Below, one piece after another: positions 1 through 64,000 of a stretch of 64,000 bases of DNA. The notes below the pieces were generated by a model. It was not told the DNA's origin and searched no databases. It worked only from the letters and a program-made list of their open reading frames with translations. Within the stretch, counting starts at the first letter, position 1, and each line of letters starts with the position of its first letter. Source of the stretch: Rhizobium anhuiense (GTDB taxonomy: Bacteria > Pseudomonadota > Alphaproteobacteria > Rhizobiales > Rhizobiaceae). A program made the position numbers and the translations under genes. The stretch lies in contig NZ_ML133522.1 of assembly GCF_003985145.1 (NCBI RefSeq), positions 620,001-684,000 on the forward strand, given 5' to 3'.

Positions 1-1079
1 CGGTCAAGGGCCAGTTTTGCGATCGCAGGCTGGGCGCTTCCCTTCAGGGAGCGCTCCAGTCCAGTCACTCCGGCTCCGCTCGCATCGCTCGCAGAACGCA
101 GACCGAGAGTTTTTTCGCCTGTGCTGTTGATCGCCACAACATTTCCGTCGGACATTGCGAGAAATCCAAAGCCGGACTGGGCCACTTTCACATTTTCAAC
201 AGTTTGCGCGAGCTGGTCGAGTGTGATGTCAGCACCGGCCGTCCCGGCGACATCCTTCCTGTCGGCGGTCCACAATGGCTGAAAGAAAGAAACGATCAGT
301 TTCCCGGTAATGGCGTCCGTATATGGCGCCGTCTGTGTTATATCGTCCGCGACCGGCCGCGTTTTCATGTCCTTGGCCCAGCCCTGCCAGGACTCGTAAA
401 GTCCGGGAAAAAAGAAGTCCCAGAAATTGGCCTCGTTGTGTCCGGGATAAAGGCGGTCGAAGGTCTGAGCCTGGTCGGTGTAGGGCGCCGTCCTGAAGAT
501 TGGGCGTTCTTTCGAGCCGATGAAATACATCTGCAGCTTCGAAGCACCGCGCTGCAGCAGGCTCGGCGCAACAAGGTCGAGAACCGCGCTGGTCTGGATA
601 TCGCTCTGGACGTCGGGCCTTGGCTGATGGTCTTGTCCGAGCAAGTAACCCCAAACGCTCACAACCGAGGCGGAGCCCGGAGCGTTCTGAGACCAGTTCG
701 TCTTCTGATCGTAGGACAGGCTGACGCTGCCGGGAGATGTGCGAGCGATCGCCGCGCCGACGTCGGAATTGCGCGCGGGATCGTCGATCTGCGCCTGGAG
801 CACCCCTGCCAAGGTGCCGACGTCGTTATGAACCTGCCGCAGGAGCAAACTTACCTGCGCCGCGGTCGAATCAGCATATGTGCGAATGTATTCCTGGCTT
901 GCCGCTTCAAGACCTTGGCCGACTTCGAGGGTTGCGTCGCGCGACAGTCTCTGAACGTTCCAAAGCGCCAGTCCACCGCTGACCAGCAAGTCAAAGAGAA
1001 CGGCTCCACCGACGACCAGGATGAACTTTGCCCGAAATGAGCCCAGTCTTGCCGGTCTTTTCGATGAGCGTGCGTCCAT
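1..1079 (-). CDS. Cache-domain membrane sensor, 3' part outside window
   Basis: Only the first 359 codons are in the window. A short basic N-terminus is followed by one transmembrane helix (about residues 19-41) and a long extracytoplasmic region. That region ends in the pattern typical of dCache sensors, PYTDAITGKLIVSFFQPLW followed by GTAGADITLDQL. The second membrane helix and the output domain lie beyond position 1. The ATG at 1079 shares one base with the stop of the STAS-methyltransferase gene (TGATG), so the two are probably translationally coupled. From the neighbours I infer a HAMP plus PP2C/SpoIIE phosphatase output, as in SiaA-type partner-switching systems. A chemoreceptor or cyclase output cannot be excluded. 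Confidence 0.8.
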   Translation of the reverse strand, partial: MDARSSKRPARLGSFRAKFILVVGGAVLFDLLVSGGLALWNVQRLSRDATLEVGQGLEAASQEYIRTYADSTAAQVSLLLRQVHNDVGTLAGVLQAQIDDPARNSDVGAAIARTSPGSVSLSYDQKTNWSQNAPGSASVVSVWGYLLGQDHQPRPDVQSDIQTSAVLDLVAPSLLQRGASKLQMYFIGSKERPIFRTAPYTDQAQTFDRLYPGHNEANFWDFFFPGLYESWQGWAKDMKTRPVADDITQTAPYTDAITGKLIVSFFQPLWTADRKDVAGTAGADITLDQLAQTVENVKVAQSGFGFLAMSDGNVVAINSTGEKTLGLRSASDASGAGVTGLERSLKGSAQPAIAKLALD

Positions 1080-2251
1080 CACAGCGGCTTTCGCCCGGAG
1101 GCCGCCCAGATGGGCCAGCCCGCATAACCCTTGGGGTGAAGAGCGGCAAAGACATGATCCTTGAATCCCTGCCGGAACCTGCGAATGAAATCTATTGAGT
1201 CGCCCCGCCGGACGGCCATCTCACCGGCGTAGACATTTTCCCAAGCTTCGATGACGTCTGCGAAGTCTTGGGGATCGCCGTCGAGGTTCGTCACCATAAA
1301 ACAATCCACCTTGATGTTGTCGAAGCCTGCATCGGCAAGGAGATGGCGGCTTTTCGGCCCCATCTCGACATCCATGTCGAAGTGGCTGAACAGTTTGGCG
1401 ACCTCCTCGTAAGTCCATTTTATCGTGTCAGCATGTGGCTCCCCAAGGCAATGAGAATTTTTTTCGTTGGTGATGTAGACGCGGCCGCCAGGCTTACAGA
1501 TGCGGTAAAGCTCCCGCAGGAGCATCTCGGGACGGTTGAAAATCTGCAGCGAATGACGGCAGGTCACAAAGTCGAATTGATTGTCTCGCAGCAACATTTG
1601 CGAGGCGTCGCCATAGGTGTACTCGATTCCCTGTAGATCGAAGTCGGTAGCGACCCTGCGCGCATATTCGAGGCTGCGCACCGAATGATCCAGCGCGACA
1701 AGGCGTGCCGGTTTGAATTCCCGTTGAACCAAGGCCGCGAAATCACCTATTCCACAACAGATATCGGCGATGGCAAGACCGTTACGCAGGCCGTGGCGCG
1801 GCAGCAGTTCGCGTTCATGTCGCCATGTCATTTTCGTCTGGGTGCGGAGAATGGGAATGAAAGTCTCATCCTCGACAAAGCTCTGGCCCGGATAGAATGC
1901 CGAATCGTAGACCTCGACCGACAAGTTTGGTTGTGACGCCGCAAGCGTTTGGAATAACGAGGTCGACCATGCCACCACGCTTGACGTAATGATGACGATC
2001 TTCCGTTCCGGCCTGGCCCGGCAGGTTGCCGCGAGGACATCCGACAGGGCAGAGAAGGCAGTCATGTTGATATGCGTCAGACGTTTGACGTTGAGGTAAA
2101 CGACCCCGCCGTATTTTTCCAAACTTTGCTGCACCAGTTCGAGAGCATCGCCAATCTCAGCGGCACTTTCGGGCCGCATCTTGCCAGACAGCACCAGCTC
2201 CTGATTTGTCGGATCAAAATAAACCGTGAAGGGTCGTAGCAGCAGGTTCAT
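1079..2251 (-). CDS. STAS-like domain fused to class I SAM methyltransferase
   Basis: 390 residues in two parts. Residues 1-115 have an anti-sigma-factor-antagonist (STAS, slr1659-like) pattern, with VVYLNVKRLTHINMTAFSAL in the place of the canonical beta strand and DSxG helix cap. Residues about 145-390 form a class I methyltransferase: motif I is DICCGIG (163-169), the acidic end of strand 2 is VALDHS, and ICKPGGRVYITNE matches the motif IV-V region. The usual phospho-acceptor Ser of DSxG is Met63 here, with Thr64 beside it. The ATG overlaps the upstream stop by four bases and the stop overlaps the next start. The substrate is unknown. I infer a methyltransferase whose activity or location is set by a phosphorylation-dependent partner switch. 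Confidence 0.82.
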   Translation of the reverse strand: MNLLLRPFTVYFDPTNQELVLSGKMRPESAAEIGDALELVQQSLEKYGGVVYLNVKRLTHINMTAFSALSDVLAATCRARPERKIVIITSSVVAWSTSLFQTLAASQPNLSVEVYDSAFYPGQSFVEDETFIPILRTQTKMTWRHERELLPRHGLRNGLAIADICCGIGDFAALVQREFKPARLVALDHSVRSLEYARRVATDFDLQGIEYTYGDASQMLLRDNQFDFVTCRHSLQIFNRPEMLLRELYRICKPGGRVYITNEKNSHCLGEPHADTIKWTYEEVAKLFSHFDMDVEMGPKSRHLLADAGFDNIKVDCFMVTNLDGDPQDFADVIEAWENVYAGEMAVRRGDSIDFIRRFRQGFKDHVFAALHPKGYAGWPIWAASGRKPL

Positions 2252-2769
2252 CGGAAGTCCTCGGCCGAGGGGAAATCCGCAATGATTTGAATCCCTTGTC
2301 CGCCGTCTTTCTCAATTCGGATAGCGGCGCGGAATATTGTTGCCAAATCGCTGAGCAAAACCGTCCCATCGGATTTCATGACCAAGTATCCAGACTCGGT
2401 ATCGGGGACAGGCAGATATTCGCCTGATCTCGCACCCGTTTGTTTGCGGCCAAATGCTTCCTCGTTGGGAAACGCAATTCTCAGCCGATTGAATGCTGCG
2501 CTCCGATAGAGACTGAAACGTATCCTTCCCAGCTCACCCGTTGAACGGAAAGCGAGTTCAATGAGCTCGTTGGCTGCGACGGAAAGAAAGTTCGAATATC
2601 GAGCGGGATCGTTGTGACCCTGGCCGAGAATGTCGGAGAGATATTCCGTGATCCTGTCGCAAAACTGCCATCGCGATTTGAACATGGCGGTATTCATTTC
2701 CAGCGATACCATCGGCGCAAATGCATGGTCATCGAAGCGAGATGCTTCCTTTTCCACTACACCCTCCAT
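2248..2769 (-). CDS. slr1658-like HATPase-fold regulator (putative partner-switch kinase)
   Basis: 173 residues. VAANELIELAFRST (about 64-77) resembles the N box of GHKL kinases such as anti-sigma factors and SiaB-like proteins, while the glycine boxes are degenerate. Cyanobacterial slr1658-type regulators sit next to slr1659-type STAS proteins, and the same pairing is seen here, which supports the assignment. The start is ambiguous. The ATG at 2769 lies inside the sequence ATGGAGGGTGTAGTG, so GGAGG could instead be the ribosome-binding site of the GTG at 2757. The stop overlaps the STAS-methyltransferase ATG as ATGA. Kinase activity is inferred, not shown. Confidence 0.75.
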   Translation of the reverse strand: MEGVVEKEASRFDDHAFAPMVSLEMNTAMFKSRWQFCDRITEYLSDILGQGHNDPARYSNFLSVAANELIELAFRSTGELGRIRFSLYRSAAFNRLRIAFPNEEAFGRKQTGARSGEYLPVPDTESGYLVMKSDGTVLLSDLATIFRAAIRIEKDGGQGIQIIADFPSAEDFR

Positions 2770-2814
2770 TCGTTTGTCCGGGGCGTCAGGTTGATTCCGA
2801 AAATCGATTGTTCA

Positions 2815-4467
2815 CTATGATAGCGCGTGGCTCAGGGATGTTTCGGCTCTGGCGAGGAACTCGCCAATTGCCTCGATCGGAAGCGGCCTGCTGACCAAGT
2901 AGCCTTGAAGCCTGTCGCAGCCCACGCCGCGCAACCATTCCGCCTGACCTGGCGTCTCGACCCCTTCCGCTGTCACCTGCATGTCGAGGTCATGGGCGAG
3001 GTTCACGATGCAGCGGACGATTGCCTGGCTTTTCAGATCGCTTTCGAGATCGGTGATGAAGTATTTGTCGATTTTGATCGTGTCGAAAGGGAATGTCTTC
3101 AGATAGCTGAGCGAAGAATATTCGGTGCCGAAGTCATCAAGCGAGATTCGTATCCCCAGCACGTTGAGCGTATTCAGGGTGTCGATGTTGTTGACGGTCC
3201 GCTCGAGCAGCACGCTTTCGGTTATCTCAAGCTCCAGACGGTCGGGCGGCAAGCCGACCAGGTCGAGCGTCTGGGAGACCCGATCGGTAAGGCCGCTGGT
3301 CAGGAATTCGGCCGCCGATAAATTGACGGCAACGATGTAGTTCTGCGGCCACTTCATCGCCTCGCGGCATGCCTGCTCTAAAACCCACGCTCCTATTTCC
3401 GGCATCATTCCATCGGCCTCGGCCATCGGAATAAATGCCGCCGGTGAAATTTTTCCAAGCAGGGGATGGTGCCATCTCAGCAATGCTTCAAAGCCGACAA
3501 CGCAGCCGCCCTCTGAGATGGGTTGGTATTCGACAGAGAACTGCTGCTGGGCCAAGGCCATGCGAAGGCTGCGGCGCAGCAGTTCGCGTTGCTCCAGCGA
3601 TTCAAGCATCGAGGGATCAAATGCTTTTGCCCGGCCGCGCCCGTCTTTCTTCGCGGCATAGAGCGCGAGATCGGACGCCTTCATCAGTTGCTCCGGACTT
3701 GCACCGTCCGATGGCGCGGTGGAAATGCCGATGCTGGTACCAACAAATACGGCAATGCCATCTATCGTGAAGGGCTTTTTGAATTCGGCAACCAGAACTT
3801 CTGCTAGCCACTGCCCCTTGGCCGGATGTCCCGAGCCCATGGAAATAACGGTGAATTCGTCACCCGCAAGTCGATAGGCTCTGTCATCGCTGGTCAGGCA
3901 GCCTTGAATACGCCTTGCCGCAAATTGAAGAACCTTGTCGCCGGCCGGATGCCCAAGCGTGTCGTTCACGGGCTTGAAATCGTCGAGGTCGAGCTGCATC
4001 AAAGACAGGGTCTCGTTCGCGCCTGCGGCCTCCTGCAGCAATACTGTGAGGTCCTCGCTGAACTGTCGTCGGTTCGGCAGTCCGGTCAGGGGATCATGGG
4101 TCGCCAGGTGCAGAAGGGTTGCACGCTCATCATCGAGACTTTCCTCGGAGCGCACCACGGCAAACAGATCTCCGATCCGATAGATCGTCAGTCCGCGCGA
4201 TCCCGGCTCGCCAAGATCGCCCGATATTCGCAAAGGCTGTGCACTGTCACCCAGGGAACGTAACGCAAGCGTAATCGCCGACTGGTCCAGTTCCGGAAAA
4301 TGCTCCCAAAAGGACGCTGCTGGTTTGACAGAAGCAGGCAGCTCATTGCCCAGCAAATTCTCGACGGGATTGAGATCGCGGTCAAAGAACAAAAGTCGGT
4401 CGATCGAACTCGAAGCCTCTGCCTCTGTTTTTCCGAGGGCCGAGTGGGCCGCACGAATTTTCCGCAT
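2815..4467 (-). CDS. diguanylate cyclase/phosphodiesterase (GGDEF-EAL)
   Basis: 550 residues, no membrane helix, so cytoplasmic. A PAS-like N-terminal segment (about 20-110) precedes a GGDEF domain (115-285) beginning THDPLTGLPNRR and an EAL domain (295-545). The cyclase signature is AGDEF (201-205), a variant that keeps activity in some cyclases. The phosphodiesterase side looks intact: EAL at 327-329, ITES near 415, DDFG at 444-447 and EGVET at 501-505. The loop-6 stretch reads DDFGTEYSS where GTGYSS is usual. It is the first gene of the minus-strand operon, 45 bp before the slr1658-like gene, so c-di-GMP turnover is probably tied to that switch. Confidence 0.9.
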   Translation of the reverse strand: MRKIRAAHSALGKTEAEASSSIDRLLFFDRDLNPVENLLGNELPASVKPAASFWEHFPELDQSAITLALRSLGDSAQPLRISGDLGEPGSRGLTIYRIGDLFAVVRSEESLDDERATLLHLATHDPLTGLPNRRQFSEDLTVLLQEAAGANETLSLMQLDLDDFKPVNDTLGHPAGDKVLQFAARRIQGCLTSDDRAYRLAGDEFTVISMGSGHPAKGQWLAEVLVAEFKKPFTIDGIAVFVGTSIGISTAPSDGASPEQLMKASDLALYAAKKDGRGRAKAFDPSMLESLEQRELLRRSLRMALAQQQFSVEYQPISEGGCVVGFEALLRWHHPLLGKISPAAFIPMAEADGMMPEIGAWVLEQACREAMKWPQNYIVAVNLSAAEFLTSGLTDRVSQTLDLVGLPPDRLELEITESVLLERTVNNIDTLNTLNVLGIRISLDDFGTEYSSLSYLKTFPFDTIKIDKYFITDLESDLKSQAIVRCIVNLAHDLDMQVTAEGVETPGQAEWLRGVGCDRLQGYLVSRPLPIEAIGEFLARAETSLSHALS

Positions 4468-4680
4468 GTCCGAGGCTCTCCCTTGCTGAATGTCCTAACC
4501 AGATATTGTAGCAGTTTGACTCCCACACAACTTGTGCACGCTAAGATTTACATTAGGCATTTCTGATTAACAATCCCCAACCGCAGCATTGAGATACACT
4601 TATGTCACGGATAAAAAGAAGCAATCGATCACCTGTCTTGCCCGCGCCTGCACTGGGATAAGCAGGACCACAGGAGGCCG

Positions 4681-5685
4681 TCAGGCGGTGATCCGATTTC
4701 GGAGCCTGCCTTCATCGAGCAATATTCTGACCGTCCGCGCTGCGTTTTGGCGCATCTCGACCGCGGCGTGATCGGAGTAAAAGGCATTGTGCGGGGTTAT
4801 CACCAACCGTCCCGCGAGCCAGTCTTCACGTTTGCGCCAGGCCGAAAGCAGCGGATGGTCGCCCGGCGGTTCCTGCATCAGCGTGTCAATCGCGGCCGCT
4901 GCCAGGTGGCCGCTTCTGAGGGACGCTTCAAGCGCATCGAGATCGTCAATAAGTTCGCCGCGCGCCGTATTGACCAAAATGGCTCCGGGTTTCATCCGGG
5001 CAAGTCCGTTGGCGTCGAGCATGCCGCGTGTCTCCTCCGTGGCTGGACAGTGGAGCGTGAGGATATCCGAGCGCGCGAAAAGATCGCCCGCATTGTCGAC
5101 ACGCTCGTATCCCATCGCCTTTTCGTGACCAGGCGGTTGGCCGGGATCATAGCCGAGGATGCGAAAGCCGAAGGGCTTCAGGCGGTTGACGACCGCCGTT
5201 CCGATCCGTCCGACACCGACGACGCCCACAGTGGCCCGGTTTGAACGGGAAAGCGGCTTGAGGCTGTGGACTTGCCATCCGGATCGATAGCCACGGGCGC
5301 GGGCATCATGTTCCCAGAGCCGTCTTTGCAGGGACAGGATCATCGCGACCGCGTGGTCGGCAACTTCCTCGGTGCCATAATCCGGGTTGTTGGCGAAGGG
5401 GATGCCGGCGGCCGCCAAGGCCTCGATATCGATCTTCTCGTAACCGACGCCGTAACGCACGACGCCCCGGCAGCGGGTCAAATGCGCGATGCTTCGCGGC
5501 CCGAGCCGTGCGCCCCAGACCATCAGGGCATCGAGCCGGGCGAGGCGATCGGCAGCGAAAAGCGTTTCATCCGTGGTGGCGAAGAAGTCGATCTCGACAT
5601 CCTGGCCGAGCACCTCGGCCTCGAGGTCCGGAGAGCCGATCATGTGGTCGGTGATTCCGACCACATATTTTCTCTGTTCTGTCAT
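4681..5685 (-). CDS. D-2-hydroxyacid dehydrogenase, C-terminal-binding-protein type
   Basis: 334 residues from the ATG at 5685 (MTEQRKYVVGITD). An in-frame ATG at 5748 would overlap the upstream gene and adds a non-conserved tail, so the shorter start is preferred; neither has a convincing ribosome-binding site. The Rossmann motif is VVGVGRIG. The catalytic Arg, Glu and His are in NTARGELID, MQEPPGDHP and ITPHNAFYS. The family reduces 2-oxoacids with NADH or NADPH. It is the last gene of a minus-strand run following a ketopantoate-reductase-like gene, and may handle a keto acid released during organosulfur breakdown; that role is inferred. Confidence 0.88.
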   Translation of the reverse strand: MTEQRKYVVGITDHMIGSPDLEAEVLGQDVEIDFFATTDETLFAADRLARLDALMVWGARLGPRSIAHLTRCRGVVRYGVGYEKIDIEALAAAGIPFANNPDYGTEEVADHAVAMILSLQRRLWEHDARARGYRSGWQVHSLKPLSRSNRATVGVVGVGRIGTAVVNRLKPFGFRILGYDPGQPPGHEKAMGYERVDNAGDLFARSDILTLHCPATEETRGMLDANGLARMKPGAILVNTARGELIDDLDALEASLRSGHLAAAAIDTLMQEPPGDHPLLSAWRKREDWLAGRLVITPHNAFYSDHAAVEMRQNAARTVRILLDEGRLRNRITA

Positions 5686-5722
5686 TCGGAGGAAGAGCCG
5701 CCTTGAATTGTTGATCCCTTGG

Positions 5723-6700
5723 TCATGCCAACCGTCCCACCTCTTCAATGCTCAGCGAACCCGGCTTGCCTCCATCGCGTGCGAGTTTTGCCGCCGCTCG
5801 TTGAAAGGCCGCGTTGAGGGGTGCGGCCACGCCGTGAAGACGTCCGAGCCGCACGATCTCACCGTTCAGGTAGTCAACTTCACTTGACGTGCCGCGCACG
5901 AAGCTCTGCCATGTCGATTGCTGGCCGCGTTCGATGCCGCTGTCTTCGGCGACGCGCCAGCCTGATATGTCGATCGCCCGTTCCGAAGGGGCCGCCAGAT
6001 CGTATCCCGCCGCCTTCAGGACGGTGCGCGCTTCTTCTGCCAATTCGGCGCCGGCTTTTGCGCGCACCTCCGGTGTGCCGGCGAAAAGCTCGACTGCGTT
6101 AGTCGCATTGTGCTGCAGTTTGGCGGCCTTCCAGCGGCGGATGTCTGCACGCGCTTCGGCCAGATATCCCGCCTTCGTCAGGTCGGAGACAACAGCCGAT
6201 GCGGTATCGTCCAATCCGTGCGGATAGCGTCCGAGCGTGACAATGCCGACATTCGGTTCACCGCCGACGACGACCTCACCGGTCACGGTATAGCGCGCGG
6301 GAATGAGAATACTGGCCGCATAAACACGATGGAAGCGTCGCAGCGCGATATCCTCGGCCGCCAGCCCGTTTTGGAGCGTGACCAGCGGCAGATCGGATGC
6401 GAGACCTGCGCCATCCACATCGCGCCAGGCCCAGAAATCGGTTGCCGCTTCGACATCCTGCGCCTTGACTGTGAGGATCAGGATATCGTCCGGCTTCAGA
6501 ACGGGCGGCGTTGCGGTGTCGACCGCATTGAGCTGAACCACCCGGGTTTCCCTCGGGCGGCGATAGGAAAGGCCATGGGCGGCGATATGAGCGATCTGAG
6601 CGCCGCGTCCCACCAGAACGTAAGGAATGTCGTGGGTTTCGAACTCGGCGGCAAGGCTTGCGCCGACCGCGCCGGCGCCGATGATGATGTAGCGTGTCAT
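5723..6700 (-). CDS. ketopantoate reductase-family (PanE/ApbA-like) oxidoreductase
   Basis: 325 residues. The N-terminal NADP-binding motif IIIGAGAVGASL, Lys79 in LTVKAQDV, LQNGLAAED, the KLQHNATNAV helix with the putative catalytic Lys, and SEVDYLNGEIV near the C-terminus are all hallmarks of the PanE/ApbA fold. Genomes normally carry panE elsewhere, and this copy sits in a catabolic cluster. A role in reducing a pathway-specific 2-keto compound is therefore more likely than pantothenate synthesis; that is inference. It lies 77 bp after the acyl-CoA-dehydrogenase-like gene and 37 bp before the preferred start of the D-2-hydroxyacid dehydrogenase. Confidence 0.88.
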   Translation of the reverse strand: MTRYIIIGAGAVGASLAAEFETHDIPYVLVGRGAQIAHIAAHGLSYRRPRETRVVQLNAVDTATPPVLKPDDILILTVKAQDVEAATDFWAWRDVDGAGLASDLPLVTLQNGLAAEDIALRRFHRVYAASILIPARYTVTGEVVVGGEPNVGIVTLGRYPHGLDDTASAVVSDLTKAGYLAEARADIRRWKAAKLQHNATNAVELFAGTPEVRAKAGAELAEEARTVLKAAGYDLAAPSERAIDISGWRVAEDSGIERGQQSTWQSFVRGTSSEVDYLNGEIVRLGRLHGVAAPLNAAFQRAAAKLARDGGKPGSLSIEEVGRLA

Positions 6701-6777
6701 GTTCGTCCACTGCGAGTTGGCCGGGGGGCCGAAGGGGAAGGTGGGAAGGTCATCAGGTGAGGTCCGTCCCCGTCGCG

Positions 6778-7959
6778 TCAGGCTGTTTTAAGGACGGGGA
6801 CGCCTGTCGAATAGCTCGATAGGGCGGTCTCATCCCGGTTCCACCGGTCGAAGGCGGCGCGCCCCAGAATGGAAATCGATACGTCTTCCTGCGGAGCATG
6901 GACGAGCACGGACTGGATGTCCCGGAAATGCCGTTCAAGCCCCAGGTCGGCGCTCAGGCCCGGATTGCCGATGCCGCGCACCGCGATCTGGACTGCCTCG
7001 CGCAACTGCCGGCCGGCAATGAGCCGGGCTCTTATGAATTTTTCCGCGTCACTTTGGCCGGCTTCGAGCGCGCCAAAAATGATCTGGCGGGCGCCGGAGA
7101 CAAGCAGGTCGATTTCGCCCGAAAGCGTCACGAAACGCTCCGTGCGGGCAATGGGATGGCCGAGATTGGTCGGCACCCGCTCATGCGCGAAGCGGATGAA
7201 GGCGGCCTGCGCGGCTTCCGCCACGCCGAGATAGAGCGCGGTCAGCGCCAGCGTGAGCGCCGCATGGGCGCGATTGTCCTGTTGGGCAACTGTGGCGTCG
7301 GTGAGATCAAGCACGTCCTCTGCCGGGATCTCGACGTCGGTATATTCGACGTCGTGCGAACCTGTGGCGCGCATGCCGAGGCTGCTCCAGTTTTCGATCA
7401 CGCGAATGCCAGGCAGTCCATTCGGCACGACGAAGGTTCCAACCCGCGTTGGGGTTTCATCGGTATGCGCCCAGACGAGGAAATGCGTGAGACCATCCGC
7501 GCCGGTGACGAAGCGCTTGCGACCGGTGATCGACCAGCCGTTGGCCGTGCGGCGGGCGCGCGTTGCCGGCAGACCGCCGCGCGCCGGCGACCCCAGTTCC
7601 GGCTCGACGCGGGCGGCGTTGAGCAGCAGCGGACGCTGCTTTCCCTCCGCCAGCAGCCTGATGTAGAGATCTTCCGGCCAATGGTTTTTTCCGGCCTGGC
7701 CGAGATGGTTGAAAATTGTCATGGCGCTGATGAGCGCGACCGACGGATCGCCTCGCCCGAGGGCGGCTAGGATGTGAGCCGTGTCGGCAAGGTTGGCACC
7801 TCCTCCGCCGTAGCGGACGGCGACAGTGCTTTCCAGAAGGCCGCTTTCATGAACGGCACGAATGCCCGTCCATGGAAACTGACCGGTACGATCCGCTTCC
7901 GGAGCGGCCTCGGCTAGAACCCGCGCGGTTGCGTTCAGGACGCTTGTGTCATGGGGCAT
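6778..7959 (-). CDS. acyl-CoA dehydrogenase-family flavoprotein (SfnB/DszC-like)
   Basis: 393 residues with the three-part acyl-CoA dehydrogenase layout: a helical N-terminus containing AVRYGGGGANLADTAHILAAL, a central beta domain with WSITGRKRFVTGADG and SLGMRATGSHDVEYTDVEIP, and a C-terminal four-helix domain. The general base Glu of true acyl-CoA dehydrogenases is not evident, as in flavin monooxygenases of the DszC/SfnB group. AGAAGG lies 10 bases before the ATG. Location next to two luciferase-like monooxygenases matches sulfone or sulfonate utilisation clusters, where such proteins act as FMNH2-dependent monooxygenases. The substrate is unknown. Confidence 0.88.
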   Translation of the reverse strand: MPHDTSVLNATARVLAEAAPEADRTGQFPWTGIRAVHESGLLESTVAVRYGGGGANLADTAHILAALGRGDPSVALISAMTIFNHLGQAGKNHWPEDLYIRLLAEGKQRPLLLNAARVEPELGSPARGGLPATRARRTANGWSITGRKRFVTGADGLTHFLVWAHTDETPTRVGTFVVPNGLPGIRVIENWSSLGMRATGSHDVEYTDVEIPAEDVLDLTDATVAQQDNRAHAALTLALTALYLGVAEAAQAAFIRFAHERVPTNLGHPIARTERFVTLSGEIDLLVSGARQIIFGALEAGQSDAEKFIRARLIAGRQLREAVQIAVRGIGNPGLSADLGLERHFRDIQSVLVHAPQEDVSISILGRAAFDRWNRDETALSSYSTGVPVLKTA

Positions 7960-8073
7960 GTCGTTGAAGCCTTCTGATGGAAGCCCGAGCGATATCCTCC
8001 GACGCGATGAAGACAGCGTCGCCTGCTCGTTCTGGGATTGAATGCATGGTCCAACCGTACCGGACCGTGATCA

Positions 8074-9177
8074 TCAGGCGGCCGTCTTCTTTTTGGTCTC
8101 TTCTCGCTCGCGGATGCCGTCACGCACCAGCGGCAGGATGTAGCGGCCATAATCGACGGCATCGTTGTAATTGTCGTAGCCGCGGATCGAGATCAGGTCG
8201 GCACCAAGATCGATATAATCGAGGATGGAATCAGCGATGGTGCGTGGCGAACCCACCAGCGCGGTGGTGGCGCCGCTGGCATTGGTGGCGGTTACTGTCG
8301 GATACCACAGGGCGCGGTCCTGCACATGGCCGCGTGCAGCAATGTCCAGCAGCCGCTGAGAGCCAACATTGGCCGGACGCGGAGCCGAAAGCGGCGCACG
8401 GCTCAAACCTTTCTCGCGGTTCTCGTTCAGCCGGTCCAGAACCTTATGTGCCTTCGCCCAGGCCAATTCGTCGGTCTCGGCCACGATCGGCCGGAAGGTG
8501 ACCCAGATGCGCGGGCGATCCGTGCGGCCAGCCTTGGCGGCTTCGTCGTAAATCCGGTCGATCTGCTGCTTGGTTTCAGCAAGCGGCTCACCCCATAGGC
8601 CGAAGATATCGCACAGCGAACCGCCGATCCGGTAAGCCGCATCCGACGAGCCGCCGAGCGAGATGGGGATGAGGCCCCTGGTGGGACGCACGGCGCTGCG
8701 GAACTGCTTGAACTGATAATACTTCCCATCGAAATCAAAGGGTTCGGTCGACGTCCAGGCCAGACGCAAGATGCGAATATATTCCTCCTGCCGCTCGTAA
8801 CGCTCTTCCTTATTGAGGAAGTCGCCTTCACGCGCCTGCTCCTCGTCGCTGCCGCCGGCGATGAAGTGAACGACGACGCGCCCGCCGCTCAACTGATCGA
8901 GCGTCGCCAACGATTTCGCCGCAACCGTCGGATAGACCGTGTTCGGACGTAGGGCGACGATGATGCTGAGCTTTTTCGTATGTGCGAGGATCGTCGCTCC
9001 AAGCGTGAACGGATCGAAGGAGGACGAGGAATAGGGGATCAGCGTGTAGTTGAAGCCGTAATCGTCGAGCGCCCGTGCGTATCGCTCCAGAAAACGCGCA
9101 TCGACCGGCGCGTCGGGAATAGGGTTGAGGTCATTGGAGGCATTGGCGAAGCTTGCGCTGATGAATTCCGTGGCCAT
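8074..9177 (-). CDS. LLM-class flavin-dependent monooxygenase (SsuD-like)
   Basis: 367 residues from the ATG at 9177, chosen because GGGAGA lies nine bases upstream; an in-frame ATG at 9207 lacks this. The bacterial luciferase/alkanesulfonate monooxygenase barrel is clear: LDDYGFNYTLIPYSSSS, IVALRPNTVYPTVAAKSLAT, LSGGRVVVHFIAGGSDEEQ and the phosphate-loop region SLGGSSDAAY. Such enzymes use FMNH2 and oxygen to cleave C-S or related bonds. The 39-bp shared element begins 64 bp upstream, so this gene probably starts its own transcript running through the next three genes. A separate flavin reductase is not present in the cluster. Confidence 0.92.
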   Translation of the reverse strand: MATEFISASFANASNDLNPIPDAPVDARFLERYARALDDYGFNYTLIPYSSSSFDPFTLGATILAHTKKLSIIVALRPNTVYPTVAAKSLATLDQLSGGRVVVHFIAGGSDEEQAREGDFLNKEERYERQEEYIRILRLAWTSTEPFDFDGKYYQFKQFRSAVRPTRGLIPISLGGSSDAAYRIGGSLCDIFGLWGEPLAETKQQIDRIYDEAAKAGRTDRPRIWVTFRPIVAETDELAWAKAHKVLDRLNENREKGLSRAPLSAPRPANVGSQRLLDIAARGHVQDRALWYPTVTATNASGATTALVGSPRTIADSILDYIDLGADLISIRGYDNYNDAVDYGRYILPLVRDGIREREETKKKTAA

Positions 9178-9240
9178 GTGAGCGTTTCTCCCGGGGTTGC
9201 CGAACATGCCTTCACGTTATGGCGTGACAAATCCCATAGG

Positions 9241-9279
9241 AAGACAGGTCTTTCTTTTTCTACTAAAACTGTAGAAAAT
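9241..9279 (-). promoter_or_regulatory. 39-bp shared upstream element, copy 1
   Basis: One of three near-copies in the window (others at 15800 and 21242). The fixed core on the plus strand is TTCTTTTTCTACT. This copy contains a 23-bp inverted repeat at 9256-9278 with perfect 8-bp arms TTTTCTAC and GTAGAAAA around a 7-bp spacer, a shape compatible with a LysR-type T-N11-A box. It ends 64 bp before the LLM monooxygenase start, much as copy 2 lies before the transporter operon. Its regulator is not identified. Confidence 0.65.
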
Positions 9280-9388
9280 ATTCGCGCGTCGCAGCCTGGT
9301 GGGGAAGAGTTGGTCACCTTCTCCATTGAAAACCCTGATGGCTGCTCCAGCCGCAATGGCGACGCTCAACCGCTGGCATCAGTGTGGT

Positions 9389-10480
9389 TCAAATGGTAGG
9401 CGACCAGCCGAGGTTGGGGGCCACCGTGTCTGCCAGGTCCGTCAGCAGCCGCACGTTTTCGGCAAGGTCGAAGGCGGGGGGAAGGAAGAGCACAAGCTCA
9501 TCGGCGGAGGCAAGGCCTGGGTCGTCAAGCACGGCCTCAAGCACCTGGTCGGGCGTGCCTTGGAAGACCGGGGAGATCTGGATGCCGGGCGGCTGATTGG
9601 CTGGCACGGCCGGCGTCAGCGCCCCCTTGGGACGGGACGCGGCAATTCCCTGGGTGCGGCGCTCGAGGTCGTAGGCGGCATACTTCTCCCGAAGCTCGGC
9701 CGTGGTGCCGACCAGGATTGAGGCGGCAACGGCGACTGGCGGCGGTTGGGTGTTCCACGTCTCGCGCCAGGTCGCACGGAAAGCCGCGATGCAGCGAGCC
9801 TGATACTCCCCGAAGGTTTCGCCCTCGTCGTGGTCGTGCTGCACAGTGCCTGAGATGAGCCCGATTCCGAGCTTGGCAGCCTGCACCGCCGAATCCAGAC
9901 TAGCCGAGCCCTGTCTGATCCGCGAGCGCAGGGTCGGGCTGTGCGGCGTCACCCGCAGTTCAGTACCCTCCGGGGCGCCTTGGCCTTGCCCAGCGACGGT
10001 GTGGAGAACCTCAGCCGAGATCGCGGCGAGGAAGCGCGCCTGACGGCGTTTGGCTTCCGTCCGGGCATCGGTGTCTGCCGTACCGAAGACGGCGTCGAAC
10101 GCCGCATTGGCGCCCGTCGAGATGGCCAGCTCCAAGCGGCCGCCGATCAAAAGGTCGGTCGTGCCGGCCGCCTCGGCGAGCAGGATGGGGTCCTGGTAGC
10201 GCATCGGGATAACAGCCGAGCCGAGCGTGATATGCCTGGTATGCTGGCCGGCCGCGGCGAAGAACGGAAGCGGTGACGACAGGTAGTGGTCGAAGTGCCG
10301 TTGGTAGGCCCAGCCCGACTGATAACCCAGCCGCTCGGCGGCCTTGAACAGCTCGATCCCGTCGCGTAGCCCCTGCGCCGGCCCGGCGTCGTCGTTGAAG
10401 GACACCCGGGTGTTGAAGCCGAGCCGCTGTTTCGGACGGAACGGCGCGGGCTGAGGGATGGCAGGCGCGGCGATGGTCAT
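9389..10480 (-). CDS. LLM-class flavin-dependent monooxygenase (CE1758-like)
   Basis: 363 residues from the ATG at 10480, which overlaps the stop of the ABC ATPase as ATGA. Luciferase-like features are RLGFNTRVSFNDDAG, GYQSGWAYQRHFDHYLSSP, ITLGSAVIPMRYQDPILLAE and LLIGGRLELAISTGAN. Residues 200-363 continue with a FGEYQARCIAAFRATW helix and a substrate-loop region unlike SsuD. From memory this matches the LLM subfamily named CE1758, which co-occurs with peptide-type ABC transporters like the one here. Tight coupling to the transporter suggests it oxidises the imported compound, probably an organosulfur molecule. Confidence 0.9.
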   Translation of the reverse strand: MTIAAPAIPQPAPFRPKQRLGFNTRVSFNDDAGPAQGLRDGIELFKAAERLGYQSGWAYQRHFDHYLSSPLPFFAAAGQHTRHITLGSAVIPMRYQDPILLAEAAGTTDLLIGGRLELAISTGANAAFDAVFGTADTDARTEAKRRQARFLAAISAEVLHTVAGQGQGAPEGTELRVTPHSPTLRSRIRQGSASLDSAVQAAKLGIGLISGTVQHDHDEGETFGEYQARCIAAFRATWRETWNTQPPPVAVAASILVGTTAELREKYAAYDLERRTQGIAASRPKGALTPAVPANQPPGIQISPVFQGTPDQVLEAVLDDPGLASADELVLFLPPAFDLAENVRLLTDLADTVAPNLGWSPTI

Positions 10481-12207
10481 GCGATCTTTTCCTCGTTGAC
10501 GAACCACTGCGGTCTGGGGTGTGGCGCGCGGGCGATAGCAGCGGCGCCTGATGGGATCGATTCCAGCAGCGAGCGTGTGTACGGCTCCCTGGGGCGTTCG
10601 AAGATGTCGGTGACGGTCCCATGCTCGACGATGCGCCCGCGCTGCATCACCGAAACCGTGTGGGCGAGCTGGCGCACCAGAGCCAGATCGTGGGAGACGA
10701 AAACATAGGTGAGGCCAAGCTTGGCTTGCAGCGAGAGCAGCACCTCGACGATATCGGCCTGGACGCTGACGTCGAGCGCGGAGGTGGGCTCATCGAGCAC
10801 GATGACGTCAGGCTTGAGCACCAGCGACCGGGCGATGGCCACGCGCTGGCGCTGGCCACCTGACAAGGCTTCCGGCTTGCGGGAAAGCAGGTGTTCGCCG
10901 AGCCCGACATTGGCCAGCGCTTCGCGGACCTGCTCGGCCCGCTCCTCGCGGGTGCCGATCTTGAACCGGTCGAGCGGTTCGCGCACCAACTGCTCGACTT
11001 TCCAGGTCGGGTCCAGTGAGGTGAACGGGTTCTGATAAACGAGCTGAAGGTGGCGCCATACCGCGCGCAGGGACTCTGGCGAGCGACCGGCGAGCTGCTC
11101 GCCGGCGACGGCAATATTGCCGATGTCGGGTTGCTCGAGCCCGAGCAGCAGCCGGATTGCCGTCGTCTTGCCCGAACCGGATTCGCCGACCAGCGCGTGT
11201 GTGGTGCCAGCCGGGACGGCAAACGACACCTCATTGACGGCCGTCAGAACCTTGCCGTCGACCGTGAAGGTCTTCGTGACGCCGCTGACTTCGATCTTCG
11301 GTGCCTTGTCGGCTTTGGTTCCGAGGAAACGGAAGCCGGGATCGCGCAGCGCACGGTAGCGATCGGGGTTGAGGGCCGGGACGTCGGCATGCAGCTTCCT
11401 GGCGTATGCCGAGGAGGGCGCGGAGAAGACGGAAGCGGTGCTGCCGGCTTCCTGGACGACGCCGTCCTTGAGCACCACCAGGGAGTCCGCCCGCTCGGCG
11501 GCGATCGCCAGGTCGTGGGTGATGAGAAGCAGGCTGATCTCAAGCTCGTGCTGCAACTTGGAAAGCAGGTCGAGGATACGCTTCTGGATCGTGACGTCGA
11601 GCGCCGACGTCGGCTCGTCCGCGACCAGCAGCGACGGCCGTGGCAGGACTGCAAGGCCGATCAGCACGCGCTGCAGCATGCCGCCGGAGAGCTGGTGCGG
11701 GTAGGAGTCGTAGACCCGTTGGAGATTGTCGAGCCCGACCTGGGCGAAGGTCTCCAGGATGAGCGCCTTGCGGATTGCCTTATTGGGCTCGTCGACGAGT
11801 GCTGCCGCCTCCATCGCCTGGGCGCCGATCGTCCGCACCGGGTTGAGCGAGTTGCCGGGATCCTGCGGGACGAACCCGATCGCCCGTCCTCTGAGCGGCC
11901 GGAAACGGCGCTCCGGGAGTCCCAGTATCTCCTGGCCGTCGAACTCGACGCGGCCGGCAGCGCGTCCACCGCTGGGGAGCAGCCGCAACACCGCCCGGGC
12001 GATGGTCGATTTGCCCGAACCCGACTCGCCGATGAGGGCGAGGCTCTTGCCGCGGCCGAGTTGAAACCCGACGTTGCTGACGACTTCGTGCGGCCCGTAG
12101 GAAACCGACAACCCGTCAACCCGGAGCAGAGGGGCTGATCGCTGGAGCGGCAGCCCGGTGGCGTCTGTGTGGGCGAAAAGCTCAGTCAGTCTGTTTTGCG
12201 AAGCCAT
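10477..12207 (-). CDS. dual-ATPase subunit of oligopeptide-type ABC transporter
   Basis: 576 residues from the ATG at 12207 (MASQNRLTELF); an upstream in-frame extension would run inside the permease gene and has no domain. Two complete nucleotide-binding domains are fused: Walker A GESGSGKSTIAR with signature LSGGMLQRV, then Walker A GESGSGKTTAIR with signature LSGGQRQRV, each followed by a Walker B DEPTSALDV. This is a DppD-DppF type fusion as found in GsiA/YejF-like transporters. The start lies 22 bp inside the DppC-like permease gene and the stop overlaps the LLM start, so the genes are one transcript. Confidence 0.93.
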   Translation of the reverse strand: MASQNRLTELFAHTDATGLPLQRSAPLLRVDGLSVSYGPHEVVSNVGFQLGRGKSLALIGESGSGKSTIARAVLRLLPSGGRAAGRVEFDGQEILGLPERRFRPLRGRAIGFVPQDPGNSLNPVRTIGAQAMEAAALVDEPNKAIRKALILETFAQVGLDNLQRVYDSYPHQLSGGMLQRVLIGLAVLPRPSLLVADEPTSALDVTIQKRILDLLSKLQHELEISLLLITHDLAIAAERADSLVVLKDGVVQEAGSTASVFSAPSSAYARKLHADVPALNPDRYRALRDPGFRFLGTKADKAPKIEVSGVTKTFTVDGKVLTAVNEVSFAVPAGTTHALVGESGSGKTTAIRLLLGLEQPDIGNIAVAGEQLAGRSPESLRAVWRHLQLVYQNPFTSLDPTWKVEQLVREPLDRFKIGTREERAEQVREALANVGLGEHLLSRKPEALSGGQRQRVAIARSLVLKPDVIVLDEPTSALDVSVQADIVEVLLSLQAKLGLTYVFVSHDLALVRQLAHTVSVMQRGRIVEHGTVTDIFERPREPYTRSLLESIPSGAAAIARAPHPRPQWFVNEEKIA

Positions 12208-13034
12208 CGGCTGATCCTGTTCACGGAGAGGACGGTTGCGATCGTGACGAAGGCGGGGGCGTAAACCAGCCACGGCCATTTGAGGTAGTCCTTGCCGATC
12301 GAGATCAGCAGGCCCCAGTCGGAGGCCGGCGGCGGGTCGCCGTAGCCGAGGAAAGCGAGACTGGCGATCACCAGGATCGAGTCGCCGAACTGCAGCACCG
12401 CAAGCGGCAGCACCGAGCGCGAGGCGTTCGGCAGCACGTGACGCCACAGGATGTGCCAGCGCGACCCGCCGAGCAGAAAGGAGGACTCGACGAATGTCGC
12501 CTGCCGGGTCTTGATCACCTCCGAGCGCATCACCCGGGCGAAGAGGGCGACCGCCGAAACGCCGGTTGCAATGGCGGCGTTGGTGGTGTCGAAGCCGATC
12601 GCGGTGACGACGATGACGGCCAGCAGGAATTTCGGAATAGCCAGCAGAACGTCGACGAGGCGGGCGAACAGGGTGTCCACCCAGCCGCCGAAGAAGCCGG
12701 CCAGGAGGCCGATGAGGCCACCGGCGACAACGCCGATGACGACGGCGATCAGCGCGCTCGCCACCGAGGAGGCCGTGCCGTAGACGACGCGGGTGTAGAG
12801 ATCGCGGCCGAGGTGATCGGTGCCGAACCAGTGCGCCGCGCTGGGGCCGAGCAGCTTTTGAGCGGGAACGCCGTTGACCGGGTCATAGCTGGTGAACAGG
12901 CTCGGAGCGAGAGACCAGGCGATGGCGAGCGCGACGATAGCGAAGGACAGCGCGACGATCGGCGGTAGGCGTAGCGCCGTCAGCCGGCTGATCGCCGCGA
13001 CATGCGAGGCAGAGGAAGCGGAGGCGAGGGTCAT
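12186..13034 (-). CDS. ABC transporter permease, DppC-like
   Basis: 282 residues with about six membrane helices. The first is ALRLPPIVALSFAIVALAIAW. The family marker HWFGTDHLGRDLYTRVVYG and the EAA-loop region SSFLLGGSRWHILWRHVLPN are present. The C-terminal ADWGLLISIGKDYLKWPWLV is typical of DppC/OppC proteins. It forms the inner-membrane channel with the adjacent DppB-like subunit. The start overlaps that gene's stop by four bases (ATGA), and its 3' end overlaps the ATPase start by 22 bp. Confidence 0.92.
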   Translation of the reverse strand: MTLASASSASHVAAISRLTALRLPPIVALSFAIVALAIAWSLAPSLFTSYDPVNGVPAQKLLGPSAAHWFGTDHLGRDLYTRVVYGTASSVASALIAVVIGVVAGGLIGLLAGFFGGWVDTLFARLVDVLLAIPKFLLAVIVVTAIGFDTTNAAIATGVSAVALFARVMRSEVIKTRQATFVESSFLLGGSRWHILWRHVLPNASRSVLPLAVLQFGDSILVIASLAFLGYGDPPPASDWGLLISIGKDYLKWPWLVYAPAFVTIATVLSVNRISRWLRKTD

Positions 13035-14041
13035 GGCGTCACCGCCTTGGAAATGCCGATGGAGCCTTCGTCAGCCGTGGTTGGACGGCGCTCGGGAGCG
13101 CCAAGAAGCTTTACGCGCGGGTCGAGCAGTGGGTAGGTCAGATCGGCGATCAGGTTGACGATCACGAAGACCACCGCTGCCAGCGAGACGACCGCCTGCA
13201 GGACGGGCAGGTCCTGCGTGCTCACCGACCGTTGCACCAGGCTGCCGAGACCGGTGCGTCCGAACACCGTCTCGGTGATCAGCGAACCGCCGAGCAGTTC
13301 GCCGATGGTGAGCGCGATAACGGTGATAACCGGCAGCGACGACGGCTTGAGCAGGTGCTTGGCGAACAGGCGCATTTGCCCGAGGCCGCGACCCCGGGCG
13401 ACGGCGGCGTATTCCTGCCCGGACTCATGATCGAGATTGGCGATGAGCACTTCGGCGATTTGCGCGGAGATGGGGATGCCGAGCGCGATGGCCGCGAAAA
13501 GCGTCGCCCAGAAGCTGTCGGGCTCGATCACGCGAAAGACGCCGAGCTGGAAGCCGAAGAGATGGATCAGCACCAGGCCGATCACAAAGTTCGGCACCGA
13601 CAGGAACAGGGACGGGAAGCCGCGCAGCAGGCCCTGACCGAACCGTTTTGGCAGAAACTGCGTGCCATAGGCGATCACCGCCGACAGCAGCAGCGCGACG
13701 ACGAGGCCTGCGGAAGCAAGGACCAAGGTCGACGGCAGCACCTCGGCGATCAGGGTCGACACGGGCCGGTTGGTTCGCATCGACAGGCCGAGATCGCCGG
13801 TCACGAATCCGGAAAAAGATGTCCACAGCTGGACCGGGATCGGCTTATCCAGGCCCTGGGCGGCGATGATCTCCTTGATCTCATCCGGTGTGAAGCCATT
13901 CTGAGGATTGTTCAGGACATTGGTGATCGGGTCGCCGGGCAGGATGCTGACGACGACGAAGGTGAAGACATAAGCCAGCAGGATCACGACGATCGCCTGC
14001 ACGAGGCGTTTTGCGGCGTAGTTGAGGTAGGCTTTGCTCAT
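13031..14041 (-). CDS. ABC transporter permease, DppB-like
   Basis: 336 residues. An N-terminal membrane helix (about 12-32, RLVQAIVVILLAYVFTFVVV) is followed by SILPGDPITNVL, the usual DppB/OppB start. Five further helices follow, with an EAA-like stretch AAVARGRGLGQMRLFAKHLL and the closing YPLLDPRVKL motif of the family. It pairs with the DppC-like protein to form the channel. It starts 37 bp after the binding-protein gene and is part of the same minus-strand operon. Confidence 0.92.
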   Translation of the reverse strand: MSKAYLNYAAKRLVQAIVVILLAYVFTFVVVSILPGDPITNVLNNPQNGFTPDEIKEIIAAQGLDKPIPVQLWTSFSGFVTGDLGLSMRTNRPVSTLIAEVLPSTLVLASAGLVVALLLSAVIAYGTQFLPKRFGQGLLRGFPSLFLSVPNFVIGLVLIHLFGFQLGVFRVIEPDSFWATLFAAIALGIPISAQIAEVLIANLDHESGQEYAAVARGRGLGQMRLFAKHLLKPSSLPVITVIALTIGELLGGSLITETVFGRTGLGSLVQRSVSTQDLPVLQAVVSLAAVVFVIVNLIADLTYPLLDPRVKLLGAPERRPTTADEGSIGISKAVTP

Positions 14042-14078
14042 GCCGTCACCTTCTTAAGTTGCTCGGTTGAATTGCGGG

Positions 14079-15731
14079 TTATTCGCTCTTCGTGGCCGTG
14101 TAGTAGCTGGCATAGGCGACGCCGTTGTAGACTTCGCCCTTGAGCTTCGGAGACTGCACGTAGATCCGCTGGACGATCTGTGTGCGCGGGATGAAGTAAC
14201 CCTGATCGAGGATGTATTTCTGTAGTTCGTCGAGGAGCGGTTTGCGGCTTTCGATGGAACCGGCGCTGGCGATCTTGTCACGGAGTTCGTTGAGCGTCTT
14301 GTCGCTCTCGTCGAGGGCGAACCAGTTCTCGCCGTTGTTGGCATTTGTCAGGATACTGGCGACGGTGCCGGCGTCGATGAAGCTGCGCGTCACCTCATAG
14401 GCCGGCACGGCCGGGCTGCCGTATTTGACCTTCTGGCCGTAGGTGACGACGTCGTAGGAACGGATAGCGACTTTCCAGCCGATCTTGCCGAGCTGCTGGG
14501 CGATAAGCTCATCGACCGATTTCGAGGTTGCGAGGTAGGGGTTGGAATGCAGCGTCAGCACCAGCGGCTGGCCGTTCTTGGTGCGGATGCCGTCCGCGCC
14601 CTTTGTCCAGCCCGCTTCGTCGAGGAGCTTCTCGGCCTTTTCGGGGTTGTAGGCCAGCAGGGCGCTTTGGTCGGTCGCTCCCGGCACGTTGCTTTGGATG
14701 AAGGAGGTCGCCAGTTTCCAGTCTGACGTATAGACGGTGTCGATGATCTCCTGGCGATTGATGCCGGCCTGGAGGGCCTGGCGTACTTTCACGTCATCGT
14801 AGGGCGCAAGCTTGGTGTTGACAGCCCAGCCGTTCACGAAGCCGAGATAACGTGGTGTCGCGGTGGTGAAGCCTTCTGCCTTGAGAGACTCCAGCTCCTG
14901 CGGCGAGGCGTTGTAGGCGACGTCGGCCTGGCCGGACTGAACCGCAGCCACGCGCAGCGACGGCTCGGACACCAGCTTGTAGGTGATCGTGTCGAGATAG
15001 GCCGGGCCGGTATGGCCGACCGCGGCGGGACCCCAGTTGTAGTCCTTGCGCTTGACCAGCTTGACGAAGTCGCCTTCCTTCCAGGAATCGACCACATAGG
15101 GGCCGCTGCCGGCGGTCTTGCTGAGGTCGGCCTGCTGGGCGGCAGGCTGCGCGAGGGTCTTGGGGGAGATCAGGATCGAGCCGTGGTAGCCGAGGGTCGG
15201 GATGAAGCCGAGTGTCGGCGCCTTGAAGAAGACCTTCACGGTAGCCGCGTCCACTGCCTCGGCGTGGTCGTAAGTCTTCGGGAAGAGACCGATCGGGTTG
15301 ATGCCCTCGCTCTTGCGGCCGGCGTACCAGATGTCGAGGTTGGCGACGACGGCCGACGCATCGAGCGGGGTGCCGTCGGAGAAAGTCACGCCGCTCTTCA
15401 GGTGCAGGGTGAACTCGGTGGCCTTGTCGTTCTGCTCCCAGCGCTCGGCGATCCAGGGGCTGACCTTGCCGTCAGCATCGACGTAAAGGAGCTTATCGGT
15501 CACATGGCCCCAGATGTGGCCCTGGAAGCTGGAGATGGCGCTGTTGTTCGGGATCCAGGTATCGCCCAGCGAGTCGATGAGGAAGGTGATGTCACCGCCG
15601 TTGTGTGGGCTATCGGCACTCAGAGCCGGATTGAACTCCGCCGTTACCACCAAGGCGGCGATTGCCAGTGCGGACGTGGCGATCAGCAGGCGACGCCGGG
15701 GAAGGGAGAACGGGGAAAAGCGTTCGATCAT
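14079..15731 (-). CDS. ABC transporter periplasmic substrate-binding protein (family 5)
   Basis: 550 residues. A signal sequence includes a basic RRR patch followed by LLIATSALAIAALVV and ends near residue 38. The mature part is a family-5 peptide/nickel-type binding protein: ITYKLVSEPSLRVAAVQSGQ, VRQALQAGINRQEIIDTVY, and YNPEKAEKLLDEAGW. It is the first gene of the transport operon and has the 39-bp element 69 bp upstream. From memory it resembles the KPN_01854-type binding proteins found beside LLM monooxygenases. The ligand is unknown; an organosulfur compound rather than a peptide is inferred from context. Confidence 0.92.
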   Translation of the reverse strand: MIERFSPFSLPRRRLLIATSALAIAALVVTAEFNPALSADSPHNGGDITFLIDSLGDTWIPNNSAISSFQGHIWGHVTDKLLYVDADGKVSPWIAERWEQNDKATEFTLHLKSGVTFSDGTPLDASAVVANLDIWYAGRKSEGINPIGLFPKTYDHAEAVDAATVKVFFKAPTLGFIPTLGYHGSILISPKTLAQPAAQQADLSKTAGSGPYVVDSWKEGDFVKLVKRKDYNWGPAAVGHTGPAYLDTITYKLVSEPSLRVAAVQSGQADVAYNASPQELESLKAEGFTTATPRYLGFVNGWAVNTKLAPYDDVKVRQALQAGINRQEIIDTVYTSDWKLATSFIQSNVPGATDQSALLAYNPEKAEKLLDEAGWTKGADGIRTKNGQPLVLTLHSNPYLATSKSVDELIAQQLGKIGWKVAIRSYDVVTYGQKVKYGSPAVPAYEVTRSFIDAGTVASILTNANNGENWFALDESDKTLNELRDKIASAGSIESRKPLLDELQKYILDQGYFIPRTQIVQRIYVQSPKLKGEVYNGVAYASYYTATKSE

Positions 15732-15799
15732 AATGCGGTCCTGTATTGTTTGCCAAGGAGATCACGACGCATAGCCTAAGCAGGGCAACAGGAGGGAGA

Positions 15800-15838
15800 A
15801 AGACCAGTTGTTCTTTTTCTACTAAATTTATGGATTAT
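15800..15838 (-). promoter_or_regulatory. 39-bp shared upstream element, copy 2
   Basis: Second copy of the element also found at 9241 and 21242. The core TTCTTTTTCTACT is identical to the other copies and about 30 of 39 positions match at least one of them. The left arm of the inverted repeat is weaker than in copy 1. It ends 69 bp before the binding-protein start, nearly the same distance as copy 1 to its gene, which argues for a promoter or activator site rather than chance. It also lies 27 bp beyond the stop of the S/N-oxide reductase gene. Confidence 0.65.
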
Positions 15839-15865
15839 TTTGTTCGGTTTCTGCGTGTGTGTGGA

Positions 15866-18187
15866 TCAGCTTTTCCGGGCTTGTCGCGATATGTCTGCGA
15901 ACTTCATTCCCTCGAAGATCCGCACCGGCGGCAGTTCGCCGGCGAACCGCTCCGCCTCCACCCTGGTAAGCTGTCCGGTCGAGCCCTGGGCCAATTGCGA
16001 GGTTCCGACGTCGCGGGTGAGGATATTCGGGTTGCCGTGGATGCACATGGACTTCTCGGCGGTCGGGTCGTTCGGTTCGAACCACGCACCCGTCGCAAGC
16101 TGCATCACGCCCTGTCGCACGTCCTCGCTTATCACCGCTGCCGCTAGGCAGCTGCCGCGGGCATTGAACAGCCTCAGAATGTCGCCATCCGAAATGCCGC
16201 GTTCGGCCGCGTCGGCCGGGTTGATGCGGACTGGTTCCCGGCCTTTGATCTTGGTGGAACGACTGAAATCGCCATAGTCCAACTGGCTGTGCAGCCGCTG
16301 ATGCGGCTGATTGCAGACCAGATGGAGCGGGTAGTTGCTTGCATCGCCCTCTGCCTCCATCTTGGGGCGATACCATCGCGGATGGCCGCGGCAATCGTCG
16401 TAACCGAAGCTCTCGATCGTCTCGGAAAAGATCTCGATCTTTCCGGATGGCGTCTGCAGCGGAGATCCGGATGGATCATCGCGGAAGGCGCGCGCCGGTC
16501 CACCGTCGTCAGGCTTCAGCGGCAGGCGTATCTCTCCGCGTTCCCAGAACGTCTCGAAGTCGGGAGCTTCGTGTCCACCGGCTATGAGCGCCTCGCGCGT
16601 CGTCTCGAAAAGAAAGGCGAGCCATTCCTTGCTGGTGCGGCTTTCGGTGAACTGTTCGGCTCTGCCGAGGCGGCGGGCTATCTCGGAGAAGATGTCATAG
16701 TCGTCCCGTGCTTCGCCGACCGGCTCGATCAACTTTTTCATGGCGATCATCAGCGGATCGCGGTCCGCCGCGCCGATGTCGTCCCGCTCGAGCGTGGTGG
16801 TCGCCGGCAGCACGATGTCGGCATGACGGGCCGACGACGTCCAGGCCGTCTCATGCACGATGATGGTTTCCGGCCTCTTGAACGCCGCCCGCAGCCTGTT
16901 GAGATCCTGATGGTGATGGAATGGGTTGCCGCCCGCCCAATAGACGAGGCGGATGTCGGGATAACGCATCGCCTGACCATTATAGTTGAACGCGCTGCCC
17001 GGATTGAGGAGCATGTCGGCGATGCGCGCGACGGGAATGAAATCCGGCACGGCGTTCTTGAATTGACTGAGCGTGGGCAGTGGGACGGCAAGCTGGTGTT
17101 TGCCGATATTGCCCAATGCGCCAAGCGAATAGGAATAGCCGCCGCCATCCAGTCCGATCTGCCCGAGCATTGCGGCGAGCACGATGCCCATCCAGACCGG
17201 TTGCTCGCCATGCTCGGCACGCTGCAGGGAATGGCTGACGGTGATCAGCGTCCTGGCGCGCGCCATGGAAAGCGCGAGCTTCCTGATGGTGTCTTTGCCG
17301 ATGCCGCAGATATGGGACGCCCATTCCGGGCTCTTGTCGACACCATCGGTCCGGCCAAGCAGGTAGTCCTCGAAGCGCTCGTAGCCGACCGTATAGCGGT
17401 CGAGAAATTGGCGGTCGTGCAATCCCTCGCTGGCAAGCACATGCGCGAGGCCGAGCATCAGCGCTATGTCGGTGCCGGGCAAGATGGGCAGCCATTCGGC
17501 GTTCACCTCAGCAGGAAAATCGTCTTTCAGGGGGCTGATGAGGACAAAACGCGCACCGCGCGCGTGCGCGCCATTCAGCGTCCGGGGCACGATATGCGCA
17601 CTGATGCCGCCGCCATGCACATCCGTGTTCTTGATCGCCATTCCGCCGAAGGCGACGACCAGTTCGCTGCTCCGCTCGATGGCATCCCAGGTGACGCTCT
17701 TGCGCTCGAAATGGTCGTAGGGTCCCAAGACATGCGGGATGATGACCATGGCCGCACCCGAGCTGTAGGTGTTGACGGATCTGATATATCCGCCCAGCAC
17801 ATTCAGAAACCGATGGATCTGGCTCTGCGCATGATGGAAGCGTCCGGCGCTCGACCAACCATAGGACCCACCGAACACGGCCTGCGCGCCGAAGTCTGCA
17901 TAAACGCGCCGAAGTTCCTTCGAAACAAGGTCCAGCGCCTGCGGCCAGCTGACTTCGACATAATCGTCTGCCCCGCGATTTTGCGCGTTGCCGGTGCTGC
18001 CTTCGAGCCAGCCGCGCCGGACAGCCGGACGTCTGATGCGCGCCGGACTATGGGCGATCGCGGCGAGATTGCCCAGCAGGGGCGATGGATGCGGGTCGGC
18101 CGGATGGGGACGGATTTCAAGCTTTCCATCTTCGTAGCGGCCGGAAAAGGCGCCCCAGTGGGAGCTATGGGGCTGAAACGAACTCAT
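15866..18187 (-). CDS. molybdopterin-guanine-dinucleotide S/N-oxide reductase (BisC/TorA family)
   Basis: 773 residues from the ATG at 18187 (MSSFQPHSSHWG), preceded by GGAG at eight bases. The DMSO-reductase family is clear: GSYGWSSAGRFHHAQSQIHR carries the expected Mo-ligand Ser (about residue 113), followed by GGMAIKNTDVH, LPILPGTDIALMLGLAHVL, WAGGNPFHHHQDLN, HADIVLPATTTLERDDI, and a C-terminal MGD-binding domain. There is no Tat signal and no N-terminal Fe-S motif, so it should be cytoplasmic like biotin sulfoxide reductase. The substrate could be biotin or methionine sulfoxide or another S- or N-oxide. It lies 47 bp after the flavoprotein gene, probably co-transcribed. Confidence 0.9.
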   Translation of the reverse strand: MSSFQPHSSHWGAFSGRYEDGKLEIRPHPADPHPSPLLGNLAAIAHSPARIRRPAVRRGWLEGSTGNAQNRGADDYVEVSWPQALDLVSKELRRVYADFGAQAVFGGSYGWSSAGRFHHAQSQIHRFLNVLGGYIRSVNTYSSGAAMVIIPHVLGPYDHFERKSVTWDAIERSSELVVAFGGMAIKNTDVHGGGISAHIVPRTLNGAHARGARFVLISPLKDDFPAEVNAEWLPILPGTDIALMLGLAHVLASEGLHDRQFLDRYTVGYERFEDYLLGRTDGVDKSPEWASHICGIGKDTIRKLALSMARARTLITVSHSLQRAEHGEQPVWMGIVLAAMLGQIGLDGGGYSYSLGALGNIGKHQLAVPLPTLSQFKNAVPDFIPVARIADMLLNPGSAFNYNGQAMRYPDIRLVYWAGGNPFHHHQDLNRLRAAFKRPETIIVHETAWTSSARHADIVLPATTTLERDDIGAADRDPLMIAMKKLIEPVGEARDDYDIFSEIARRLGRAEQFTESRTSKEWLAFLFETTREALIAGGHEAPDFETFWERGEIRLPLKPDDGGPARAFRDDPSGSPLQTPSGKIEIFSETIESFGYDDCRGHPRWYRPKMEAEGDASNYPLHLVCNQPHQRLHSQLDYGDFSRSTKIKGREPVRINPADAAERGISDGDILRLFNARGSCLAAAVISEDVRQGVMQLATGAWFEPNDPTAEKSMCIHGNPNILTRDVGTSQLAQGSTGQLTRVEAERFAGELPPVRIFEGMKFADISRQARKS

Positions 18188-18234
18188 TTGTAAAGCTCCA
18201 GGCAAACAAGGGTTTATCAACGGACTGCGGACGT

Positions 18235-19611
18235 CTATCCGGGCAAGACTTTGCCTGGGTTCATGATGCCTGTCGGATCGATGGCATGCTTGATGACGGC
18301 CATGAGATCGACGGCATCGCCATGTTCCCCGCGCAGATAGCCAATCTTGCCGGTACCGACGCCGTGTTCGCCGGTAGAGGTGCCGCCCACCGAGATTGCA
18401 TGTTGCACCATCTTCTTGTTGATGGCTGCAACCTCATTGAGTTCCGCCTGATTTCCCGGGTCGACAGCGAAGACGACGTGATAATTGCCGTCGCCGACAT
18501 GGCCGAGAATGGCGGCGGGAACGCTGCAGCCGCGCAGAAGATCACGCGTCTTGAGGATGCAGCTGCTGAGCTGTGAGACAGGGACGCAGACGTCGGATGA
18601 CCAGCCTTTGGCATGCGGGCGCTGGGAGACGACCGCGTAGAACGCGTTGTGACGCGCCTTCCACAGCCGGTTGCGCTCTTCAGGTGCGTTTGCCCATTCG
18701 AAATCCTTGCCGCCATTCTCCTCGACGATCGCCTTGACCATTTCGACCTGCTCCTGAACCCCAGCCGGAAAGCCATGAAATTCGAAGGCGAGCGTGTCCT
18801 CGATCTTCAGCGACAGATTGGAATAGGCGTTGACGGCCGCGATCAGGCCGCGGTCCATCAACTCCATGCGGGCAACCGGAATGCCGAGCTGCACGACCGC
18901 AATCGCCGCATTGACCGCCTGCTCGACGCTTTCGAACGAGCAGAGCGCTGCGGAAATCGTCTCCGGGATGCCGTAGAGCCTGAGCGTCACCTCGGTAATG
19001 ATGCCGAGCGTACCCTCGGAACCGACGAACAGTCGGGTCAGATCGTAGCCGGCTGACGACTTGCGCGCCCGGCCGCCGGTGCGGATGACCTGGCCGCTCG
19101 GCAGCACGACGGTCAGTGACAGGACGTTTTCGCGCATGGTGCCGTAGCGCACGGCGTTCGTCCCCGATGCCCGCGTCGAGGCCATGCCGCCGATCGAGGC
19201 GTTGGCGCCGGGATCGATCGGGAAAAACAGGCCCATATCGCGCAGATGCGTGTTCAATTGCTCGCGGCTCACACCGGCCTCGACGGTGCAATCGAGGTCC
19301 TCGGCGCTGACGCGGACGATCTGCGACATGCGTGAAAGATCGATCGAGACACCGCCGCGCACCGCCGTCAGATGGCCTTCGAGCGAGGTGCCTGCGCCAA
19401 ACGCGATCACCGGCACGTCTTCAGCCGCGCAGAGCCGGACGATCTCGGCCACGTCCTCGGTGCTTTCCGCAAACACGACAGCATCCGGGATGGCGGGCGT
19501 GTGGTGGGATTCACCGCGGCCGTGCTGTTCGCGCAAGGCCTGCGAGATGGAGAAGCGATCGCCGAAACGGATGCGAAGCGTTTGCGAAAGAGCGGGAGAA
19601 AGAACACTCAT
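18235..19611 (-). CDS. FAD-binding oxidoreductase, GlcD / D-lactate dehydrogenase type
   Basis: 458 residues. The PCMH FAD-binding domain has PVIAFGAGTSLEGHL, IDPGANASIGGMASTRASG, and RARKSSAGYDLTRLFVGSEG. The C-terminal FAD-oxidase domain has ILGHVGDGNYHVVF, STGEHGVGTGKIGYL, and DPTGIMNPGKVLPG. This matches cytochrome-type D-lactate or glycolate dehydrogenase subunit D. There are no GlcE or GlcF partners. It directly precedes the molybdopterin reductase on the same strand, so it may oxidise a 2-hydroxyacid or supply electrons in the same pathway; that link is inferred from adjacency only. Confidence 0.9.
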   Translation of the reverse strand: MSVLSPALSQTLRIRFGDRFSISQALREQHGRGESHHTPAIPDAVVFAESTEDVAEIVRLCAAEDVPVIAFGAGTSLEGHLTAVRGGVSIDLSRMSQIVRVSAEDLDCTVEAGVSREQLNTHLRDMGLFFPIDPGANASIGGMASTRASGTNAVRYGTMRENVLSLTVVLPSGQVIRTGGRARKSSAGYDLTRLFVGSEGTLGIITEVTLRLYGIPETISAALCSFESVEQAVNAAIAVVQLGIPVARMELMDRGLIAAVNAYSNLSLKIEDTLAFEFHGFPAGVQEQVEMVKAIVEENGGKDFEWANAPEERNRLWKARHNAFYAVVSQRPHAKGWSSDVCVPVSQLSSCILKTRDLLRGCSVPAAILGHVGDGNYHVVFAVDPGNQAELNEVAAINKKMVQHAISVGGTSTGEHGVGTGKIGYLRGEHGDAVDLMAVIKHAIDPTGIMNPGKVLPG

Positions 19612-19768
19612 TTGCCGCCTCGACGCTCTTCAGGAATGACGCGGCTAGGGTTATCCGGATGCGCCGCCAGCCATTCGGTGGGGATGATGGACATGGAGTG
19701 CTCCGGATGATGCTCTGGCCGGGGACGAACGGGCCGATGCTGTTGGCGCCGGCCTGCTCGATGATCCA

Positions 19769-20371
19769 TCAGGCGGCGATCTTGTCGCCGTTGAGATGGC
19801 GCTCGAGGAATGGCAGGCTGTCCTGTCCCCAGTACAACTCATCTTCGTATCGGAAGGTTGGAAGCCCGAAGACACCGGCAGCCTTGGCGGTCTCGGCGTT
19901 CGATTTCCAGATCGCCTGCACGTCCTCGGCCTGAGCACGCTGCTCCAGAACTGCACCGTCGAACCCTGCCTTATCCGCAATTGCGCGACGAACCTCGGCT
20001 CGGCCGATGTCCTCGCCACGTGTCCAGAAGGCCTCCTGAAGCGCCTTTGTCAGTCTGAGCCAGTCTTGCCCCGCATCGATGGCGGCAATGACCATGAAAC
20101 CGGCGGGGGTCGGGTCAGAAAGGGCGGCGCGGTTTTCGAAGTTCAGCGTTTTACCCCGCAGCGCGGCCCAACGTTTCAGGTCCTTGACCCAATAGGCGCG
20201 GCGCGCTTGCGGCCGGTTGCGGGAATAGATCGCGCCATTGTCCTCGATCAATGGGATCACATAGGGGTGGATCGATGCCCCATGCTCGGAGGCGAGCGCC
20301 GCAAACGGCTCGAGGCCGATAAAAGCCCAGGGAGAGCCAATGCCGAAGAAGTAATCGATGGTCTTTGTCAT
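19769..20371 (-). CDS. DsbA-family protein, 2-hydroxychromene-2-carboxylate isomerase-like
   Basis: 200 residues of thioredoxin/DsbA fold. The N-terminal active-site position reads FFGIGSPWAFIGLEP, with Ser instead of CxxC, and the C-terminal GVFGLPTFRYEDELYWGQDSL is the signature of the glutathione-dependent HCCA isomerase/kappa GST group. The enzyme class isomerises or conjugates with glutathione in the cytoplasm. Its start overlaps the stop of the TetR gene by four bases (ATGA), so the two form an operon and the regulator probably controls it. The physiological substrate is unknown, and naphthalene metabolism is unlikely here. Confidence 0.88.
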   Translation of the reverse strand: MTKTIDYFFGIGSPWAFIGLEPFAALASEHGASIHPYVIPLIEDNGAIYSRNRPQARRAYWVKDLKRWAALRGKTLNFENRAALSDPTPAGFMVIAAIDAGQDWLRLTKALQEAFWTRGEDIGRAEVRRAIADKAGFDGAVLEQRAQAEDVQAIWKSNAETAKAAGVFGLPTFRYEDELYWGQDSLPFLERHLNGDKIAA

Positions 20372-20952
20372 GTTCCGTTCTTCTCAAGAGATCTGGTCGA
20401 GTAGATTGCCGCGTCGAATACCGATAGTGCGCAGTCCCGGGCGACGAGAACGGCCTGGGGATCGCGTCCGACCGCCACCGTGGCAAGGGCGCCTTCATAG
20501 AGAAGGGAAAGGTGAGCAGCCGCCTGGTCGGGCTTGACATCGGCCCTCGACAGGATGGTGCGAAATATGTCCCTCACAACCTTCTTGTGCGTTCGCGCGA
20601 CGGTGAGGACGCGTTCGGAATCGCCGTGCTCGGCGACGGCAAGTGCAAAGGCGCAGCCCCGAAACTCCGGGCTGTCGGCCTTTTCGTACAAGCGCTCGAA
20701 AATCAGTTTGATCTGATCCCTCGGCGTGCTTGCCGCATCCAAAACCTCCTGTAGCGAACGAATGACGCGGTCGTGGCGATCCTGGAGATAGGCTGCCACA
20801 AGGTGGTCCTTGGATGGGAAGTGTCGATAGAGGGTCGCCTTGGCAACGTTTGCCTCTTCGATGATTCGATCTATGCCGACGGCGCGAATACCTTCGCTAT
20901 AAAAAAGCGCGCTGGCGGCGGTAAGGATCTGATCTGATATAGGCTCTTTCAT
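20368..20952 (-). CDS. TetR-family transcriptional regulator
   Basis: 194 residues. The N-terminal DNA-binding domain is ILTAASALFYSEGIRAVGID, continuing with IIEEANVAKATLYRHFPSKD (roughly 9-48). It is followed by an all-helical ligand domain with CAFALAVAEHGD. It is probably autoregulated and controls the overlapping isomerase-like gene. A third copy of the 39-bp element lies on the same strand, but 290 bp upstream, further than at the other two loci. Confidence 0.9.
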   Translation of the reverse strand: MKEPISDQILTAASALFYSEGIRAVGIDRIIEEANVAKATLYRHFPSKDHLVAAYLQDRHDRVIRSLQEVLDAASTPRDQIKLIFERLYEKADSPEFRGCAFALAVAEHGDSERVLTVARTHKKVVRDIFRTILSRADVKPDQAAAHLSLLYEGALATVAVGRDPQAVLVARDCALSVFDAAIYSTRSLEKNGT

Positions 20953-21428
20953 TGGATCGCTTCGGGTTGGGAATGTATCATGGGATCAGCAAGCCCATAT
21001 CATCAGGTCATTGCAAGTGTTCTGCCGAGGTTGGCTGCATTGTTTCGCGATCGATGGTGTCGAGCGGACCAGAAACCGAGGGGGCGAAGGCTTGGCCATG
21101 CTGCGTCCGACCGGTAGGCTCCTAAGGTGCAAGCCATTTTTGTTTTTCGTCTTCCTTTCAAGCGGGACTCCCCATCGACCGTCGACAGATGATTCCGCTC
21201 GATTTGCAATGTGGAAGCTAGAGGCTTGAGGGATTATGAGAAAGACAGGTCGTTCTTTTTCTACTGAATTTGTGGAAAATGTTTCGTCCACGGCTCTCGC
21301 AGACAGCTGACTTTTTCGTGGCGATAGGTGGCAACCTCATGTGTCCATCTATCTCTCAGGTCGGACAGTTTGGGCGTGGCCGCGGCTGCAATCTTGTCTG
21401 CCTCTGCTATGGGGAATAGGCTGACGGG
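20953..21428. other. 476-bp divergent intergenic region
   Basis: Between the TetR gene (minus) and the serine hydrolase gene (plus). No open frame with a credible start, codon pattern or conserved motif was found. The only recognisable feature is copy 3 of the 39-bp element. The span between that copy and the TetR start may be long untranslated leader or the remains of a lost gene. Confidence 0.5.
21242..21280 (-). promoter_or_regulatory. 39-bp shared upstream element, copy 3
   Basis: Third copy, closest to copy 1: both contain AAGACAGGTC followed by TTCTTTTTCTACT, and TGGAAAAT replaces TAGAAAAT at the right end. The inverted-repeat arms are TTTTCTAC and GTGGAAAA, one mismatch. No start codon lies at the 64-69 bp spacing seen for the other copies; the nearest same-strand gene starts 290 bp away and a plus-strand gene starts 149 bp away on the other side. 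Confidence 0.55.
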
Positions 21429-21980
21429 ATGATCAAACAGGTTCTCTTTGTCCAAGGCGCCGGCGAAGGCGTTCATGACCACTGGGACAACAAGCTCGTG
21501 GCGAGCCTCGAGCGCGAGCTCGGTGGAAATTATGTTGTCCGCTATCCCCGAATGCCCGGCGAAGACAATCCCAGCTTCTCTGCGTGGAAGTCTGCGCTGA
21601 TGAGGGAATTCGCCTTGTTGGAAGATGGCGCAATGCTCGTGGGCCATTCGTTCGGCGGCACCATCTTGATGCATGCGCTTGCCGAGCAGCCGCCGACACC
21701 GAGGTTGGGCGGGCTATTTCTCATCGCCGCACCCTTCATCGGCGAAGGCGGATGGCCGAGCGATGACATCGGCGGTGCCGAGGATTTCTCGGGGTCCCTT
21801 CCGCCCGGCCTTCCCGTCCATCTCTATCATGGGATTGATGACGACGAGGTGCCGACGGCTCACGTCCATTTCTACGCGAAAGCGATTCCGCACGCCGTGG
21901 TGCGCACGCTCGAGGGCAGGGATCACCAGTTCAATGATGACATGAGCGAGGTCGCCTGGGACATCCGTTCGTTGGGTTAG
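21429..21980 (+). CDS. RBBP9/YdeN-like serine hydrolase
   Basis: 183 residues, the usual size of this small alpha/beta-hydrolase family. The opening strand and oxyanion region are KQVLFVQGAGEG. The nucleophile elbow is GHSFGG, the acid is probably an Asp in LYHGIDDDEVP, and the catalytic His is in EGRDHQFNDD. It is cytoplasmic with no signal peptide. The substrate is unknown. It is the first of a set of unlinked plus-strand stress or detoxification genes, separated by 165 bp from the DJ-1-like gene. Confidence 0.88.
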   Translation: MIKQVLFVQGAGEGVHDHWDNKLVASLERELGGNYVVRYPRMPGEDNPSFSAWKSALMREFALLEDGAMLVGHSFGGTILMHALAEQPPTPRLGGLFLIAAPFIGEGGWPSDDIGGAEDFSGSLPPGLPVHLYHGIDDDEVPTAHVHFYAKAIPHAVVRTLEGRDHQFNDDMSEVAWDIRSLG

Positions 21981-22145
21981 GCTTCTGCTCAGACAATTCT
22001 AGCAAACACCACGCGGGAAAGCTTGTTTCCCAGCGCAGCCGCTCTATGTCCTCTCCCGTTTCAGCATGAGATCTGCAGGCAGTATTCACCGTAAAACCGG
22101 GCGCCGACGGCGTTGTCCGCCGGCCGGCTTTGAAGGAGCTGAGCA

Positions 22146-22838
22146 ATGAAAATTCTCATGGTTCTAACATCGCATGATCAACTGGGAAACACCGGCAGGA
22201 AGACGGGCTTCTGGCTCGAGGAGCTCGCCGCCCCTTACTTTGTTTTCCGTGGCGCCGGAGCCGACATCACGCTCGCTTCGCCGAAGGGCGGCCAGCCTCC
22301 ACTCGATCCGAAGAGCAACGAGCCGGCCTTCCAGACGGAAGACACGCGGCGGTTCGAGCGCGACCAGGCGGCAACGGCTGCGCTCGCCAACACCTTGAGA
22401 TTGTCCGACATCAACCAGGCGGACTATGACAGCGTGTTCTTCCCCGGCGGGCACGGTCCGCTTTGGGATCTGACGAACGACCGCAACGCTCTGTCGCTCA
22501 TCGAGGATATGCTCGCGGCGGGAAAACCCGTGGCGCTCGTTTGCCACGCACCAGGTATCCTGACGAATGTGAAGGCGCCGGATGGAAAGCCCATCGCCAA
22601 GGGCCGGACGGTCACGGGTTTCACCGATTCCGAAGAAGAGGCGATGCACCTGGTCGAGGTCGTTCCCTACCTGCTCGAGGATGTATTGAAGGAGCAGGGC
22701 GCAAAGTTTTCGAAGACGGCGGATTGGGGCGTGCATGTCGTCCAGGACGGCCTGCTGATCACCGGTCAAAACCCGGCTTCGTCAAAACAGGGCGCCCGGA
22801 GGCTTCTTGAGGCCTTGAGAAAGCAGGACGCGGCTTAA
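22146..22838 (+). CDS. DJ-1/PfpI-superfamily glyoxalase III / deglycase-like protein
   Basis: 230 residues. Features of the Hsp31-like DJ-1 branch are TGFWLEELAAPYFVF (with the conserved Glu), YDSVFFPGGHGPLWDL, and the nucleophile Cys in VALVCHAPG. These proteins detoxify methylglyoxal to lactate without cofactors or act as protein-protecting stress factors. AAGGAG lies eight bases before the ATG. No operon partner is evident. Confidence 0.9.
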   Translation: MKILMVLTSHDQLGNTGRKTGFWLEELAAPYFVFRGAGADITLASPKGGQPPLDPKSNEPAFQTEDTRRFERDQAATAALANTLRLSDINQADYDSVFFPGGHGPLWDLTNDRNALSLIEDMLAAGKPVALVCHAPGILTNVKAPDGKPIAKGRTVTGFTDSEEEAMHLVEVVPYLLEDVLKEQGAKFSKTADWGVHVVQDGLLITGQNPASSKQGARRLLEALRKQDAA

Positions 22839-22987
22839 GGGCTTAAGCCCTGGGCACGACGGCTGCCCTGGAGGTCGAGATCTCCTCATTCGGCTTGTGC
22901 CGACGCCGGCCGCAGGTGCGTCTCGACGACGTCTGCAGCACGGCGGCGGCGAGCCAACGTTCAAACACGGGATGAAAGGCGCCTGAC

Positions 22988-23401
22988 ATGATGGGGAAAT
23001 ATACGGGACAATGCGCTTGCGGCGCGGTGAGATTTGCCTTCGACACCGACCCGAACTTTGTCGCCAACTGCCATTGCCTGGACTGCAAGAGGGCAACGGG
23101 CGGCGAGGCCGCCACGTTCTTCGCCGTACCGCAGGATGATTTCACCGTGATCAGCGGTAGCCCGAAGGCGTTTCACTATGTCGCCGATTCAGGCAAGGGG
23201 CTCGACCGCAATTTTTGCCCGGATTGCGGCGCCAGATTGTTCAGCAGCAACCTGGAGAGCTTTCCTGGCCTCGTCTTCGTGACGCTCGGCAGTCTGGATC
23301 GGCCCGAGCTCATCAAGCCGGGAGTCGAAATGTTCACCAAGCGGCGGCTCGCCTGGGCAAGGCCGCTCGATCTTCCACAGTTCGACGGCATGCCCGGCTG
23401 A
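22988..23401 (+). CDS. GFA-family (Mss4-fold) zinc protein
   Basis: 137 residues. Zinc-binding cysteines are in GQCACGAVRF, CHCLDCKRATGG, and NFCPDCGARLF, the standard GFA/CENP-V arrangement. The family is named after glutathione-dependent formaldehyde-activating enzyme, but most members have no proven function. Two adjacent ATG codons (22988, 22991) are possible starts; AAAGG lies upstream of both. It is followed by a 143-bp gap before the SRPBCC gene. Confidence 0.9.
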   Translation: MMGKYTGQCACGAVRFAFDTDPNFVANCHCLDCKRATGGEAATFFAVPQDDFTVISGSPKAFHYVADSGKGLDRNFCPDCGARLFSSNLESFPGLVFVTLGSLDRPELIKPGVEMFTKRRLAWARPLDLPQFDGMPG

Positions 23402-23544
23402 GCCGCGACGCAAACCGCTGCACAGTTTTGCGCGACATGCTTTGAGCAATTTTTCTTGAAGAAAAGTTCCATCCGGTGTCGGATCGATCAGCCCACGCCC
23501 GTCCTAGGTTCGTCCATTCCGTCCATTCAAAAAGGATCACGACC

Positions 23545-23988
23545 ATGCCGAGTACCATACGCCTGCACCGCGTTCTGGCGACCAGCCCGGAGAAAGTCTA
23601 CCGCGCATTCCTGGAGGCGGACGCGCTTGCCAAGTGGCTTCCGCCGAACGGCTTCCTCTGCACCGTGCATCATTCGGAGCCGGTTGTCGGCGGCACGTTC
23701 AGAATGTCTTTCCGTAACTTCACGACGGGCAACAGCCACGCCTTCGGCGGCGAATATCTGGAGCTCGTCCCAGGTGAACGCCTGCGTTACACCGACAGGT
23801 TCGACGACCCCAACCTGCCTGGCGAAATGGAAGTCACCGTGACACTGAAAAAGGTCTCGGTCGGCACCGAGGTGGACATCGTGCAGGCCGGCGTGCCTGA
23901 CGTCATTCCGCCCGAGGCTTGTTATCTCGGCTGGCAGGAGTCGCTGCGAAACCTCGCCAGGGTCGTCGAGCCCGACATCCAGGAATAG
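23545..23988 (+). CDS. SRPBCC / AHSA1-domain protein
   Basis: 147 residues from the ATG at 23545, preceded by AAAAGGATCACGACC. An in-frame ATG at 23476 exists but adds a non-conserved tail. The Aha1/START-like signature is clear: HRVLATSPEKVYRAFLEADA, LAKWLPPNGF, EYLELVPGERLRYTDRFDD, and the C-terminal GWQESLRNLARVVE. Such proteins bind hydrophobic ligands or act in stress responses; no specific ligand can be given. Confidence 0.9.
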   Translation: MPSTIRLHRVLATSPEKVYRAFLEADALAKWLPPNGFLCTVHHSEPVVGGTFRMSFRNFTTGNSHAFGGEYLELVPGERLRYTDRFDDPNLPGEMEVTVTLKKVSVGTEVDIVQAGVPDVIPPEACYLGWQESLRNLARVVEPDIQE

Positions 23989-24035
23989 TCCAAGATCGCG
24001 CTGGCCGGGCGGCAACCGCCCGGCACCAGCCGACA

Positions 24036-24968
24036 TCAATGACTGCCGATGCCGCGTTTCGCGAGCGCGTTGCGGGCGGCCGCAGCGCCCCAGTCGTCGG
24101 AAAGATCCTGCCCTTCGATCTCGGCTTCGGCGATCGGCGTTGCCCGGATCAGCGGCACCGAGCCGAAAGGCAGGCCGTCGATCCGCCCGGGGGCCTGGCT
24201 CAGCATGATCCGGCTCATCGGGCTATAATCCTCGGTCAGCCGGCAGAACAGGATGGCGCCGTGTTTCTCGACATCGCGGGCGACGCGATAGCCGTCCGCC
24301 ACAAGGTCGCCGATGTTGATCAGCAGGTTTGCCCAGTTTTTGATCCCCTCCGCATTCAGGGTCGCGGGGCCGAATTCCATGAAGAGTTCGCATTCCACGC
24401 CGTTCTCCGGCTCGGATATGCCGGCCCAAGGGGTCGACAGCCCGTCGGTGGCAAGCGTCAGCCTGTCCGGCGCCTGGATGGCGAGGATGCGGCGATGCGG
24501 GCCGAACCATTTCGTCTGGGCGTGAATGTTGGCCGTTCCGCGCTCGGCCGCAAAGTTCTGAAGCACTGTACCGCGGCTCTGCCAGAAGACGCGCCGCGCA
24601 GCGGCTGCGGTTTCGTAGATCGGGTCGTCGGGGGCGCGCGGCACGATCGTCCGATCATAACTGGTTTGGAGCGTGATCTCTCCCCGCATGAAGGGAAACT
24701 TCGGCTTCTTCCAGCGTATTAGCACCTTGTTGAAGCGAGGCACCCCTGATGCACCGAGCTTTTCGACGACTTCGGAGATGATATCGAGCGGATGCCTGGA
24801 GGCCTCCGGGACATGGTTTCCTTCGGCATCGCGGTAACCGCCCGTCCGGGACGAGTGCCCCGCCTGCATCGTGGTGGCAGTCCATTCGCCACTGACCGCG
24901 CCCGCCGGCGCCTTGCCGAGAGCCGGCGCAAGTTCCCGGATCGCATCGTCAATCGAATAGGATGCCAC
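24036..24968 (-). CDS. uncharacterised protein, weak suppressor-of-fused-like pattern
   Basis: 310 residues from a GTG at 24968 with GAGGGG just upstream. No signal peptide or membrane helix. A central segment, LATDGLSTPWAGISEPENGV followed by ECELFMEFGP, resembles the TDGLS ... ELV pattern of bacterial SUFU-domain proteins, but the match is by eye and weak. Codon use looks normal for the window, and the shadow frames on the other strand show no domain. It stands alone between the SRPBCC gene (convergent) and a small-protein gene. Confidence 0.7.
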   Translation of the reverse strand: MASYSIDDAIRELAPALGKAPAGAVSGEWTATTMQAGHSSRTGGYRDAEGNHVPEASRHPLDIISEVVEKLGASGVPRFNKVLIRWKKPKFPFMRGEITLQTSYDRTIVPRAPDDPIYETAAAARRVFWQSRGTVLQNFAAERGTANIHAQTKWFGPHRRILAIQAPDRLTLATDGLSTPWAGISEPENGVECELFMEFGPATLNAEGIKNWANLLINIGDLVADGYRVARDVEKHGAILFCRLTEDYSPMSRIMLSQAPGRIDGLPFGSVPLIRATPIAEAEIEGQDLSDDWGAAAARNALAKRGIGSH

Positions 24969-25147
24969 GTCGCCCCTCAGCCTTCGCCCAAAGATTGTAT
25001 CCCTCGCGGCCGCTCTGCCCGCGAGCAGAAGCTAGAGCGGAGGCGTCGCCGATCAATAGCGAGGTGGAGTGGCGCGAGCAGAGGAGGCGCCCAGGTCCCT
25101 GGGCGCAGGAGAAGTTCTTTTACTAGGTGAGGTAAGGTCCGCTGCGC

Positions 25148-25321
25148 CTATTTGCTTCCGTCGTTCGGCCGCGCCTTGGCGCTGTCGTTGCTGGTCGACG
25201 AGGCGGTCTTTCCATCCGGTTGCTGCCCGAAATATGTGCCGCCGAGATGGCCGCCGGCGCTGGTGTTCTTTACCTGCCGTTCGGCGCGTTTCTGGAGTTC
25301 ACGAACGTTGGTCTTGCTCAT
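25148..25321 (-). CDS. small hydrophilic protein (57 aa)
   Basis: Start chosen at the ATG at 25321 (MSKTNVRELQKRAERQVKN) because GGAG stands six bases before it; longer in-frame starts lack this. The product is charged and polar, rich in Lys, Ser, Asn and Gly, with no Cys and no membrane segment, so probably intrinsically disordered. I do not recognise a family. Two similar-looking small genes lie just to the right on the other strand. Confidence 0.6.
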   Translation of the reverse strand: MSKTNVRELQKRAERQVKNTSAGGHLGGTYFGQQPDGKTASSTSNDSAKARPNDGSK

Positions 25322-25540
25322 TTTCGGCTCCATGTTTGAGGTAGACCTCTGGTCAACCAATGGCGGACAACACGGTTCCATATTTTTTGCGGAGGGCGGG
25401 GCCGGGTAGCGGGTTGGGCCTGCTCACCTCTGCTGCGCCAAGCTTGCTTTCGAACGACAGGGCGGCTCACCGGGGAAGAATTCCCGCGGGAACACTTCCT
25501 GATCTTTTCGGTTTCCCCTGTTCAACAAGGAGAAACGAAG

Positions 25541-25741
25541 ATGGGCATGACGACACCGAAAGACGGCGCCCCCGGCACCACCGATCAGTCTCCCCGCTGG
25601 GAAGGGCCGAAGGGAAATAAACCTCGCGGCTATATGAAGGCCAAGGACGATCCGGATCGCGATCGCGACGCGCATGGCGAAAACAACCGCGATCCCGAGA
25701 CGAAGACTCTCAGCGATGCGCTGAAGCAGAAGGGCCAATGA
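25541..25741 (+). CDS. small hydrophilic protein (66 aa)
   Basis: Starts MGMTTPKDGAPGTTDQ and is dominated by Asp, Lys, Arg, Gly and Pro, with no hydrophobic core, suggesting a disordered or stress-associated protein. AAGGAG lies nine bases before the ATG. The stop is one base before the ATG of the next small gene, so the two are a transcriptional pair. Function unknown. Confidence 0.65.
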   Translation: MGMTTPKDGAPGTTDQSPRWEGPKGNKPRGYMKAKDDPDRDRDAHGENNRDPETKTLSDALKQKGQ

Positions 25742-25742
25742 C

Positions 25743-25952
25743 ATGGCTGATCCCAAAAAAGACGCAGCCGGCCAGTTCGCCAGATCCCAGGCCGACCGGA
25801 AAAGCAGCGGTGTGGCCAGCGCCAAACCGACCGTGATCACCGGCTCGGAAGATGCCACGGTGAACAAGAACCCGCCCGGCAAGAAGAAGTCCGGGAAGGA
25901 TTGGGATATCAACTACGATCCCGCCGCTAGGAACGAGAGCCGGTCGCACTAG
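25743..25952 (+). CDS. small hydrophilic protein (69 aa)
   Basis: MADPKKDAAGQFARSQADRK and the rest are highly charged, with PPGKKKSGKDWDINYDP near the C-terminus. There is no signal or membrane segment. The ATG begins one base after the stop of the preceding small gene, implying translational coupling. It is probably disordered; no family is recognised. Confidence 0.65.
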   Translation: MADPKKDAAGQFARSQADRKSSGVASAKPTVITGSEDATVNKNPPGKKKSGKDWDINYDPAARNESRSH

Positions 25953-26050
25953 CTCCGGCTGTCGCTGCTTCTCCTCACGAGCCAAGCCGCGAGGCATTTC
26001 CGTTTTCTCCAGTCAGGGAAATGCTCCAGTTTCATATGTGGACACTGTTC

Positions 26051-26941
26051 CTACCCACCGAAATAGGCCGGATGGTCGATATCGGCGAGGAGGCCGGGCT
26101 GCTTTGGCTCCCAGCTGAGCAGCGCGCGGGTATGCTCGCTCGATGTCGGGACGTCGAAGCCGGCGAACATGCCAAACCAGCCAAAATGCTCGGCCGCTTC
26201 TTCCCGTGAGAGCGAGACAGCGGGCACATCGAGCCGCCGGCCGATGACCTCGGCAATCTGCCTGAAGGGAACTCCCTCTTCTGCGACTGACAGGAACGGG
26301 CCACCGACAGCGCCGCGCTCCAGCGCCAGCCGATAGAGCCGGGCGGCATCGAGCCGGTGCACGGCGGGCCAGCGGTTCTGCCCTTCGCCGATATAGGCCG
26401 AGACTCCCGTCCGCCGGGCCAAATCGATCAGGATCGGCACGAAACCATGATCGCCATGGCCATGTACTGACGGCGGCAGCCGGACGGTGGCGGCCCGCAC
26501 GCCACGCGCGACAAGCGATATCGCGGTGATTTCGGAGGCGCGAGGGTAGGTCTGCGACGTTGGCATGGGCGGGTCCTTCTCGGTGCCGGTGCGCCCCGGC
26601 GCATGGCCGAGGCCCGCCGTCACCAGCAGCGGCCGGCCGGAACCTTGGAGGGCTTCGCCCAGCGCCTCGATGGCGCGCCGGTCGGCGGCGCAGTTCTCGG
26701 CAAATTTCGAGAAATCATGATTGAAGGCCGTGTGGACGACGCCATCCACCTCTGCCGCGCCGCTCTTCAGGCTGTCCAGGTCGTCGAGCGTGCCGCGATG
26801 GACCTCGGCACCGGCGGCGGCCAGTTGATCCGCTCCCTTGTCCGAGCGGGTGAGGCCGAGCACCTTGTGGCCGGCGGCGATCAGTTCATCGACGACGGCC
26901 GAGCCGACCCAGCCGGTGGCTCCAGTGACGAATACGCGCAT
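26051..26941 (-). CDS. atypical SDR / NAD-dependent epimerase-like protein
   Basis: 296 residues. The N-terminal nucleotide-binding motif [19 protein letters not shown] is canonical for extended or atypical SDRs, followed by [12 protein letters not shown] and [19 protein letters not shown]. The usual YxxxK is not intact: [12 protein letters not shown] aligns there with Ser instead of Lys, suggesting a sensor or altered activity. It is divergent from the MmyB-type regulator at 27033, sharing a 91-bp promoter region, so is probably its regulatory target. Confidence 0.88.
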
Positions 26942-26987
26942 GTGATATCTCCAGTTTTTGCCGGAGACACATATCGGCCCTGCCTAT

Positions 26988-27020
26988 ATCATGGTAAAGT
27001 AGTGACATTATCATGGTATA
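26988..27020. promoter_or_regulatory. paired 9-bp direct repeats, candidate operator
   Basis: ATCATGGTA occurs at 26988 and again at 27010, a spacing of 22 bp or about two helical turns. Both are inside the 91-bp gap between the divergent SDR and MmyB-type regulator genes. The second repeat sits 13 bp before the regulator start. The arrangement suits binding by that regulator to control both genes, but no such site is established. Confidence 0.45.
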
Positions 27021-27032
27021 AAGGCTAACAGG

Positions 27033-27857
27033 ATGGGCGAATTCGTCACCTCGGACAATCGGCTCGGTGCCTATTTGAAGGGGCGCCGCGTCAGGCTCGA
27101 TCCCGCTGTCTTCGGCTTTGCGGGGGAGCGGCGGCGCACGCCGGGTCTGCGGCGCGAGGAGGTCGCGAGCCGCGCCAATATCAGCCCGACCTGGTACACC
27201 TGGCTGGAGCAGGGGCGTGGCGGGGCGCCGTCTGCCGACGTGCTCGACCGGATCTCTCGCGCGCTGATGCTGACTGATGTCGAGCGCGAGCATCTCTTCC
27301 TCATCGGCCTCGGTCGACCGCCCGAGGTGCGTTACCACAGACAAGAGGGCGTGACGCCGAGGTTGCAGGGCGTGCTTGATGCGCTGGACCCGAGCCCGGC
27401 GCTGATCCGCAACGCCATCTGGGACGTGATTGCCTGGAACAGGGCGGCGACGGTGCTTCTAACCGATTACGGCGCGCTGCCGCCGGAAGAGCGCAACGTG
27501 CTGCGCTTCATCTTCCTCGATCCGCGCGTACGCGCCGCTCAATACGACTGGGAAAGTGTCGCTCGCTTCGTCGTCGCCGCTTTCCGCGTGGATGCGGCCC
27601 GCGCGGGTGCCGCGGCCGAGGTCGAGCCCCTCGTCGACGAACTCTGCCGCAAGAGCCCCGAATTCCTGGCGATGTGGCGCGACAACGACGTGCGCAGCCA
27701 CGGCGAGGGCGCCAAGCATATCCGCCACCCCATCCTCGGCCCGCTCGCCTTCGAATATTCCGCCTTCCAGGTGGACGGGCGGCCGGATCTCAGCATGGTC
27801 GTGTACAACCCGGCGACGGCGGAGGATGCGGCGAAGATCAAGGGATTGGTGGGGTGA
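27033..27857 (+). CDS. XRE-family regulator with MmyB-like ligand domain
   Basis: 274 residues. RRRTPGLRREEVASRANISP followed by TWYTWLEQGR (about 33-62) is the helix-turn-helix of MmyB-like regulators. Residues 105-270 are the MmyB PAS-like ligand-binding domain, with ALIRNAIWDVIAWNRAA and LPPEERNVLRFIFLDPR. Regulators of this type commonly control a divergent oxidoreductase gene, as arranged here. Paired direct repeats in the shared promoter region may be its operator. Confidence 0.92.
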   Translation: MGEFVTSDNRLGAYLKGRRVRLDPAVFGFAGERRRTPGLRREEVASRANISPTWYTWLEQGRGGAPSADVLDRISRALMLTDVEREHLFLIGLGRPPEVRYHRQEGVTPRLQGVLDALDPSPALIRNAIWDVIAWNRAATVLLTDYGALPPEERNVLRFIFLDPRVRAAQYDWESVARFVVAAFRVDAARAGAAAEVEPLVDELCRKSPEFLAMWRDNDVRSHGEGAKHIRHPILGPLAFEYSAFQVDGRPDLSMVVYNPATAEDAAKIKGLVG

Positions 27858-28061
27858 GGCTAGGGCAATTCCGTGACGCCTTTAGGCGCGGCATCTTCCG
27901 TCGTCCCTAGTGGTTTGGTGTGCAACCCATAAAGCGAAGCATTCATGGCAAAGCTGTGAAAATCTAAAATACTACCTTTGCTGGAAAATTCGTTGACCGT
28001 CCCAGTCTCTGCTGCTTTCTTTCCGATAGGCCAAGGCGAATGGGTCTTGAAGGAGATATCC

Positions 28062-29603
28062 ATGACAGAGCTTGCAAAACCTGTGACGGTCGACGATGTC
28101 AGCAGCGCTTCCGAGAATGACGTGATCTCAGGCAATCTGCTGGAGAATGATCTGGCCGGGGGCTCCGGCAACATGTTTCTCAACTTCTTCGACGGCGAGA
28201 GAGTTCTTGCCAAGAGGGACGGGCAGGTCACCGATATCGAGGGTGAATACGGCACGTTCCACGTCAAGGCCGACGGCTCTTACACCTATACGCTGAACGA
28301 GACCGCCAAGGCGGGTTTCCTCCAGGGAATGACGCTGACGGAGACGATCGGCTACAAGATCTCCGACGGTGCCGGCAACACCGATGTCGGCCATTTCACG
28401 CTCGACATTCACGGGGTCACGAGCCCGCCGGTCGCGGTCGACGGCGCCTTTTCCTTCCGCGAAGGAAGCGAGATGGCCGGCAACGTGCTCGCCAATGATC
28501 ACGCGGGAGAGGCCGGCACGCTCTTTCTGCGCTCGGTCGAGGGCACCAGCATTCCTGCCGGTCAGGGGCAGGGGCAGACGACCGACGTGGCGGGTGAATT
28601 CGGTATCTTCCATTTCGCGGGCGATGGAAGCTTCACCTACGATCTCAATCCGGCCGTCAAGGCGGGCCTCGACGATGGCGAGCATGTCACGGAGAAACTC
28701 CAATATTACAAGGTCTCCGACGGCGCCGGTCACGCGGATGCCGGCGTGATCACCCTGACCGTCGACGGCGCGACGGACGGGAAGTCGTTGAACACCAATC
28801 ATGTCGAGGTCCAGGCGGATGTGGTGCGCCCCTTCCTGGATCATTACGAACTCCAGGGAGTCGCGGTCGATCCGCTAACGGGCAAGTATTACGTCAGTTC
28901 CGGCCACGGTTTCCCGGATGATTCCATGGTGAGCGTTTACGACAACGCCTCGGCATTTGAAGCCGGCAACGCCAGCGGCGCCATCTCCCTCGGCGACTAT
29001 GACAAGGGCGAATATGACGTCGGCGGAACCTATTTTTCGGTCCGTGGAGGCGAGATCATCGGAAGAACCAACGAGGCGAGAAGCGAGGAGGACCCTTTCC
29101 CCGATCAGACCTATCTTGCAAAATGGGATGCCGCCGACGGATCTCTCGATCAGAAGGGTGCTTCGATTCCCGGCCTTATCGGCAAGAATGGCGCGGGTAC
29201 GTTCGACTGGGGTGGATTCACGACCGTCAATACGATGCAGGATTCGATCGGCATTTACGTCGTCGGCCGCATCAATGATTCCACCTGGCAGGTCTCGAAG
29301 ATCGACCCCGAAACGTTGAGCCCGATCGAATCCAAGACCTTCGCGGCGGGCGGGCTCGGATACGGCTTTGCCGTCGACGGCACGTTCTTCTTCGGCGATT
29401 CCTCCAGCAGCGAGCATATCGGCACGGCCTTCGACTTCGAAACCGGGGTCAAGACAACGGTTGACGTCAACATCGCCATACCGGGAGACGACCTGATCAC
29501 CAACGTGGTCTATGACTCAGCGGCGGATAATCTTTACCTCACCAACACCGGGACCGACGAAATCGCCGTGGTGCATAATATCTCGGACGTTTTGTTCGCC
29601 TAG
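28062..29603 (+). CDS. cadherin-like/VCBS-repeat protein with C-terminal propeller-like region
   Basis: 513 residues from the ATG at 28062, which has a near-perfect AAGGAGATATCC upstream; an in-frame ATG at 27978 has none. Two tandem cadherin-like (RapA2/VCBS) domains, about 1-115 and 118-235, end in YKISDGAGNTDVGHFTLDI and YKVSDGAGHADAGVITLTV. Residues 240-513 repeat strand patterns such as YYVSSGHGFPDDSMVSVYD, suggesting a beta-propeller. There is no N-terminal signal or RTX nonapeptide. Rhizobial Rap proteins with these domains leave by the PrsDE type I system, so extracellular adhesion or matrix binding is inferred. Confidence 0.82.
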   Translation: MTELAKPVTVDDVSSASENDVISGNLLENDLAGGSGNMFLNFFDGERVLAKRDGQVTDIEGEYGTFHVKADGSYTYTLNETAKAGFLQGMTLTETIGYKISDGAGNTDVGHFTLDIHGVTSPPVAVDGAFSFREGSEMAGNVLANDHAGEAGTLFLRSVEGTSIPAGQGQGQTTDVAGEFGIFHFAGDGSFTYDLNPAVKAGLDDGEHVTEKLQYYKVSDGAGHADAGVITLTVDGATDGKSLNTNHVEVQADVVRPFLDHYELQGVAVDPLTGKYYVSSGHGFPDDSMVSVYDNASAFEAGNASGAISLGDYDKGEYDVGGTYFSVRGGEIIGRTNEARSEEDPFPDQTYLAKWDAADGSLDQKGASIPGLIGKNGAGTFDWGGFTTVNTMQDSIGIYVVGRINDSTWQVSKIDPETLSPIESKTFAAGGLGYGFAVDGTFFFGDSSSSEHIGTAFDFETGVKTTVDVNIAIPGDDLITNVVYDSAADNLYLTNTGTDEIAVVHNISDVLFA

Positions 29604-29612
29604 CGCATCGGC

Positions 29613-29704
29613 CCGAAAATCGGAATCGATTTTCGGAAAGCACAATGCGAGGATTGAAAGTGTTAGAGCGTCCTTTGTGCGTCCGAAAGGACGCACGGCG
29701 CTCT
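29613..29704. repeat. rhizobial double-hairpin intergenic repeat
   Basis: Two inverted repeats in tandem. The first pairs CCGAAAATCG (29613-29622) with CGATTTTCGG (29627-29636) around GAAT. The second pairs GTGCGTCC (29677-29684) with GGACGCAC (29689-29696) around a GAAA tetraloop, extended by AGAGCG/CGCTCT outside. From memory, sequences of this form recur between genes in many Rhizobium genomes. Following the stop of the adhesin-like gene, it may also stop or stabilise its transcript. Confidence 0.7.
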
Positions 29705-29770
29705 AATGGGCCTTACCGCTCGAATGCCGACGCCGCCCCGCCCGTTCTCTTCACGGCGGGGCGTTTAACG

Positions 29771-29872
29771 GCGTGAGGCGCGGATGCGGGCAGCGGGCTG
29801 CCTTCGAGGCCGGTCGCTACCACTGAAACGCGGAACTTGCCGTCGAGGCTGCGGTCGGAAATCGCCCCGACG
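29771..29872 (-). pseudogene. stray duplicate of the ftsZ 3' end
   Basis: 102 bp that match 30519-30620 at about 98 positions. On the minus strand it encodes [20 protein letters not shown], the last strands of the FtsZ C-terminal domain, then [10 protein letters not shown]. The original and the copy are 748 bp apart in the same orientation. Upstream of the copy the frame is not FtsZ-like, so this is a gene fragment, not a second gene. Confidence 0.75.
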
Positions 29873-30147
29873 TATGCAGTCTTGCCGTTCCGGACAAGGC
29901 CGCTTTCCAGCAAGTACGAGGCGTCTCCGGCTGTCCTTGCAGCAAGAGCGGCGGGGCGTGCGGAACATGGATGGCGGCCGATGCCCTCAGCCGGCCGCGT
30001 GGACCGGTTTCGGCCGATGATTTGGAACCATGATCCCGCAGTACTGTTTAACTGGAAGGCGCGGAAGCGCCGATAACGGGGATGCCGATTGCCGGCCAAC
30101 CCGGTAATGACGATCGGCCTTTCGGTTCGCCTATGGAGGAATACAAC

Positions 30148-30360
30148 ATGCAAACGACCCGATCGAAAGAACTGGCGGACGAATACCTGCGGCTTGGCGG
30201 CAAACGGCTGGCCAAGATCGATGACAATATCGTTAAAATCCGCCACTGGGAGGATGACACGCCGGAGGCCGAGGCCTTCTGGCAGGAGCACATCGAGCCG
30301 CTGGATGACAAGCGCCGCGTAGAGGTCGAAACGCACCTTCCCACGATCAACGACAGGTGA
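30148..30360 (+). CDS. small conserved-looking protein (70 aa)
   Basis: Starts at the ATG at 30148, preceded by TATGGAGGAATACAAC, a strong ribosome-binding site. The product is acidic and helical: ELADEYLRLGGKRLAKIDDN, then RHWEDDTPEAEAFWQEHIEP. No signal, Cys or known motif. It lies between the two ftsZ-related segments on the opposite strand. Function unknown, but start site and codon use support a real gene. Confidence 0.68.
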   Translation: MQTTRSKELADEYLRLGGKRLAKIDDNIVKIRHWEDDTPEAEAFWQEHIEPLDDKRRVEVETHLPTINDR

Positions 30361-30484
30361 TCGCGAATCAACGATCGGTGATCGCAGCGATTTCCCCGGA
30401 GCGCATGACATTGAAGCGCGACAGCGCCGCGCGTCTGAAAAGACGTGGCAGGCTGTCGTGCTCGGATATGTCGCGCCGCTGCGC

Positions 30485-31504
30485 TTACTGCAGCGTGCGC
30501 GTCTGGATCTGCTCGGCGGCGTGAGGCGCGGATGCGGGCAGGGGGCTGCCTTCGAGGCCGGTCGCTACCACCGAAACGCGGAACTTGCCGTCGAGGCTGC
30601 GGTCGAAGATCGCCCCGACGACGATATCGGCGTCTTCCTGCACTTCGTCACGAATGCGGCTTGCCGCCTCGTCCACTTCGAACAGCGTCATATCCGAACC
30701 GCCGGAGATCGAGATCAGCACGCCCCTGGCGCCCCTCATCGAGATGTCATCCAGAAGCGGGTTGGCAATTGCTGCTTCCGCCGCCTTCATCGCGCGGCTC
30801 TCACCGGAGGCTTCGCCGGTACCCATCATCGCACGGCCCATGCCTGACATGACCGACTTCACGTCGGCGAAATCGAGGTTGATCAGGCCTTCCTTGACGA
30901 TCAAATCGGTTATGCAGCCGACGCCGGCATAGAGCACGCGGTCGGCCGTCATGAAGGCATCGGCGAACGTTGTTTTTGCATCGGCGATGCGGAAGAGGTT
31001 CTGGTTGGGAATGACGATGACCGTATCGGCCGCTTGGCGAAGCGCCTCGATGCCGATTTCCGCCATCCGCATGCGGCGATTGCCTTCGAAGGTAAAGGGT
31101 TTGGTGACGACGCCGACCGTCAGGATGCCGGCGGCACGCGCAGCGCGGGCGATGACGGGTGCAGCACCCGTGCCCGTTCCACCGCCCATGCCGGCGGTGA
31201 CGAAGCACATGTGCGAGCCGGCCAGGTGATCCATGATCTCATCGAGCGACTCTTCGGCCGCCGCATGGCCGACCTCCGGCAACGAACCGGCGCCGAGACC
31301 CTCCGTCACATTCGCGCCAAGCTGGATGCGGCGCGTCGCCTTGGAGGTGGCCAGCACCTGAGCATCCGTGTTTGCGGCGACGAATTCGACGCCTGCCAGC
31401 TTTTCCGCGATCATGTTGTTGATCGCATTGCCGCCACCGCCGCCGACGCCAATGACTGTAATATGCGGCCGTAGTCCAGAAATGCCGCTCTTGGCGTCCG
31501 TCAT
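30485..31504 (-). CDS. ftsZ2: short FtsZ paralogue (FtsZ2-like tubulin-family GTPase)
   Basis: 339 residues from the ATG at 31504, chosen because AAAGGAG lies just upstream; an earlier ATG at 31537 has none. The tubulin signature [23 protein letters not shown] near the start, the ANTDAQVL loop and the T7-loop region [20 protein letters not shown] are intact, so GTP binding and polymerisation are expected. The protein ends soon after the globular core and lacks the long linker and FtsA-binding peptide of the main FtsZ. It matches the short second FtsZ described in Sinorhizobium and relatives, whose role is unclear. Confidence 0.92.
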
Positions 31505-31821
31505 CGCGCTCTCCTTTGATGCTTCGTTCATGCCCACCCTCGTTTGCGGACGGCGAATCGGGCGTCAGGATACGCGAGCAACAAGGCAGAGGCGAGGCGA
31601 AAGACGTCTCGGATGGAGCGGAGATGGTCGGGAAGGGCCCCCAGCTGGTGCCTTTCAGGGAGGGAGCATCATGCCGAGAGCTGACAATTATGCTTCAAGG
31701 ACAGGCCGTGAAGGTAGCTTGCGGCGATATTGTTGAAAAAATCGCCGCGTAGGGTTTTGTTTTACGCCTCTCGGAATGAAATTGCGCTGTGACTCCATTT
31801 CTGCATCGACGCAGAAGAAAC
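31505..31821. other. 317-bp intergenic region with hairpin
   Basis: Between the ftsZ2 start and the kinase stop, both minus strand. It has a perfect inverted repeat GCGGCGAT (31721-31728) / ATCGCCGC (31741-31748), followed on the plus strand by a T-rich run, and a smaller one TTCTGC/GCAGAA at 31799-31816 near the kinase stop. An open frame on the plus strand ending at 31752 runs through the first hairpin and lacks coding character. Confidence 0.45.
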
Positions 31822-33192
31822 CTACAGCCTCGATCCCACAGCCACCGGCAAACACAATACACACCGCAAGCCCGCCGCCTCATTCGCCTCTAGCACCAGC
31901 GAGCCGCCGTAAAGCCCCGCGAGTTCATTGACGATGCTGAGTCCGAACCCGTTGCCCGGGACATGTTCGTCCTCGCGCACACCCGGCAGCAGCACAGCGG
32001 CGAGGCGGTCCGGGGGGATGCCGGGGCCGTCGTCCTCGATGGTGATGCGGGCGATCGGGCCGTCGCGGCGGGCGCGGACGATGACGCGCGCGGAGGCCCA
32101 TTTGAAGGCGTTGTCGATCAGGTTGCCGAGCATTTCCTCGACATCGCTTTCGTCGCAGGCGACCCGAAGGCTCTCTGATATATCGGTGTCGAAGGCGAGC
32201 TTGCGCTCGGCATGAATCTGGCCGATCGCCCGATGCAGATCGGTGATCGCTGCCGCCACGTCGGTGCTGGCGACATTGTCCGAGGAGGCCATCACCCGGC
32301 GGGCGGCGGCGAGATGATGTTTGATCCTGTTGTCTATCCGGGCTGCGAGGCCGCGTAATGCGCCTTTGGGGTCGTTTTGCTCGTCGAGCGCCAGCAGCAG
32401 GCTCGCCACCGGAGTCTTGAGGCCGTGGGCGAGGTTGGCAAACTGCATGCGCGTTGCCGCAAGCCTCTCTTCGTTGGCCTCCAGCAGCGCATTGGTTTTC
32501 AGTGAGAGCGGCGCAAGTTCGACTGTCGCCTCATCGGGTAGGCGGCCGCGCTCTCTCCGGTTGATGGCATCGATATTAGCCGCCATGGATATCAGCGGGC
32601 GCAGGCCGAAGCGGATCTGCCAGAGCGTGCCGGCCATCAGCACGAGGCCGAGCAGCAGCATGCAGGGCACCAGCCAGAAGAGGGCGCGCAGTGCCGGGCC
32701 GACGAGGGCGATCATCGGCGCCGTCGCGGTGATCGTCAGCGTCATTCCGTCGATGCTGCGGATGGCCTGCCGAAGATAGAGCGGTCCTCTTCCGCGATCA
32801 CCGCCCATGCCTGATGTCGGCATGCCCATCAGCACATGGCGCAGATCCTGCCGGGGTGGCGGCGCGTCTATCGTGCCGTTCATCAGGGAGCGTGAGGTCA
32901 GGCGCTGCTGTCCGTCATCGATCTGCCAGTACCAGCCGGATGAGAGGCGATCAAATGGGGGCGCATCGAGCGGTGCGGAGAGGGCGAGCCTTCCCCCAGC
33001 GTCACGCGTCACCGCGCTGGCGAGGGCGCCGATCTGAATGTCCAAACGCTGGTCGACCTGCTCGCGCACCACAGTCTTCAGCGCCAGCCAGAGTACGATG
33101 GCGGCGACGACAAGCGCCAGCGTCACGAAGATGCCGGAAAACATCAGCAGCCGGCCGGCGATCGATCTCGGCTTGACGGACGGGGCCTTCAT
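31822..33192 (-). CDS. membrane sensor histidine kinase
   Basis: 456 residues. Membrane helices at about 15-38 and 168-190 bracket a periplasmic sensor domain of about 130 residues with no recognised family. HAMP-like RFGLRPLISMAANIDAINRR follows, then the phospho-acceptor His256 in FANLAHGLKTPVASLL, and the ATPase domain with DDGPGIP and GNGFGLSIV. The start overlaps the response-regulator stop by four bases. The overall form recalls FeuQ/PhoQ-like kinases of rhizobia. The signal is unknown. Confidence 0.9.
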   Translation of the reverse strand: MKAPSVKPRSIAGRLLMFSGIFVTLALVVAAIVLWLALKTVVREQVDQRLDIQIGALASAVTRDAGGRLALSAPLDAPPFDRLSSGWYWQIDDGQQRLTSRSLMNGTIDAPPPRQDLRHVLMGMPTSGMGGDRGRGPLYLRQAIRSIDGMTLTITATAPMIALVGPALRALFWLVPCMLLLGLVLMAGTLWQIRFGLRPLISMAANIDAINRRERGRLPDEATVELAPLSLKTNALLEANEERLAATRMQFANLAHGLKTPVASLLLALDEQNDPKGALRGLAARIDNRIKHHLAAARRVMASSDNVASTDVAAAITDLHRAIGQIHAERKLAFDTDISESLRVACDESDVEEMLGNLIDNAFKWASARVIVRARRDGPIARITIEDDGPGIPPDRLAAVLLPGVREDEHVPGNGFGLSIVNELAGLYGGSLVLEANEAAGLRCVLCLPVAVGSRL

Positions 33193-33857
33193 GATGCCGC
33201 TGCTGCCGTCAGCATATAGCCGCGGCCGCGCACCGTTTCGATGCTGTTGGCCCCGAGCTTCTTGCGCAAGCGGGCGATGATGACCTCGATGGAATTGGAG
33301 TCGACTTCGGCATCACCGTCATAGACGCGCTCGGTGAGTTCGCGCCGGTCGACGATCATTCCCTTACGCAGCATCAAGCAGGAGAGCACCCGCCATTCCA
33401 GCGCCGTCAGCTTCAGCGGCAGGCCGTCGAGCTCGAAGGTGCCGAGTTGGGCATCGAAGACCAGCGCGCCGCAGACAAGGCGCGAGGCGGCGTGACCGGA
33501 CGCCCGGCGCACCAGGGCGCGCAGGCGCAGCACCAGTTCCTCCACCTTGAAAGGTTTGGCAAGGAAATCGTCGGCGCCGGCCTTGAAGCTCGAGACCTTG
33601 TCCGGCCAACCGTCGCGCGCCGTCAGCACCAGAACCGGCAGGTTGCGATCACCCTCGCGCCATCCCTTCAGCACGCTGACGCCATCGATCTTCGGCAGGC
33701 CGAGATCGAGGATTGCGACATCAAAGAGTTCGGTCAGTCCCGCATGGAGAGCGTCCTCGCCGTTGCGCGCAATATCGACGACGAAGTTTTCCGATCGGAG
33801 CACGGCGGCGATCCGGCCGCTCAGGTCTTCGTCATCTTCGACGAGTAGTACGCGCAT
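33189..33857 (-). CDS. OmpR-family response regulator
   Basis: 222 residues from the ATG at 33857 (MRVLLVEDDEDL); ATGs at 33872 and 33896 are possible but add a non-conserved leader. Receiver residues are Asp8/Asp9, phospho-acceptor Asp51 in ILDLGLPKIDG, and Lys in FLAKPF. The C-terminal winged helix has SNSIEVIIARLRKKLG and VRGRGYML. It is co-transcribed with the overlapping kinase. The divergent small exported-protein genes at 33999 and 34556 are likely targets because they share the 141-bp promoter region. Confidence 0.92.
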   Translation of the reverse strand: MRVLLVEDDEDLSGRIAAVLRSENFVVDIARNGEDALHAGLTELFDVAILDLGLPKIDGVSVLKGWREGDRNLPVLVLTARDGWPDKVSSFKAGADDFLAKPFKVEELVLRLRALVRRASGHAASRLVCGALVFDAQLGTFELDGLPLKLTALEWRVLSCLMLRKGMIVDRRELTERVYDGDAEVDSNSIEVIIARLRKKLGANSIETVRGRGYMLTAAAAS

Positions 33858-33998
33858 GGGCAGGGCTTTCATAGGGCATCGCCGGGGACGGACCAAAACT
33901 ATCGGGCCGAGCTTAACTCAATCTGAACGGAGAGGTTCAGGCAGGCGAGGGGGTGTCGCGGTTAGATTGCGGCCATTACTGAAGCAAGGAGCAGATAT

Positions 33999-34487
33999 AT
34001 GCCTGATGAAAACCAGGACAACGGACATCCCGAAGGTGCCGCCGCGCCGATGCCGCCAGGACACCGCCGGCGCCGGCTGGCGATCCCTGTCATATCAGCC
34101 GCAGTGGCGCTTGTTATCGGTGCTGCCGGTGGTGCCGGCGCCGTGAAGATGATGCGTCCCACGCCCGAAATGGCGCCGATGACGCCGGTGGCGATTTCGA
34201 CCATGCCGGTATCGAGCCTCGTCACCATCAAGGGCAAGGTCGCCGAGATCTACGGCAACAAGTTCGTGCTGCAGGACGACAGCGGCAAGGCGCTTGTTGA
34301 GACCGGTCGGGCCGGCGAGGGTGGCGCACTCGTCACCCAGGATGAGGCCGTCACCGTCCAGGGCCGCTTCGACGACGGCTTTGTGCATGCGAGTTACCTC
34401 GTTCGCCAGGACGGACGAACCGAAGCGCTGCGTCCGCCGAAAGGTCCTCCGCACAGACGGTTTGCAGATTTCGATCACAGGCCGTGA
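33999..34487 (+). CDS. membrane-anchored small OB-fold-like protein
   Basis: 162 residues. A Pro- and Arg-rich cytoplasmic start is followed by one membrane helix (about 27-48, LAIPVISAAVALVIGAAGGA). The periplasmic part contains SSLVTIKGKVAEIYGNKFVL, then QDDSGKALVETG and VTVQGRFDDGFVHASYLV, a beta-barrel pattern like the bacterial OB-fold (BOF/YgiW) proteins. AAGGAG lies eight bases before the ATG. It is divergent from the two-component operon and followed by another exported protein, suggesting an envelope role under that system. Confidence 0.72.
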   Translation: MPDENQDNGHPEGAAAPMPPGHRRRRLAIPVISAAVALVIGAAGGAGAVKMMRPTPEMAPMTPVAISTMPVSSLVTIKGKVAEIYGNKFVLQDDSGKALVETGRAGEGGALVTQDEAVTVQGRFDDGFVHASYLVRQDGRTEALRPPKGPPHRRFADFDHRP

Positions 34488-34555
34488 CGGGCGTGAACCA
34501 AAGCCGCGCTGCGGTGTTAACAGACACGCCTCATAACTCCGAAAGGAACGTTTCC

Positions 34556-34969
34556 ATGCAACGACTTCTGCTATCAGGCCTTGCCCTTGCCGCACTGGCC
34601 GGCACCGCCTTCGCCCAGCAGCCGCCGGCTCCGCCATCCGCCGCGACTCCGCCCGCAGCGGCTGAACCCGGCTCGCCGCCTCCGCCGCCGTCTCCGTCCG
34701 CTCCTGATGACGATGAGCAGATGACGGACCGGCCGGACGCGAGGCCGGGAGATCGCCCGGATTTCCGCTGGCATGGTCGGAGAGGCGATATGGGCTTCCG
34801 TGGCTTCCGCGGTCATCGCCCGCCACCGCTACCGCCATCGAAGGCAGCGCATTTCCGGATCGAGGATGGAAACACCCGGATCGATCTGAAATGCGCCGAG
34901 GACGAACCGATGAAGGCCTGCGCGGATCTGCTGCTGCAGGTGATGGACCGCCTGCAGGGGCAGGACTGA
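34556..34969 (+). CDS. exported proline-rich small protein
   Basis: 137 residues from the ATG at 34556, preceded by GAAAGGAACG. A clear signal peptide (1-20, ending GTAFA) leads into a Pro/Ala-rich linker and an Arg/Gly/Phe region (GRRGDMGFRGFRGHRPPP). It ends in a short folded-looking domain, FRIEDGNTRIDLKCAEDEPM, with two cysteines, then KACADLLLQVMDRLQ. It lies 69 bp after the OB-fold-like gene and is probably co-transcribed. A strong hairpin terminator follows at 35007. Function unknown; periplasmic. Confidence 0.72.
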   Translation: MQRLLLSGLALAALAGTAFAQQPPAPPSAATPPAAAEPGSPPPPPSPSAPDDDEQMTDRPDARPGDRPDFRWHGRRGDMGFRGFRGHRPPPLPPSKAAHFRIEDGNTRIDLKCAEDEPMKACADLLLQVMDRLQGQD

Positions 34970-35006
34970 TCATCCGCACTTGAGGCGGATGCCGCACGAT
35001 AATGCA

Positions 35007-35040
35007 ACCGTCCGCGTTTTCTCGCGGGCGGTTTAAGTTT
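35007..35040 (+). terminator. Rho-independent terminator
   Basis: A 10-bp stem ACCGTCCGCG (35007-35016) pairs with CGCGGGCGGT (35023-35032, one G-T pair) around TTTTCT, followed by TTAAGTTT. It lies 38 bp after the stop of the proline-rich exported protein and would end that two-gene transcript. Confidence 0.75.
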
Positions 35041-35055
35041 GACGCGAACGCCGCC

Positions 35056-35144
35056 CCGCTCTTCGTCATGTCAGGCCTTGTGCCGAGGATCTGCGGCGCC
35101 GGATGCAGATGCTCGGGACAAGCCCAAGCATGACGGAAGAGCGG
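35056..35144. repeat. RIME-like palindromic element
   Basis: An 89-bp imperfect palindrome. CCGCTCTTCGTCATG at the left pairs with CATGACGGAAGAGCGG at the right (one bulge), and the interior carries CTTGTGCCGAGGATCT and CTCGGGACAAGCCC. The CTCGGG-ACAAG-CCGAGGATCT vocabulary is that of Rhizobium-specific intergenic mosaic elements and related alphaproteobacterial repeats. Confidence 0.75.
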
Positions 35145-35232
35145 TTGGCGCGTCCTCTCGCAGGTGGTTTTGTGACTTTCTCGGAGGTGATGGCTCGATG
35201 TGGCAGACCGCCACCCCCATCTCAACAGCCTG

Positions 35233-35649
35233 CTATTGCATGACGCTCACGTTCAACACCATCTCCTTGATCTCCCCGTCTCCAACAGGGAACCTGACAA
35301 CGAACCTGTCACTGCCGATGTAGCCTGGCTTTGATGTATAATAACCAGCAACGCCTCCCACCTTGACCGTCCGGCATTTTGCCAGTTTTCCCTTTGCTTC
35401 GTGGGGAAATATCGGTTCATGGACAATCTGGAGACGCCCATGCTTGGGCTGCTCGATGATATGCGTAGGCGGGTAATCGGCGAGGCTGCAATCGCTGTGG
35501 ATACGCCAGACTTGGCCCGCTCTCGTCCTTTCACCACTGCGTACCGTTAATGATGCGGACTCGCGTCTGAAGCTGTCGGAGGTTGTCGTGCAGCTCGAAA
35601 GCGAAATCACCGCCGCTGCCAATATCGAATATGCAAAGATGCTTTTCAC
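35233..35649 (-). CDS. small lipoprotein, function unknown
   Basis: 138 residues. A lipobox LSSC near residue 20 follows a hydrophobic stretch, so the mature protein begins at Cys20 and is membrane-anchored. The rest is beta-rich, with ADYPPTHIIEQPKHGRLQIV and GYYTSKPGYIGSDRFVVRFP, reminiscent of the cadherin/Ig-like patterns seen in exported proteins of rhizobia. It stands alone between a RIME element and the exported protein at 35765 on the other strand. Confidence 0.75.
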   Translation of the reverse strand: MKSIFAYSILAAAVISLSSCTTTSDSFRRESASLTVRSGERTRAGQVWRIHSDCSLADYPPTHIIEQPKHGRLQIVHEPIFPHEAKGKLAKCRTVKVGGVAGYYTSKPGYIGSDRFVVRFPVGDGEIKEMVLNVSVMQ

Positions 35650-35764
35650 TTATAAACCCTCAACTTTTGCTTGAATGAATATTGGATTTTTCTTGAGAGT
35701 CAATCAGAGTGCAAAGCTTTGATTTGGCAGTTGTTCTGCTTGTAGACATTGGCGAGGTGCAATC

Positions 35765-36913
35765 TTGAAAAGACGGGTCGTGGCGTGGGTCTTCTTACTC
35801 GCGGGCGGCGCTGGGGTGCTTCCGGCCGGCACCAGTGATGCCGGCGGGGTCCCATTTTCCGCCAGCGGAAATGTTCCGGACTACAGGGCGTCGATGACCG
35901 TTCGAGAGGCCTATCATGAGCCGAAGGAATATTGGCGTTCGGTCGTCCATCACGATGGCTGGACCCGGGTCGAGGAGGTCATAAGCAATAGGACACGCAT
36001 TGCCTATGGAAGCGCCCGCGATAACGTTTTGTTGTGGGCAACAAAGACCGGTGACGAGGACTTTACGGGGATCTTCATCGACAAGACCACGCCACGGGAA
36101 GCGAGGGACACCGGGGACGCGGACAATCAGGCTGGTGAAGCTTGCAAATGGTCGGAGATCACCCGCAAGGCCTCGCACAGTAGCACGTCCGAACCGCTCT
36201 GGCTCAGTTGCCTGTCAGGTGACGGCATTGAAATTGGCACAAGGGTATTGCTCAGTAGCAAGGAGCTCAAGGAGCCTATGACCGAAACGCAATTGGTCAA
36301 GCTCGAGCGAACACCTGTTGCCGATTCCGAAGTCCTGCCCCCGAAGAGGCTTTTCGACCCCGGGTTCTGGCTGAAGCCGCTCAGGTACTATCCGGACAGA
36401 CCCGCCGCGCTCGTCGATTTTGAAGCCAGAATGGCGGGGATAGACTCAGACCTCAGAATATTCAGACATTATCCCTGGCAAGCTGAAGAGCGTCGCGGCA
36501 AGGACGGATCGGTGCGGTTCAAGGTTTGGAACGACCTCGAAAATCAGGGAATCAATGTCATTTACTCCAAGCGCGAATATAGTCTTCAAGCCTTCCGTTC
36601 ACCGCTTGATCCCGCACGACCGTTCAATCAATTCGACGCTGAAACAGGCCATGCGGACATGAAACGTAGGGATAATCACCTTGGTGAATCCTGCGCCTGG
36701 TTCAACATGACGCCCGACGCGGCAGACGCGATCAGAATGGAATGTTTGACGCCGGATGGCGTGCCCCTGAAAGTGGAACTGCATTTCGGTATGGGGGACG
36801 GTGAATTCTACACCGCCGTCGAGGTCAAACGCCGTCCCGTCGACATCAACGAAATGCTCCCGCCGCGCGAATTGATAGAGCCGTCGGCATGGGGATTTAC
36901 GGTTGACGACTGA
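35765..36913 (+). CDS. exported protein with internal duplication
   Basis: 382 residues from a TTG at 35765 with GAGGTG upstream. A signal peptide (about 1-26) precedes two similar halves. Each has a GE[AS]CxW motif (ACKWSEITRKA; SCAWFNMTPDA), a second Cys soon after, and ends with EVLPPKRLFDP or EMLPPRELIEPSAW. Four cysteines suggest one disulfide per half. I recognise no family. It stands alone, with no obvious operon partner. Confidence 0.78.
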   Translation: MKRRVVAWVFLLAGGAGVLPAGTSDAGGVPFSASGNVPDYRASMTVREAYHEPKEYWRSVVHHDGWTRVEEVISNRTRIAYGSARDNVLLWATKTGDEDFTGIFIDKTTPREARDTGDADNQAGEACKWSEITRKASHSSTSEPLWLSCLSGDGIEIGTRVLLSSKELKEPMTETQLVKLERTPVADSEVLPPKRLFDPGFWLKPLRYYPDRPAALVDFEARMAGIDSDLRIFRHYPWQAEERRGKDGSVRFKVWNDLENQGINVIYSKREYSLQAFRSPLDPARPFNQFDAETGHADMKRRDNHLGESCAWFNMTPDAADAIRMECLTPDGVPLKVELHFGMGDGEFYTAVEVKRRPVDINEMLPPRELIEPSAWGFTVDD

Positions 36914-36999
36914 AGGCGCCACTCCCTGCATCCATCGGACGCCGGCGCATTGAGGGACAAGGATGTTCGTGCTGTCGCATCGAACTCGGTGTCGTCGGC

Positions 37000-38016
<1,017 letters not shown>

Positions 38017-38124
38017 CTAAGGGCAAAGGCTGGTATCGATTAGCCGGTGATATCGGCATGGGCTTATGAGTTGGGTTCATAAATGCATCTCCGTTGGATC
38101 AGAGACGATCCTCGGAGGACGGCG

Positions 38125-40137
38125 CTACGCCGGCAGTCCCGCCATCCTGAGAGCCTCGATATAGCGTGCACGATCGTCGGGCCGCCGGAACGGTGGGAGC
38201 ACGTCGGCGAGGTTGGAAAGCCGGAGCGCGGGATCCATCAGGCACAGGCGAGCGACCGTTTCCTGGGCTTGGCCAATCCGCCCGGCCATGGCCTGGCCCG
38301 CCGCCATCACGCGCATGGCGCTCGGGTAGTTCGGCTGGTGGCGTAGCGATTTTCCTGCCCAGGCTGTAGCGTCGTCATAGCGGCCGGCGCAAAAATGCGC
38401 GAGCCCGGTGTTGAACTGCCAGGCAAACAGGCGTGGATCCAAAGGGCTCAAGCGCATGGCAAGGGCGGCGTGTTCGACGGCCATATCAGGCTCGCCCAGG
38501 CACGCCTTCACCCAGCTGCTGACGCCGAGTGCTGCGGCGAGGTTCGGGTTGAGAAAGACCGCGCGATCGATACAGGCCGCGCTGCCGTCGAGGTCCCCGC
38601 CGACATAACCGATGACATATCCACCGTAGGAGAGCGTAACTGCATCGTCCCAGCCGAGTTCGACAGCTCTCCTCGCCAGTCGGGTGGCTTCGGCAGTTTC
38701 CTCTGCGGGATTGACCATCCAGCCGTTGCTCTTTCGTGTGGCGTAACACCGCGCCGCCCGGGCAAGGGCTATGGCGAATTCCGGGTCGCGCTCGATCGCC
38801 TTCATGAACAGCCGCAAGGCTTCGTCGACGACCGATCTGCTGGTGATGGTCCGGTCGAAGGCCGCCAGGCCGCGGAGATAGTAGTCGTAGGCGTCGAGGC
38901 TCTCGGTCGGCTTGCGTTTGGCACGCTCGATCTCAGCCTCCTCCACTTTCGGCGTTATGGCGCCGACGATGCTCGAGGCGACCTGATCCTGAAGATCGAA
39001 GACATTCGCCAGGGTTCCATCAAAACGATCGGCCCAAAGGTGCGCACCGGTCGAGGTGTCGATGAGCTGGCCTGCGATGCGCAGGCGGTCACCCGTCCGG
39101 CGCACGCTTCCTTCGACCACGTAGCGGACGTCTAACTCGCGCCCGACCTGCTTTATGTCGACCGCCTGACCTTTGTAGGTGAAGCTCGAATTCCGCGCGA
39201 TGACGTAGAGGTGGCGGAATTGAGCAAGCGCGATGGTGATGTCCTCGACGATGCCGTCGGCGAAATATTCCTGCTCCGCGTCGCCGCTCAGATTCTGAAA
39301 CGGCAATACGGCAACCGATGGCCGATCGTGATGTTTCGCCGGCGCTGAGATGGCCTGCGGCTGCGGTACGAGGTCGGGGCCAGGTGCGCTCCGCTGATAT
39401 TCGGATCCCTGCCGCGATTGCAGCGAAGCAGCCAAGGAGGAGGTTTCTGCCTCGGGTTCTGCCTGAAGATGCTTCCTCAACAATGCCCGGCAGGCTTCGA
39501 ACTGGCGCAGGGCGGCGTTTTCGTGACCCCTGAGAGTGTGTATCCGTATCAGTGCCCGATGGGCGCCCTCGATGGTCGGGTCCGCAGCCAATAGCCTTTC
39601 GGCGAGCCTTTCGCAGGCCGATTCTTCCCCGGAACCCGGCTCGGAGAATGCGAGGCTCAGTCGCTCCACGAGCTGCAGCGCCTTCCGTTGATATGTGCTC
39701 CGGTAGGGTCGAAACCACTCATCCAGCCCGTCCGGAATGGCTTCGCCTGCCAACACCTCGCCGCGATAGAGATCGGCGGCGAAGGCGAGATCGGCCGTCC
39801 GGCCCGCCTCGAGTTTACGGTCGAAGATCGAAATGTCGGTCTCTTCAGGACCTGTTATCAGCGCGATGGTCTCTTGATCCCCATCGATGTAGATGGTGGC
39901 ATCCCCGCCGGCTGGAAACGATCGCCTGATATCGACGAGCGCTTGCCGGAGACTATTGCGAGCTTGATCACTGCCTCGTCCCGGCCAAAAGGCTTCGGAA
40001 AGCGGTTCCCTGCGATGACCGCGGTGGCCGGCGAGCACCAGGGCAGCAAAGAGAAGCGACGTTTTGCGCGTGGTGAAGCGGACCTGCCGGTGCTCCCGGG
40101 ACGTCACTTCGAGGCCACCCAGCAACCTGATGCGCAC
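38125..40137 (-). CDS. SARP-like regulator fused to TolB-like and TPR domains
   Basis: 670 residues from a GTG at 40137. The N-terminus (1-100) is a winged-helix SARP/OmpR-like domain: MRIRLLGGLEVTSREHRQVR, with SDQARNSLRQALVDIRRSFP. A bacterial transcriptional activation domain follows to about residue 250. Residues 275-385 match the TolB-like domain of adenylate-cyclase-type regulators (SVAVLPFQNLSGDAEQEYFA, then DGIVEDITIALAQFRHLYVI), and the rest is tetratricopeptide repeats. No catalytic domain is present, so it is probably a large transcriptional regulator. Its target is unknown. Confidence 0.88.
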   Translation of the reverse strand: MRIRLLGGLEVTSREHRQVRFTTRKTSLLFAALVLAGHRGHRREPLSEAFWPGRGSDQARNSLRQALVDIRRSFPAGGDATIYIDGDQETIALITGPEETDISIFDRKLEAGRTADLAFAADLYRGEVLAGEAIPDGLDEWFRPYRSTYQRKALQLVERLSLAFSEPGSGEESACERLAERLLAADPTIEGAHRALIRIHTLRGHENAALRQFEACRALLRKHLQAEPEAETSSLAASLQSRQGSEYQRSAPGPDLVPQPQAISAPAKHHDRPSVAVLPFQNLSGDAEQEYFADGIVEDITIALAQFRHLYVIARNSSFTYKGQAVDIKQVGRELDVRYVVEGSVRRTGDRLRIAGQLIDTSTGAHLWADRFDGTLANVFDLQDQVASSIVGAITPKVEEAEIERAKRKPTESLDAYDYYLRGLAAFDRTITSRSVVDEALRLFMKAIERDPEFAIALARAARCYATRKSNGWMVNPAEETAEATRLARRAVELGWDDAVTLSYGGYVIGYVGGDLDGSAACIDRAVFLNPNLAAALGVSSWVKACLGEPDMAVEHAALAMRLSPLDPRLFAWQFNTGLAHFCAGRYDDATAWAGKSLRHQPNYPSAMRVMAAGQAMAGRIGQAQETVARLCLMDPALRLSNLADVLPPFRRPDDRARYIEALRMAGLPA

Positions 40138-40314
40138 AGACCGTCTCCCAGATTTCGACCGCCACCGCAGATTAACATCTCGGCAGACAGATTTAACACC
40201 GATTTAGCGGCGGCTTGTCGAAGTTTTCCCGCCCGTTCACGCTCAGCCGAACGGCGCGAAAACACCGGCGTGGCAGGCTCCCACTTGCAAATCTGAAAAA
40301 TGGGAGACGGAAAA

Positions 40315-40578
40315 ATGGCTCACATGGAAACGCATGCCGGCATCAGCGCGCCGAAAGGACAGTTGTTCGGGGCTAAGCCGAACGCCGTAGCAATCATCGT
40401 CGCCGCCCTGAGGACGTGGCGGCTGAGCGTCGTAAGACGGAAGGCAATGGCGGACCTGACGCCGGATCAACTGAGGGACATCGGCTATCCCCGGGATAAA
40501 CTCGGCCATCCCCAGATCAATCGCCCTGTGATCGAGATCAAGGCAGGGCTGATGACGAAGTTGATGTCGATGCGCTAG
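40315..40578 (+). CDS. DUF1127-containing small protein
   Basis: 87 residues from the ATG at 40315, preceded by GGGAGACGGAAAA. The C-terminal half carries the DUF1127 motif, RKAMADLTPDQLRDIGYPRD, preceded by a basic amphipathic helix (AALRTWRLSVVRRKAMADL). Small DUF1127 proteins of alphaproteobacteria take part in phosphate and carbon metabolism and RNA turnover. The longer N-terminal half here is typical of the larger DUF1127 type. Confidence 0.85.
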   Translation: MAHMETHAGISAPKGQLFGAKPNAVAIIVAALRTWRLSVVRRKAMADLTPDQLRDIGYPRDKLGHPQINRPVIEIKAGLMTKLMSMR

Positions 40579-40902
40579 TCGGAAAATTCCGCTGCGCGGA
40601 TGCGTCGGCTGCAGGTCGATGGCATAAGGATCCAAAACGCAAGCGCGGATTCGATTTGCAGAAGGCGATCATTGATTCTTCCCAGGATGTAATGCAGGCC
40701 GATTTTCAACATGCACATCCCCGTCAATGATTGGCGGGGCTTTTGCTGTCCGGCGGGCAGGTGGCAGACGAGGTATGGGCGAGCCCGCGCCGTTGGGGCA
40801 AGGGCCGCTGATCTGGCATCCATCCTTCGCCAGCAGTCGTCTGTTTTTCCGCCGCGGCGATTTCGCCTATGATGGGATGATGGAACGATAGGGATGCACG
40901 GC
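40579..40902. other. 324-bp intergenic region
   Basis: Between the DUF1127 gene and the VOC gene. Apart from the terminator-like hairpin at 40719 nothing was recognised; no open frame has a credible start or motif. Confidence 0.5.
40719..40744 (+). terminator. Rho-independent terminator
   Basis: CCCCGTCA (40719-40726) pairs with TGGCGGGG (40732-40739) around ATGAT, followed by CTTTT. It lies about 140 bp after the DUF1127 stop on the plus strand and could end that transcript or a small RNA starting in the gap. Confidence 0.6.
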
Positions 40903-41283
40903 ATGATTGATCATATCACCATCGCAGTGAGTGACCTCGAGAAGAGCAAGCTGTTTTATGAACGTGCTCTCGCCCCCCTCGGCTATCGCCGTACCTTCGG
41001 GAAGGAGGGCGTGTTCTGGGCCTTCGATGTCGGCGGCAGTCTGTTCGAGATCCAGCACACCGACGACAAGCCGCCTCTGACGCGTGTGCACGTTGCCTTC
41101 CGGGTCCAAAGCAGGGCGGAGGTCGAGGCGTTTTATCGCGCCGCGCTTGAAGCCGGTGCGAGGGACAACGGCGCGCCCGGTCCGCGGCCGGAATATGAAG
41201 AGAACTATTATGCCTGCTTCGTTCTCGATCCCGACGGATACAATATCGAAGCGATGCTCAATCAGCCGGCGTCGCAAGGGTGA
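40903..41283 (+). CDS. VOC-family (glyoxalase/dioxygenase fold) protein
   Basis: 126 residues from the ATG at 40903 (MIDHITIAVSDLEKSKLFYE); an in-frame ATG at 40894 is equally possible. Paired beta-alpha-beta modules are visible: the N-terminal metal-ligand His in DHITIAV, the second in RVHVAFRVQSRAEVEAFYR, and YACFVLDPDGYNIEAML with the C-terminal Glu ligand. The family includes glyoxalase I, fosfomycin resistance and dioxygenases; the actual substrate cannot be told. It is followed 43 bp later by the cupin gene. Confidence 0.9.
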   Translation: MIDHITIAVSDLEKSKLFYERALAPLGYRRTFGKEGVFWAFDVGGSLFEIQHTDDKPPLTRVHVAFRVQSRAEVEAFYRAALEAGARDNGAPGPRPEYEENYYACFVLDPDGYNIEAMLNQPASQG

Positions 41284-41326
41284 GGGGCAGGCTCCGCCCA
41301 AAGATTGCAATCGAGGGGAGGTGGGT

Positions 41327-41809
41327 ATGTCAAGTTTCAGGAACGCCGTCGTCTCTTTACCCGGCAAGGAGCGCCTGGCGAGGACGCCCTTTGGCGCGAG
41401 GATCATCATTCATGCGACGGCCGCCGAGACCGGCGGCGCGTTCGGGATGTGGGAAACCTTCACACCGCCGGGTCATGGTCCGGCTCCCCACACGCATACG
41501 CGGGAGACGGAAGTCTTTCGGGTCATCCGGGGGCTCTATCGATTCCAATGCGGCGACGAAGCGTTCGACGCGCCTGTGGGAACCGTCGTCGTTCTGCCGC
41601 CACATGTCCCGCACAGCTGGCGAAACATAGGCGACGAACCCGGCCAGATGTTCGGCACGGTGACGCCAGGCGGCTGCGAGCAAATGTTCATCGATATCGA
41701 GGCTTGCAGTGCCGATACGCCTGAGAAAATCGCGGTGATCGAAGCGCGACTGGGGATCATCAACGACATTACGCTGGCGCTCGGATTGACAGGCCCGCAA
41801 CCGCGCTGA
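41327..41809 (+). CDS. cupin-domain protein
   Basis: 160 residues from the ATG at 41327, preceded by GAGGGGAGGTGGGT. Cupin motif 1 is HTHTRETEVFRVIRGLYRF (metal-binding His and Glu), and motif 2 is APVGTVVVLPPHVPHSWRN. This fits a single-domain cupin of the quercetinase-like or sugar-isomerase type. It follows the VOC gene closely and may be co-transcribed. Role unknown. Confidence 0.9.
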   Translation: MSSFRNAVVSLPGKERLARTPFGARIIIHATAAETGGAFGMWETFTPPGHGPAPHTHTRETEVFRVIRGLYRFQCGDEAFDAPVGTVVVLPPHVPHSWRNIGDEPGQMFGTVTPGGCEQMFIDIEACSADTPEKIAVIEARLGIINDITLALGLTGPQPR

Positions 41810-41915
41810 TCGATTATCTGGGTGTCGATCGAATCCAGTTCGGCCCTCGCCATCGCCCGCCACAACATGTCTCATTGGGGCGGCTCTTGGACTTGGGCGT
41901 CGGCCCTCTTGGGTC

Positions 41916-42260
41916 TCAGCTGACGGTTTCGATGACGGCGGCGAGATCGGCTGATGTGAATGGCTTGGTCAGCACCGGCCGGCCGGCAAAGGCGGGATCG
42001 ATACCCGCTGGCCCATATCCGGTTGCGAAGGCGAAGGGGATACCGCGCTGCTGAAGGACCGCCGCCACCGGAAATGACTGATGCCCGGCGAGGTTTACAT
42101 CGAGAACGACGAAATCGAGATTGCCATCGGCGGCAACCTCCAGCGCCGAGGGCAAACGCGCGGCGGTCGCCACGACCTCGTGACCGAGGTCCATCAGCAT
42201 GTCCTCGATCATCATGGCGATGGTCATTTCATCTTCAACGACAAGTACACGCTTGGCCAT
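41916..42260 (-). CDS. single-domain response regulator
   Basis: 114 residues from the ATG at 42260, one base after the kinase stop. An upstream in-frame extension would lie within the kinase gene. Receiver residues are Glu9, Asp10 and Glu11 in VLVVEDEMTIAMM, phospho-acceptor Asp54 in FVVLDVNLAG, and Lys in PVLTKPF. There is no output domain, typical of receivers paired with HWE or HisKA_2 kinases in rhizobia, which often feed the general stress response or act as phosphate sinks. Confidence 0.92.
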   Translation of the reverse strand: MAKRVLVVEDEMTIAMMIEDMLMDLGHEVVATAARLPSALEVAADGNLDFVVLDVNLAGHQSFPVAAVLQQRGIPFAFATGYGPAGIDPAFAGRPVLTKPFTSADLAAVIETVS

Positions 42261-42261
42261 G

Positions 42262-43734
42262 TCATTCGTTCCGGAGACGGTCTGCCGGAGCGTCGAGACG
42301 GAAGGAAAAACCCCGTTCGGCAAACGAAATCTCCACATTGCCTCCCGTCTCCGCGGCAAGGCCGCGCTGGATGAGGACCGTGCCGAACCCCTTCCGCTTC
42401 GGTTGTTCCACCGGCGGTCCGCCATGTTCGTCCCAGTCTATGCGGTAGCGTTGCGTTCCGTCGTCGATGATTTGAAGGGAGCATCTGACGCGGACGGCGC
42501 CGCCATCACTCGACCATGCGCCGTGGCGCACGGCATTTGTGCCGAGTTCATGAAAGGCCATGGTCAGCGCCAGCGCCGTCTTTGCGGAAACCCGGATATC
42601 GTCTCCGGTGAGCTCCCATCGCCCGCCATCCGGCCGATGCGGAACTGTCGCCTGGTCGAGCGTCTGTTTCAGGGACGCGCTGCTCCACAGTTCTCCCGTC
42701 AGCAGATCATTGGCACGGCCGAGCGACACCAGCCGCGCCGTGAAACTGTCCAGTGCACGCGGGATGTCGTCGGCATCCCGGAAGGTGCGGTACGCAAAAG
42801 CCTGCACCATCGCCAGATTGTTCTTAACGCGATGATTGAGCTCATGAACGACAAGTTCCAGCTGCTGCTGCTTGCGTCGCCGCTCGGTGATATCGGTCGC
42901 GGCCCCAAACCATTCGACGATGGCGCCTGCGTCGTTCAGGAGTGGAACAGCCCGTGACAACACCCACCCGGTGCTGCCGTCGGCCCGCCGGACGCGATGC
43001 TCGCATTCGAAAACACCCTTGCTTGATATCGCCTCGTCGATCACCGCCTGGATCGCCGGAATGTCCTCGGGAAACAAATAGGCCTCCTGCCAGGCGACAG
43101 TCGGATTGGCGGTGTCGGCAAGAACGTTGCGACCGTCGAGCTGCTGCATCTCCTTCCAGTCGGCGCTCATGCGATAGACGATATCGGTCGTGGCCGTAGT
43201 GAACGCCCTGAACCGCTCTTCGCTCTCGCGCAGCCGCCGCTGGGCAAGGACGCTTTTCGTCGTTTCGACGACGATCGCGATGACGCCCGCGGGTTTGCCA
43301 CTTTCGTCGAGGACGGGCGAATAGTCGAGGTTCATCCAGGCAGGAGCCGGGCTGCCGTGGCGCAACAGCGTCAGTTCCTGGTTTTCGTAGGCGAGCGTTT
43401 TACCGGACAGCCCAACTTTCATGACATTGTCGTTGAAGTCGGCAATTTCGCTCCAGCCCTCGCGGATCTTGGAACCGAGAAGATCCGGATGGCGGCTGCC
43501 GGCGAAGACGGAATAGGCGTCGTTATAGATCATCACGCCGTCCTCGCCCCAGAGAAGAACGATCGGCACGGGTGAGAGCAGGAGCATGTTGGTGGCCGTC
43601 TTCAGACTTTGCGGCCAGAGATCGAGAGGACCGAGCGGCGTCTTGCTCCAGTCGCGGGTCTGGATCAGTCGGCCAATTTCCCCGCCACCGACAGGAAAGC
43701 GAGTTGTGAGTGGCTGAGGGGATTCGGAATCCAA
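42262..43734 (-). CDS. PAS-containing HWE-family histidine kinase
   Basis: 490 residues, no membrane helix. Two PAS domains (about 45-160 and 170-285, the second ending GAATDITERRRKQQQ) precede the HWE core. The phospho-acceptor is His301 in HELNHRVKNNLAMVQAF, the N box is HELGTNAVRHG, and WDEHGGPPV gives the W-x-E signature. No LOV Cys motif is seen in either PAS. Tightly coupled to the single-domain receiver that follows. Confidence 0.92.
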   Translation of the reverse strand: MDSESPQPLTTRFPVGGGEIGRLIQTRDWSKTPLGPLDLWPQSLKTATNMLLLSPVPIVLLWGEDGVMIYNDAYSVFAGSRHPDLLGSKIREGWSEIADFNDNVMKVGLSGKTLAYENQELTLLRHGSPAPAWMNLDYSPVLDESGKPAGVIAIVVETTKSVLAQRRLRESEERFRAFTTATTDIVYRMSADWKEMQQLDGRNVLADTANPTVAWQEAYLFPEDIPAIQAVIDEAISSKGVFECEHRVRRADGSTGWVLSRAVPLLNDAGAIVEWFGAATDITERRRKQQQLELVVHELNHRVKNNLAMVQAFAYRTFRDADDIPRALDSFTARLVSLGRANDLLTGELWSSASLKQTLDQATVPHRPDGGRWELTGDDIRVSAKTALALTMAFHELGTNAVRHGAWSSDGGAVRVRCSLQIIDDGTQRYRIDWDEHGGPPVEQPKRKGFGTVLIQRGLAAETGGNVEISFAERGFSFRLDAPADRLRNE

Positions 43735-43842
43735 GGCGCGCTCCCGATTTTGATGGTGCTTCTAATTAGCGCATCCTTTGATTTTTTCCACCCATGAGTG
43801 TTGCGGCTTCCTCATGCCAACCTTGTCCGAGCCGATCACACT

Positions 43843-44847
43843 CTAGGCCCGCGCCATCGCCCGCCACGTCGCCGGCGGGGTGGCGAAGGCGCGAGAGAAG
43901 GCGCGATTGAAGGCGGCTTCGGTGGCGTAGCCGGCGTCGTAGGCGATTGTTGCGATAGGCTGACCTGAGGTGGCGAGGGCGACACTTGCGAGGTAGAGCC
44001 GCCAGTCCCTGATATAGCGGATGGGCGAGGTCGAGAGCATCGCCTGGAAGCGGTCGGCGAGGGCGCTGCGCGACAGGCCGGAGGCTGAGGCGAGGTCCTC
44101 CAGCGACCAGTCGTGTCTGGGATCGTCGTGAATGAGGGAGAGACAGCGCGACAGCGCGGGGTCGGCAAGGGCTGCCAGCCAGCCGACCGAGCGCGGTTCG
44201 GCCATCATGATCTGATGGCGCAGGATCTCGATGAACACGATTTCAGTCAGCCGCGGCAGCATGGAAACTCCGCCGGCGCGCGGCCTGTCGACCTCCTCGA
44301 TCATCTGGCGGATGGTGGCGCGCAACCAGTCGCCGTCATTGACGGCCCGTGTCCTGACATGGATCATTTTCGGCAGCGCCTGGCGCAGCGGCGCAAAGCT
44401 CAAGCCGTCCCATTGCAGATAGCCGCAGAGCAGCCGCACCCTTTGCGCCGCCTCGCCATAGCGCAGCACGGGAATCTCACGCCAGGGCTTCTGCGGCAGG
44501 TCGCGCGTCGGCAGCACCAGCATGCCGTCCCTTCCCGCGCCGAGCTGATGTCCGGTGCCGAAGGGGAAGACCAGCACGTCTCCGGCCTCCAGATCGGTCT
44601 CTTCCCCTTCCGTCTTCAGCCAGCAGCTGCCGGCCACGACGATGTGAAAAGGCATCGTGCCCGAAGCCTTGGCCGAGAGGTTTGCTAAGGCCGGCGCGGC
44701 ATCCGTCTGCCAGTCGCCCGTCGGCATGAAGCAGAACTGCAGCGATCCCGACAGGCGGATCGTCGAAAGCAGCGCCGACAACACGTCGTCGCGCACGACA
44801 CCCGCAACGCCTGGATTTTCGGACAAGGCTTCACGCATCCCGGCCAA
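43843..44847 (-). CDS. AraC-family regulator with cupin-type N-terminus
   Basis: 334 residues. The N-terminal half is a cupin_6 domain: GTMPFHIVVAGSCWLKTEGE and LEAGDVLVFPFGTGHQLG. The C-terminal AraC DNA-binding domain has LEDLASASGLSRSALADRFQ and PIATIAYDAGYATEAAFNRA. It is divergent from the DsrE gene, with 79 bp between the starts, so is the likely regulator of that gene and perhaps of the blh gene. Confidence 0.92.
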   Translation of the reverse strand: MAGMREALSENPGVAGVVRDDVLSALLSTIRLSGSLQFCFMPTGDWQTDAAPALANLSAKASGTMPFHIVVAGSCWLKTEGEETDLEAGDVLVFPFGTGHQLGAGRDGMLVLPTRDLPQKPWREIPVLRYGEAAQRVRLLCGYLQWDGLSFAPLRQALPKMIHVRTRAVNDGDWLRATIRQMIEEVDRPRAGGVSMLPRLTEIVFIEILRHQIMMAEPRSVGWLAALADPALSRCLSLIHDDPRHDWSLEDLASASGLSRSALADRFQAMLSTSPIRYIRDWRLYLASVALATSGQPIATIAYDAGYATEAAFNRAFSRAFATPPATWRAMARA

Positions 44848-44926
44848 ATACGCGCCCCGCGCACCCTCCTATGGTGTTCTCGCTCACTCGTGGTGAGCGT
44901 TCATTTCAATTCACTGGGAGAATACT

Positions 44927-45295
44927 ATGCAAACTCAAAGCGACAAACTGGTCGTGCTCATCACCAAGGGCATCGAATCCGAACTGTCCTCCGTCGCCTT
45001 CACCATTGCCAATGGCGGCATCACCGCCGGGCTGAAGGTCTCGGTGTTCCTCACCAGCACCGGGATCGATCTGGTGCGCAAGGGTGGCCAGCGCATGACA
45101 CATGTGCCGCCGCTTGATCCGCTGTCGATGCTGATCGAGAATTTCCAGCAGCGCGGCGGCACGATCTGGGCCTGCCCGCCCTGCGTGACCTCGCGCGGTT
45201 ACACGCAGGAGGACATGCTCGACGGTGTCGTCATCGTCGGCGCCAGCGCCATGCATGCCGAGATCAAGGAGGGCGCTGCGACGCTGTCGTTTTGA
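44927..45295 (+). CDS. DsrE/DsrF-family sulfur-carrier-like protein
   Basis: 122 residues of the DsrE fold: KLVVLITKGIESELSSVAFT, IANGGITAGLKVSVFLTS, and a closing VVIVGASAMHAEIKEGA. A CPPC pair lies at the usual active-site region (IWACPPCVTSRG). Members shuttle persulfide sulfur or act as peroxiredoxin-like proteins. GGGAGA stands just upstream of the ATG. It is divergent from the AraC regulator and 182 bp before the Blh persulfide dioxygenase, consistent with reactive-sulfur handling. Confidence 0.88.
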   Translation: MQTQSDKLVVLITKGIESELSSVAFTIANGGITAGLKVSVFLTSTGIDLVRKGGQRMTHVPPLDPLSMLIENFQQRGGTIWACPPCVTSRGYTQEDMLDGVVIVGASAMHAEIKEGAATLSF

Positions 45296-45411
45296 CCGGA
45301 GGAGCCGGGCCGGGCGGAAGTATGAGGAGCCTCTCCCGCCGGTTTCGTCAGGCTTTGCGGGCCGGCGGCAAGCTCGGGGATGCGACAAGTGGTCTATTCT
45401 TGCGCTCGGCA

Positions 45412-45439
45412 ATATACTTGTGAGATTGTGTCGATATAC
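45412..45439. promoter_or_regulatory. paired ATATAC repeats upstream of blh
   Basis: ATATAC occurs at 45412 and 45434, 22 bp apart, just before the blh start. Blh genes in rhizobia and Xylella are repressed by the ArsR-type regulator BigR, whose operator is AT-rich, but the match here is not close enough to assign. No bigR-like gene is in the window. Confidence 0.35.
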
Positions 45440-45477
45440 ATGCGATAATGCCTGATGAGGGCAGCGCGGGGGCTTCG

Positions 45478-46758
45478 ATGACATCCGTGAGGGTCAATGA
45501 GCTGATATCGGTGACGGGGCAGCCCGGCGCCGCGGACTTTGGTGCTTTCGCGGCAGACGGCTTTGCCGCCGTCATCAATGCCCGGCCGGATGGCGAGGAG
45601 CCGGGGCAACCCGGTAATGCAGCGGAGAAGGCTTCAGCCGCCGCCGCCGGGATCGCCTACAGCTTCGTGCCGGTGAAGGGGGCCGAGATTACCGAGGCCG
45701 ATATCCGCGCCTTTCAGGCGGCGATAGCTGAGGCGAAGGGGCCGGTCGTCGCCCATTGCAAGAGCGGCACACGGGCGCTGACGCTTTATGCGCTGGGCGA
45801 GGCGCTGGACGGGCGGATGAAGTCCGGGGATGTCGAGGCCTTTGGTCAAGGCCTCGGCTTCGATCTTGCCGGCGCGCGGCGCTGGCTGGAGAAGCGGGCA
45901 GGGCAGGTACCTCATGTGAAGGCCTTCTTCGAGCCCCGCACCTGCAGTGTGCAATATGTCGTTTCCGACCCGGCGACGAAACGCTGCGCCATCATTGACC
46001 CGGTGCTCGATTTCGACGAGATGTCGGGGGCGACGGGCACGGCCAATGCCGACGCCATCCTCGCCCATATCGAGAGCGAAGGGCTGACGGTCGAGTGGAT
46101 CCTCGACACGCATCCGCATGCCGATCATTTCTCCGCTGCGTATTACCTCAAGGGAAAGACCGGTGCGCCGACGGCGATCGGCGCCCATGTCACCGACGTG
46201 CAGGCGCTCTGGAAGGAGATCTACAATTGGCCGGCGCTCGCGACCGACGGCTCGCAATGGGACCGGCTGTGTGCCGATGGCGAGACGTTCGAGATCGGCA
46301 CGCTCAAGGCCCGCGTGATGTTTTCGCCCGGGCACACCCTCGCCTCGATCACCTATGTAATCGGCGACGCCGCCTTCGTGCACGATACGGTGTTCACGCC
46401 GGATTCCGGCACCGCCCGCACGGATTTCCCGGGCGGCAGCGCCAGCGCCCTCTGGCACACGATCCAGGCGATCCTGTCGCTGCCCGAGGAGACCCGGCTG
46501 TTTTCCGGCCACGACTATCAGCCGGGTGGCCGCCACCCGCGCTGGGAAAGCACGGTTGCCGCCCAGAAGCGCGCCAATCCGCATATATCGGGCATCGACG
46601 AGGCCGGCTTTGTGGCGCTGCGCCAGGCGCGCGACCGCACGCTGCCGAAGCCGAAGCTGATGCTGCACGCGCTGCAGGTCAATATCCGCGGCGGGCGGCT
46701 GCCCGAGCCGGAGGAGAACGGCCGGCGGTATCTGAAGATTCCGCTGGATGCGTTGTGA
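45478..46758 (+). CDS. blh: Blh: sulfurtransferase-persulfide dioxygenase fusion
   Basis: 426 residues from the ATG at 45478 (MTSVRVNELISVTGQPG); one at 45448 is possible but has no ribosome-binding site. The N-terminal DUF442 phosphatase/rhodanese-like domain has Cys94 in VVAHCKSGTRALTLY. The C-terminal ETHE1-like metallo-beta-lactamase domain has the iron ligands THPHADHFSA (His212, His214, Asp216, His217) and SPGHTLAS. Blh oxidises glutathione persulfide to sulfite and protects against sulfide; in Agrobacterium and Xylella it affects biofilm. It is cytoplasmic. Confidence 0.92.
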   Translation: MTSVRVNELISVTGQPGAADFGAFAADGFAAVINARPDGEEPGQPGNAAEKASAAAAGIAYSFVPVKGAEITEADIRAFQAAIAEAKGPVVAHCKSGTRALTLYALGEALDGRMKSGDVEAFGQGLGFDLAGARRWLEKRAGQVPHVKAFFEPRTCSVQYVVSDPATKRCAIIDPVLDFDEMSGATGTANADAILAHIESEGLTVEWILDTHPHADHFSAAYYLKGKTGAPTAIGAHVTDVQALWKEIYNWPALATDGSQWDRLCADGETFEIGTLKARVMFSPGHTLASITYVIGDAAFVHDTVFTPDSGTARTDFPGGSASALWHTIQAILSLPEETRLFSGHDYQPGGRHPRWESTVAAQKRANPHISGIDEAGFVALRQARDRTLPKPKLMLHALQVNIRGGRLPEPEENGRRYLKIPLDAL

Positions 46759-47464
46759 GGGGGCGGCCCTGGCAACCGCCGCATCGTTCAAAGCGCGTTT
46801 CCTATAGCAGCCCCGGCGAAGTCATCCCCACCAATAGCAGCCGGCACCCATGTTCCCCAACTGCTTCATAGGCAAGGCAGTTTATCGTAAGGAAGCGCCT
46901 TTCGCCGCAATATCAACCGACCGCCACCGGCAGTTTGCGCACCGAACGGCGGCGCGCAGCCATGCGCGCGATATATTTATCCGCCGGTGGCGCGGCGCCC
47001 TCTGAATAATCATTGACGGCGCGCGGGCAGGCGACGTAACTGGGGGAGACGGTTTCCTGAAGATGACTCCAAGGGGATTAATAGGGAACACGGTGAGGAC
47101 GACCCAGTAGGGACCGAGACCGTGGCTGCCCCCGCAACTGTAAGCGGATTGTCGATCTCGGGGTTGATCGCGGAGCGATCATGCCCTTGGCCTAAAGGCT
47201 ACGCCACTGCGGATATCGCGGGAAGGCGGATGAAAGACGGATATCCGCAAGCCAGGAGACCTGCCGTCAATCGCGATCCAATCAACCGGGCGGGGATGCC
47301 CGGACAAGGAACAGACATGATTGACCTTCTGAACCTTCGCCTGATATCGGCATGCATCCGTCTCGATTGGGCCTCCCGCGGCTAGTCTACGCGTCGGCGT
47401 GACTTCAGCGTTGCGTATATGCGCGCGGCGCGGCCGTGCCTGTTTTCCCATCATCGAGGTTTTC
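46759..47464. other. 706-bp intergenic region with B12 leader
   Basis: The first 280 bp after blh hold nothing recognisable. The remainder is the cobalamin riboswitch (47040-47275) and a 189-bp stretch to the transporter start. Open frames inside it lack domain or codon support. Confidence 0.55.
47040..47275 (+). promoter_or_regulatory. cobalamin (AdoCbl) riboswitch
   Basis: The conserved blocks appear in order: GGGAACACGGTG, then GCTGCCCCCGCAACTGTAAG, CCACTG, GGGAAGGCG, and the B12 box AAGCCAGGAGACCTGCC (47249-47265). This is a complete cobalamin aptamer. It lies 190 bp upstream of a binding protein-permease-ATPase operon on the same strand, so B12 should shut off that importer. The expression platform between the B12 box and the ATG at 47465 was not resolved by eye. 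Confidence 0.95.
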
Positions 47465-48481
47465 ATGCGTCAATTTCTCGCCATCATGACATTTGCCTTC
47501 GGGCTGGCCGGCCTTGCGGCACCAAGCTTGGCCGCGACCCAATATCCCCTGACCGTCAGCAATTGCGGCCAGCAGGTGACGTTCCAGAAGGCGCCCGCCA
47601 GGATAGTTTCGATCGGCCAGGGCATGACTGAAATTCTGTTCTCGCTCGGCCTTGCCGACAAGATCGCCGGAACCGCAGTCTGGGTTGGCCCCGTCCTGCC
47701 GCAATATGCCGAGGCCAACAGCAAGATCAAACGCCTCGCCGACAACGATCCGAGCTTCGAATCCGTCGTCGGGCAGGAGCCCGACCTCGTGGCGGCCGAG
47801 TTCGAATGGCATGTCGGCGCGCAGGGCTCCGTCGGCAAGCGGGAGCAGTTCAAGGATCTCGGGATCAATACCTTTCTCGCGCCGGCCGATTGCGTCGCCA
47901 AGGTCAACACCGATGGCGGCGACGGTGTGCGTGGGGAGCTGTTCACGATGGATCTGATCTACCGGGAAATCGCCGAACTCTCGGAGATCTTCGACGTCAA
48001 GGAGCGCGGCGACACGCTGATTTCCACGCTGAGGAAGCGCGAGGCGGATGCCGTGGCGTCGATATCGGGCGCAACGGGCAAGAACCTACCGGTCGTCTTC
48101 TGGTTCTCCAGCAAGGAGGTCAACGGCGACGCCTTCATCGCCGGCAAGAACAGCGCGCCTGCCTATATCCTCAAGACGATCGGCGCGAAGAACGTCGTGA
48201 CAACCGAAGAGGAATGGCCGCTGGTCGGCTGGGAAACCATCGCCCAGGCGAACCCGGCGGTGATCGTGCTGGCGACGATGGATCGCCGCCGTTATGCGGC
48301 CGACGATCCCAAGGTCAAGCTCGACTTTCTCGAGAACGACCCTGTGACCAGGGAACTCGATGCCGTCAGGAACAGGCACTTCGTGATGATGGATGCGCAA
48401 TCGATGAATCCAACGATCCGTACGATCGACGGCGTCGAGACATTGGCGAAGGGCATCAAGTCCTTCGGCCTGGCACAGTGA
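47465..48481 (+). CDS. btuF: periplasmic cobalamin-type ABC binding protein
   Basis: 338 residues from the ATG at 47465 (MRQFLAIMTFAFG); an upstream in-frame ATG at 47399 would put the signal peptide inside the chain. Signal peptide about 1-24. The FecB/BtuF-like fold is clear: PLTVSNCGQQVTFQKAPARI, VSIGQGMTEILFSLGLADKI, and VGQEPDLVAAEFEW. It heads the operon under the cobalamin riboswitch, so cobalamin or a corrinoid is the likely ligand. The stop overlaps the permease start. Confidence 0.88.
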   Translation: MRQFLAIMTFAFGLAGLAAPSLAATQYPLTVSNCGQQVTFQKAPARIVSIGQGMTEILFSLGLADKIAGTAVWVGPVLPQYAEANSKIKRLADNDPSFESVVGQEPDLVAAEFEWHVGAQGSVGKREQFKDLGINTFLAPADCVAKVNTDGGDGVRGELFTMDLIYREIAELSEIFDVKERGDTLISTLRKREADAVASISGATGKNLPVVFWFSSKEVNGDAFIAGKNSAPAYILKTIGAKNVVTTEEEWPLVGWETIAQANPAVIVLATMDRRRYAADDPKVKLDFLENDPVTRELDAVRNRHFVMMDAQSMNPTIRTIDGVETLAKGIKSFGLAQ

Positions 48482-49518
48482 AGACAGTATCGCTCAGGCG
48501 GCAGGGATGGTGGGCGCTCGCCGCGCTCACCATTGCCGCGCTTCTCCTTCTTGGACTGATGATCAGTCTCGCCGTTTCCATCGGCGAGATTGCCATCCCG
48601 CTTGCGACGACGGCTGAGGCGGTTTCGAACCGCCTGTTCGGAACCGATTTCGAGCTCAGCCGCATCCACCAGGGCATCGTCTGGGATTATCGGCTGAGCC
48701 GCGCCCTCGTCGCGGCCAGCGCCGGCGCGTCGCTCTCGCTCTGCGGCGCCATCCTGCAGGCGCTGCTGCGCAATCCGCTGGCCGAACCCTATGTGCTCGG
48801 CATCTCCGCCGGCGCCTCGACGGGAGCGGTCTGCGTGATGATTCTCGGCTTCGGCTACGGTATTCTCGGCCTGTCGAGCGGGGCCTTCATCGGCGCAGTC
48901 ATGGCCTTTTTGCTGGTCGGCTTCCTGGCGACGGGTGCGGGGGGAACCGGCGAACGCATCATACTGTGTGGCGTCGCCGGTTCGCAGCTCTTCAACGCGC
49001 TCACCTCCTACATCGTGACGACATCGGCGAATGCCGAGCAGGCGCGCGGCATCCTGTTCTGGCTTCTGGGGTCGCTCAGCGGCGTACGCTGGCCGGATGT
49101 CTACCTTTCGGTGCCGATCGCGCTTGCCGGCTTCATCGTCTGCATGGCCCATGTGCGGGCGCTCGATGCCTTCGCGTTCGGCACGGACGCCGCCGCCTCG
49201 CTCGGCATTGCCGTGCGCCGCGTCCAGATCGTGCTGTTCGCCCTGACGGCGGCGATGACGGCAAGCGTCGTCAGCATGGTGGGCTCGATCGGTTTCGTCG
49301 GCCTCGTCATACCCCATGCCGCCCGCTTCCTTGTCGGGCCGGCCCATGGGCGGCTGCTGCCGGCAACGGCGCTCGGCGGCGCCATCTACATGGTCGGCGC
49401 CGATATCCTTTCGCGCATCATCATACCGCAGCAGATCCTGCCGATCGGTGTCGTCACCGCGCTCTTCGGCGCGCCGGCCTTCGCCGTCATCCTCTATCGC
49501 GTACGAGGGAATGCATGA
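48478..49518 (+). CDS. btuC: FecCD/BtuC-family permease
   Basis: 346 residues from a GTG at 48478 that overlaps the preceding stop (GTGA). Much longer in-frame readings upstream are out of phase with the binding protein. Around ten membrane helices, the usual number for this family. Signatures are WDYRLSRALVAASAGASLSL, GAILQALLRNPLAEPYVLG and the closing VGSIGFVGLVIPHAARFLVG. The stop overlaps the ATPase ATG (ATGA). Riboswitch control indicates corrinoid import. Confidence 0.9.
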   Translation: MKTVSLRRQGWWALAALTIAALLLLGLMISLAVSIGEIAIPLATTAEAVSNRLFGTDFELSRIHQGIVWDYRLSRALVAASAGASLSLCGAILQALLRNPLAEPYVLGISAGASTGAVCVMILGFGYGILGLSSGAFIGAVMAFLLVGFLATGAGGTGERIILCGVAGSQLFNALTSYIVTTSANAEQARGILFWLLGSLSGVRWPDVYLSVPIALAGFIVCMAHVRALDAFAFGTDAAASLGIAVRRVQIVLFALTAAMTASVVSMVGSIGFVGLVIPHAARFLVGPAHGRLLPATALGGAIYMVGADILSRIIIPQQILPIGVVTALFGAPAFAVILYRVRGNA

Positions 49519-50279
49519 GCATCAACGTCGACGAGGTGAGCTTTGCCGCCGGCGACAACGTCATTGTCAACGGCGTCAGCCTGACGGTGAAAAGGGGCAA
49601 GGTGCTCGGGTTGCTCGGGCCGAACGGTTCCGGAAAGTCGAGCCTTCTCAGATTGATCTGCCGGCTGCGCAAGGTTCGCAGCGGTGTCATCAGGCTCGGC
49701 GAGGACGACATTTCCTCGCTGTCGCGCGCAGCCCTTGCGCGTCGCGTCGCCTTCGTCGAGCAGCAGTCGACGACCGATACGCAGTTGACCGTGCGCGATG
49801 TGGTGCGGCTTGGCCGCACCCCGCATCGCGGGCTGTTGTCGTCCTGGGGCGCCGAAGACGACGCTGCCGTCGACCAGGCGCTGTCGCGGACGGGCATGCG
49901 GGAGAGGGCAGGCCAGCTCTGGCAGACACTGTCGGGCGGCGAGCGCCAGCGCGTCCATATTGCGAGATCGCTGGCGCAGGCGCCGAGCGAACTGCTGCTC
50001 GACGAGCCGACCAACCATCTCGATATCCAGCACCAACTCGACATTCTCTCGCTGATCTCGAAGCTCGGTATCACCTGTATCGTCGCGCTGCACGATCTCA
50101 ACCTGGCGGCAATGTTCTGCGACAGCCTGGCGGTACTTCAAAAGGGCAAGGTCATCGCCTCGGGCGCGCCGGAGGATGTGCTGACGGAGGAGATGATCGG
50201 CCGGGTCTTCGGCGTTCGCGCCCATGTCCAGAAATCGGCCGTGCATGGCCGGCATCATATCCAATACGTCATGGATTAA
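49515..50279 (+). CDS. btuD: BtuD/FecE-family ABC ATPase
   Basis: 254 residues from the ATG at 49515 overlapping the permease stop. Walker A is GLLGPNGSGKSSLLRLI, the signature LSGGERQRVHIARSLAQAP, Walker B LLLDEPTNHLDI and the H loop VALHDLNLAAMF. This is the ATP-hydrolysing subunit of the iron-siderophore/B12 group. It completes a binding protein-permease-ATPase set under the cobalamin riboswitch; no TonB receptor is in the window. Confidence 0.92.
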   Translation: MSINVDEVSFAAGDNVIVNGVSLTVKRGKVLGLLGPNGSGKSSLLRLICRLRKVRSGVIRLGEDDISSLSRAALARRVAFVEQQSTTDTQLTVRDVVRLGRTPHRGLLSSWGAEDDAAVDQALSRTGMRERAGQLWQTLSGGERQRVHIARSLAQAPSELLLDEPTNHLDIQHQLDILSLISKLGITCIVALHDLNLAAMFCDSLAVLQKGKVIASGAPEDVLTEEMIGRVFGVRAHVQKSAVHGRHHIQYVMD

Positions 50280-50384
50280 GGAACGGCGGGGAATTTCGAT
50301 CTCAAGGAGGGGTATGACCTCACTGGCCTTCTTCCGGGCCTGGCGCCGTGCGCTCGTCGCAAGACAGCCGGGACCGGCGCTGTC

Positions 50385-50852
50385 TTAGGCTTCAGGCGCC
50401 GAAAACCGCATTGCCTCCCGCAACAGCTTGATGACCTCTGAGACCGATGGCCCGCTGATGGGCGGCGGCTCTGTGCGTTCGCAGAATTCGCGCCAGACAA
50501 ACAGCGTCAGTTCCGCGCCATCCGTTGCGGTTTCCCCCGGACCCTCTGCAAAACTCTGGAGCAGGCGATATCGAGCGTCCTTCCAGAACAACTCCTCCAC
50601 CCAGTCATATATCGGGATCACATGGAAATGGATCGGATAACCGGGCGTGTGCCCGTATCGGCCGATATAGACGCGCTGGGCATTCAATTTCCGTTTCAGG
50701 GCGCTCTGAACCCTTGCGAGCAAGGGGCCGAATTCGGCCAAAGCGTCTTCAGACAAATCCGACAGATCGTTGGTATCGGTCTTGGAACTGAGCATGAGGT
50801 AGCCGGGAAGGGCGGAGTTGCGTCTTCCGTTTTCGCAAATGTCGCTATTCAC
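50385..50852 (-). CDS. HIT-family protein, start uncertain
   Basis: At least 155 residues from a GTG at 50852. HIT pattern: NSALPGYLMLSSKTDTNDLS and RVYIGRYGHTPGYPIHFHVI, where the triad reads HFHVI, so one His of HxHxH is replaced. The reading frame stays open for 46 more codons to a TAG at 50988-50990, and the extra sequence looks coding, but it has no ATG; an ATA at 50975 has AGGA ten bases upstream. The gene may use an unusual start or may have lost its original one. Nucleotide hydrolase activity is possible. Confidence 0.65.
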   Translation of the reverse strand: MNSDICENGRRNSALPGYLMLSSKTDTNDLSDLSEDALAEFGPLLARVQSALKRKLNAQRVYIGRYGHTPGYPIHFHVIPIYDWVEELFWKDARYRLLQSFAEGPGETATDGAELTLFVWREFCERTEPPPISGPSVSEVIKLLREAMRFSAPEA

Positions 50853-51021
50853 TTGTGGTGGCGGCAGAATAGGCAGTTTCGCGAGGGTTGCAAATGACGC
50901 ATCCGAGACATAATCAAGGCCAAGTCCAAGAGCCTTATCCCAGAGAGACTTGTCGTCATATCCGCCAACCGCTATCTGGTGCTGATCCTAGGCGAACCCG
51001 CCGAGAACGATAAGGCCTTTT

Positions 51022-51945
51022 ATGATCCCCGATTTCCTCGTCACCCATTCCGGTGGCTTCCATGCCGACGAATTGCTGTCGAGCGTCATCCTGACCCGGC
51101 TTTTCCCGCAGGCGCGTATCGTCCGCAGCCGGGCGCCGGAATGGATCACGCCGGGCAAGGATCGCATCATCTACGATGTCGGCGGCGCCTATGACCCTGC
51201 CGCCGGGATATTCGACCACCACCAGCGCGGCGCGCCGTTGCGTGACGATGGCCAGCCCTACAGTTCCTTCGGCCTGATCTGGAAGCATTACGGCCGTGAT
51301 TATCTCGCAGCCTCCGGCCTTCCCGAAGCACATGTCGAGACGCTGCATGGTTCTTTCGACGCCAGTTTCGTGCTGCCGGTCGACCTGACGGACAATGGCG
51401 CGCTCAGCCCCTCCGGGCCGCTGGCCGGGTTGACGCTGCCGGCTCTGCTGGAAACGCTGAAACCGGTCTTCGACGATGCCGACCCCGCTGCCGACGACCG
51501 TGCCTTCCACGCGGCCCTTGCCATCGCCCGCAGTTTCGTCGAGGCCAGGATTGCGCAGAGTGCTGCGAAATTGCGGGCCGAGGCGGTCGTGCATCAGGCA
51601 ATCGAGGCTACCGGGCAGGGGCGTGTTTTGGAATTGCCGAGGGGAATGCCCTTCCGGCCTGCTATCGTGAAAGCAGGCGCCGATCATCTGCTGTTCGTCG
51701 TCCACCCGCGCGAAAAGGACTGGTGCGTGACCGGCATCCGCCGCGCCGAGGATGGTTTCGAGCTCAGGGCCGATCTGCCGGCGGCCTGGGCCGGGCTCAC
51801 CAATGGCGCATTGGAGGCGGCGTGCGGCATAGAGGGCGCGAGCTTCTGCCACAACGGCCGATTCATCGCCGCCGCCAGGACCCGAGAGGCGGCGCTTGCC
51901 ATGGCCGAACTGGCGGTAGAGGAGGCGCTTTCGATCGGGCAATAG
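51022..51945 (+). CDS. MYG1/UPF0160 family exonuclease-like protein
   Basis: 307 residues. The N-terminal DHH-type phosphoesterase signature is visible: LVTHSGGFHADELLSSVILT with metal-ligand His and Asp, YDVGGAYDPAAGIFDHHQRG, and YSSFGLIWKHYGRDYL. Eukaryotic MYG1 is a 3'-5' RNA exonuclease; bacterial members are little studied. AAGG precedes the ATG. It is divergent from the HIT-like gene. Confidence 0.9.
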   Translation: MIPDFLVTHSGGFHADELLSSVILTRLFPQARIVRSRAPEWITPGKDRIIYDVGGAYDPAAGIFDHHQRGAPLRDDGQPYSSFGLIWKHYGRDYLAASGLPEAHVETLHGSFDASFVLPVDLTDNGALSPSGPLAGLTLPALLETLKPVFDDADPAADDRAFHAALAIARSFVEARIAQSAAKLRAEAVVHQAIEATGQGRVLELPRGMPFRPAIVKAGADHLLFVVHPREKDWCVTGIRRAEDGFELRADLPAAWAGLTNGALEAACGIEGASFCHNGRFIAAARTREAALAMAELAVEEALSIGQ

Positions 51946-52143
51946 GTCAAATAGCGGCAGCTCAGGCAGCTTATCCGCGCCGGGTTCACCTCGTATCAGA
52001 TTACGTTCAGATGGCTCCAATTGTAGGGCCGATTGACTTGCTGCCGCGAAGGACTAAGCTTTAAGCCATACAACCACTACCCATACGCGAGAGATTGCTG
52101 AGGGTGCAAGTGGCTGGCAACCTTGAGGAGGATGAGGTTTGCC

Positions 52144-52533
52144 ATGGACTATCGTGTTATTCTGCTGATTGCCACATCCGTGATTGCCCTTTCCCCCGGT
52201 CGCGCCGGGGCGCAGGAAGGCGATGCGACCGCGGGTGCCGTCGTTTTCAAGAAATGCGCAACCTGTCATGTCGCCGATTCCGATACGAACAAGGTCGGTC
52301 CGTCGCTGAACAAGTTGTTCGGCCGACAGGCCGGCACGCATCCTGATTTCGCCTATTCGGCCGGAATGAAGGCGGCCGGCGAAGGCGGTCTGGTCTGGGA
52401 CGAGACAGTGCTGCGCGACTATCTGCATAATCCGAAAGCGAAGGTGAAGGGCACGAAGATGGCCTTCGTCGGCGTGAAGGACGACCAGGAGATCACCGAT
52501 CTCATCGCCTATCTCAAGCAATATTCCAAATGA
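52144..52533 (+). CDS. small exported c-type cytochrome
   Basis: 129 residues from the ATG at 52144; in-frame ATGs at 52123 and 52132 are possible, with GAGGAGG close by. Signal peptide about 1-22. Haem attachment site CATCH in FKKCATCHVADSD, GPSLNKLFGRQAGTH, and the Met ligand in KGTKMAFVGVKD. It is the size and form of cytochrome c2/c550. It lies 148 bp before the oxidase operon and is the probable electron donor to that oxidase. Confidence 0.92.
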   Translation: MDYRVILLIATSVIALSPGRAGAQEGDATAGAVVFKKCATCHVADSDTNKVGPSLNKLFGRQAGTHPDFAYSAGMKAAGEGGLVWDETVLRDYLHNPKAKVKGTKMAFVGVKDDQEITDLIAYLKQYSK

Positions 52534-52681
52534 TGGGCCATACTCCAAAATGACGGGTGGAAGTGACGCGGCAGGTGCCTAAATTGCCGTAATTGCCGAT
52601 ATTTTCTATCTGTGCGATAATAAAGACGGACTTTTTGCGGAATGCGGTTTCACGGGTCAACCTGCTCGAGGAGGAGCGGAA

Positions 52682-53500
52682 ATGGCTGTCGTGCTGATCC
52701 TCGTCCTGATTGTCGTCGGCTCCGTGCTGTTCCATGTGCTGAGCCCGTGGTGGTGGACGCCGATCGCGTCCAACTGGACCTATATCGACAGCACTCTCGT
52801 CATCACCTTCTGGATCACCGGCATCGTCTTCGTGGCAGTGGTCTTGTTCATGGCCTATTGCGTCTTTCGCTTCCGGCATAAGCCGGGCAACAAGGCGCAT
52901 TACGAGCCTGAAAACCGCAGGCTGGAGGTGATGCTCGCCTCGGGAACGGCGGTCGGCGTCGCCGCCATGCTGGCGCCCGGCCTCATCGTCTGGAACCAGT
53001 TCATCACGGTGCCCGCCGATGCCGCATCGGTGGAGGTCGTCAGCCAGCAGTGGCTGTGGAGCTTCCGCCTGCCGGGGGCGGACGGAAAGCTCGGCCGCGC
53101 CGAAACGCGCGACGTTACGCCCGAAAACCCGCTCGGCCTCGACAAGAACGATGCAAGCGGCCTCGATGACATCATCATCGAAGGCGGCGAACTGCACCTG
53201 CCGATCGGCAAGCCGGTGCACATGTTGCTGCGCTCGGTCGATGTGCTTCATGATTTCTACGTGCCTGAGTTTCGCGCCAAGATGGACATGATCCCCGGCA
53301 TGGTCACCTACTTCTGGCTCACGCCGACGCGGACGGGTACCTTCGAGATCCTCTGCGCCGAACTCTGCGGCGTCGGTCATCCGCAAATGCGCGGCACCGT
53401 CGTCGTCGACAACGACGTGGACTATCAGACCTGGCTCGGGCAGCAGCAAACATTCACCCAGTTGACGGCGTCATCGGGAGAGCTGCCGTCGGCAAACTGA
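52682..53500 (+). CDS. coxM: cytochrome c oxidase subunit II (CoxM-like)
   Basis: 272 residues. Two membrane helices (about 2-22 and 37-60) are followed by the cupredoxin domain. The CuA ligands His190 (DVLHDFYVPEF), Cys225, Glu227, Cys229, His233 and Met236 (CAELCGVGHPQM) are all present. The insertion QLP-rich stretch between 130 and 160 has RDVTPENPLGLDKND. There is no fused cytochrome c domain. It is the first gene of the oxidase operon, ahead of subunit I. Confidence 0.93.
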   Translation: MAVVLILVLIVVGSVLFHVLSPWWWTPIASNWTYIDSTLVITFWITGIVFVAVVLFMAYCVFRFRHKPGNKAHYEPENRRLEVMLASGTAVGVAAMLAPGLIVWNQFITVPADAASVEVVSQQWLWSFRLPGADGKLGRAETRDVTPENPLGLDKNDASGLDDIIIEGGELHLPIGKPVHMLLRSVDVLHDFYVPEFRAKMDMIPGMVTYFWLTPTRTGTFEILCAELCGVGHPQMRGTVVVDNDVDYQTWLGQQQTFTQLTASSGELPSAN

Positions 53501-53564
53501 ACCGTGCAGTGGTCGCAGACCGCAGGCCGGTTCGGTGAACCGGCGGGGGAAGGGAAGAGAGATC

Positions 53565-55334
53565 ATGGTCGAGATTCCATCCGGCAGCATCCCATCCGCC
53601 GAAGTCGAGGATGTGGAGCTTTATCATCCACACAGCTGGTGGACGAAATATGTGTTCAGCCAGGATGCCAAGATCATCGCCGTGCAATATTCGATCACCG
53701 CCATCGCGATCGGCCTAGTGGCGCTGGTACTCTCCTGGCTGATGCGGATTCAGCTCGCCTTCCCCGGCTATTTCACCTTCATCGATGCCGATCACTATTA
53801 CCAGTTCATCACCATGCACGGGATGATCATGGTGATCTATCTCCTGACTGCGCTCTTCCTCGGCGGCTTCGGCAATTACCTCATTCCGCTGATGGTCGGC
53901 GCGCGCGACATGGTTTTCCCTTACGCCAACATGCTGAGCTACTGGATCTACCTCCTCGCGGTGCTGATCCTCGCCGCCGGCTTCTTCGCCCCCGGCGGCC
54001 CGACAGGGGCCGGCTGGACGCTTTATCCGCCGCAATCCGTTCTCTCAGGCACACCAGGCGGCAAGGACTGGGGCATCCTGCTGATGCTGACCTCGCTGAT
54101 CGTCTTCATCATCGGCTTCACGATGGGCGGGCTGAACTATGTGGTAACCGTGCTGCAGGGGCGGGCGCGAGGGATGACGCTGATGCGGATGCCGCTCACC
54201 GTCTGGGGCATTTTCACCGCGACGGTGATGGCGCTGCTCGCTTTTCCCGCACTCTTCGTCGCCTGCGTCATGATGCTCTTCGACCGCGTGCTCGGCACCA
54301 GCTTCTTCATGCCCGCCATCGTCGAGATGGGCACGCAGCTCCAGCATGGCGGCGGCAGCCCGATCCTGTTCCAGCACCTCTTCTGGTTCTTCGGCCATCC
54401 CGAGGTCTATATCGTGGCGCTGCCGGCCTTCGGCATCGTCTCGGACCTGATCAGCACGCATGCGCGCAAGAATATCTTCGGCTACCGCATGATGGTCTGG
54501 GCGATCGTCATCATCGGGGCGTTGAGCTTCGTCGTCTGGGCGCACCACATGTATGTCAGCGGCATGCACCCGGCCTTCGGCTTCTTCTTCGCCACGACGA
54601 CGCTGATCATCGCCATCCCGACGGCGATCAAGGTCTATAACTGGGTGCTGACGCTGTGGCGCGGCGATATCCACCTGACGCTGCCGATGCTCTTTGCGCT
54701 CGCCTTCATCGTCACCTTCGTCAATGGCGGGCTGACCGGCCTGTTCCTCGGCAATGTCGTCGTCGACGTGCCGCTGTCGGATACGATGTTCGTCGTGGCC
54801 CACTTCCACATGGTCATGGGGGTCGCGCCGATCCTCGTCATCTTCGGGGCGATTTATCACTGGTATCCGAAGGTGACGGGGCGCATGCTGAACGATGTGC
54901 TCGGCCATATCCACTTCTGGATCACCTTCCTCGGCACCTATGCGATCTTCTTTCCGATGCACTATCTCGGTCTGCTCGGCGTGCCGCGCCGCTATTTCGA
55001 GATGGGGGAGACGGCCTTCGTTCCGCCGTCGGCCCACACGCTGAACATCTTCATCACAGTCATGGCGCTGGTCGTGGGCGCCGGGCAGATGGTCTTCCTG
55101 TTCAATCTCGCCTGGAGCCTCTTCCGGGGCAGGGAGGCCGGCGGCAATCCATGGCGGGCAACGACGTTGGAATGGCAGACGCCTGAGACGCCGCCGGCGC
55201 ATGGCAACTGGGGCAACGACCTGCCTGTGGTCTATCGCTGGGCCTATGATTACAGCGTGCCGGGGGCGGCCGAGGATTTCATTCCGCAGAATGTGCCGGC
55301 AACGGCTGGCGTCACCCGGGAGACGCCGGCATGA
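53565..55334 (+). CDS. coxN: cytochrome c oxidase subunit I (CoxN-like)
   Basis: 589 residues from the ATG at 53565, with GGGAAGAGAG upstream. Twelve membrane helices are expected. Haem and CuB ligands are recognisable: His85 in FITMHGMIMV, His277 with Glu280 and Tyr282 in GHPEVYIVALPAFG, HH in WAHHMYVSGMHP, and AHFHMVMGVAP. Glu280 and Tyr282 place it in the A-type haem-copper oxidases with a D-channel. The stop overlaps the next ATG. Gene order matches coxMNOP of Bradyrhizobium, an alternative aa3-type oxidase. Confidence 0.94.
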   Translation: MVEIPSGSIPSAEVEDVELYHPHSWWTKYVFSQDAKIIAVQYSITAIAIGLVALVLSWLMRIQLAFPGYFTFIDADHYYQFITMHGMIMVIYLLTALFLGGFGNYLIPLMVGARDMVFPYANMLSYWIYLLAVLILAAGFFAPGGPTGAGWTLYPPQSVLSGTPGGKDWGILLMLTSLIVFIIGFTMGGLNYVVTVLQGRARGMTLMRMPLTVWGIFTATVMALLAFPALFVACVMMLFDRVLGTSFFMPAIVEMGTQLQHGGGSPILFQHLFWFFGHPEVYIVALPAFGIVSDLISTHARKNIFGYRMMVWAIVIIGALSFVVWAHHMYVSGMHPAFGFFFATTTLIIAIPTAIKVYNWVLTLWRGDIHLTLPMLFALAFIVTFVNGGLTGLFLGNVVVDVPLSDTMFVVAHFHMVMGVAPILVIFGAIYHWYPKVTGRMLNDVLGHIHFWITFLGTYAIFFPMHYLGLLGVPRRYFEMGETAFVPPSAHTLNIFITVMALVVGAGQMVFLFNLAWSLFRGREAGGNPWRATTLEWQTPETPPAHGNWGNDLPVVYRWAYDYSVPGAAEDFIPQNVPATAGVTRETPA

Positions 55335-56044
55335 GCGTCGTGCTGATCTTTCTGGCCGCCATCGCCGCCATCATGATCTGGTGGCTCTCCGGGCAGCGGC
55401 TGACCTCGAAGCCCTGGCTGGAGACCGGCTCCGTGCAGATGCCGGTTCATGACGGCACCGGCCGGCCGCCGGTGCCGCCGGTGAAGATCGGTCTCTTCGT
55501 CTTTCTCGGCGTCGTCGGCGCGCTCTTCAGCCTTGCCGTCAGCGCCTATTTCATGCGCGCAGCCTCGGCCGACTGGTGGGGGATGCCGGTTCCGCGCCTG
55601 CTCTGGGTGAACACCGCGGCGCTGGCCTTGAGCAGTGCGGCGCTGCAATGGGCTAAGCGCGAAGAGCGGCATGGCCGCATGGAAAGCCTGCGGCCTGCGC
55701 TCGTTACGGCACTTGCGCTTGCGGTCTTCTTCCTCGCCGGGCAGATCCAGGCATGGCGGGAGTTGGTCGCGGCAGGCTACGTGCTTGATGATAACCCTGC
55801 CAACAGCTTCTTCTACATGCTGACCGGGTTGCATGGCCTGCATATTCTTGGTGGGCTGGCGGTGCTGGCGCGCACGACGGTCAAGGCCTTCGCAGCCGAT
55901 ATCGCGCCGGAGAGGCTGAGCCTTAGCGTCGATCTCTCGGCTATCTATTCGCATTTCATGCTTGCGGTCTGGCTGCTGCTCTTCGCGCTTTTTGCCGGCT
56001 GGGCCAGCGATTTCGTCGATCTCTGCCGGACGTTGATTAGCTAG
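55331..56044 (+). CDS. coxO: cytochrome c oxidase subunit III-like protein (CoxO-like)
   Basis: 237 residues overlapping the coxN stop (ATGA). About seven membrane helices. NSFFYMLTGLHGLHILGGLA is the subunit III hallmark, but the rest is divergent from mitochondrial-type CoxC. A first helix (SVVLIFLAAIAAIMIWWLSG) and a hydrophilic loop precede the conserved core. It is the third gene of the oxidase operon, as in coxMNOP clusters where two subunit III-like genes follow each other. Confidence 0.88.
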   Translation: MSVVLIFLAAIAAIMIWWLSGQRLTSKPWLETGSVQMPVHDGTGRPPVPPVKIGLFVFLGVVGALFSLAVSAYFMRAASADWWGMPVPRLLWVNTAALALSSAALQWAKREERHGRMESLRPALVTALALAVFFLAGQIQAWRELVAAGYVLDDNPANSFFYMLTGLHGLHILGGLAVLARTTVKAFAADIAPERLSLSVDLSAIYSHFMLAVWLLLFALFAGWASDFVDLCRTLIS

Positions 56045-56053
56045 GGGGTGCAG

Positions 56054-56773
56054 ATGGCACAGACTATCGAGACACATGGCGGGGCTGACCTCAGGCCATC
56101 AGGCCTTCGCGGTGTCGCCGCCGATTTCAGCTCGGATCAGCGCGCCTTCAAGACCGCCTCCTGGGGCAAGGCGATGATGTGGATCTTTCTCTTGAGCGAC
56201 ACCTTCGTCTTCGGTTGTTTCCTAATCGCCTATATGACCGCCCGAATGTCGACGCCCGTACCATGGCCCAATCCGAGCGAGGTCTTCGCGCTGCATATCG
56301 GCGGCCAGGATGTGCCGTTGATCCTGATCGCGATCATGACCTTCGTGCTGATCTCGAGCAGCGGCACCATGGCGATGGCGGTCAATTTCGGCTATCGCCG
56401 CGACCGCCGCACGACGGCGGTGCTGATGCTGCTGACAGCGCTTCTCGGCGCATGCTTCGTCGGCATGCAGGCCTTCGAATGGACGAAGCTGATCACCGAA
56501 GGCGTGCGCCCCTGGGAAAACCCGTGGGGGGCGGCGCAGTTCGGCTCGACCTTCTTCATGATAACAGGCTTTCACGGCACCCATGTCACGATCGGCGTCA
56601 TCTTCCTCCTCATCGTCGCCCGCAAGGTCTGGCGCGGCGATTTCGACGTGGAACGGCGTGGCTTCTTCACCAGCCGGAAAGGCCGCTACGAGGCCGTCGA
56701 GATCATGGGCCTCTACTGGCACTTCGTCGACCTGGTCTGGGTCTTCATCTTTGCATTCTTTTATCTGTGGTGA
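56054..56773 (+). CDS. coxP: cytochrome c oxidase subunit III (CoxP-like)
   Basis: 239 residues from the ATG at 56054, with GGGGGTGCAG upstream; a GTG six bases earlier is the alternative. Helices include MMWIFLLSDTFVFGCFLIAY and MITGFHGTHVTIGVIFLLIV, the standard subunit III landmarks, and the C-terminal GLYWHFVDLVWVFIFAFFYL carries the conserved His and Asp. It is closer to canonical CoxC than the preceding gene. Ends seven bases before the subunit IV gene. Confidence 0.92.
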   Translation: MAQTIETHGGADLRPSGLRGVAADFSSDQRAFKTASWGKAMMWIFLLSDTFVFGCFLIAYMTARMSTPVPWPNPSEVFALHIGGQDVPLILIAIMTFVLISSSGTMAMAVNFGYRRDRRTTAVLMLLTALLGACFVGMQAFEWTKLITEGVRPWENPWGAAQFGSTFFMITGFHGTHVTIGVIFLLIVARKVWRGDFDVERRGFFTSRKGRYEAVEIMGLYWHFVDLVWVFIFAFFYLW

Positions 56774-56780
56774 GGTCGTC

Positions 56781-57146
56781 ATGAGCGAGACAACGGCGCA
56801 TGCACAAAGCCAAACGATGGACGCACAGGCACACAGCGGACAGCAGCACCCGATCGGGCTCTATTTCTTCGTCTGGGGCCTGCTCTTCGTGCTCAGCGCG
56901 GCGTCCTATATGGTCGATTATCTTGGCGTCCAGAGCTATCTCAGGTGGACGCTGATCCTGGTGTTCATGATGCTGAAAGCCGGATTGATCGTCGCCGTCT
57001 TCATGCACATGGCCTGGGAACGGCTGGCGCTGGTCTACGCCATCCTGCTGCCGCCGCTGCTGGTACTGGTTTTCGTGGCGCTGATGGTCTCGGAAGCGGA
57101 CTATACGATCTTCACCCGGATAGCGTTTTTCGGTGCTACGCCGTAG
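56781..57146 (+). CDS. cytochrome c oxidase subunit IV
   Basis: 121 residues from the ATG at 56781. A polar His/Gln-rich N-terminus is followed by three membrane helices: GLYFFVWGLLFVLSAASYMV, LRWTLILVFMMLKAGLIVAV with FMHMAWER, and ALVYAILLPPLLVLVFVALM. This is the prokaryotic subunit IV (caa3/bo-type assembly subunit) pattern. It closes the oxidase operon; the AraC regulator beyond runs the other way. Confidence 0.88.
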   Translation: MSETTAHAQSQTMDAQAHSGQQHPIGLYFFVWGLLFVLSAASYMVDYLGVQSYLRWTLILVFMMLKAGLIVAVFMHMAWERLALVYAILLPPLLVLVFVALMVSEADYTIFTRIAFFGATP

Positions 57147-57209
57147 AGCGGCAATCGGGCAGTCTCCGTTGCCGTTCCGTTCGTATTTGCTTTGCTTTTA
57201 CATCTTCGT

Positions 57210-58247
57210 TCAACCTATCGAAGATGAGCGGTTTCCTTTCTTCTCCCAGGACCGCAGCGCACGCCAGAGCACCGTATTGTCTGCATAACCCAGCACACGC
57301 GCCACCTCGGACATCGGCGCGGCATGTCGGTCGCCGAGATAATGGGCGGCGAGTGTCTGGCGGTGTTGGCGAACGAGATCGCGAAGCGACACGCCTTCCT
57401 CCGACAGCCGACGCTGCAGGCTTCGCGGCGACATCTTCAGTTCGGCGGCGAGGATTGCGACCGTGATCGGTTTGCGGCCAAGATAGATGCCGATCAGGGC
57501 CTGGACCTTTTCCTTGACAGCTTCGCCGGCCGCCGGCTCGTTGACCAGATCGCCGATGTGCCGCTCCAGGATTTCGATCAGGCTTTTGTCTTCCGAGCGG
57601 TGGACACGATCGGCATCCGCCTTGTTCATGACGATGCGGTTGCCGGATTGGCCGAACAGGATGGGCGCGCCATAGATGCGTTCCAGCACGCCGGCATCGC
57701 GTGGGGCGTGATGCTCGAGCTGGATTTCGATCGGCCGCCAGCCTCGGCGGAAGCACGAACGGACGAGCTGACAGGAGGCGGCAATCGTGAATTCGCTGTC
57801 CTGCCGGCGCGGCCACATGCTGGGGTCGACGATCCGGTAGCTCCAGACAAAATCGCCATTCTCCTCGAATACGCCGGAACTGGTCGCGCCCTGCAACGCG
57901 TTCACATATTTCGACAGCCGTTCGAAAGCGCTGCGAATGTTCGGCGAGAGCGCAAAGAGCATGCCGATGGGGCCGAGATCGGCGGGCCTGAAACCGGTGC
58001 CCATGCGGGCTCCGAGTGCCGGTTCGCCTGTTATCGTCGCGGCATCCTCGAACAGCGCGACATAACGCGCCATAGGCAGGACAGCGTAGGGATCTTCGAG
58101 TTGCGAGCGCAGAATGCCGTGCGAAGCCAGAAGAAGGTCGGTTTTCCCGGATCTTTTATCGATTTGTTGCACCAGCGGGATCAAGACAGAGGCTCGAATT
58201 GAAGCAACTGCGGGCATTCGGCTGATCAAATGCCGTGCAACTGCCAT
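57210..58247 (-). CDS. AraC-family regulator with Arabinose_bd-type N-terminus
   Basis: 345 residues. The N-terminal domain (about 20-210) matches the Arabinose_bd/OruR type: LGARMGTGFRPADLGPIGML and FALSPNIRSAFERLSKYVNA. The C-terminal HTH has VAILAAELKMSPRSLQRRLS and MSEVARVLGYADNTVLWRAL. Divergent from the amino-acid/amine permease, with 122 bp between the starts, so it probably activates the permease-amine oxidase operon in response to the amine. Confidence 0.9.
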   Translation of the reverse strand: MAVARHLISRMPAVASIRASVLIPLVQQIDKRSGKTDLLLASHGILRSQLEDPYAVLPMARYVALFEDAATITGEPALGARMGTGFRPADLGPIGMLFALSPNIRSAFERLSKYVNALQGATSSGVFEENGDFVWSYRIVDPSMWPRRQDSEFTIAASCQLVRSCFRRGWRPIEIQLEHHAPRDAGVLERIYGAPILFGQSGNRIVMNKADADRVHRSEDKSLIEILERHIGDLVNEPAAGEAVKEKVQALIGIYLGRKPITVAILAAELKMSPRSLQRRLSEEGVSLRDLVRQHRQTLAAHYLGDRHAAPMSEVARVLGYADNTVLWRALRSWEKKGNRSSSIG

Positions 58248-58369
58248 TTTCAGCGTCTCCGGTGACCGTCGTGGCGCGAATTATCGATTCATTGGCATAA
58301 ACTGCAATTTCGAGGCCAGATCGCCGCGCTTACCCTCTTGGCAACAAACAAGCAAAGAGGGGTTTCTCC

Positions 58370-59821
58370 ATGACATTGGAAGCAAGCATGCCCGCGCCGT
58401 CATCGCCGGAGCGTCGTCTGGCCAAGGACTCGGTGGGGCTTGCCCATATCGTGTTCTTCGTCGTTGCCGCGGCCGCGCCTCTCACGGCCGTCGTCGGCGC
58501 TTCACCGGCCGCCTTTGCCTTTGGCAATGGCGCAGGCGTTCCCGGCGCTTTCGTGCTCGCCGGCCTGCTTTACCTGCTCTTCTCGGTCGGCTTCACCGCC
58601 ATGAGCCGGCATGTGGGCGGGGCGGGGGCCTTCTACACCTATATCACCCATGGCATCGGTAAGCCGGCCGGGGTGGGTGGCGCCTTCATGGCGCTGGTCA
58701 CCTATAGCGCGGTTCAGATCGCCATCTATGGGCTGTTCGGCTTCTTCGTGGCCAACGCCATAGCGCCGCTTGGGCTGGTCCTGCCGTGGTGGGCCTGGGC
58801 CTTCGCGGCACTCGTCGTCGTGCTGGTCTGCGGTCAACGCAACATCGCCTTCTCAGGCGCGATCCTTGGCGTCTGCATGATCGCCGAAATCGCCATATTG
58901 CTGGTTCTCGATCTTGCCATCGTCTTTTCAGGCGGCGGACCAGAAGGCATCACCTTTTCCTCCTTCGCTCCATCGTCGGTCTTTACATCAGGTCTTGGTG
59001 TGGCGCTGGTCTTCGTCATCGGTTCCTTCATCGGCTTCGAAGCGACGGCCATTTTCGGCGAGGAAGCCGAAAATCCGGAAAAGACCATCCCCCGCGCCAC
59101 CTATGTTGCGGTGCTGCTCATCACCCTGTTCTACGCCTTCTCCACCTGGGCCATCGTGCAATTCTACGGTCCGGGCAATGTGCAGGCCTCCGCTGCCGCC
59201 GGCCTCGACAGTTTCTACTTCGTTGCCGCCAATTCCGTGCTCGGCGCATGGTCGAGCCAGGTGATGAACGTGCTGCTGATCACCAGCCTGTTTGCCTGCA
59301 TCCTGTCCTTCCACAATACGCTCAACCGCTATTTCTTCGCCCTTGGCCGGGAAGGGCTGGCCGTCAAGGTGCTTGGCAAGGTTCACGCCAAGCATGGCTC
59401 ACCCTATGCCGCAGGCCTGTTGCAAAGTCTGATCGCGGCCGTCGTTCTTGCCCTGTTCGTCATCTTCGGCGCCGATCCCTACACCGTCGTGTTCTCGTGG
59501 ATGGCGGCGCTTGCAGGGATCGGTATCCTGCTGGTGCAGGTGCTGGTCTCCGTCGCGATCGTCATGTTCTTCCGCAAGACGCCGAACAGCTACAGCGCCT
59601 GGACCACGATGATCGCTCCGGCGCTGGCGCTGCTCGGCCTGATGGGTTCGCTGGTGCTGGTCAGTTCCAATCTTTCCCTGCTTTCCGGCAGCGAAAGCCC
59701 GATCGTCAAGGCTTTCCCCTATGCGATGGTACTGGTGGGCATTCTCGGTGCGCTTTTTGCGATCCAGGTCAAGAAGTCCAAGCCCGCTCTCTATGCCTCA
59801 CTCGGAAAGGTCTTCGAATGA
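58370..59821 (+). CDS. APC-family amino acid/amine permease
   Basis: 483 residues with about twelve membrane helices. The N-terminal GLAHIVFFVVAAAAPLTAVV and the helix-8 region FIGFEATAIFGEEAENPEKT, then IPRATYVAVLLITLFYAFST, are typical of the APC superfamily. The location next to a copper amine oxidase suggests uptake of a primary amine or of the parent amino acid. Strong upstream sequence AGAGGGGTTTCTCC precedes the ATG. The stop overlaps the start of a 57-codon ORF by four bases. Confidence 0.92.
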   Translation: MTLEASMPAPSSPERRLAKDSVGLAHIVFFVVAAAAPLTAVVGASPAAFAFGNGAGVPGAFVLAGLLYLLFSVGFTAMSRHVGGAGAFYTYITHGIGKPAGVGGAFMALVTYSAVQIAIYGLFGFFVANAIAPLGLVLPWWAWAFAALVVVLVCGQRNIAFSGAILGVCMIAEIAILLVLDLAIVFSGGGPEGITFSSFAPSSVFTSGLGVALVFVIGSFIGFEATAIFGEEAENPEKTIPRATYVAVLLITLFYAFSTWAIVQFYGPGNVQASAAAGLDSFYFVAANSVLGAWSSQVMNVLLITSLFACILSFHNTLNRYFFALGREGLAVKVLGKVHAKHGSPYAAGLLQSLIAAVVLALFVIFGADPYTVVFSWMAALAGIGILLVQVLVSVAIVMFFRKTPNSYSAWTTMIAPALALLGLMGSLVLVSSNLSLLSGSESPIVKAFPYAMVLVGILGALFAIQVKKSKPALYASLGKVFE

Positions 59822-59991
59822 GTGCCATTGCCGAACTTGCACCCGTCGATCGCTTTCTGGCTCTCGCGAGCGCGATCCTTACCGGCGCGACTTTGCTGGT
59901 TGCCGTTGAGGCGCATGTCTTCTGCTCGGTGTTTTGCATTCACGCAGAGGCAATGACGATCGAGACGCAGATCTGCTCCGGTCGATCCTGA
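59818..59991 (+). CDS. 57-aa small protein between permease and amine oxidase
   Basis: ATG at 59818 overlaps the permease stop as ATGA, the same coupling used through the window. The product is MSAIAELAPVDRFLALASAI, then a hydrophobic stretch LTGATLLVAVEAHVFCSVFC, and a short tail ending in CSGRS, with three Cys. It has one possible membrane segment. It ends 93 bp before the amine oxidase start. No family is recognised and it could be a non-functional leader, but coupling and position favour a real small gene. Confidence 0.55.
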   Translation: MSAIAELAPVDRFLALASAILTGATLLVAVEAHVFCSVFCIHAEAMTIETQICSGRS

Positions 59992-60040
59992 TCACCGCAC
60001 AGCTTGCGACGCGCGATGGTGCGTCGTCTTTCCGGAAGCC

Positions 60041-60077
60041 AAGAGGCCCAAAATCAAAGAGGCCCAAATCAAAGAGG
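60041..60077 (+). repeat. short tandem repeat containing ribosome-binding sites
   Basis: AAGAGGCCCAAAATC is followed by AAAGAGGCCCAAATC and then AAAGAGGT, so GAGG recurs at 60043, 60059 and 60074 in steps of 16 and 15 bp. Only the last is correctly placed for the amine oxidase ATG at 60085. The repeat could arise by slippage and could tune translation. Confidence 0.6.
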
Positions 60078-60084
60078 TATGTCC

Positions 60085-62073
60085 ATGGACGCCGTTGTCG
60101 CAGTCACCCATCCGCTCGATCCCCTGAGCCTGGCCGAGATCGCTTCTGCCGTTGCCATCCTCAAGGATACGCAGAAACTCGCAGCCACCTTCCGCTTTCC
60201 GATAACCCGGCTGGAGGAGCCGGCCAAGACGGATCTTGCCACTTATCGCTTGGGCGATAGTCTGCCGCGTCTCGCCTTCATTCTGGCCATGGATATCAGC
60301 AACGGCGAGACCTTCGAGGGCATCGTCGATCTGACCGCCGGCAAAGTGTCCTCCTATATAAGACTGCCTCTTGGCGAGCTGCCTTATGGCCAGCCGCCGG
60401 TCATGCTGTGTGAATTCGAAACCGTTGAGGGCACCGTCAAATCCGATCCGCGCTGGATTGCTGCCGTCAAGAAGCGGGGCATCACCGACGAGGATATTCC
60501 GCTCATCCAGATCGATCCTTTTTCCTCCGGCTATTTTGGCCGCGAATTCGAGAAGGGAAAGCGCATCGTCCGCGCCGTGTCCTATTGGCGCGAGGATATC
60601 CGCGACAACGGCTATGCGCATCCGATCGAGGGTGTGGTGGCGGTGGTCGACCTGATCACCAACCGAGTGGTCGATCTCGTCGACGATGAAAAGATCATTC
60701 CGGTTCCACGGAAGAAGCGCAATTATGGCCGCGAAACCTTCCCGGAACTCCGACCCGATCTCAAGCCGCTGCATATCGTTCAGCCGCAAGGGCCGAGCTT
60801 TGCTGTCGACGGCTGGAAAGTCGAATGGCAGAACTGGAGTTTCCGTGTCGGTTTCACCCCGCGCGAAGGCCTCGTTCTGCATGAACTCGGCATCAGGGAT
60901 CAGGGCAGGCTGCGGCCTGTCGTCTTTCGCGCCAGCGTCACCGAAATGGTCGTTCCCTATGCCGATCCGACTGCGAACCATTATTGGAAGAGCGCTTTCG
61001 ATGCCGGCGAATATGGCCTCGGGCGCCTGGCCAATTGCCTCGAACTCGGCTGCGACTGCCTCGGCCATATTCACTATTTCGACGTGCCGGCGGCCGATGA
61101 TTTCGGCCAGCCTTTCATCATGAAGAACGCCATCTGCTTGCATGAGGAGGATTACGGAATCCTCTGGAAGCATTACGAATTTCGCAACGGTATTTTCGAA
61201 GTGCGCCGCTCCCGCCGCCTCGTCATCTCCTTCTTCGCAACCGTCGGCAATTATGATTACGGCTTCTACTGGTATCTCTACCAGGACGGCACGATCCAGC
61301 TCGAAGCCAAGCTTACCGGCATCATCCAGACGGCGGCAGTCGCGACCGGCGAAACCTATCCGTGGGGCGGCATGGTCGATGACAATCTCGGCGGTCCGAC
61401 CCACCAGCATTTCTTCAATGCGCGCCTGCATATGGATGTCGATGGCGGTGGTAACACTGTGACCGAGCATGAGTTCGTGCCGCGTCCCTGGGGTGAGGAC
61501 AATCCCTATGGCAATGTCTTCGATACCAGGACTCGCGTGTTGAAGCGCGAACTCGATTCGCCTTCACTCGCCAATGGTGAGACCGGCCGCTACTGGAAAG
61601 TCTCCAACCCCAACATGCAGAACAGCGTCGGCAAAACGCCGGGCTACAAGATCATCGTCATGCCGTCACCGGTCATGCTTGCCCAGCCGGATTCGACCGT
61701 TGCCCAGCGCGGCGGCTTCGCCAAGAAACACATCTGGGTCACGGCCTTCGATGCCAGGGAGAAATATGCGAGCGGCGATTATCCGAACGTGCATGCCGGC
61801 GGCGACGGCCTGCCGGGTTATGTCAAGCAGAATCGCGAAATCGAGAATGCCGATATCGTGCTCTGGCATTCCTTCGGTCATACCCATGTCTGCAAGCCCG
61901 AGGATTTTCCGATCATGCCGGTGGAATATGCAGGCTTCACACTGAAACCGAACGGCTTTTTCGCATCCAACATCGCCATGGACCTGCCGCCTGGTGGAAA
62001 CGAGGAGAGTGTCGACAATCGCCTGCAGCCTTCACCCGATGACAGCGGGAACGGTCCCTGCTGCCACACCTAG
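60085..62073 (+). CDS. copper-containing primary-amine oxidase
   Basis: 662 residues from the ATG at 60085, seven bases after AAAGAGG; an ATG at 60079 is too close to it. The topaquinone precursor is Tyr390 in TVGNYDYGFYWYLYQDG. The catalytic base is Asp306 in AFDAGEYGLG. Copper ligands are His440 and His442 in HQHFFNARLH, and His601 in FGHTHVCKPEDFPIMPVEYA. There is no signal peptide, so it is cytoplasmic like the Arthrobacter enzymes. It deaminates primary amines to aldehyde, ammonia and H2O2. With the divergent AraC regulator and permease it forms an amine-utilisation module. Confidence 0.94.
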   Translation: MDAVVAVTHPLDPLSLAEIASAVAILKDTQKLAATFRFPITRLEEPAKTDLATYRLGDSLPRLAFILAMDISNGETFEGIVDLTAGKVSSYIRLPLGELPYGQPPVMLCEFETVEGTVKSDPRWIAAVKKRGITDEDIPLIQIDPFSSGYFGREFEKGKRIVRAVSYWREDIRDNGYAHPIEGVVAVVDLITNRVVDLVDDEKIIPVPRKKRNYGRETFPELRPDLKPLHIVQPQGPSFAVDGWKVEWQNWSFRVGFTPREGLVLHELGIRDQGRLRPVVFRASVTEMVVPYADPTANHYWKSAFDAGEYGLGRLANCLELGCDCLGHIHYFDVPAADDFGQPFIMKNAICLHEEDYGILWKHYEFRNGIFEVRRSRRLVISFFATVGNYDYGFYWYLYQDGTIQLEAKLTGIIQTAAVATGETYPWGGMVDDNLGGPTHQHFFNARLHMDVDGGGNTVTEHEFVPRPWGEDNPYGNVFDTRTRVLKRELDSPSLANGETGRYWKVSNPNMQNSVGKTPGYKIIVMPSPVMLAQPDSTVAQRGGFAKKHIWVTAFDAREKYASGDYPNVHAGGDGLPGYVKQNREIENADIVLWHSFGHTHVCKPEDFPIMPVEYAGFTLKPNGFFASNIAMDLPPGGNEESVDNRLQPSPDDSGNGPCCHT

Positions 62074-62170
62074 AGTATGGCACTGGCCTGCGACTGACGT
62101 CTTCCCGACGAGGCGATGACCCGGTAGAGTTGCCGAATGTGCGCCCGATCATCCCATCCGGAGGCTTCGT

Positions 62171-62767
62171 ATGGCTGAGGTCTTGTTATTCCACCACGCA
62201 CAGGGGCTGACCCCGGGTGTGCATGCGTTCGCCGACGCTTTGAGGGCAGCCGGCCACATCGTGCATACGCCTGATCTGTTCGACGGGCGTACCTTCCCCA
62301 GCATCGAAGAAGGCCTCGCCTATATCGGTGAAATCGGATTCGACGCTGTCAGGGAGCGTGGCGTCCGCCTCGCCGACGAACTGCCGGTCGAGCTCGTCTA
62401 TGGCGGGTTCTCATTGGGTGTGCTGCCGGCGCAGAAGCTGGCGCAGACGCGGCCTGGGGCCCGTGGGGCGCTGCTCTTCTACTCCTGCCTGCCGATCAGC
62501 GGCGAGTGGGCCTTCGGACCATGGCCGGATGGCGTCGCGGTGCAGATCCACGGTATGGACAACGACCCGATTTTCGCAGGCGAGGGCGATATCGAAGCCG
62601 CCCGCGAGATTGTGGAAAAGGTCGAGAAGGCGGAGCTTTTCCTCTACCCCGGCGATCAGCACTACTTCGCCGACAGCTCGCTTCCATCCTATGACGCGGA
62701 TGCGGCCGCGCTCCTCACCAGCCGAGTGCTCGCGTTCCTGGACTCCTTGGACGACACGTCTGGATGA
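62171..62767 (+). CDS. dienelactone hydrolase-family protein
   Basis: 198 residues of small alpha/beta-hydrolase fold. VLLFHHAQGLTPGVHAFADA opens the fold, the nucleophile is Ser in YGGFSLGVLPAQK, where true dienelactone hydrolase has Cys, the acid is Asp in MDNDPIFAGEGD, and the His is in YPGDQHYFAD. The substrate is unknown. It is unlinked to the preceding amine oxidase gene apart from strand. Confidence 0.88.
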   Translation: MAEVLLFHHAQGLTPGVHAFADALRAAGHIVHTPDLFDGRTFPSIEEGLAYIGEIGFDAVRERGVRLADELPVELVYGGFSLGVLPAQKLAQTRPGARGALLFYSCLPISGEWAFGPWPDGVAVQIHGMDNDPIFAGEGDIEAAREIVEKVEKAELFLYPGDQHYFADSSLPSYDADAAALLTSRVLAFLDSLDDTSG

Positions 62768-63033
62768 GGCTGGAGGGCAGGGATGCGGCTGAGCGCAGCA
62801 GTTCGGCATAGCCATCGTCGCCACTTGCCATCGTAGCAAAATCTGCCTTATAAAAATTCCGTCGAAAGAGTGCTGGTCGGATGGTAGCCCGGCCGTCGCC
62901 CATCGGGCGGCAACTCCTCCTTTCAGGGTAACCGCGACACCGCAGCCGGCTTGCCGGTCTCGTAGGTGTGTCCGCCGGGAACTCTGAAACCTTTGTCGGC
63001 GCACCTTCATGTCAACATAGAAGGACGTTCGAC

Positions 63034-63771
63034 TTGAAACTGACGGACAACACCATTCTCATCACCGGCGGCGCAAGCGGCATCGGGCTGGCGCTCGCTA
63101 AGCAACTTTCCGAACGGAAAAATCGCGTCATCATCTGCGGCAGGAGCAGGGAGGCGCTGGACACGGCGCAGGCGGCCGTTCCTGCTCTGATAACGCGGGT
63201 CTGCGACGTCACCGATCTCGACAATCGTGACAGCCTGTCGGGCTGGCTGGAAAACAACCATCCCGACCTCAACATGCTGATCAACAATGCCGGGGTGCAG
63301 TACGTCAGGCATTTCGACGATGATCAGGCCGTGGCCGATCTCGACCAGGAGATAGCCATCAACCTTGCCGCGCCGATCCAACTGATCGGCGAGCTGCTGC
63401 CGATGCTGAAGCGGCAACCCAGCGCCGTCATCGTCAACGTCACCTCGGGACTGGCGTTTACGCCGAAGGCCGACATTCCCGTCTATTGTGCGACCAAGGC
63501 CGCCCTCCATTCCTTCACGCTGTCGCTTCGCCACCAGTTGAAGGCGACGGGCGTGCGGGTGGTCGAGATGGTCCCGCCGGTGGTCGACACCAATCTCGGC
63601 GGTGGCGTGCGGGCAGCGGGTGCGGAGCGGCAATACATGATGTCGCCGGAGGAATTCGCCACGGACGCACTTGCCCAGTTGGAGAATGACCAGGACGAAC
63701 TGCTGGTCGGCACCGCCGTCCACACGCGCAAGCATGGCGAAGCGATGTTCGAGCGGTTGAACGGCGGCTAA
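63034..63771 (+). CDS. classical SDR oxidoreductase (DltE-like)
   Basis: 245 residues from a TTG at 63034, preceded by AAGGA at nine bases; an in-frame ATG at 62968 adds an unconserved leader. The NAD(P) motif is TILITGGASGIGLALAKQLS, followed by NMLINNAGVQYVRHF and catalytic VYCATKAALHSFTLSLRHQL with Tyr and Lys as YxxxK. Cys stands between them (YCATK). This fits the DltE/YbbO-like short-chain dehydrogenases. Substrate unknown. Confidence 0.92.
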   Translation: MKLTDNTILITGGASGIGLALAKQLSERKNRVIICGRSREALDTAQAAVPALITRVCDVTDLDNRDSLSGWLENNHPDLNMLINNAGVQYVRHFDDDQAVADLDQEIAINLAAPIQLIGELLPMLKRQPSAVIVNVTSGLAFTPKADIPVYCATKAALHSFTLSLRHQLKATGVRVVEMVPPVVDTNLGGGVRAAGAERQYMMSPEEFATDALAQLENDQDELLVGTAVHTRKHGEAMFERLNGG

Positions 63772-63856
63772 CCTAAGACCGCTTATATTCCAGGGAGCAG
63801 ATCAATCCGAAACGCCGCGGTCACTGGATGCTCTCGACATATAAGGATAGCAGGAC

Positions 63857-63883
63857 AGTGGCGATGAGGTCCCTCTCGCCACT
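63857..63883. terminator. bidirectional terminator-like hairpin
   Basis: AGTGGCGA (63857-63864) pairs exactly with TCGCCACT (63876-63883), with GAGG and CCTC inside that can extend the stem. It lies between the convergent SDR gene and the gene entering from the right, so could stop both transcripts. No long T-run follows on either side. Confidence 0.5.
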
Positions 63884-63921
63884 GAAATATTCTGAGTTTC
63901 GAAGCGCGAATGGCAGCCTTT

Positions 63922-64000
63922 TTAGCTCCAGGCGTGCAGCGGCGGCTTCTCTCCATTGAGGAAATACTTGCCGAGGATCGAGTATTTCCATCGTACCGGA
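63922..64000 (-). CDS. 3' end of a gene entering from the right
   Basis: On the minus strand the frame reads VRWKYSILGKYFLNGEKPPL, then HAWS and a TAA at 63922-63924. The codon pattern and the position before a convergent hairpin suggest the real C-terminus of a protein, but only 25 residues are visible and no family can be assigned. Confidence 0.5.
   Translation of the reverse strand, partial: PVRWKYSILGKYFLNGEKPPLHAWS

Follow-up and report, generated by a model that had tools for sequence, protein, structure and literature searches.

The 64,000-nucleotide window analysed here (G000:C2:620001-684000) begins within a six-gene minus-strand operon, g1 to g6, the left end of which lies outside the window, as seen from the sequence and its left flank (Table 1). 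Judged from its genes and their order, this operon is very probably the Rhizobium counterpart of bgrRSTUWV of S. meliloti, and the combination of a switch with a methyltransferase is probably not new. The present analysis adds the constant core of the operon formed by g2 to g6, the distribution of g1 and of a divergent PP2C gene among related loci, and the loss of motifs in g2 and g3. The best explanation, which we hold with moderate confidence, would be a bgr-type switch in which g4, g5, and g6 act on g1, with a degenerate g2/g3 pair as a second output.

Table 1. Features of the operon (positions in the window, unless contig C2 or locus L009 is given)
Feature	Position	Strand	Evidence or remark
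g1, GGDEF-EAL protein, 550 aa, putatively bgrR-like	2815..4467	-	Pfam GGDEF 147.4 bits, EAL 241.1 bits
g2, slr1658-related GHKL-fold protein, 173 aa, predicted pseudokinase	2248..2769	-	slr1658_superfam and fold matches
g2 N-box remnant NELIEL	2554..2571	-	Leu in place of the metal-binding Asn; general-base Glu retained
g3, slr1659-like STAS + class I SAM methyltransferase, 390 aa	1079..2251	-	Methyltransf_11 68.1 bits; slr1659_superfam 37.4 bits
g3 STAS domain	~1907-2251	-	
g3 methyltransferase domain	~1079-1801	-	
g3 STAS residues N62-M63-T64	2060..2068	-	Aligned with NSS phosphosite motif of g6 (121 g3 + 118 g6)
g4, N-terminal Cache part	1..1082	-	Gene runs left past the window edge to G000:C2:618722
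g4, complete Cache-HAMP-PP2C protein, 786 aa	L009:12722-15082	-	SpoIIE 131.4 bits, HAMP 45.9 bits
g5, slr1658 kinase	C2:618157-618717 (L009:12157-12717)	-	167.4 bits; outside window
g6, slr1659 STAS protein, 112 aa	C2:617811-618149 (L009:11811-12149)	-	120.6 bits; outside window

The first-pass annotation had described a minus-strand run of four genes, and all four open reading frames stand, as do the ATGA overlap of g2 and g3 (2251-2248) and the TGATG overlap of g3 and g4 (1081-1077); across loci, the median gap is −4 on both flanks of g3. Its domain assignments were borne out by Pfam for GGDEF, EAL, and the methyltransferase, the matches to slr1658, slr1659, and dCache being weak and below cutoff (for the Cache part of g4, Pfam dCache at 34.2 bits with a cutoff of 45). 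It had also raised the possibility that the Cache protein ends in HAMP-PP2C, and the left flank indeed completes the protein with HAMP and SpoIIE/PP2C domains and no chemoreceptor output; the candidate role of g4 as a chemoreceptor was rejected on finding the SpoIIE/PP2C output.

As described in passages of two publications, the bgrRSTUWV operon (Baena et al., 2019, doi 10.1111/1462-2920.14624) encodes a partner switch that acts on the diguanylate cyclase BgrR as well as on mixed-linkage glucan, with the phosphatase BgrU, the kinase BgrW, and the STAS protein BgrV acting on BgrR (PMC7647112; PMC8457831); the names BgrSTUWV and BgrR are used together in one of them (PMC8457831). By this description, bgrU, bgrW, and bgrV (phosphatase-kinase-STAS) stand in the same order as g4, g5, and g6. 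A syntenic six-gene operon with phosphatase-kinase-STAS order is present at positions 458865-465606 of pSymB of S. meliloti 1021. On this replicon, the one covered in that strain, SpoIIE has a single match, within the operon; the S. medicae genome (L137) and the window's own genome each have one match, again within the operon, and a second match occurs in 3 of 9 genomes searched. A literature search by the locus tags SMb20447, which we take to be that of bgrR, and SMb20448-20452 found no papers.

The window's genome also carries an orthologue of bgsA, which encodes the mixed-linkage glucan synthase BgsA (G000:C9:197696-199699, 78% identity). Of 199 Rhizobiaceae genomes, nine have a bgsA orthologue (≥66% identity), each of them among the 22 with g2, and bgsA lies inside the fetched flank in 8/127 loci; two of 11 bgsA matches have an in-frame stop. 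Taken together, the gene order, the sole SpoIIE match on pSymB and in S. medicae, and the linkage to bgsA argue for orthology with bgrRSTUWV, and the combination, which the first-pass annotation did not know as described, has very probably been published, as far as the cited passages portray that operon. The link between g1 and bgsA is confounded by kinship, the independent-pairs test comprising two pairs only, and bgsA is absent from 10 of 21 g1-bearing genomes, so glucan is not the sole target. Should this identification be correct, many Rhizobiales, and at least one family that does not belong to this order, would possess a c-di-GMP switch studied in one rhizobium.

The order and strand of g2 to g6 are identical in 127/127 loci, as far as each locus extends, an arrangement that far exceeds chance expectation, and the gene cluster is retained in other rhizobia, as the first-pass annotation had required of its reading. 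Only L047, L052, and L112 lack g5 and g6, and there the fetched sequence stops at the contig end. The related loci are the best 80 of 264. All loci were retrieved via a match to g2 or g3, except L058, which was retrieved via DNA similarity; selection therefore accounts for part of the constancy of g2 and g3. Dropping six repeats from the 127 loci left 121, related strains being otherwise counted separately; for truncated genes, motif counts rest on 118 or 119 sequences, and orthologue starts were chosen by script.

The GGDEF-EAL gene g1 is a non-fixed, exchangeable member of the operon, and not the fixed part of the switch that the c-di-GMP enzyme had been taken for. It occurs in 107 of the 127 loci; a divergent PP2C gene takes its place in 16, and the remaining four (L166, L167, L170, and L172) have neither, so that 20 loci are without g1. 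Pfam analysis of the upstream open reading frames in L166, L170, and L172 identified a peptidase-family gene in two of these loci and had no match in the third. The [AGS]GDEF motif is present in 101/101 unique g1 orthologues and an EAL-type motif in 100/101. What the methyltransferase does could be addressed cleanly in strains in which the GGDEF-EAL gene is naturally absent.

The likely working kinase and STAS substrate are g5 and g6, just outside the window. g5 exceeds the cutoff of the slr1658 superfamily model (NF047703, 167.4 bits with a cutoff of 100; 167.5 on repeat), and g6 that of the slr1659 superfamily model (NF047705, 120.6 bits with a cutoff of 100); the first Ser of NSSG is present in 118/118 g6 sequences. 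On the same two models, g2 (18.6 bits, a weak match) and the N-terminal part of g3 (37.4 bits, with 40.7 bits for g3 in a second search) fall below the cutoffs of 100. The motif losses in g2 and g3, described below, together with the intact g5 and g6 downstream, imply that the window displays a degenerate pair and that the working pair lies outside it. The partner-switch logic suggested earlier survives as the best reading, with six genes in place of four and its working kinase and substrate probably beyond the window.

g2 retains the kinase fold without its ATP site and looks dead, i.e. it is a predicted pseudokinase. The slr1658_superfam model is matched by 45/45 aligned g2 orthologues at E<=1 (best 3.5e-10), and an AF2 model of g2 (mean pLDDT 75.8) gives VIA Z scores of 12.9 with one chain of the UsfX-RsfB structure, 11.7 with both SpoIIAB and an RsbV/RsbW entry, and 9.2 with a chain of the SiaB-SiaC entry; searching PDB sequences with the g2 profile gave a single chance match (E 0.25). 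The ATP-site motif NExxxN is present in 0/121 g2 compared with 118/118 g5 sequences, the residue at the Asn column being Leu (43), Met (26), Val (22), Thr (18), Ile (10), Phe (1), or Ala (1). No aligned glycine loop was found in g2, with a GxG[LIM]G string in 1/121. The slr1658-like protein of the window, named as the switch kinase in the first-pass annotation, should consequently not be assigned that role, and g2 as a working kinase was rejected on the absence of the ATP-site Asn in 121/121 orthologues.

The g3 STAS domain has diverged at the corresponding substrate position. At the column of the first Ser, the usual phosphosite, g3 has Asn in 67, Met in 37, Ser in 8, and other residues in 9 of 121 sequences, such that Ser/Thr is absent from 113. 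The position of T64, beside the lost site, is Thr in 96/121 g3 sequences and in 37/37 rows of alignment A3, and otherwise Val (14), Ile (4), Leu (3), Met (2), or Ala (2); since Ser/Thr is lost from both positions in only 24/121, phosphorylation is possible for most g3 proteins. An ordinary second phosphoswitch, with T64 phosphorylated by g2 or g5 and dephosphorylated by g4 and the methyltransferase under its direct control, would agree with this prevalent Thr, with retention of the catalytic N-box Glu in 121/121 g2 sequences, and with the divergence of the g3 STAS domain, which tracks g5 and g2 equally (both 0.707). We nevertheless consider it unlikely, given that g2 has neither the metal-binding Asn nor an aligned glycine loop and that T64 is not Thr in 25/121 g3 sequences. 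The divergence of g2 correlates most strongly with that of the g3 STAS domain (partial r 0.71, compared with 0.51-0.53 for PP2C, g5, and g6); the highest divergence correlation overall is that of PP2C with g5 (0.75).

The methyltransferase and linker of g3 are the most conserved parts measured, with median identities to the window copy among g3 orthologues of 79% and 86%, compared with 44% for the STAS domain, and a SAM motif I pattern is present in 119/121. If the identification with bgrRSTUWV holds, the best conserved enzyme of the switch is thus not the c-di-GMP enzyme. In fold, the methyltransferase resembles methyltransferases that act on small molecules, among them UbiG (VIA Z 14.9, rmsd 3.4, 174 residues); the model of g3 reached moderate quality (mean pLDDT 65.9, pTM 0.47), and we therefore draw no conclusion about how its domains are arranged or about the linker. 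Both the conservation and the UbiG-like fold could be accommodated by a housekeeping or biosynthetic enzyme that the switch does not control, its STAS domain being a docking or dimerisation relic. This, too, seems unlikely to us, because the enzyme is fused to STAS and lies between two switch genes with overlapping ends in 127/127 loci, although retrieval based on g2/g3 would hardly reveal loci with the switch only. A part for the methyltransferase in glucan synthesis was rejected, as 30 of 41 g2-bearing genomes are without a bgsA orthologue and g3 is present in all 127 loci.

In the mechanism that we favour, the Cache-HAMP membrane sensor would control the g4 PP2C phosphatase, and the opposing activities of g4 and the g5 kinase would set the phosphorylation of g6 at the NSSG Ser. 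g6 would then act on the GGDEF-EAL protein g1, by analogy with what passages of PMC7647112 and PMC8457831 report for BgrV and BgrR. g2 and g3 may represent a second, degenerate copy of the kinase/STAS pair that supplies a phosphorylation-independent second output: g2 would bind the g3 STAS domain, holding or placing the methyltransferase, and the phosphorylation state of g6, through competition for g2 or via g5, would decide whether g3 is free, making the methyltransferase a putative output of the switch. A more far-reaching version, which we offer only tentatively, is that the constant output is the methyltransferase and not c-di-GMP, with kinase-dead g2 and mostly non-phosphorylatable g3 together reading the state of g5/g6 independently of phosphorylation, and the GGDEF-EAL protein being an interchangeable addition that Rhizobiaceae recruited to control glucan. 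The loss of the ATP site in g2, paired with that of the phosphosite in most g3 sequences, provides a test case for whether dead kinases can serve as readers in partner switches.

In Pseudomonas SiaABCD, a single operon encodes a HAMP-PP2C phosphatase, a GHKL-type kinase, a target with a STAS fold, and a GGDEF enzyme, according to the passages on it in PMC7647112, and the rhizobial operon likewise joins HAMP-PP2C, GHKL-type kinase, STAS, and GGDEF genes. It differs in adding a pseudokinase and a STAS-methyltransferase, and in the EAL domain of g1. A single SiaABCD-like switch, with the slr1658-like protein of the window as the kinase jointly controlling c-di-GMP turnover and the methyltransferase, could draw on the conservation of the operon and on the matches of g4 to SiaA (118.9 bits, cutoff 700) and g1 to SiaD (100.8 bits, cutoff 290). 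We regard it as very unlikely: the proposed kinase lacks the ATP-site Asn, the downstream genes encode an intact kinase and a separate STAS protein, and g1 is missing from 20 of the 127 loci. SiaABCD membership was rejected on the curated models, as the SiaA and SiaD matches fall below their NCBIfam cutoffs, as does that of g5 to the SiaB family (21.6 bits, cutoff 85); in Pfam searches for the SiaC type (DUF1987, PF09345), g6 matched STAS and STAS_2 only, both under cutoff, and g3 scored 12.9 bits against SiaC (cutoff 24.5).

A literature search on partner switching with STAS, methyltransferase, and PP2C yielded, by title, nothing beyond the Vibrio stressosome. For slr1658, the source passages give an iron-recovery and Pgr5 phenotype, and no mechanism that is helpful here. 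Compared by description, the cyanobacterial slr1658/slr1659 and HmpU/V/W systems differ in that the passages on them mention no fused methyltransferase or c-di-GMP gene. The likeness lies in g4 to g6: g5 and g6 match the slr1658 and slr1659 superfamily models, respectively, and Nostoc HmpU/W/V, as outlined in part of PMC8256260, follows the same phosphatase-kinase-STAS logic as g4-g5-g6.

The window covers G000:C2:620001-684000. The four minus-strand genes that the first-pass annotation placed at window positions 1–4467 are real, and they belong to an operon of six: a GGDEF-EAL protein (g1), a 173-residue slr1658-related protein (g2), a STAS-methyltransferase fusion (g3), a Cache protein (g4), and g5 and g6. 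The left flank completes the Cache protein at 786 residues and gives it C-terminal HAMP and SpoIIE/PP2C domains, the ending for which the annotation had proposed a check. Two further genes follow g4 at gaps of a few bases: g5, the probable kinase, an slr1658-superfamily protein of 186 residues counted from ATG (167.4 bits as a 207-residue ORF from TTG, cutoff 100), and g6, a 112-residue slr1659-superfamily STAS protein (120.6 bits, cutoff 100). Median intergenic gaps are 58 (g1-g2), −4 (g2-g3), −4 (g3-g4), 4 (g4-g5), and 14 bases (g5-g6).

In a partner switch of S. meliloti, the phosphatase/kinase couple BgrU/BgrW reportedly sets BgrV and, through it, the diguanylate cyclase BgrR, for mixed-linkage glucan (cited in PMC7647112 and PMC8457831; the latter spells the set BgrSTUWV). 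U-W-V matches g4-g5-g6, and R matches g1. A syntenic operon on pSymB of S. meliloti 1021 contains that replicon's sole SpoIIE match; the S. medicae genome (locus L137) and the own genome have one SpoIIE match each, within the operon, and a second occurs in three of the nine genomes of the same scan. We infer that the operon is, with high confidence, the counterpart of bgr. The operon as such, a combination that the first-pass annotation did not know as described, has probably been published already in S. meliloti. The tag of bgsA, the glucan synthase gene, is SM_b20391 (PMC9495663). We take bgsA to be a glycosyltransferase ORF picked by eye among the pSymB ORFs. Its spacing from g1 suits SMb20447, which we assume to be the bgrR tag; the literature search found no paper for SMb20447. 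Of 199 family genomes, 9 have a bgsA orthologue (at least 66% identity), and each of the 9 is among the 22 having g2 (the two draws agree by their genome handles; hypergeometric 4e-10, kinship ignored); bgsA is present in 11/21 genomes with g1 versus 0/20 without (Fisher 1.6e-4, with only two independent pairs). Two of these 11 matches carry an in-frame stop, and bgsA lies close to the operon in 8/127 loci. The cellulose synthase gene following one operon is bcsA by annotation and scores only 238 bits against BgsA.

Searches with g2 found it in 22/199 family genomes, and its profile in 21/397 genomes of the order, 4/385 of the class, and 6/299 of the phylum, samples that overlap and each include the own genome. 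The three matches outside the order in these samples all come from one family of the class. The slr1659 cutoff was passed in 2/142 class genomes, the own genome and one of these three, both of which carry the module. A contig scan counted 264 encoded g3 relatives and listed the best 80. The expectation that the genes are kept together in other genomes holds: the genes present share one order and one strand in 127/127 loci, mostly picked by g2 or g3. Because nearly all loci were so chosen, the constancy of g2 and g3 is partly selection. Genes g5 and g6 are absent only from loci L047, L052, and L112, all three ending at contig ends.

The first gene is exchangeable. Present in 107/127 loci, g1 gives way in 16 to a divergently transcribed gene matching SpoIIE, and four loci have neither; the c-di-GMP enzyme is therefore accessory, outside the core. 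These three states require at least five changes on the g3 tree, many inner branches of which are weak; it covers 40 of 41 genomes, leaving out one in which a contig end truncates g3. The divergent PP2C ORFs span 297–404 codons in the 11 loci printed (SpoIIE by Pfam on three), with an N-terminal part that looks coiled coil-like by eye; a GEAVEDQLA stretch occurs in eight of the 11, the other three being printed from an internal Met.

Within the core, g5 and g6 are probably the working pair. The NExxxN N-box of g5 and the NSSG of g6 are each present in 118/118 sequences, the SGLG loop columns of g5 in 117–118 of 118 (strict pattern [GAS]SGLG, 101/118), and the PP2C motifs GGD[YF][YF]D and D[VI][TAS]GHG of g4 in 118/119; a third, perhaps too strict, PP2C pattern matches 84/119. 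The other pair, g2 and the g3 STAS domain, appears degenerate. In g2 the N-box NE is kept in 121/121, and the metal-binding Asn in 0/121 (Leu 43, Met 26, Val 22, Thr 18, Ile 10, Phe 1, Ala 1); no aligned glycine loop was found among the 121 sequences, one of which has a GxG[LIM]G string. Aligned to the g6 NSSG, the 121 g3 sequences left after repeat removal have Asn (121/121) in the first column; Asn 67, Met 37, Ser 8, Ala 4, and Leu, Arg, Gly, Val, and Gln 1 each in the second, at the first Ser; Thr 96, Val 14, Ile 4, Leu 3, Met 2, and Ala 2 in the third; and Ala (121/121) in the fourth. We took the column of the first Ser as the phosphosite on the basis of SiaC N67-T68-S69 (PMC8457831). SpoIIAA is a second basis for this choice. 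Ser/Thr is lacking in this column in 113/121 g3 sequences and in both Ser columns in 24/121.

The best structural alignments of the g2 model (mean pLDDT 75.8) are to entries for anti-sigma kinases: UsfX-RsfB (Z 12.9, rmsd 2.6, 122 residues), SpoIIAB (Z 11.7), RsbV/RsbW (Z 11.7), and SiaB-SiaC (Z 9.2). Across 53 thinned operons, g2 distances correlate best with those of the g3 STAS domain (partial r 0.71, versus 0.51–0.53 with PP2C, g5, and g6); the STAS domain reaches the same 0.71 with g5, and PP2C with g5 tops all pairs at 0.75. This comparison points weakly to a partnership of g2 with g3.

In g3, SAM motif I is present in 119/121. Compared with the window copy, the linker has a median identity of 86% and the methyltransferase one of 79%, versus 44% for the g3 STAS domain, 27% for g2, and 20% (g1 N terminus) to 74% for other operon parts. 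The predicted methyltransferase fold is of the small-molecule type (UbiG, Z 14.9, rmsd 3.4, 174 residues), and profile matches include 3mgg.

The switch probably works as follows. The pair g4 and g5 would set g6, and g6 would act on g1 (both steps from PMC7647112 and PMC8457831); g2, in the kinase's stead, would bind the g3 STAS domain, and unphosphorylated g6 may compete for g2 or free g3 another way. One signal would then reach both c-di-GMP and a methylation reaction. The first-pass annotation's observation stands, in extended form, and its interpretation holds in part. Among the literature matches listed for STAS-methyltransferase fusions and Bgr names, a scope outside which the original bgr paper falls, no account was recognized of the degenerate pair, the methyltransferase constancy, or the swappable first gene, which are what is added here.

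Around the operon, a second c-di-GMP protein is encoded about 1.2 kb past g6 in the own genome, and a GGDEF-EAL gene lies downstream of g6 in opposite orientation in 9/127 loci. The genes that adjoin g1 in the window are given in the table, and S. meliloti GR4 has a g2 relative on one replicon and a g2-g6 operon on a second.

Coordinates of features in the window, the fetched loci (L handles), and S. meliloti replicons
Feature	Position	Strand	Remark
Divergent PP2C family, g1 missing	L048:9754-10746		similar in 13 other loci
Divergent PP2C family, g1 missing	L056:9658-10632
Divergent PP2C family, g1 missing	L179:6990-7967
Second c-di-GMP protein, own locus	L009:7784-10594 (G000:C2:613784-616594)	plus	MHYT + PAS + GGDEF + EAL
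Genes adjoining g1	window 4681-9207		2-hydroxyacid dehydrogenase, ketopantoate-reductase-like, acyl-CoA-dehydrogenase-like, luciferase-like monooxygenase
Cellulose synthase gene after operon	L035:15858-18014		Rhizobium sp. CC-CFT758
ORF taken to be bgsA	pSymB 403635-405644
g1 start	pSymB 458865
g2 relative, S. meliloti GR4	NC_019848.2:1223702-1224157
g2-g6 operon, S. meliloti GR4 second replicon	NC_019849.2:1289981-1294952		98.1% identity to operon of locus L034
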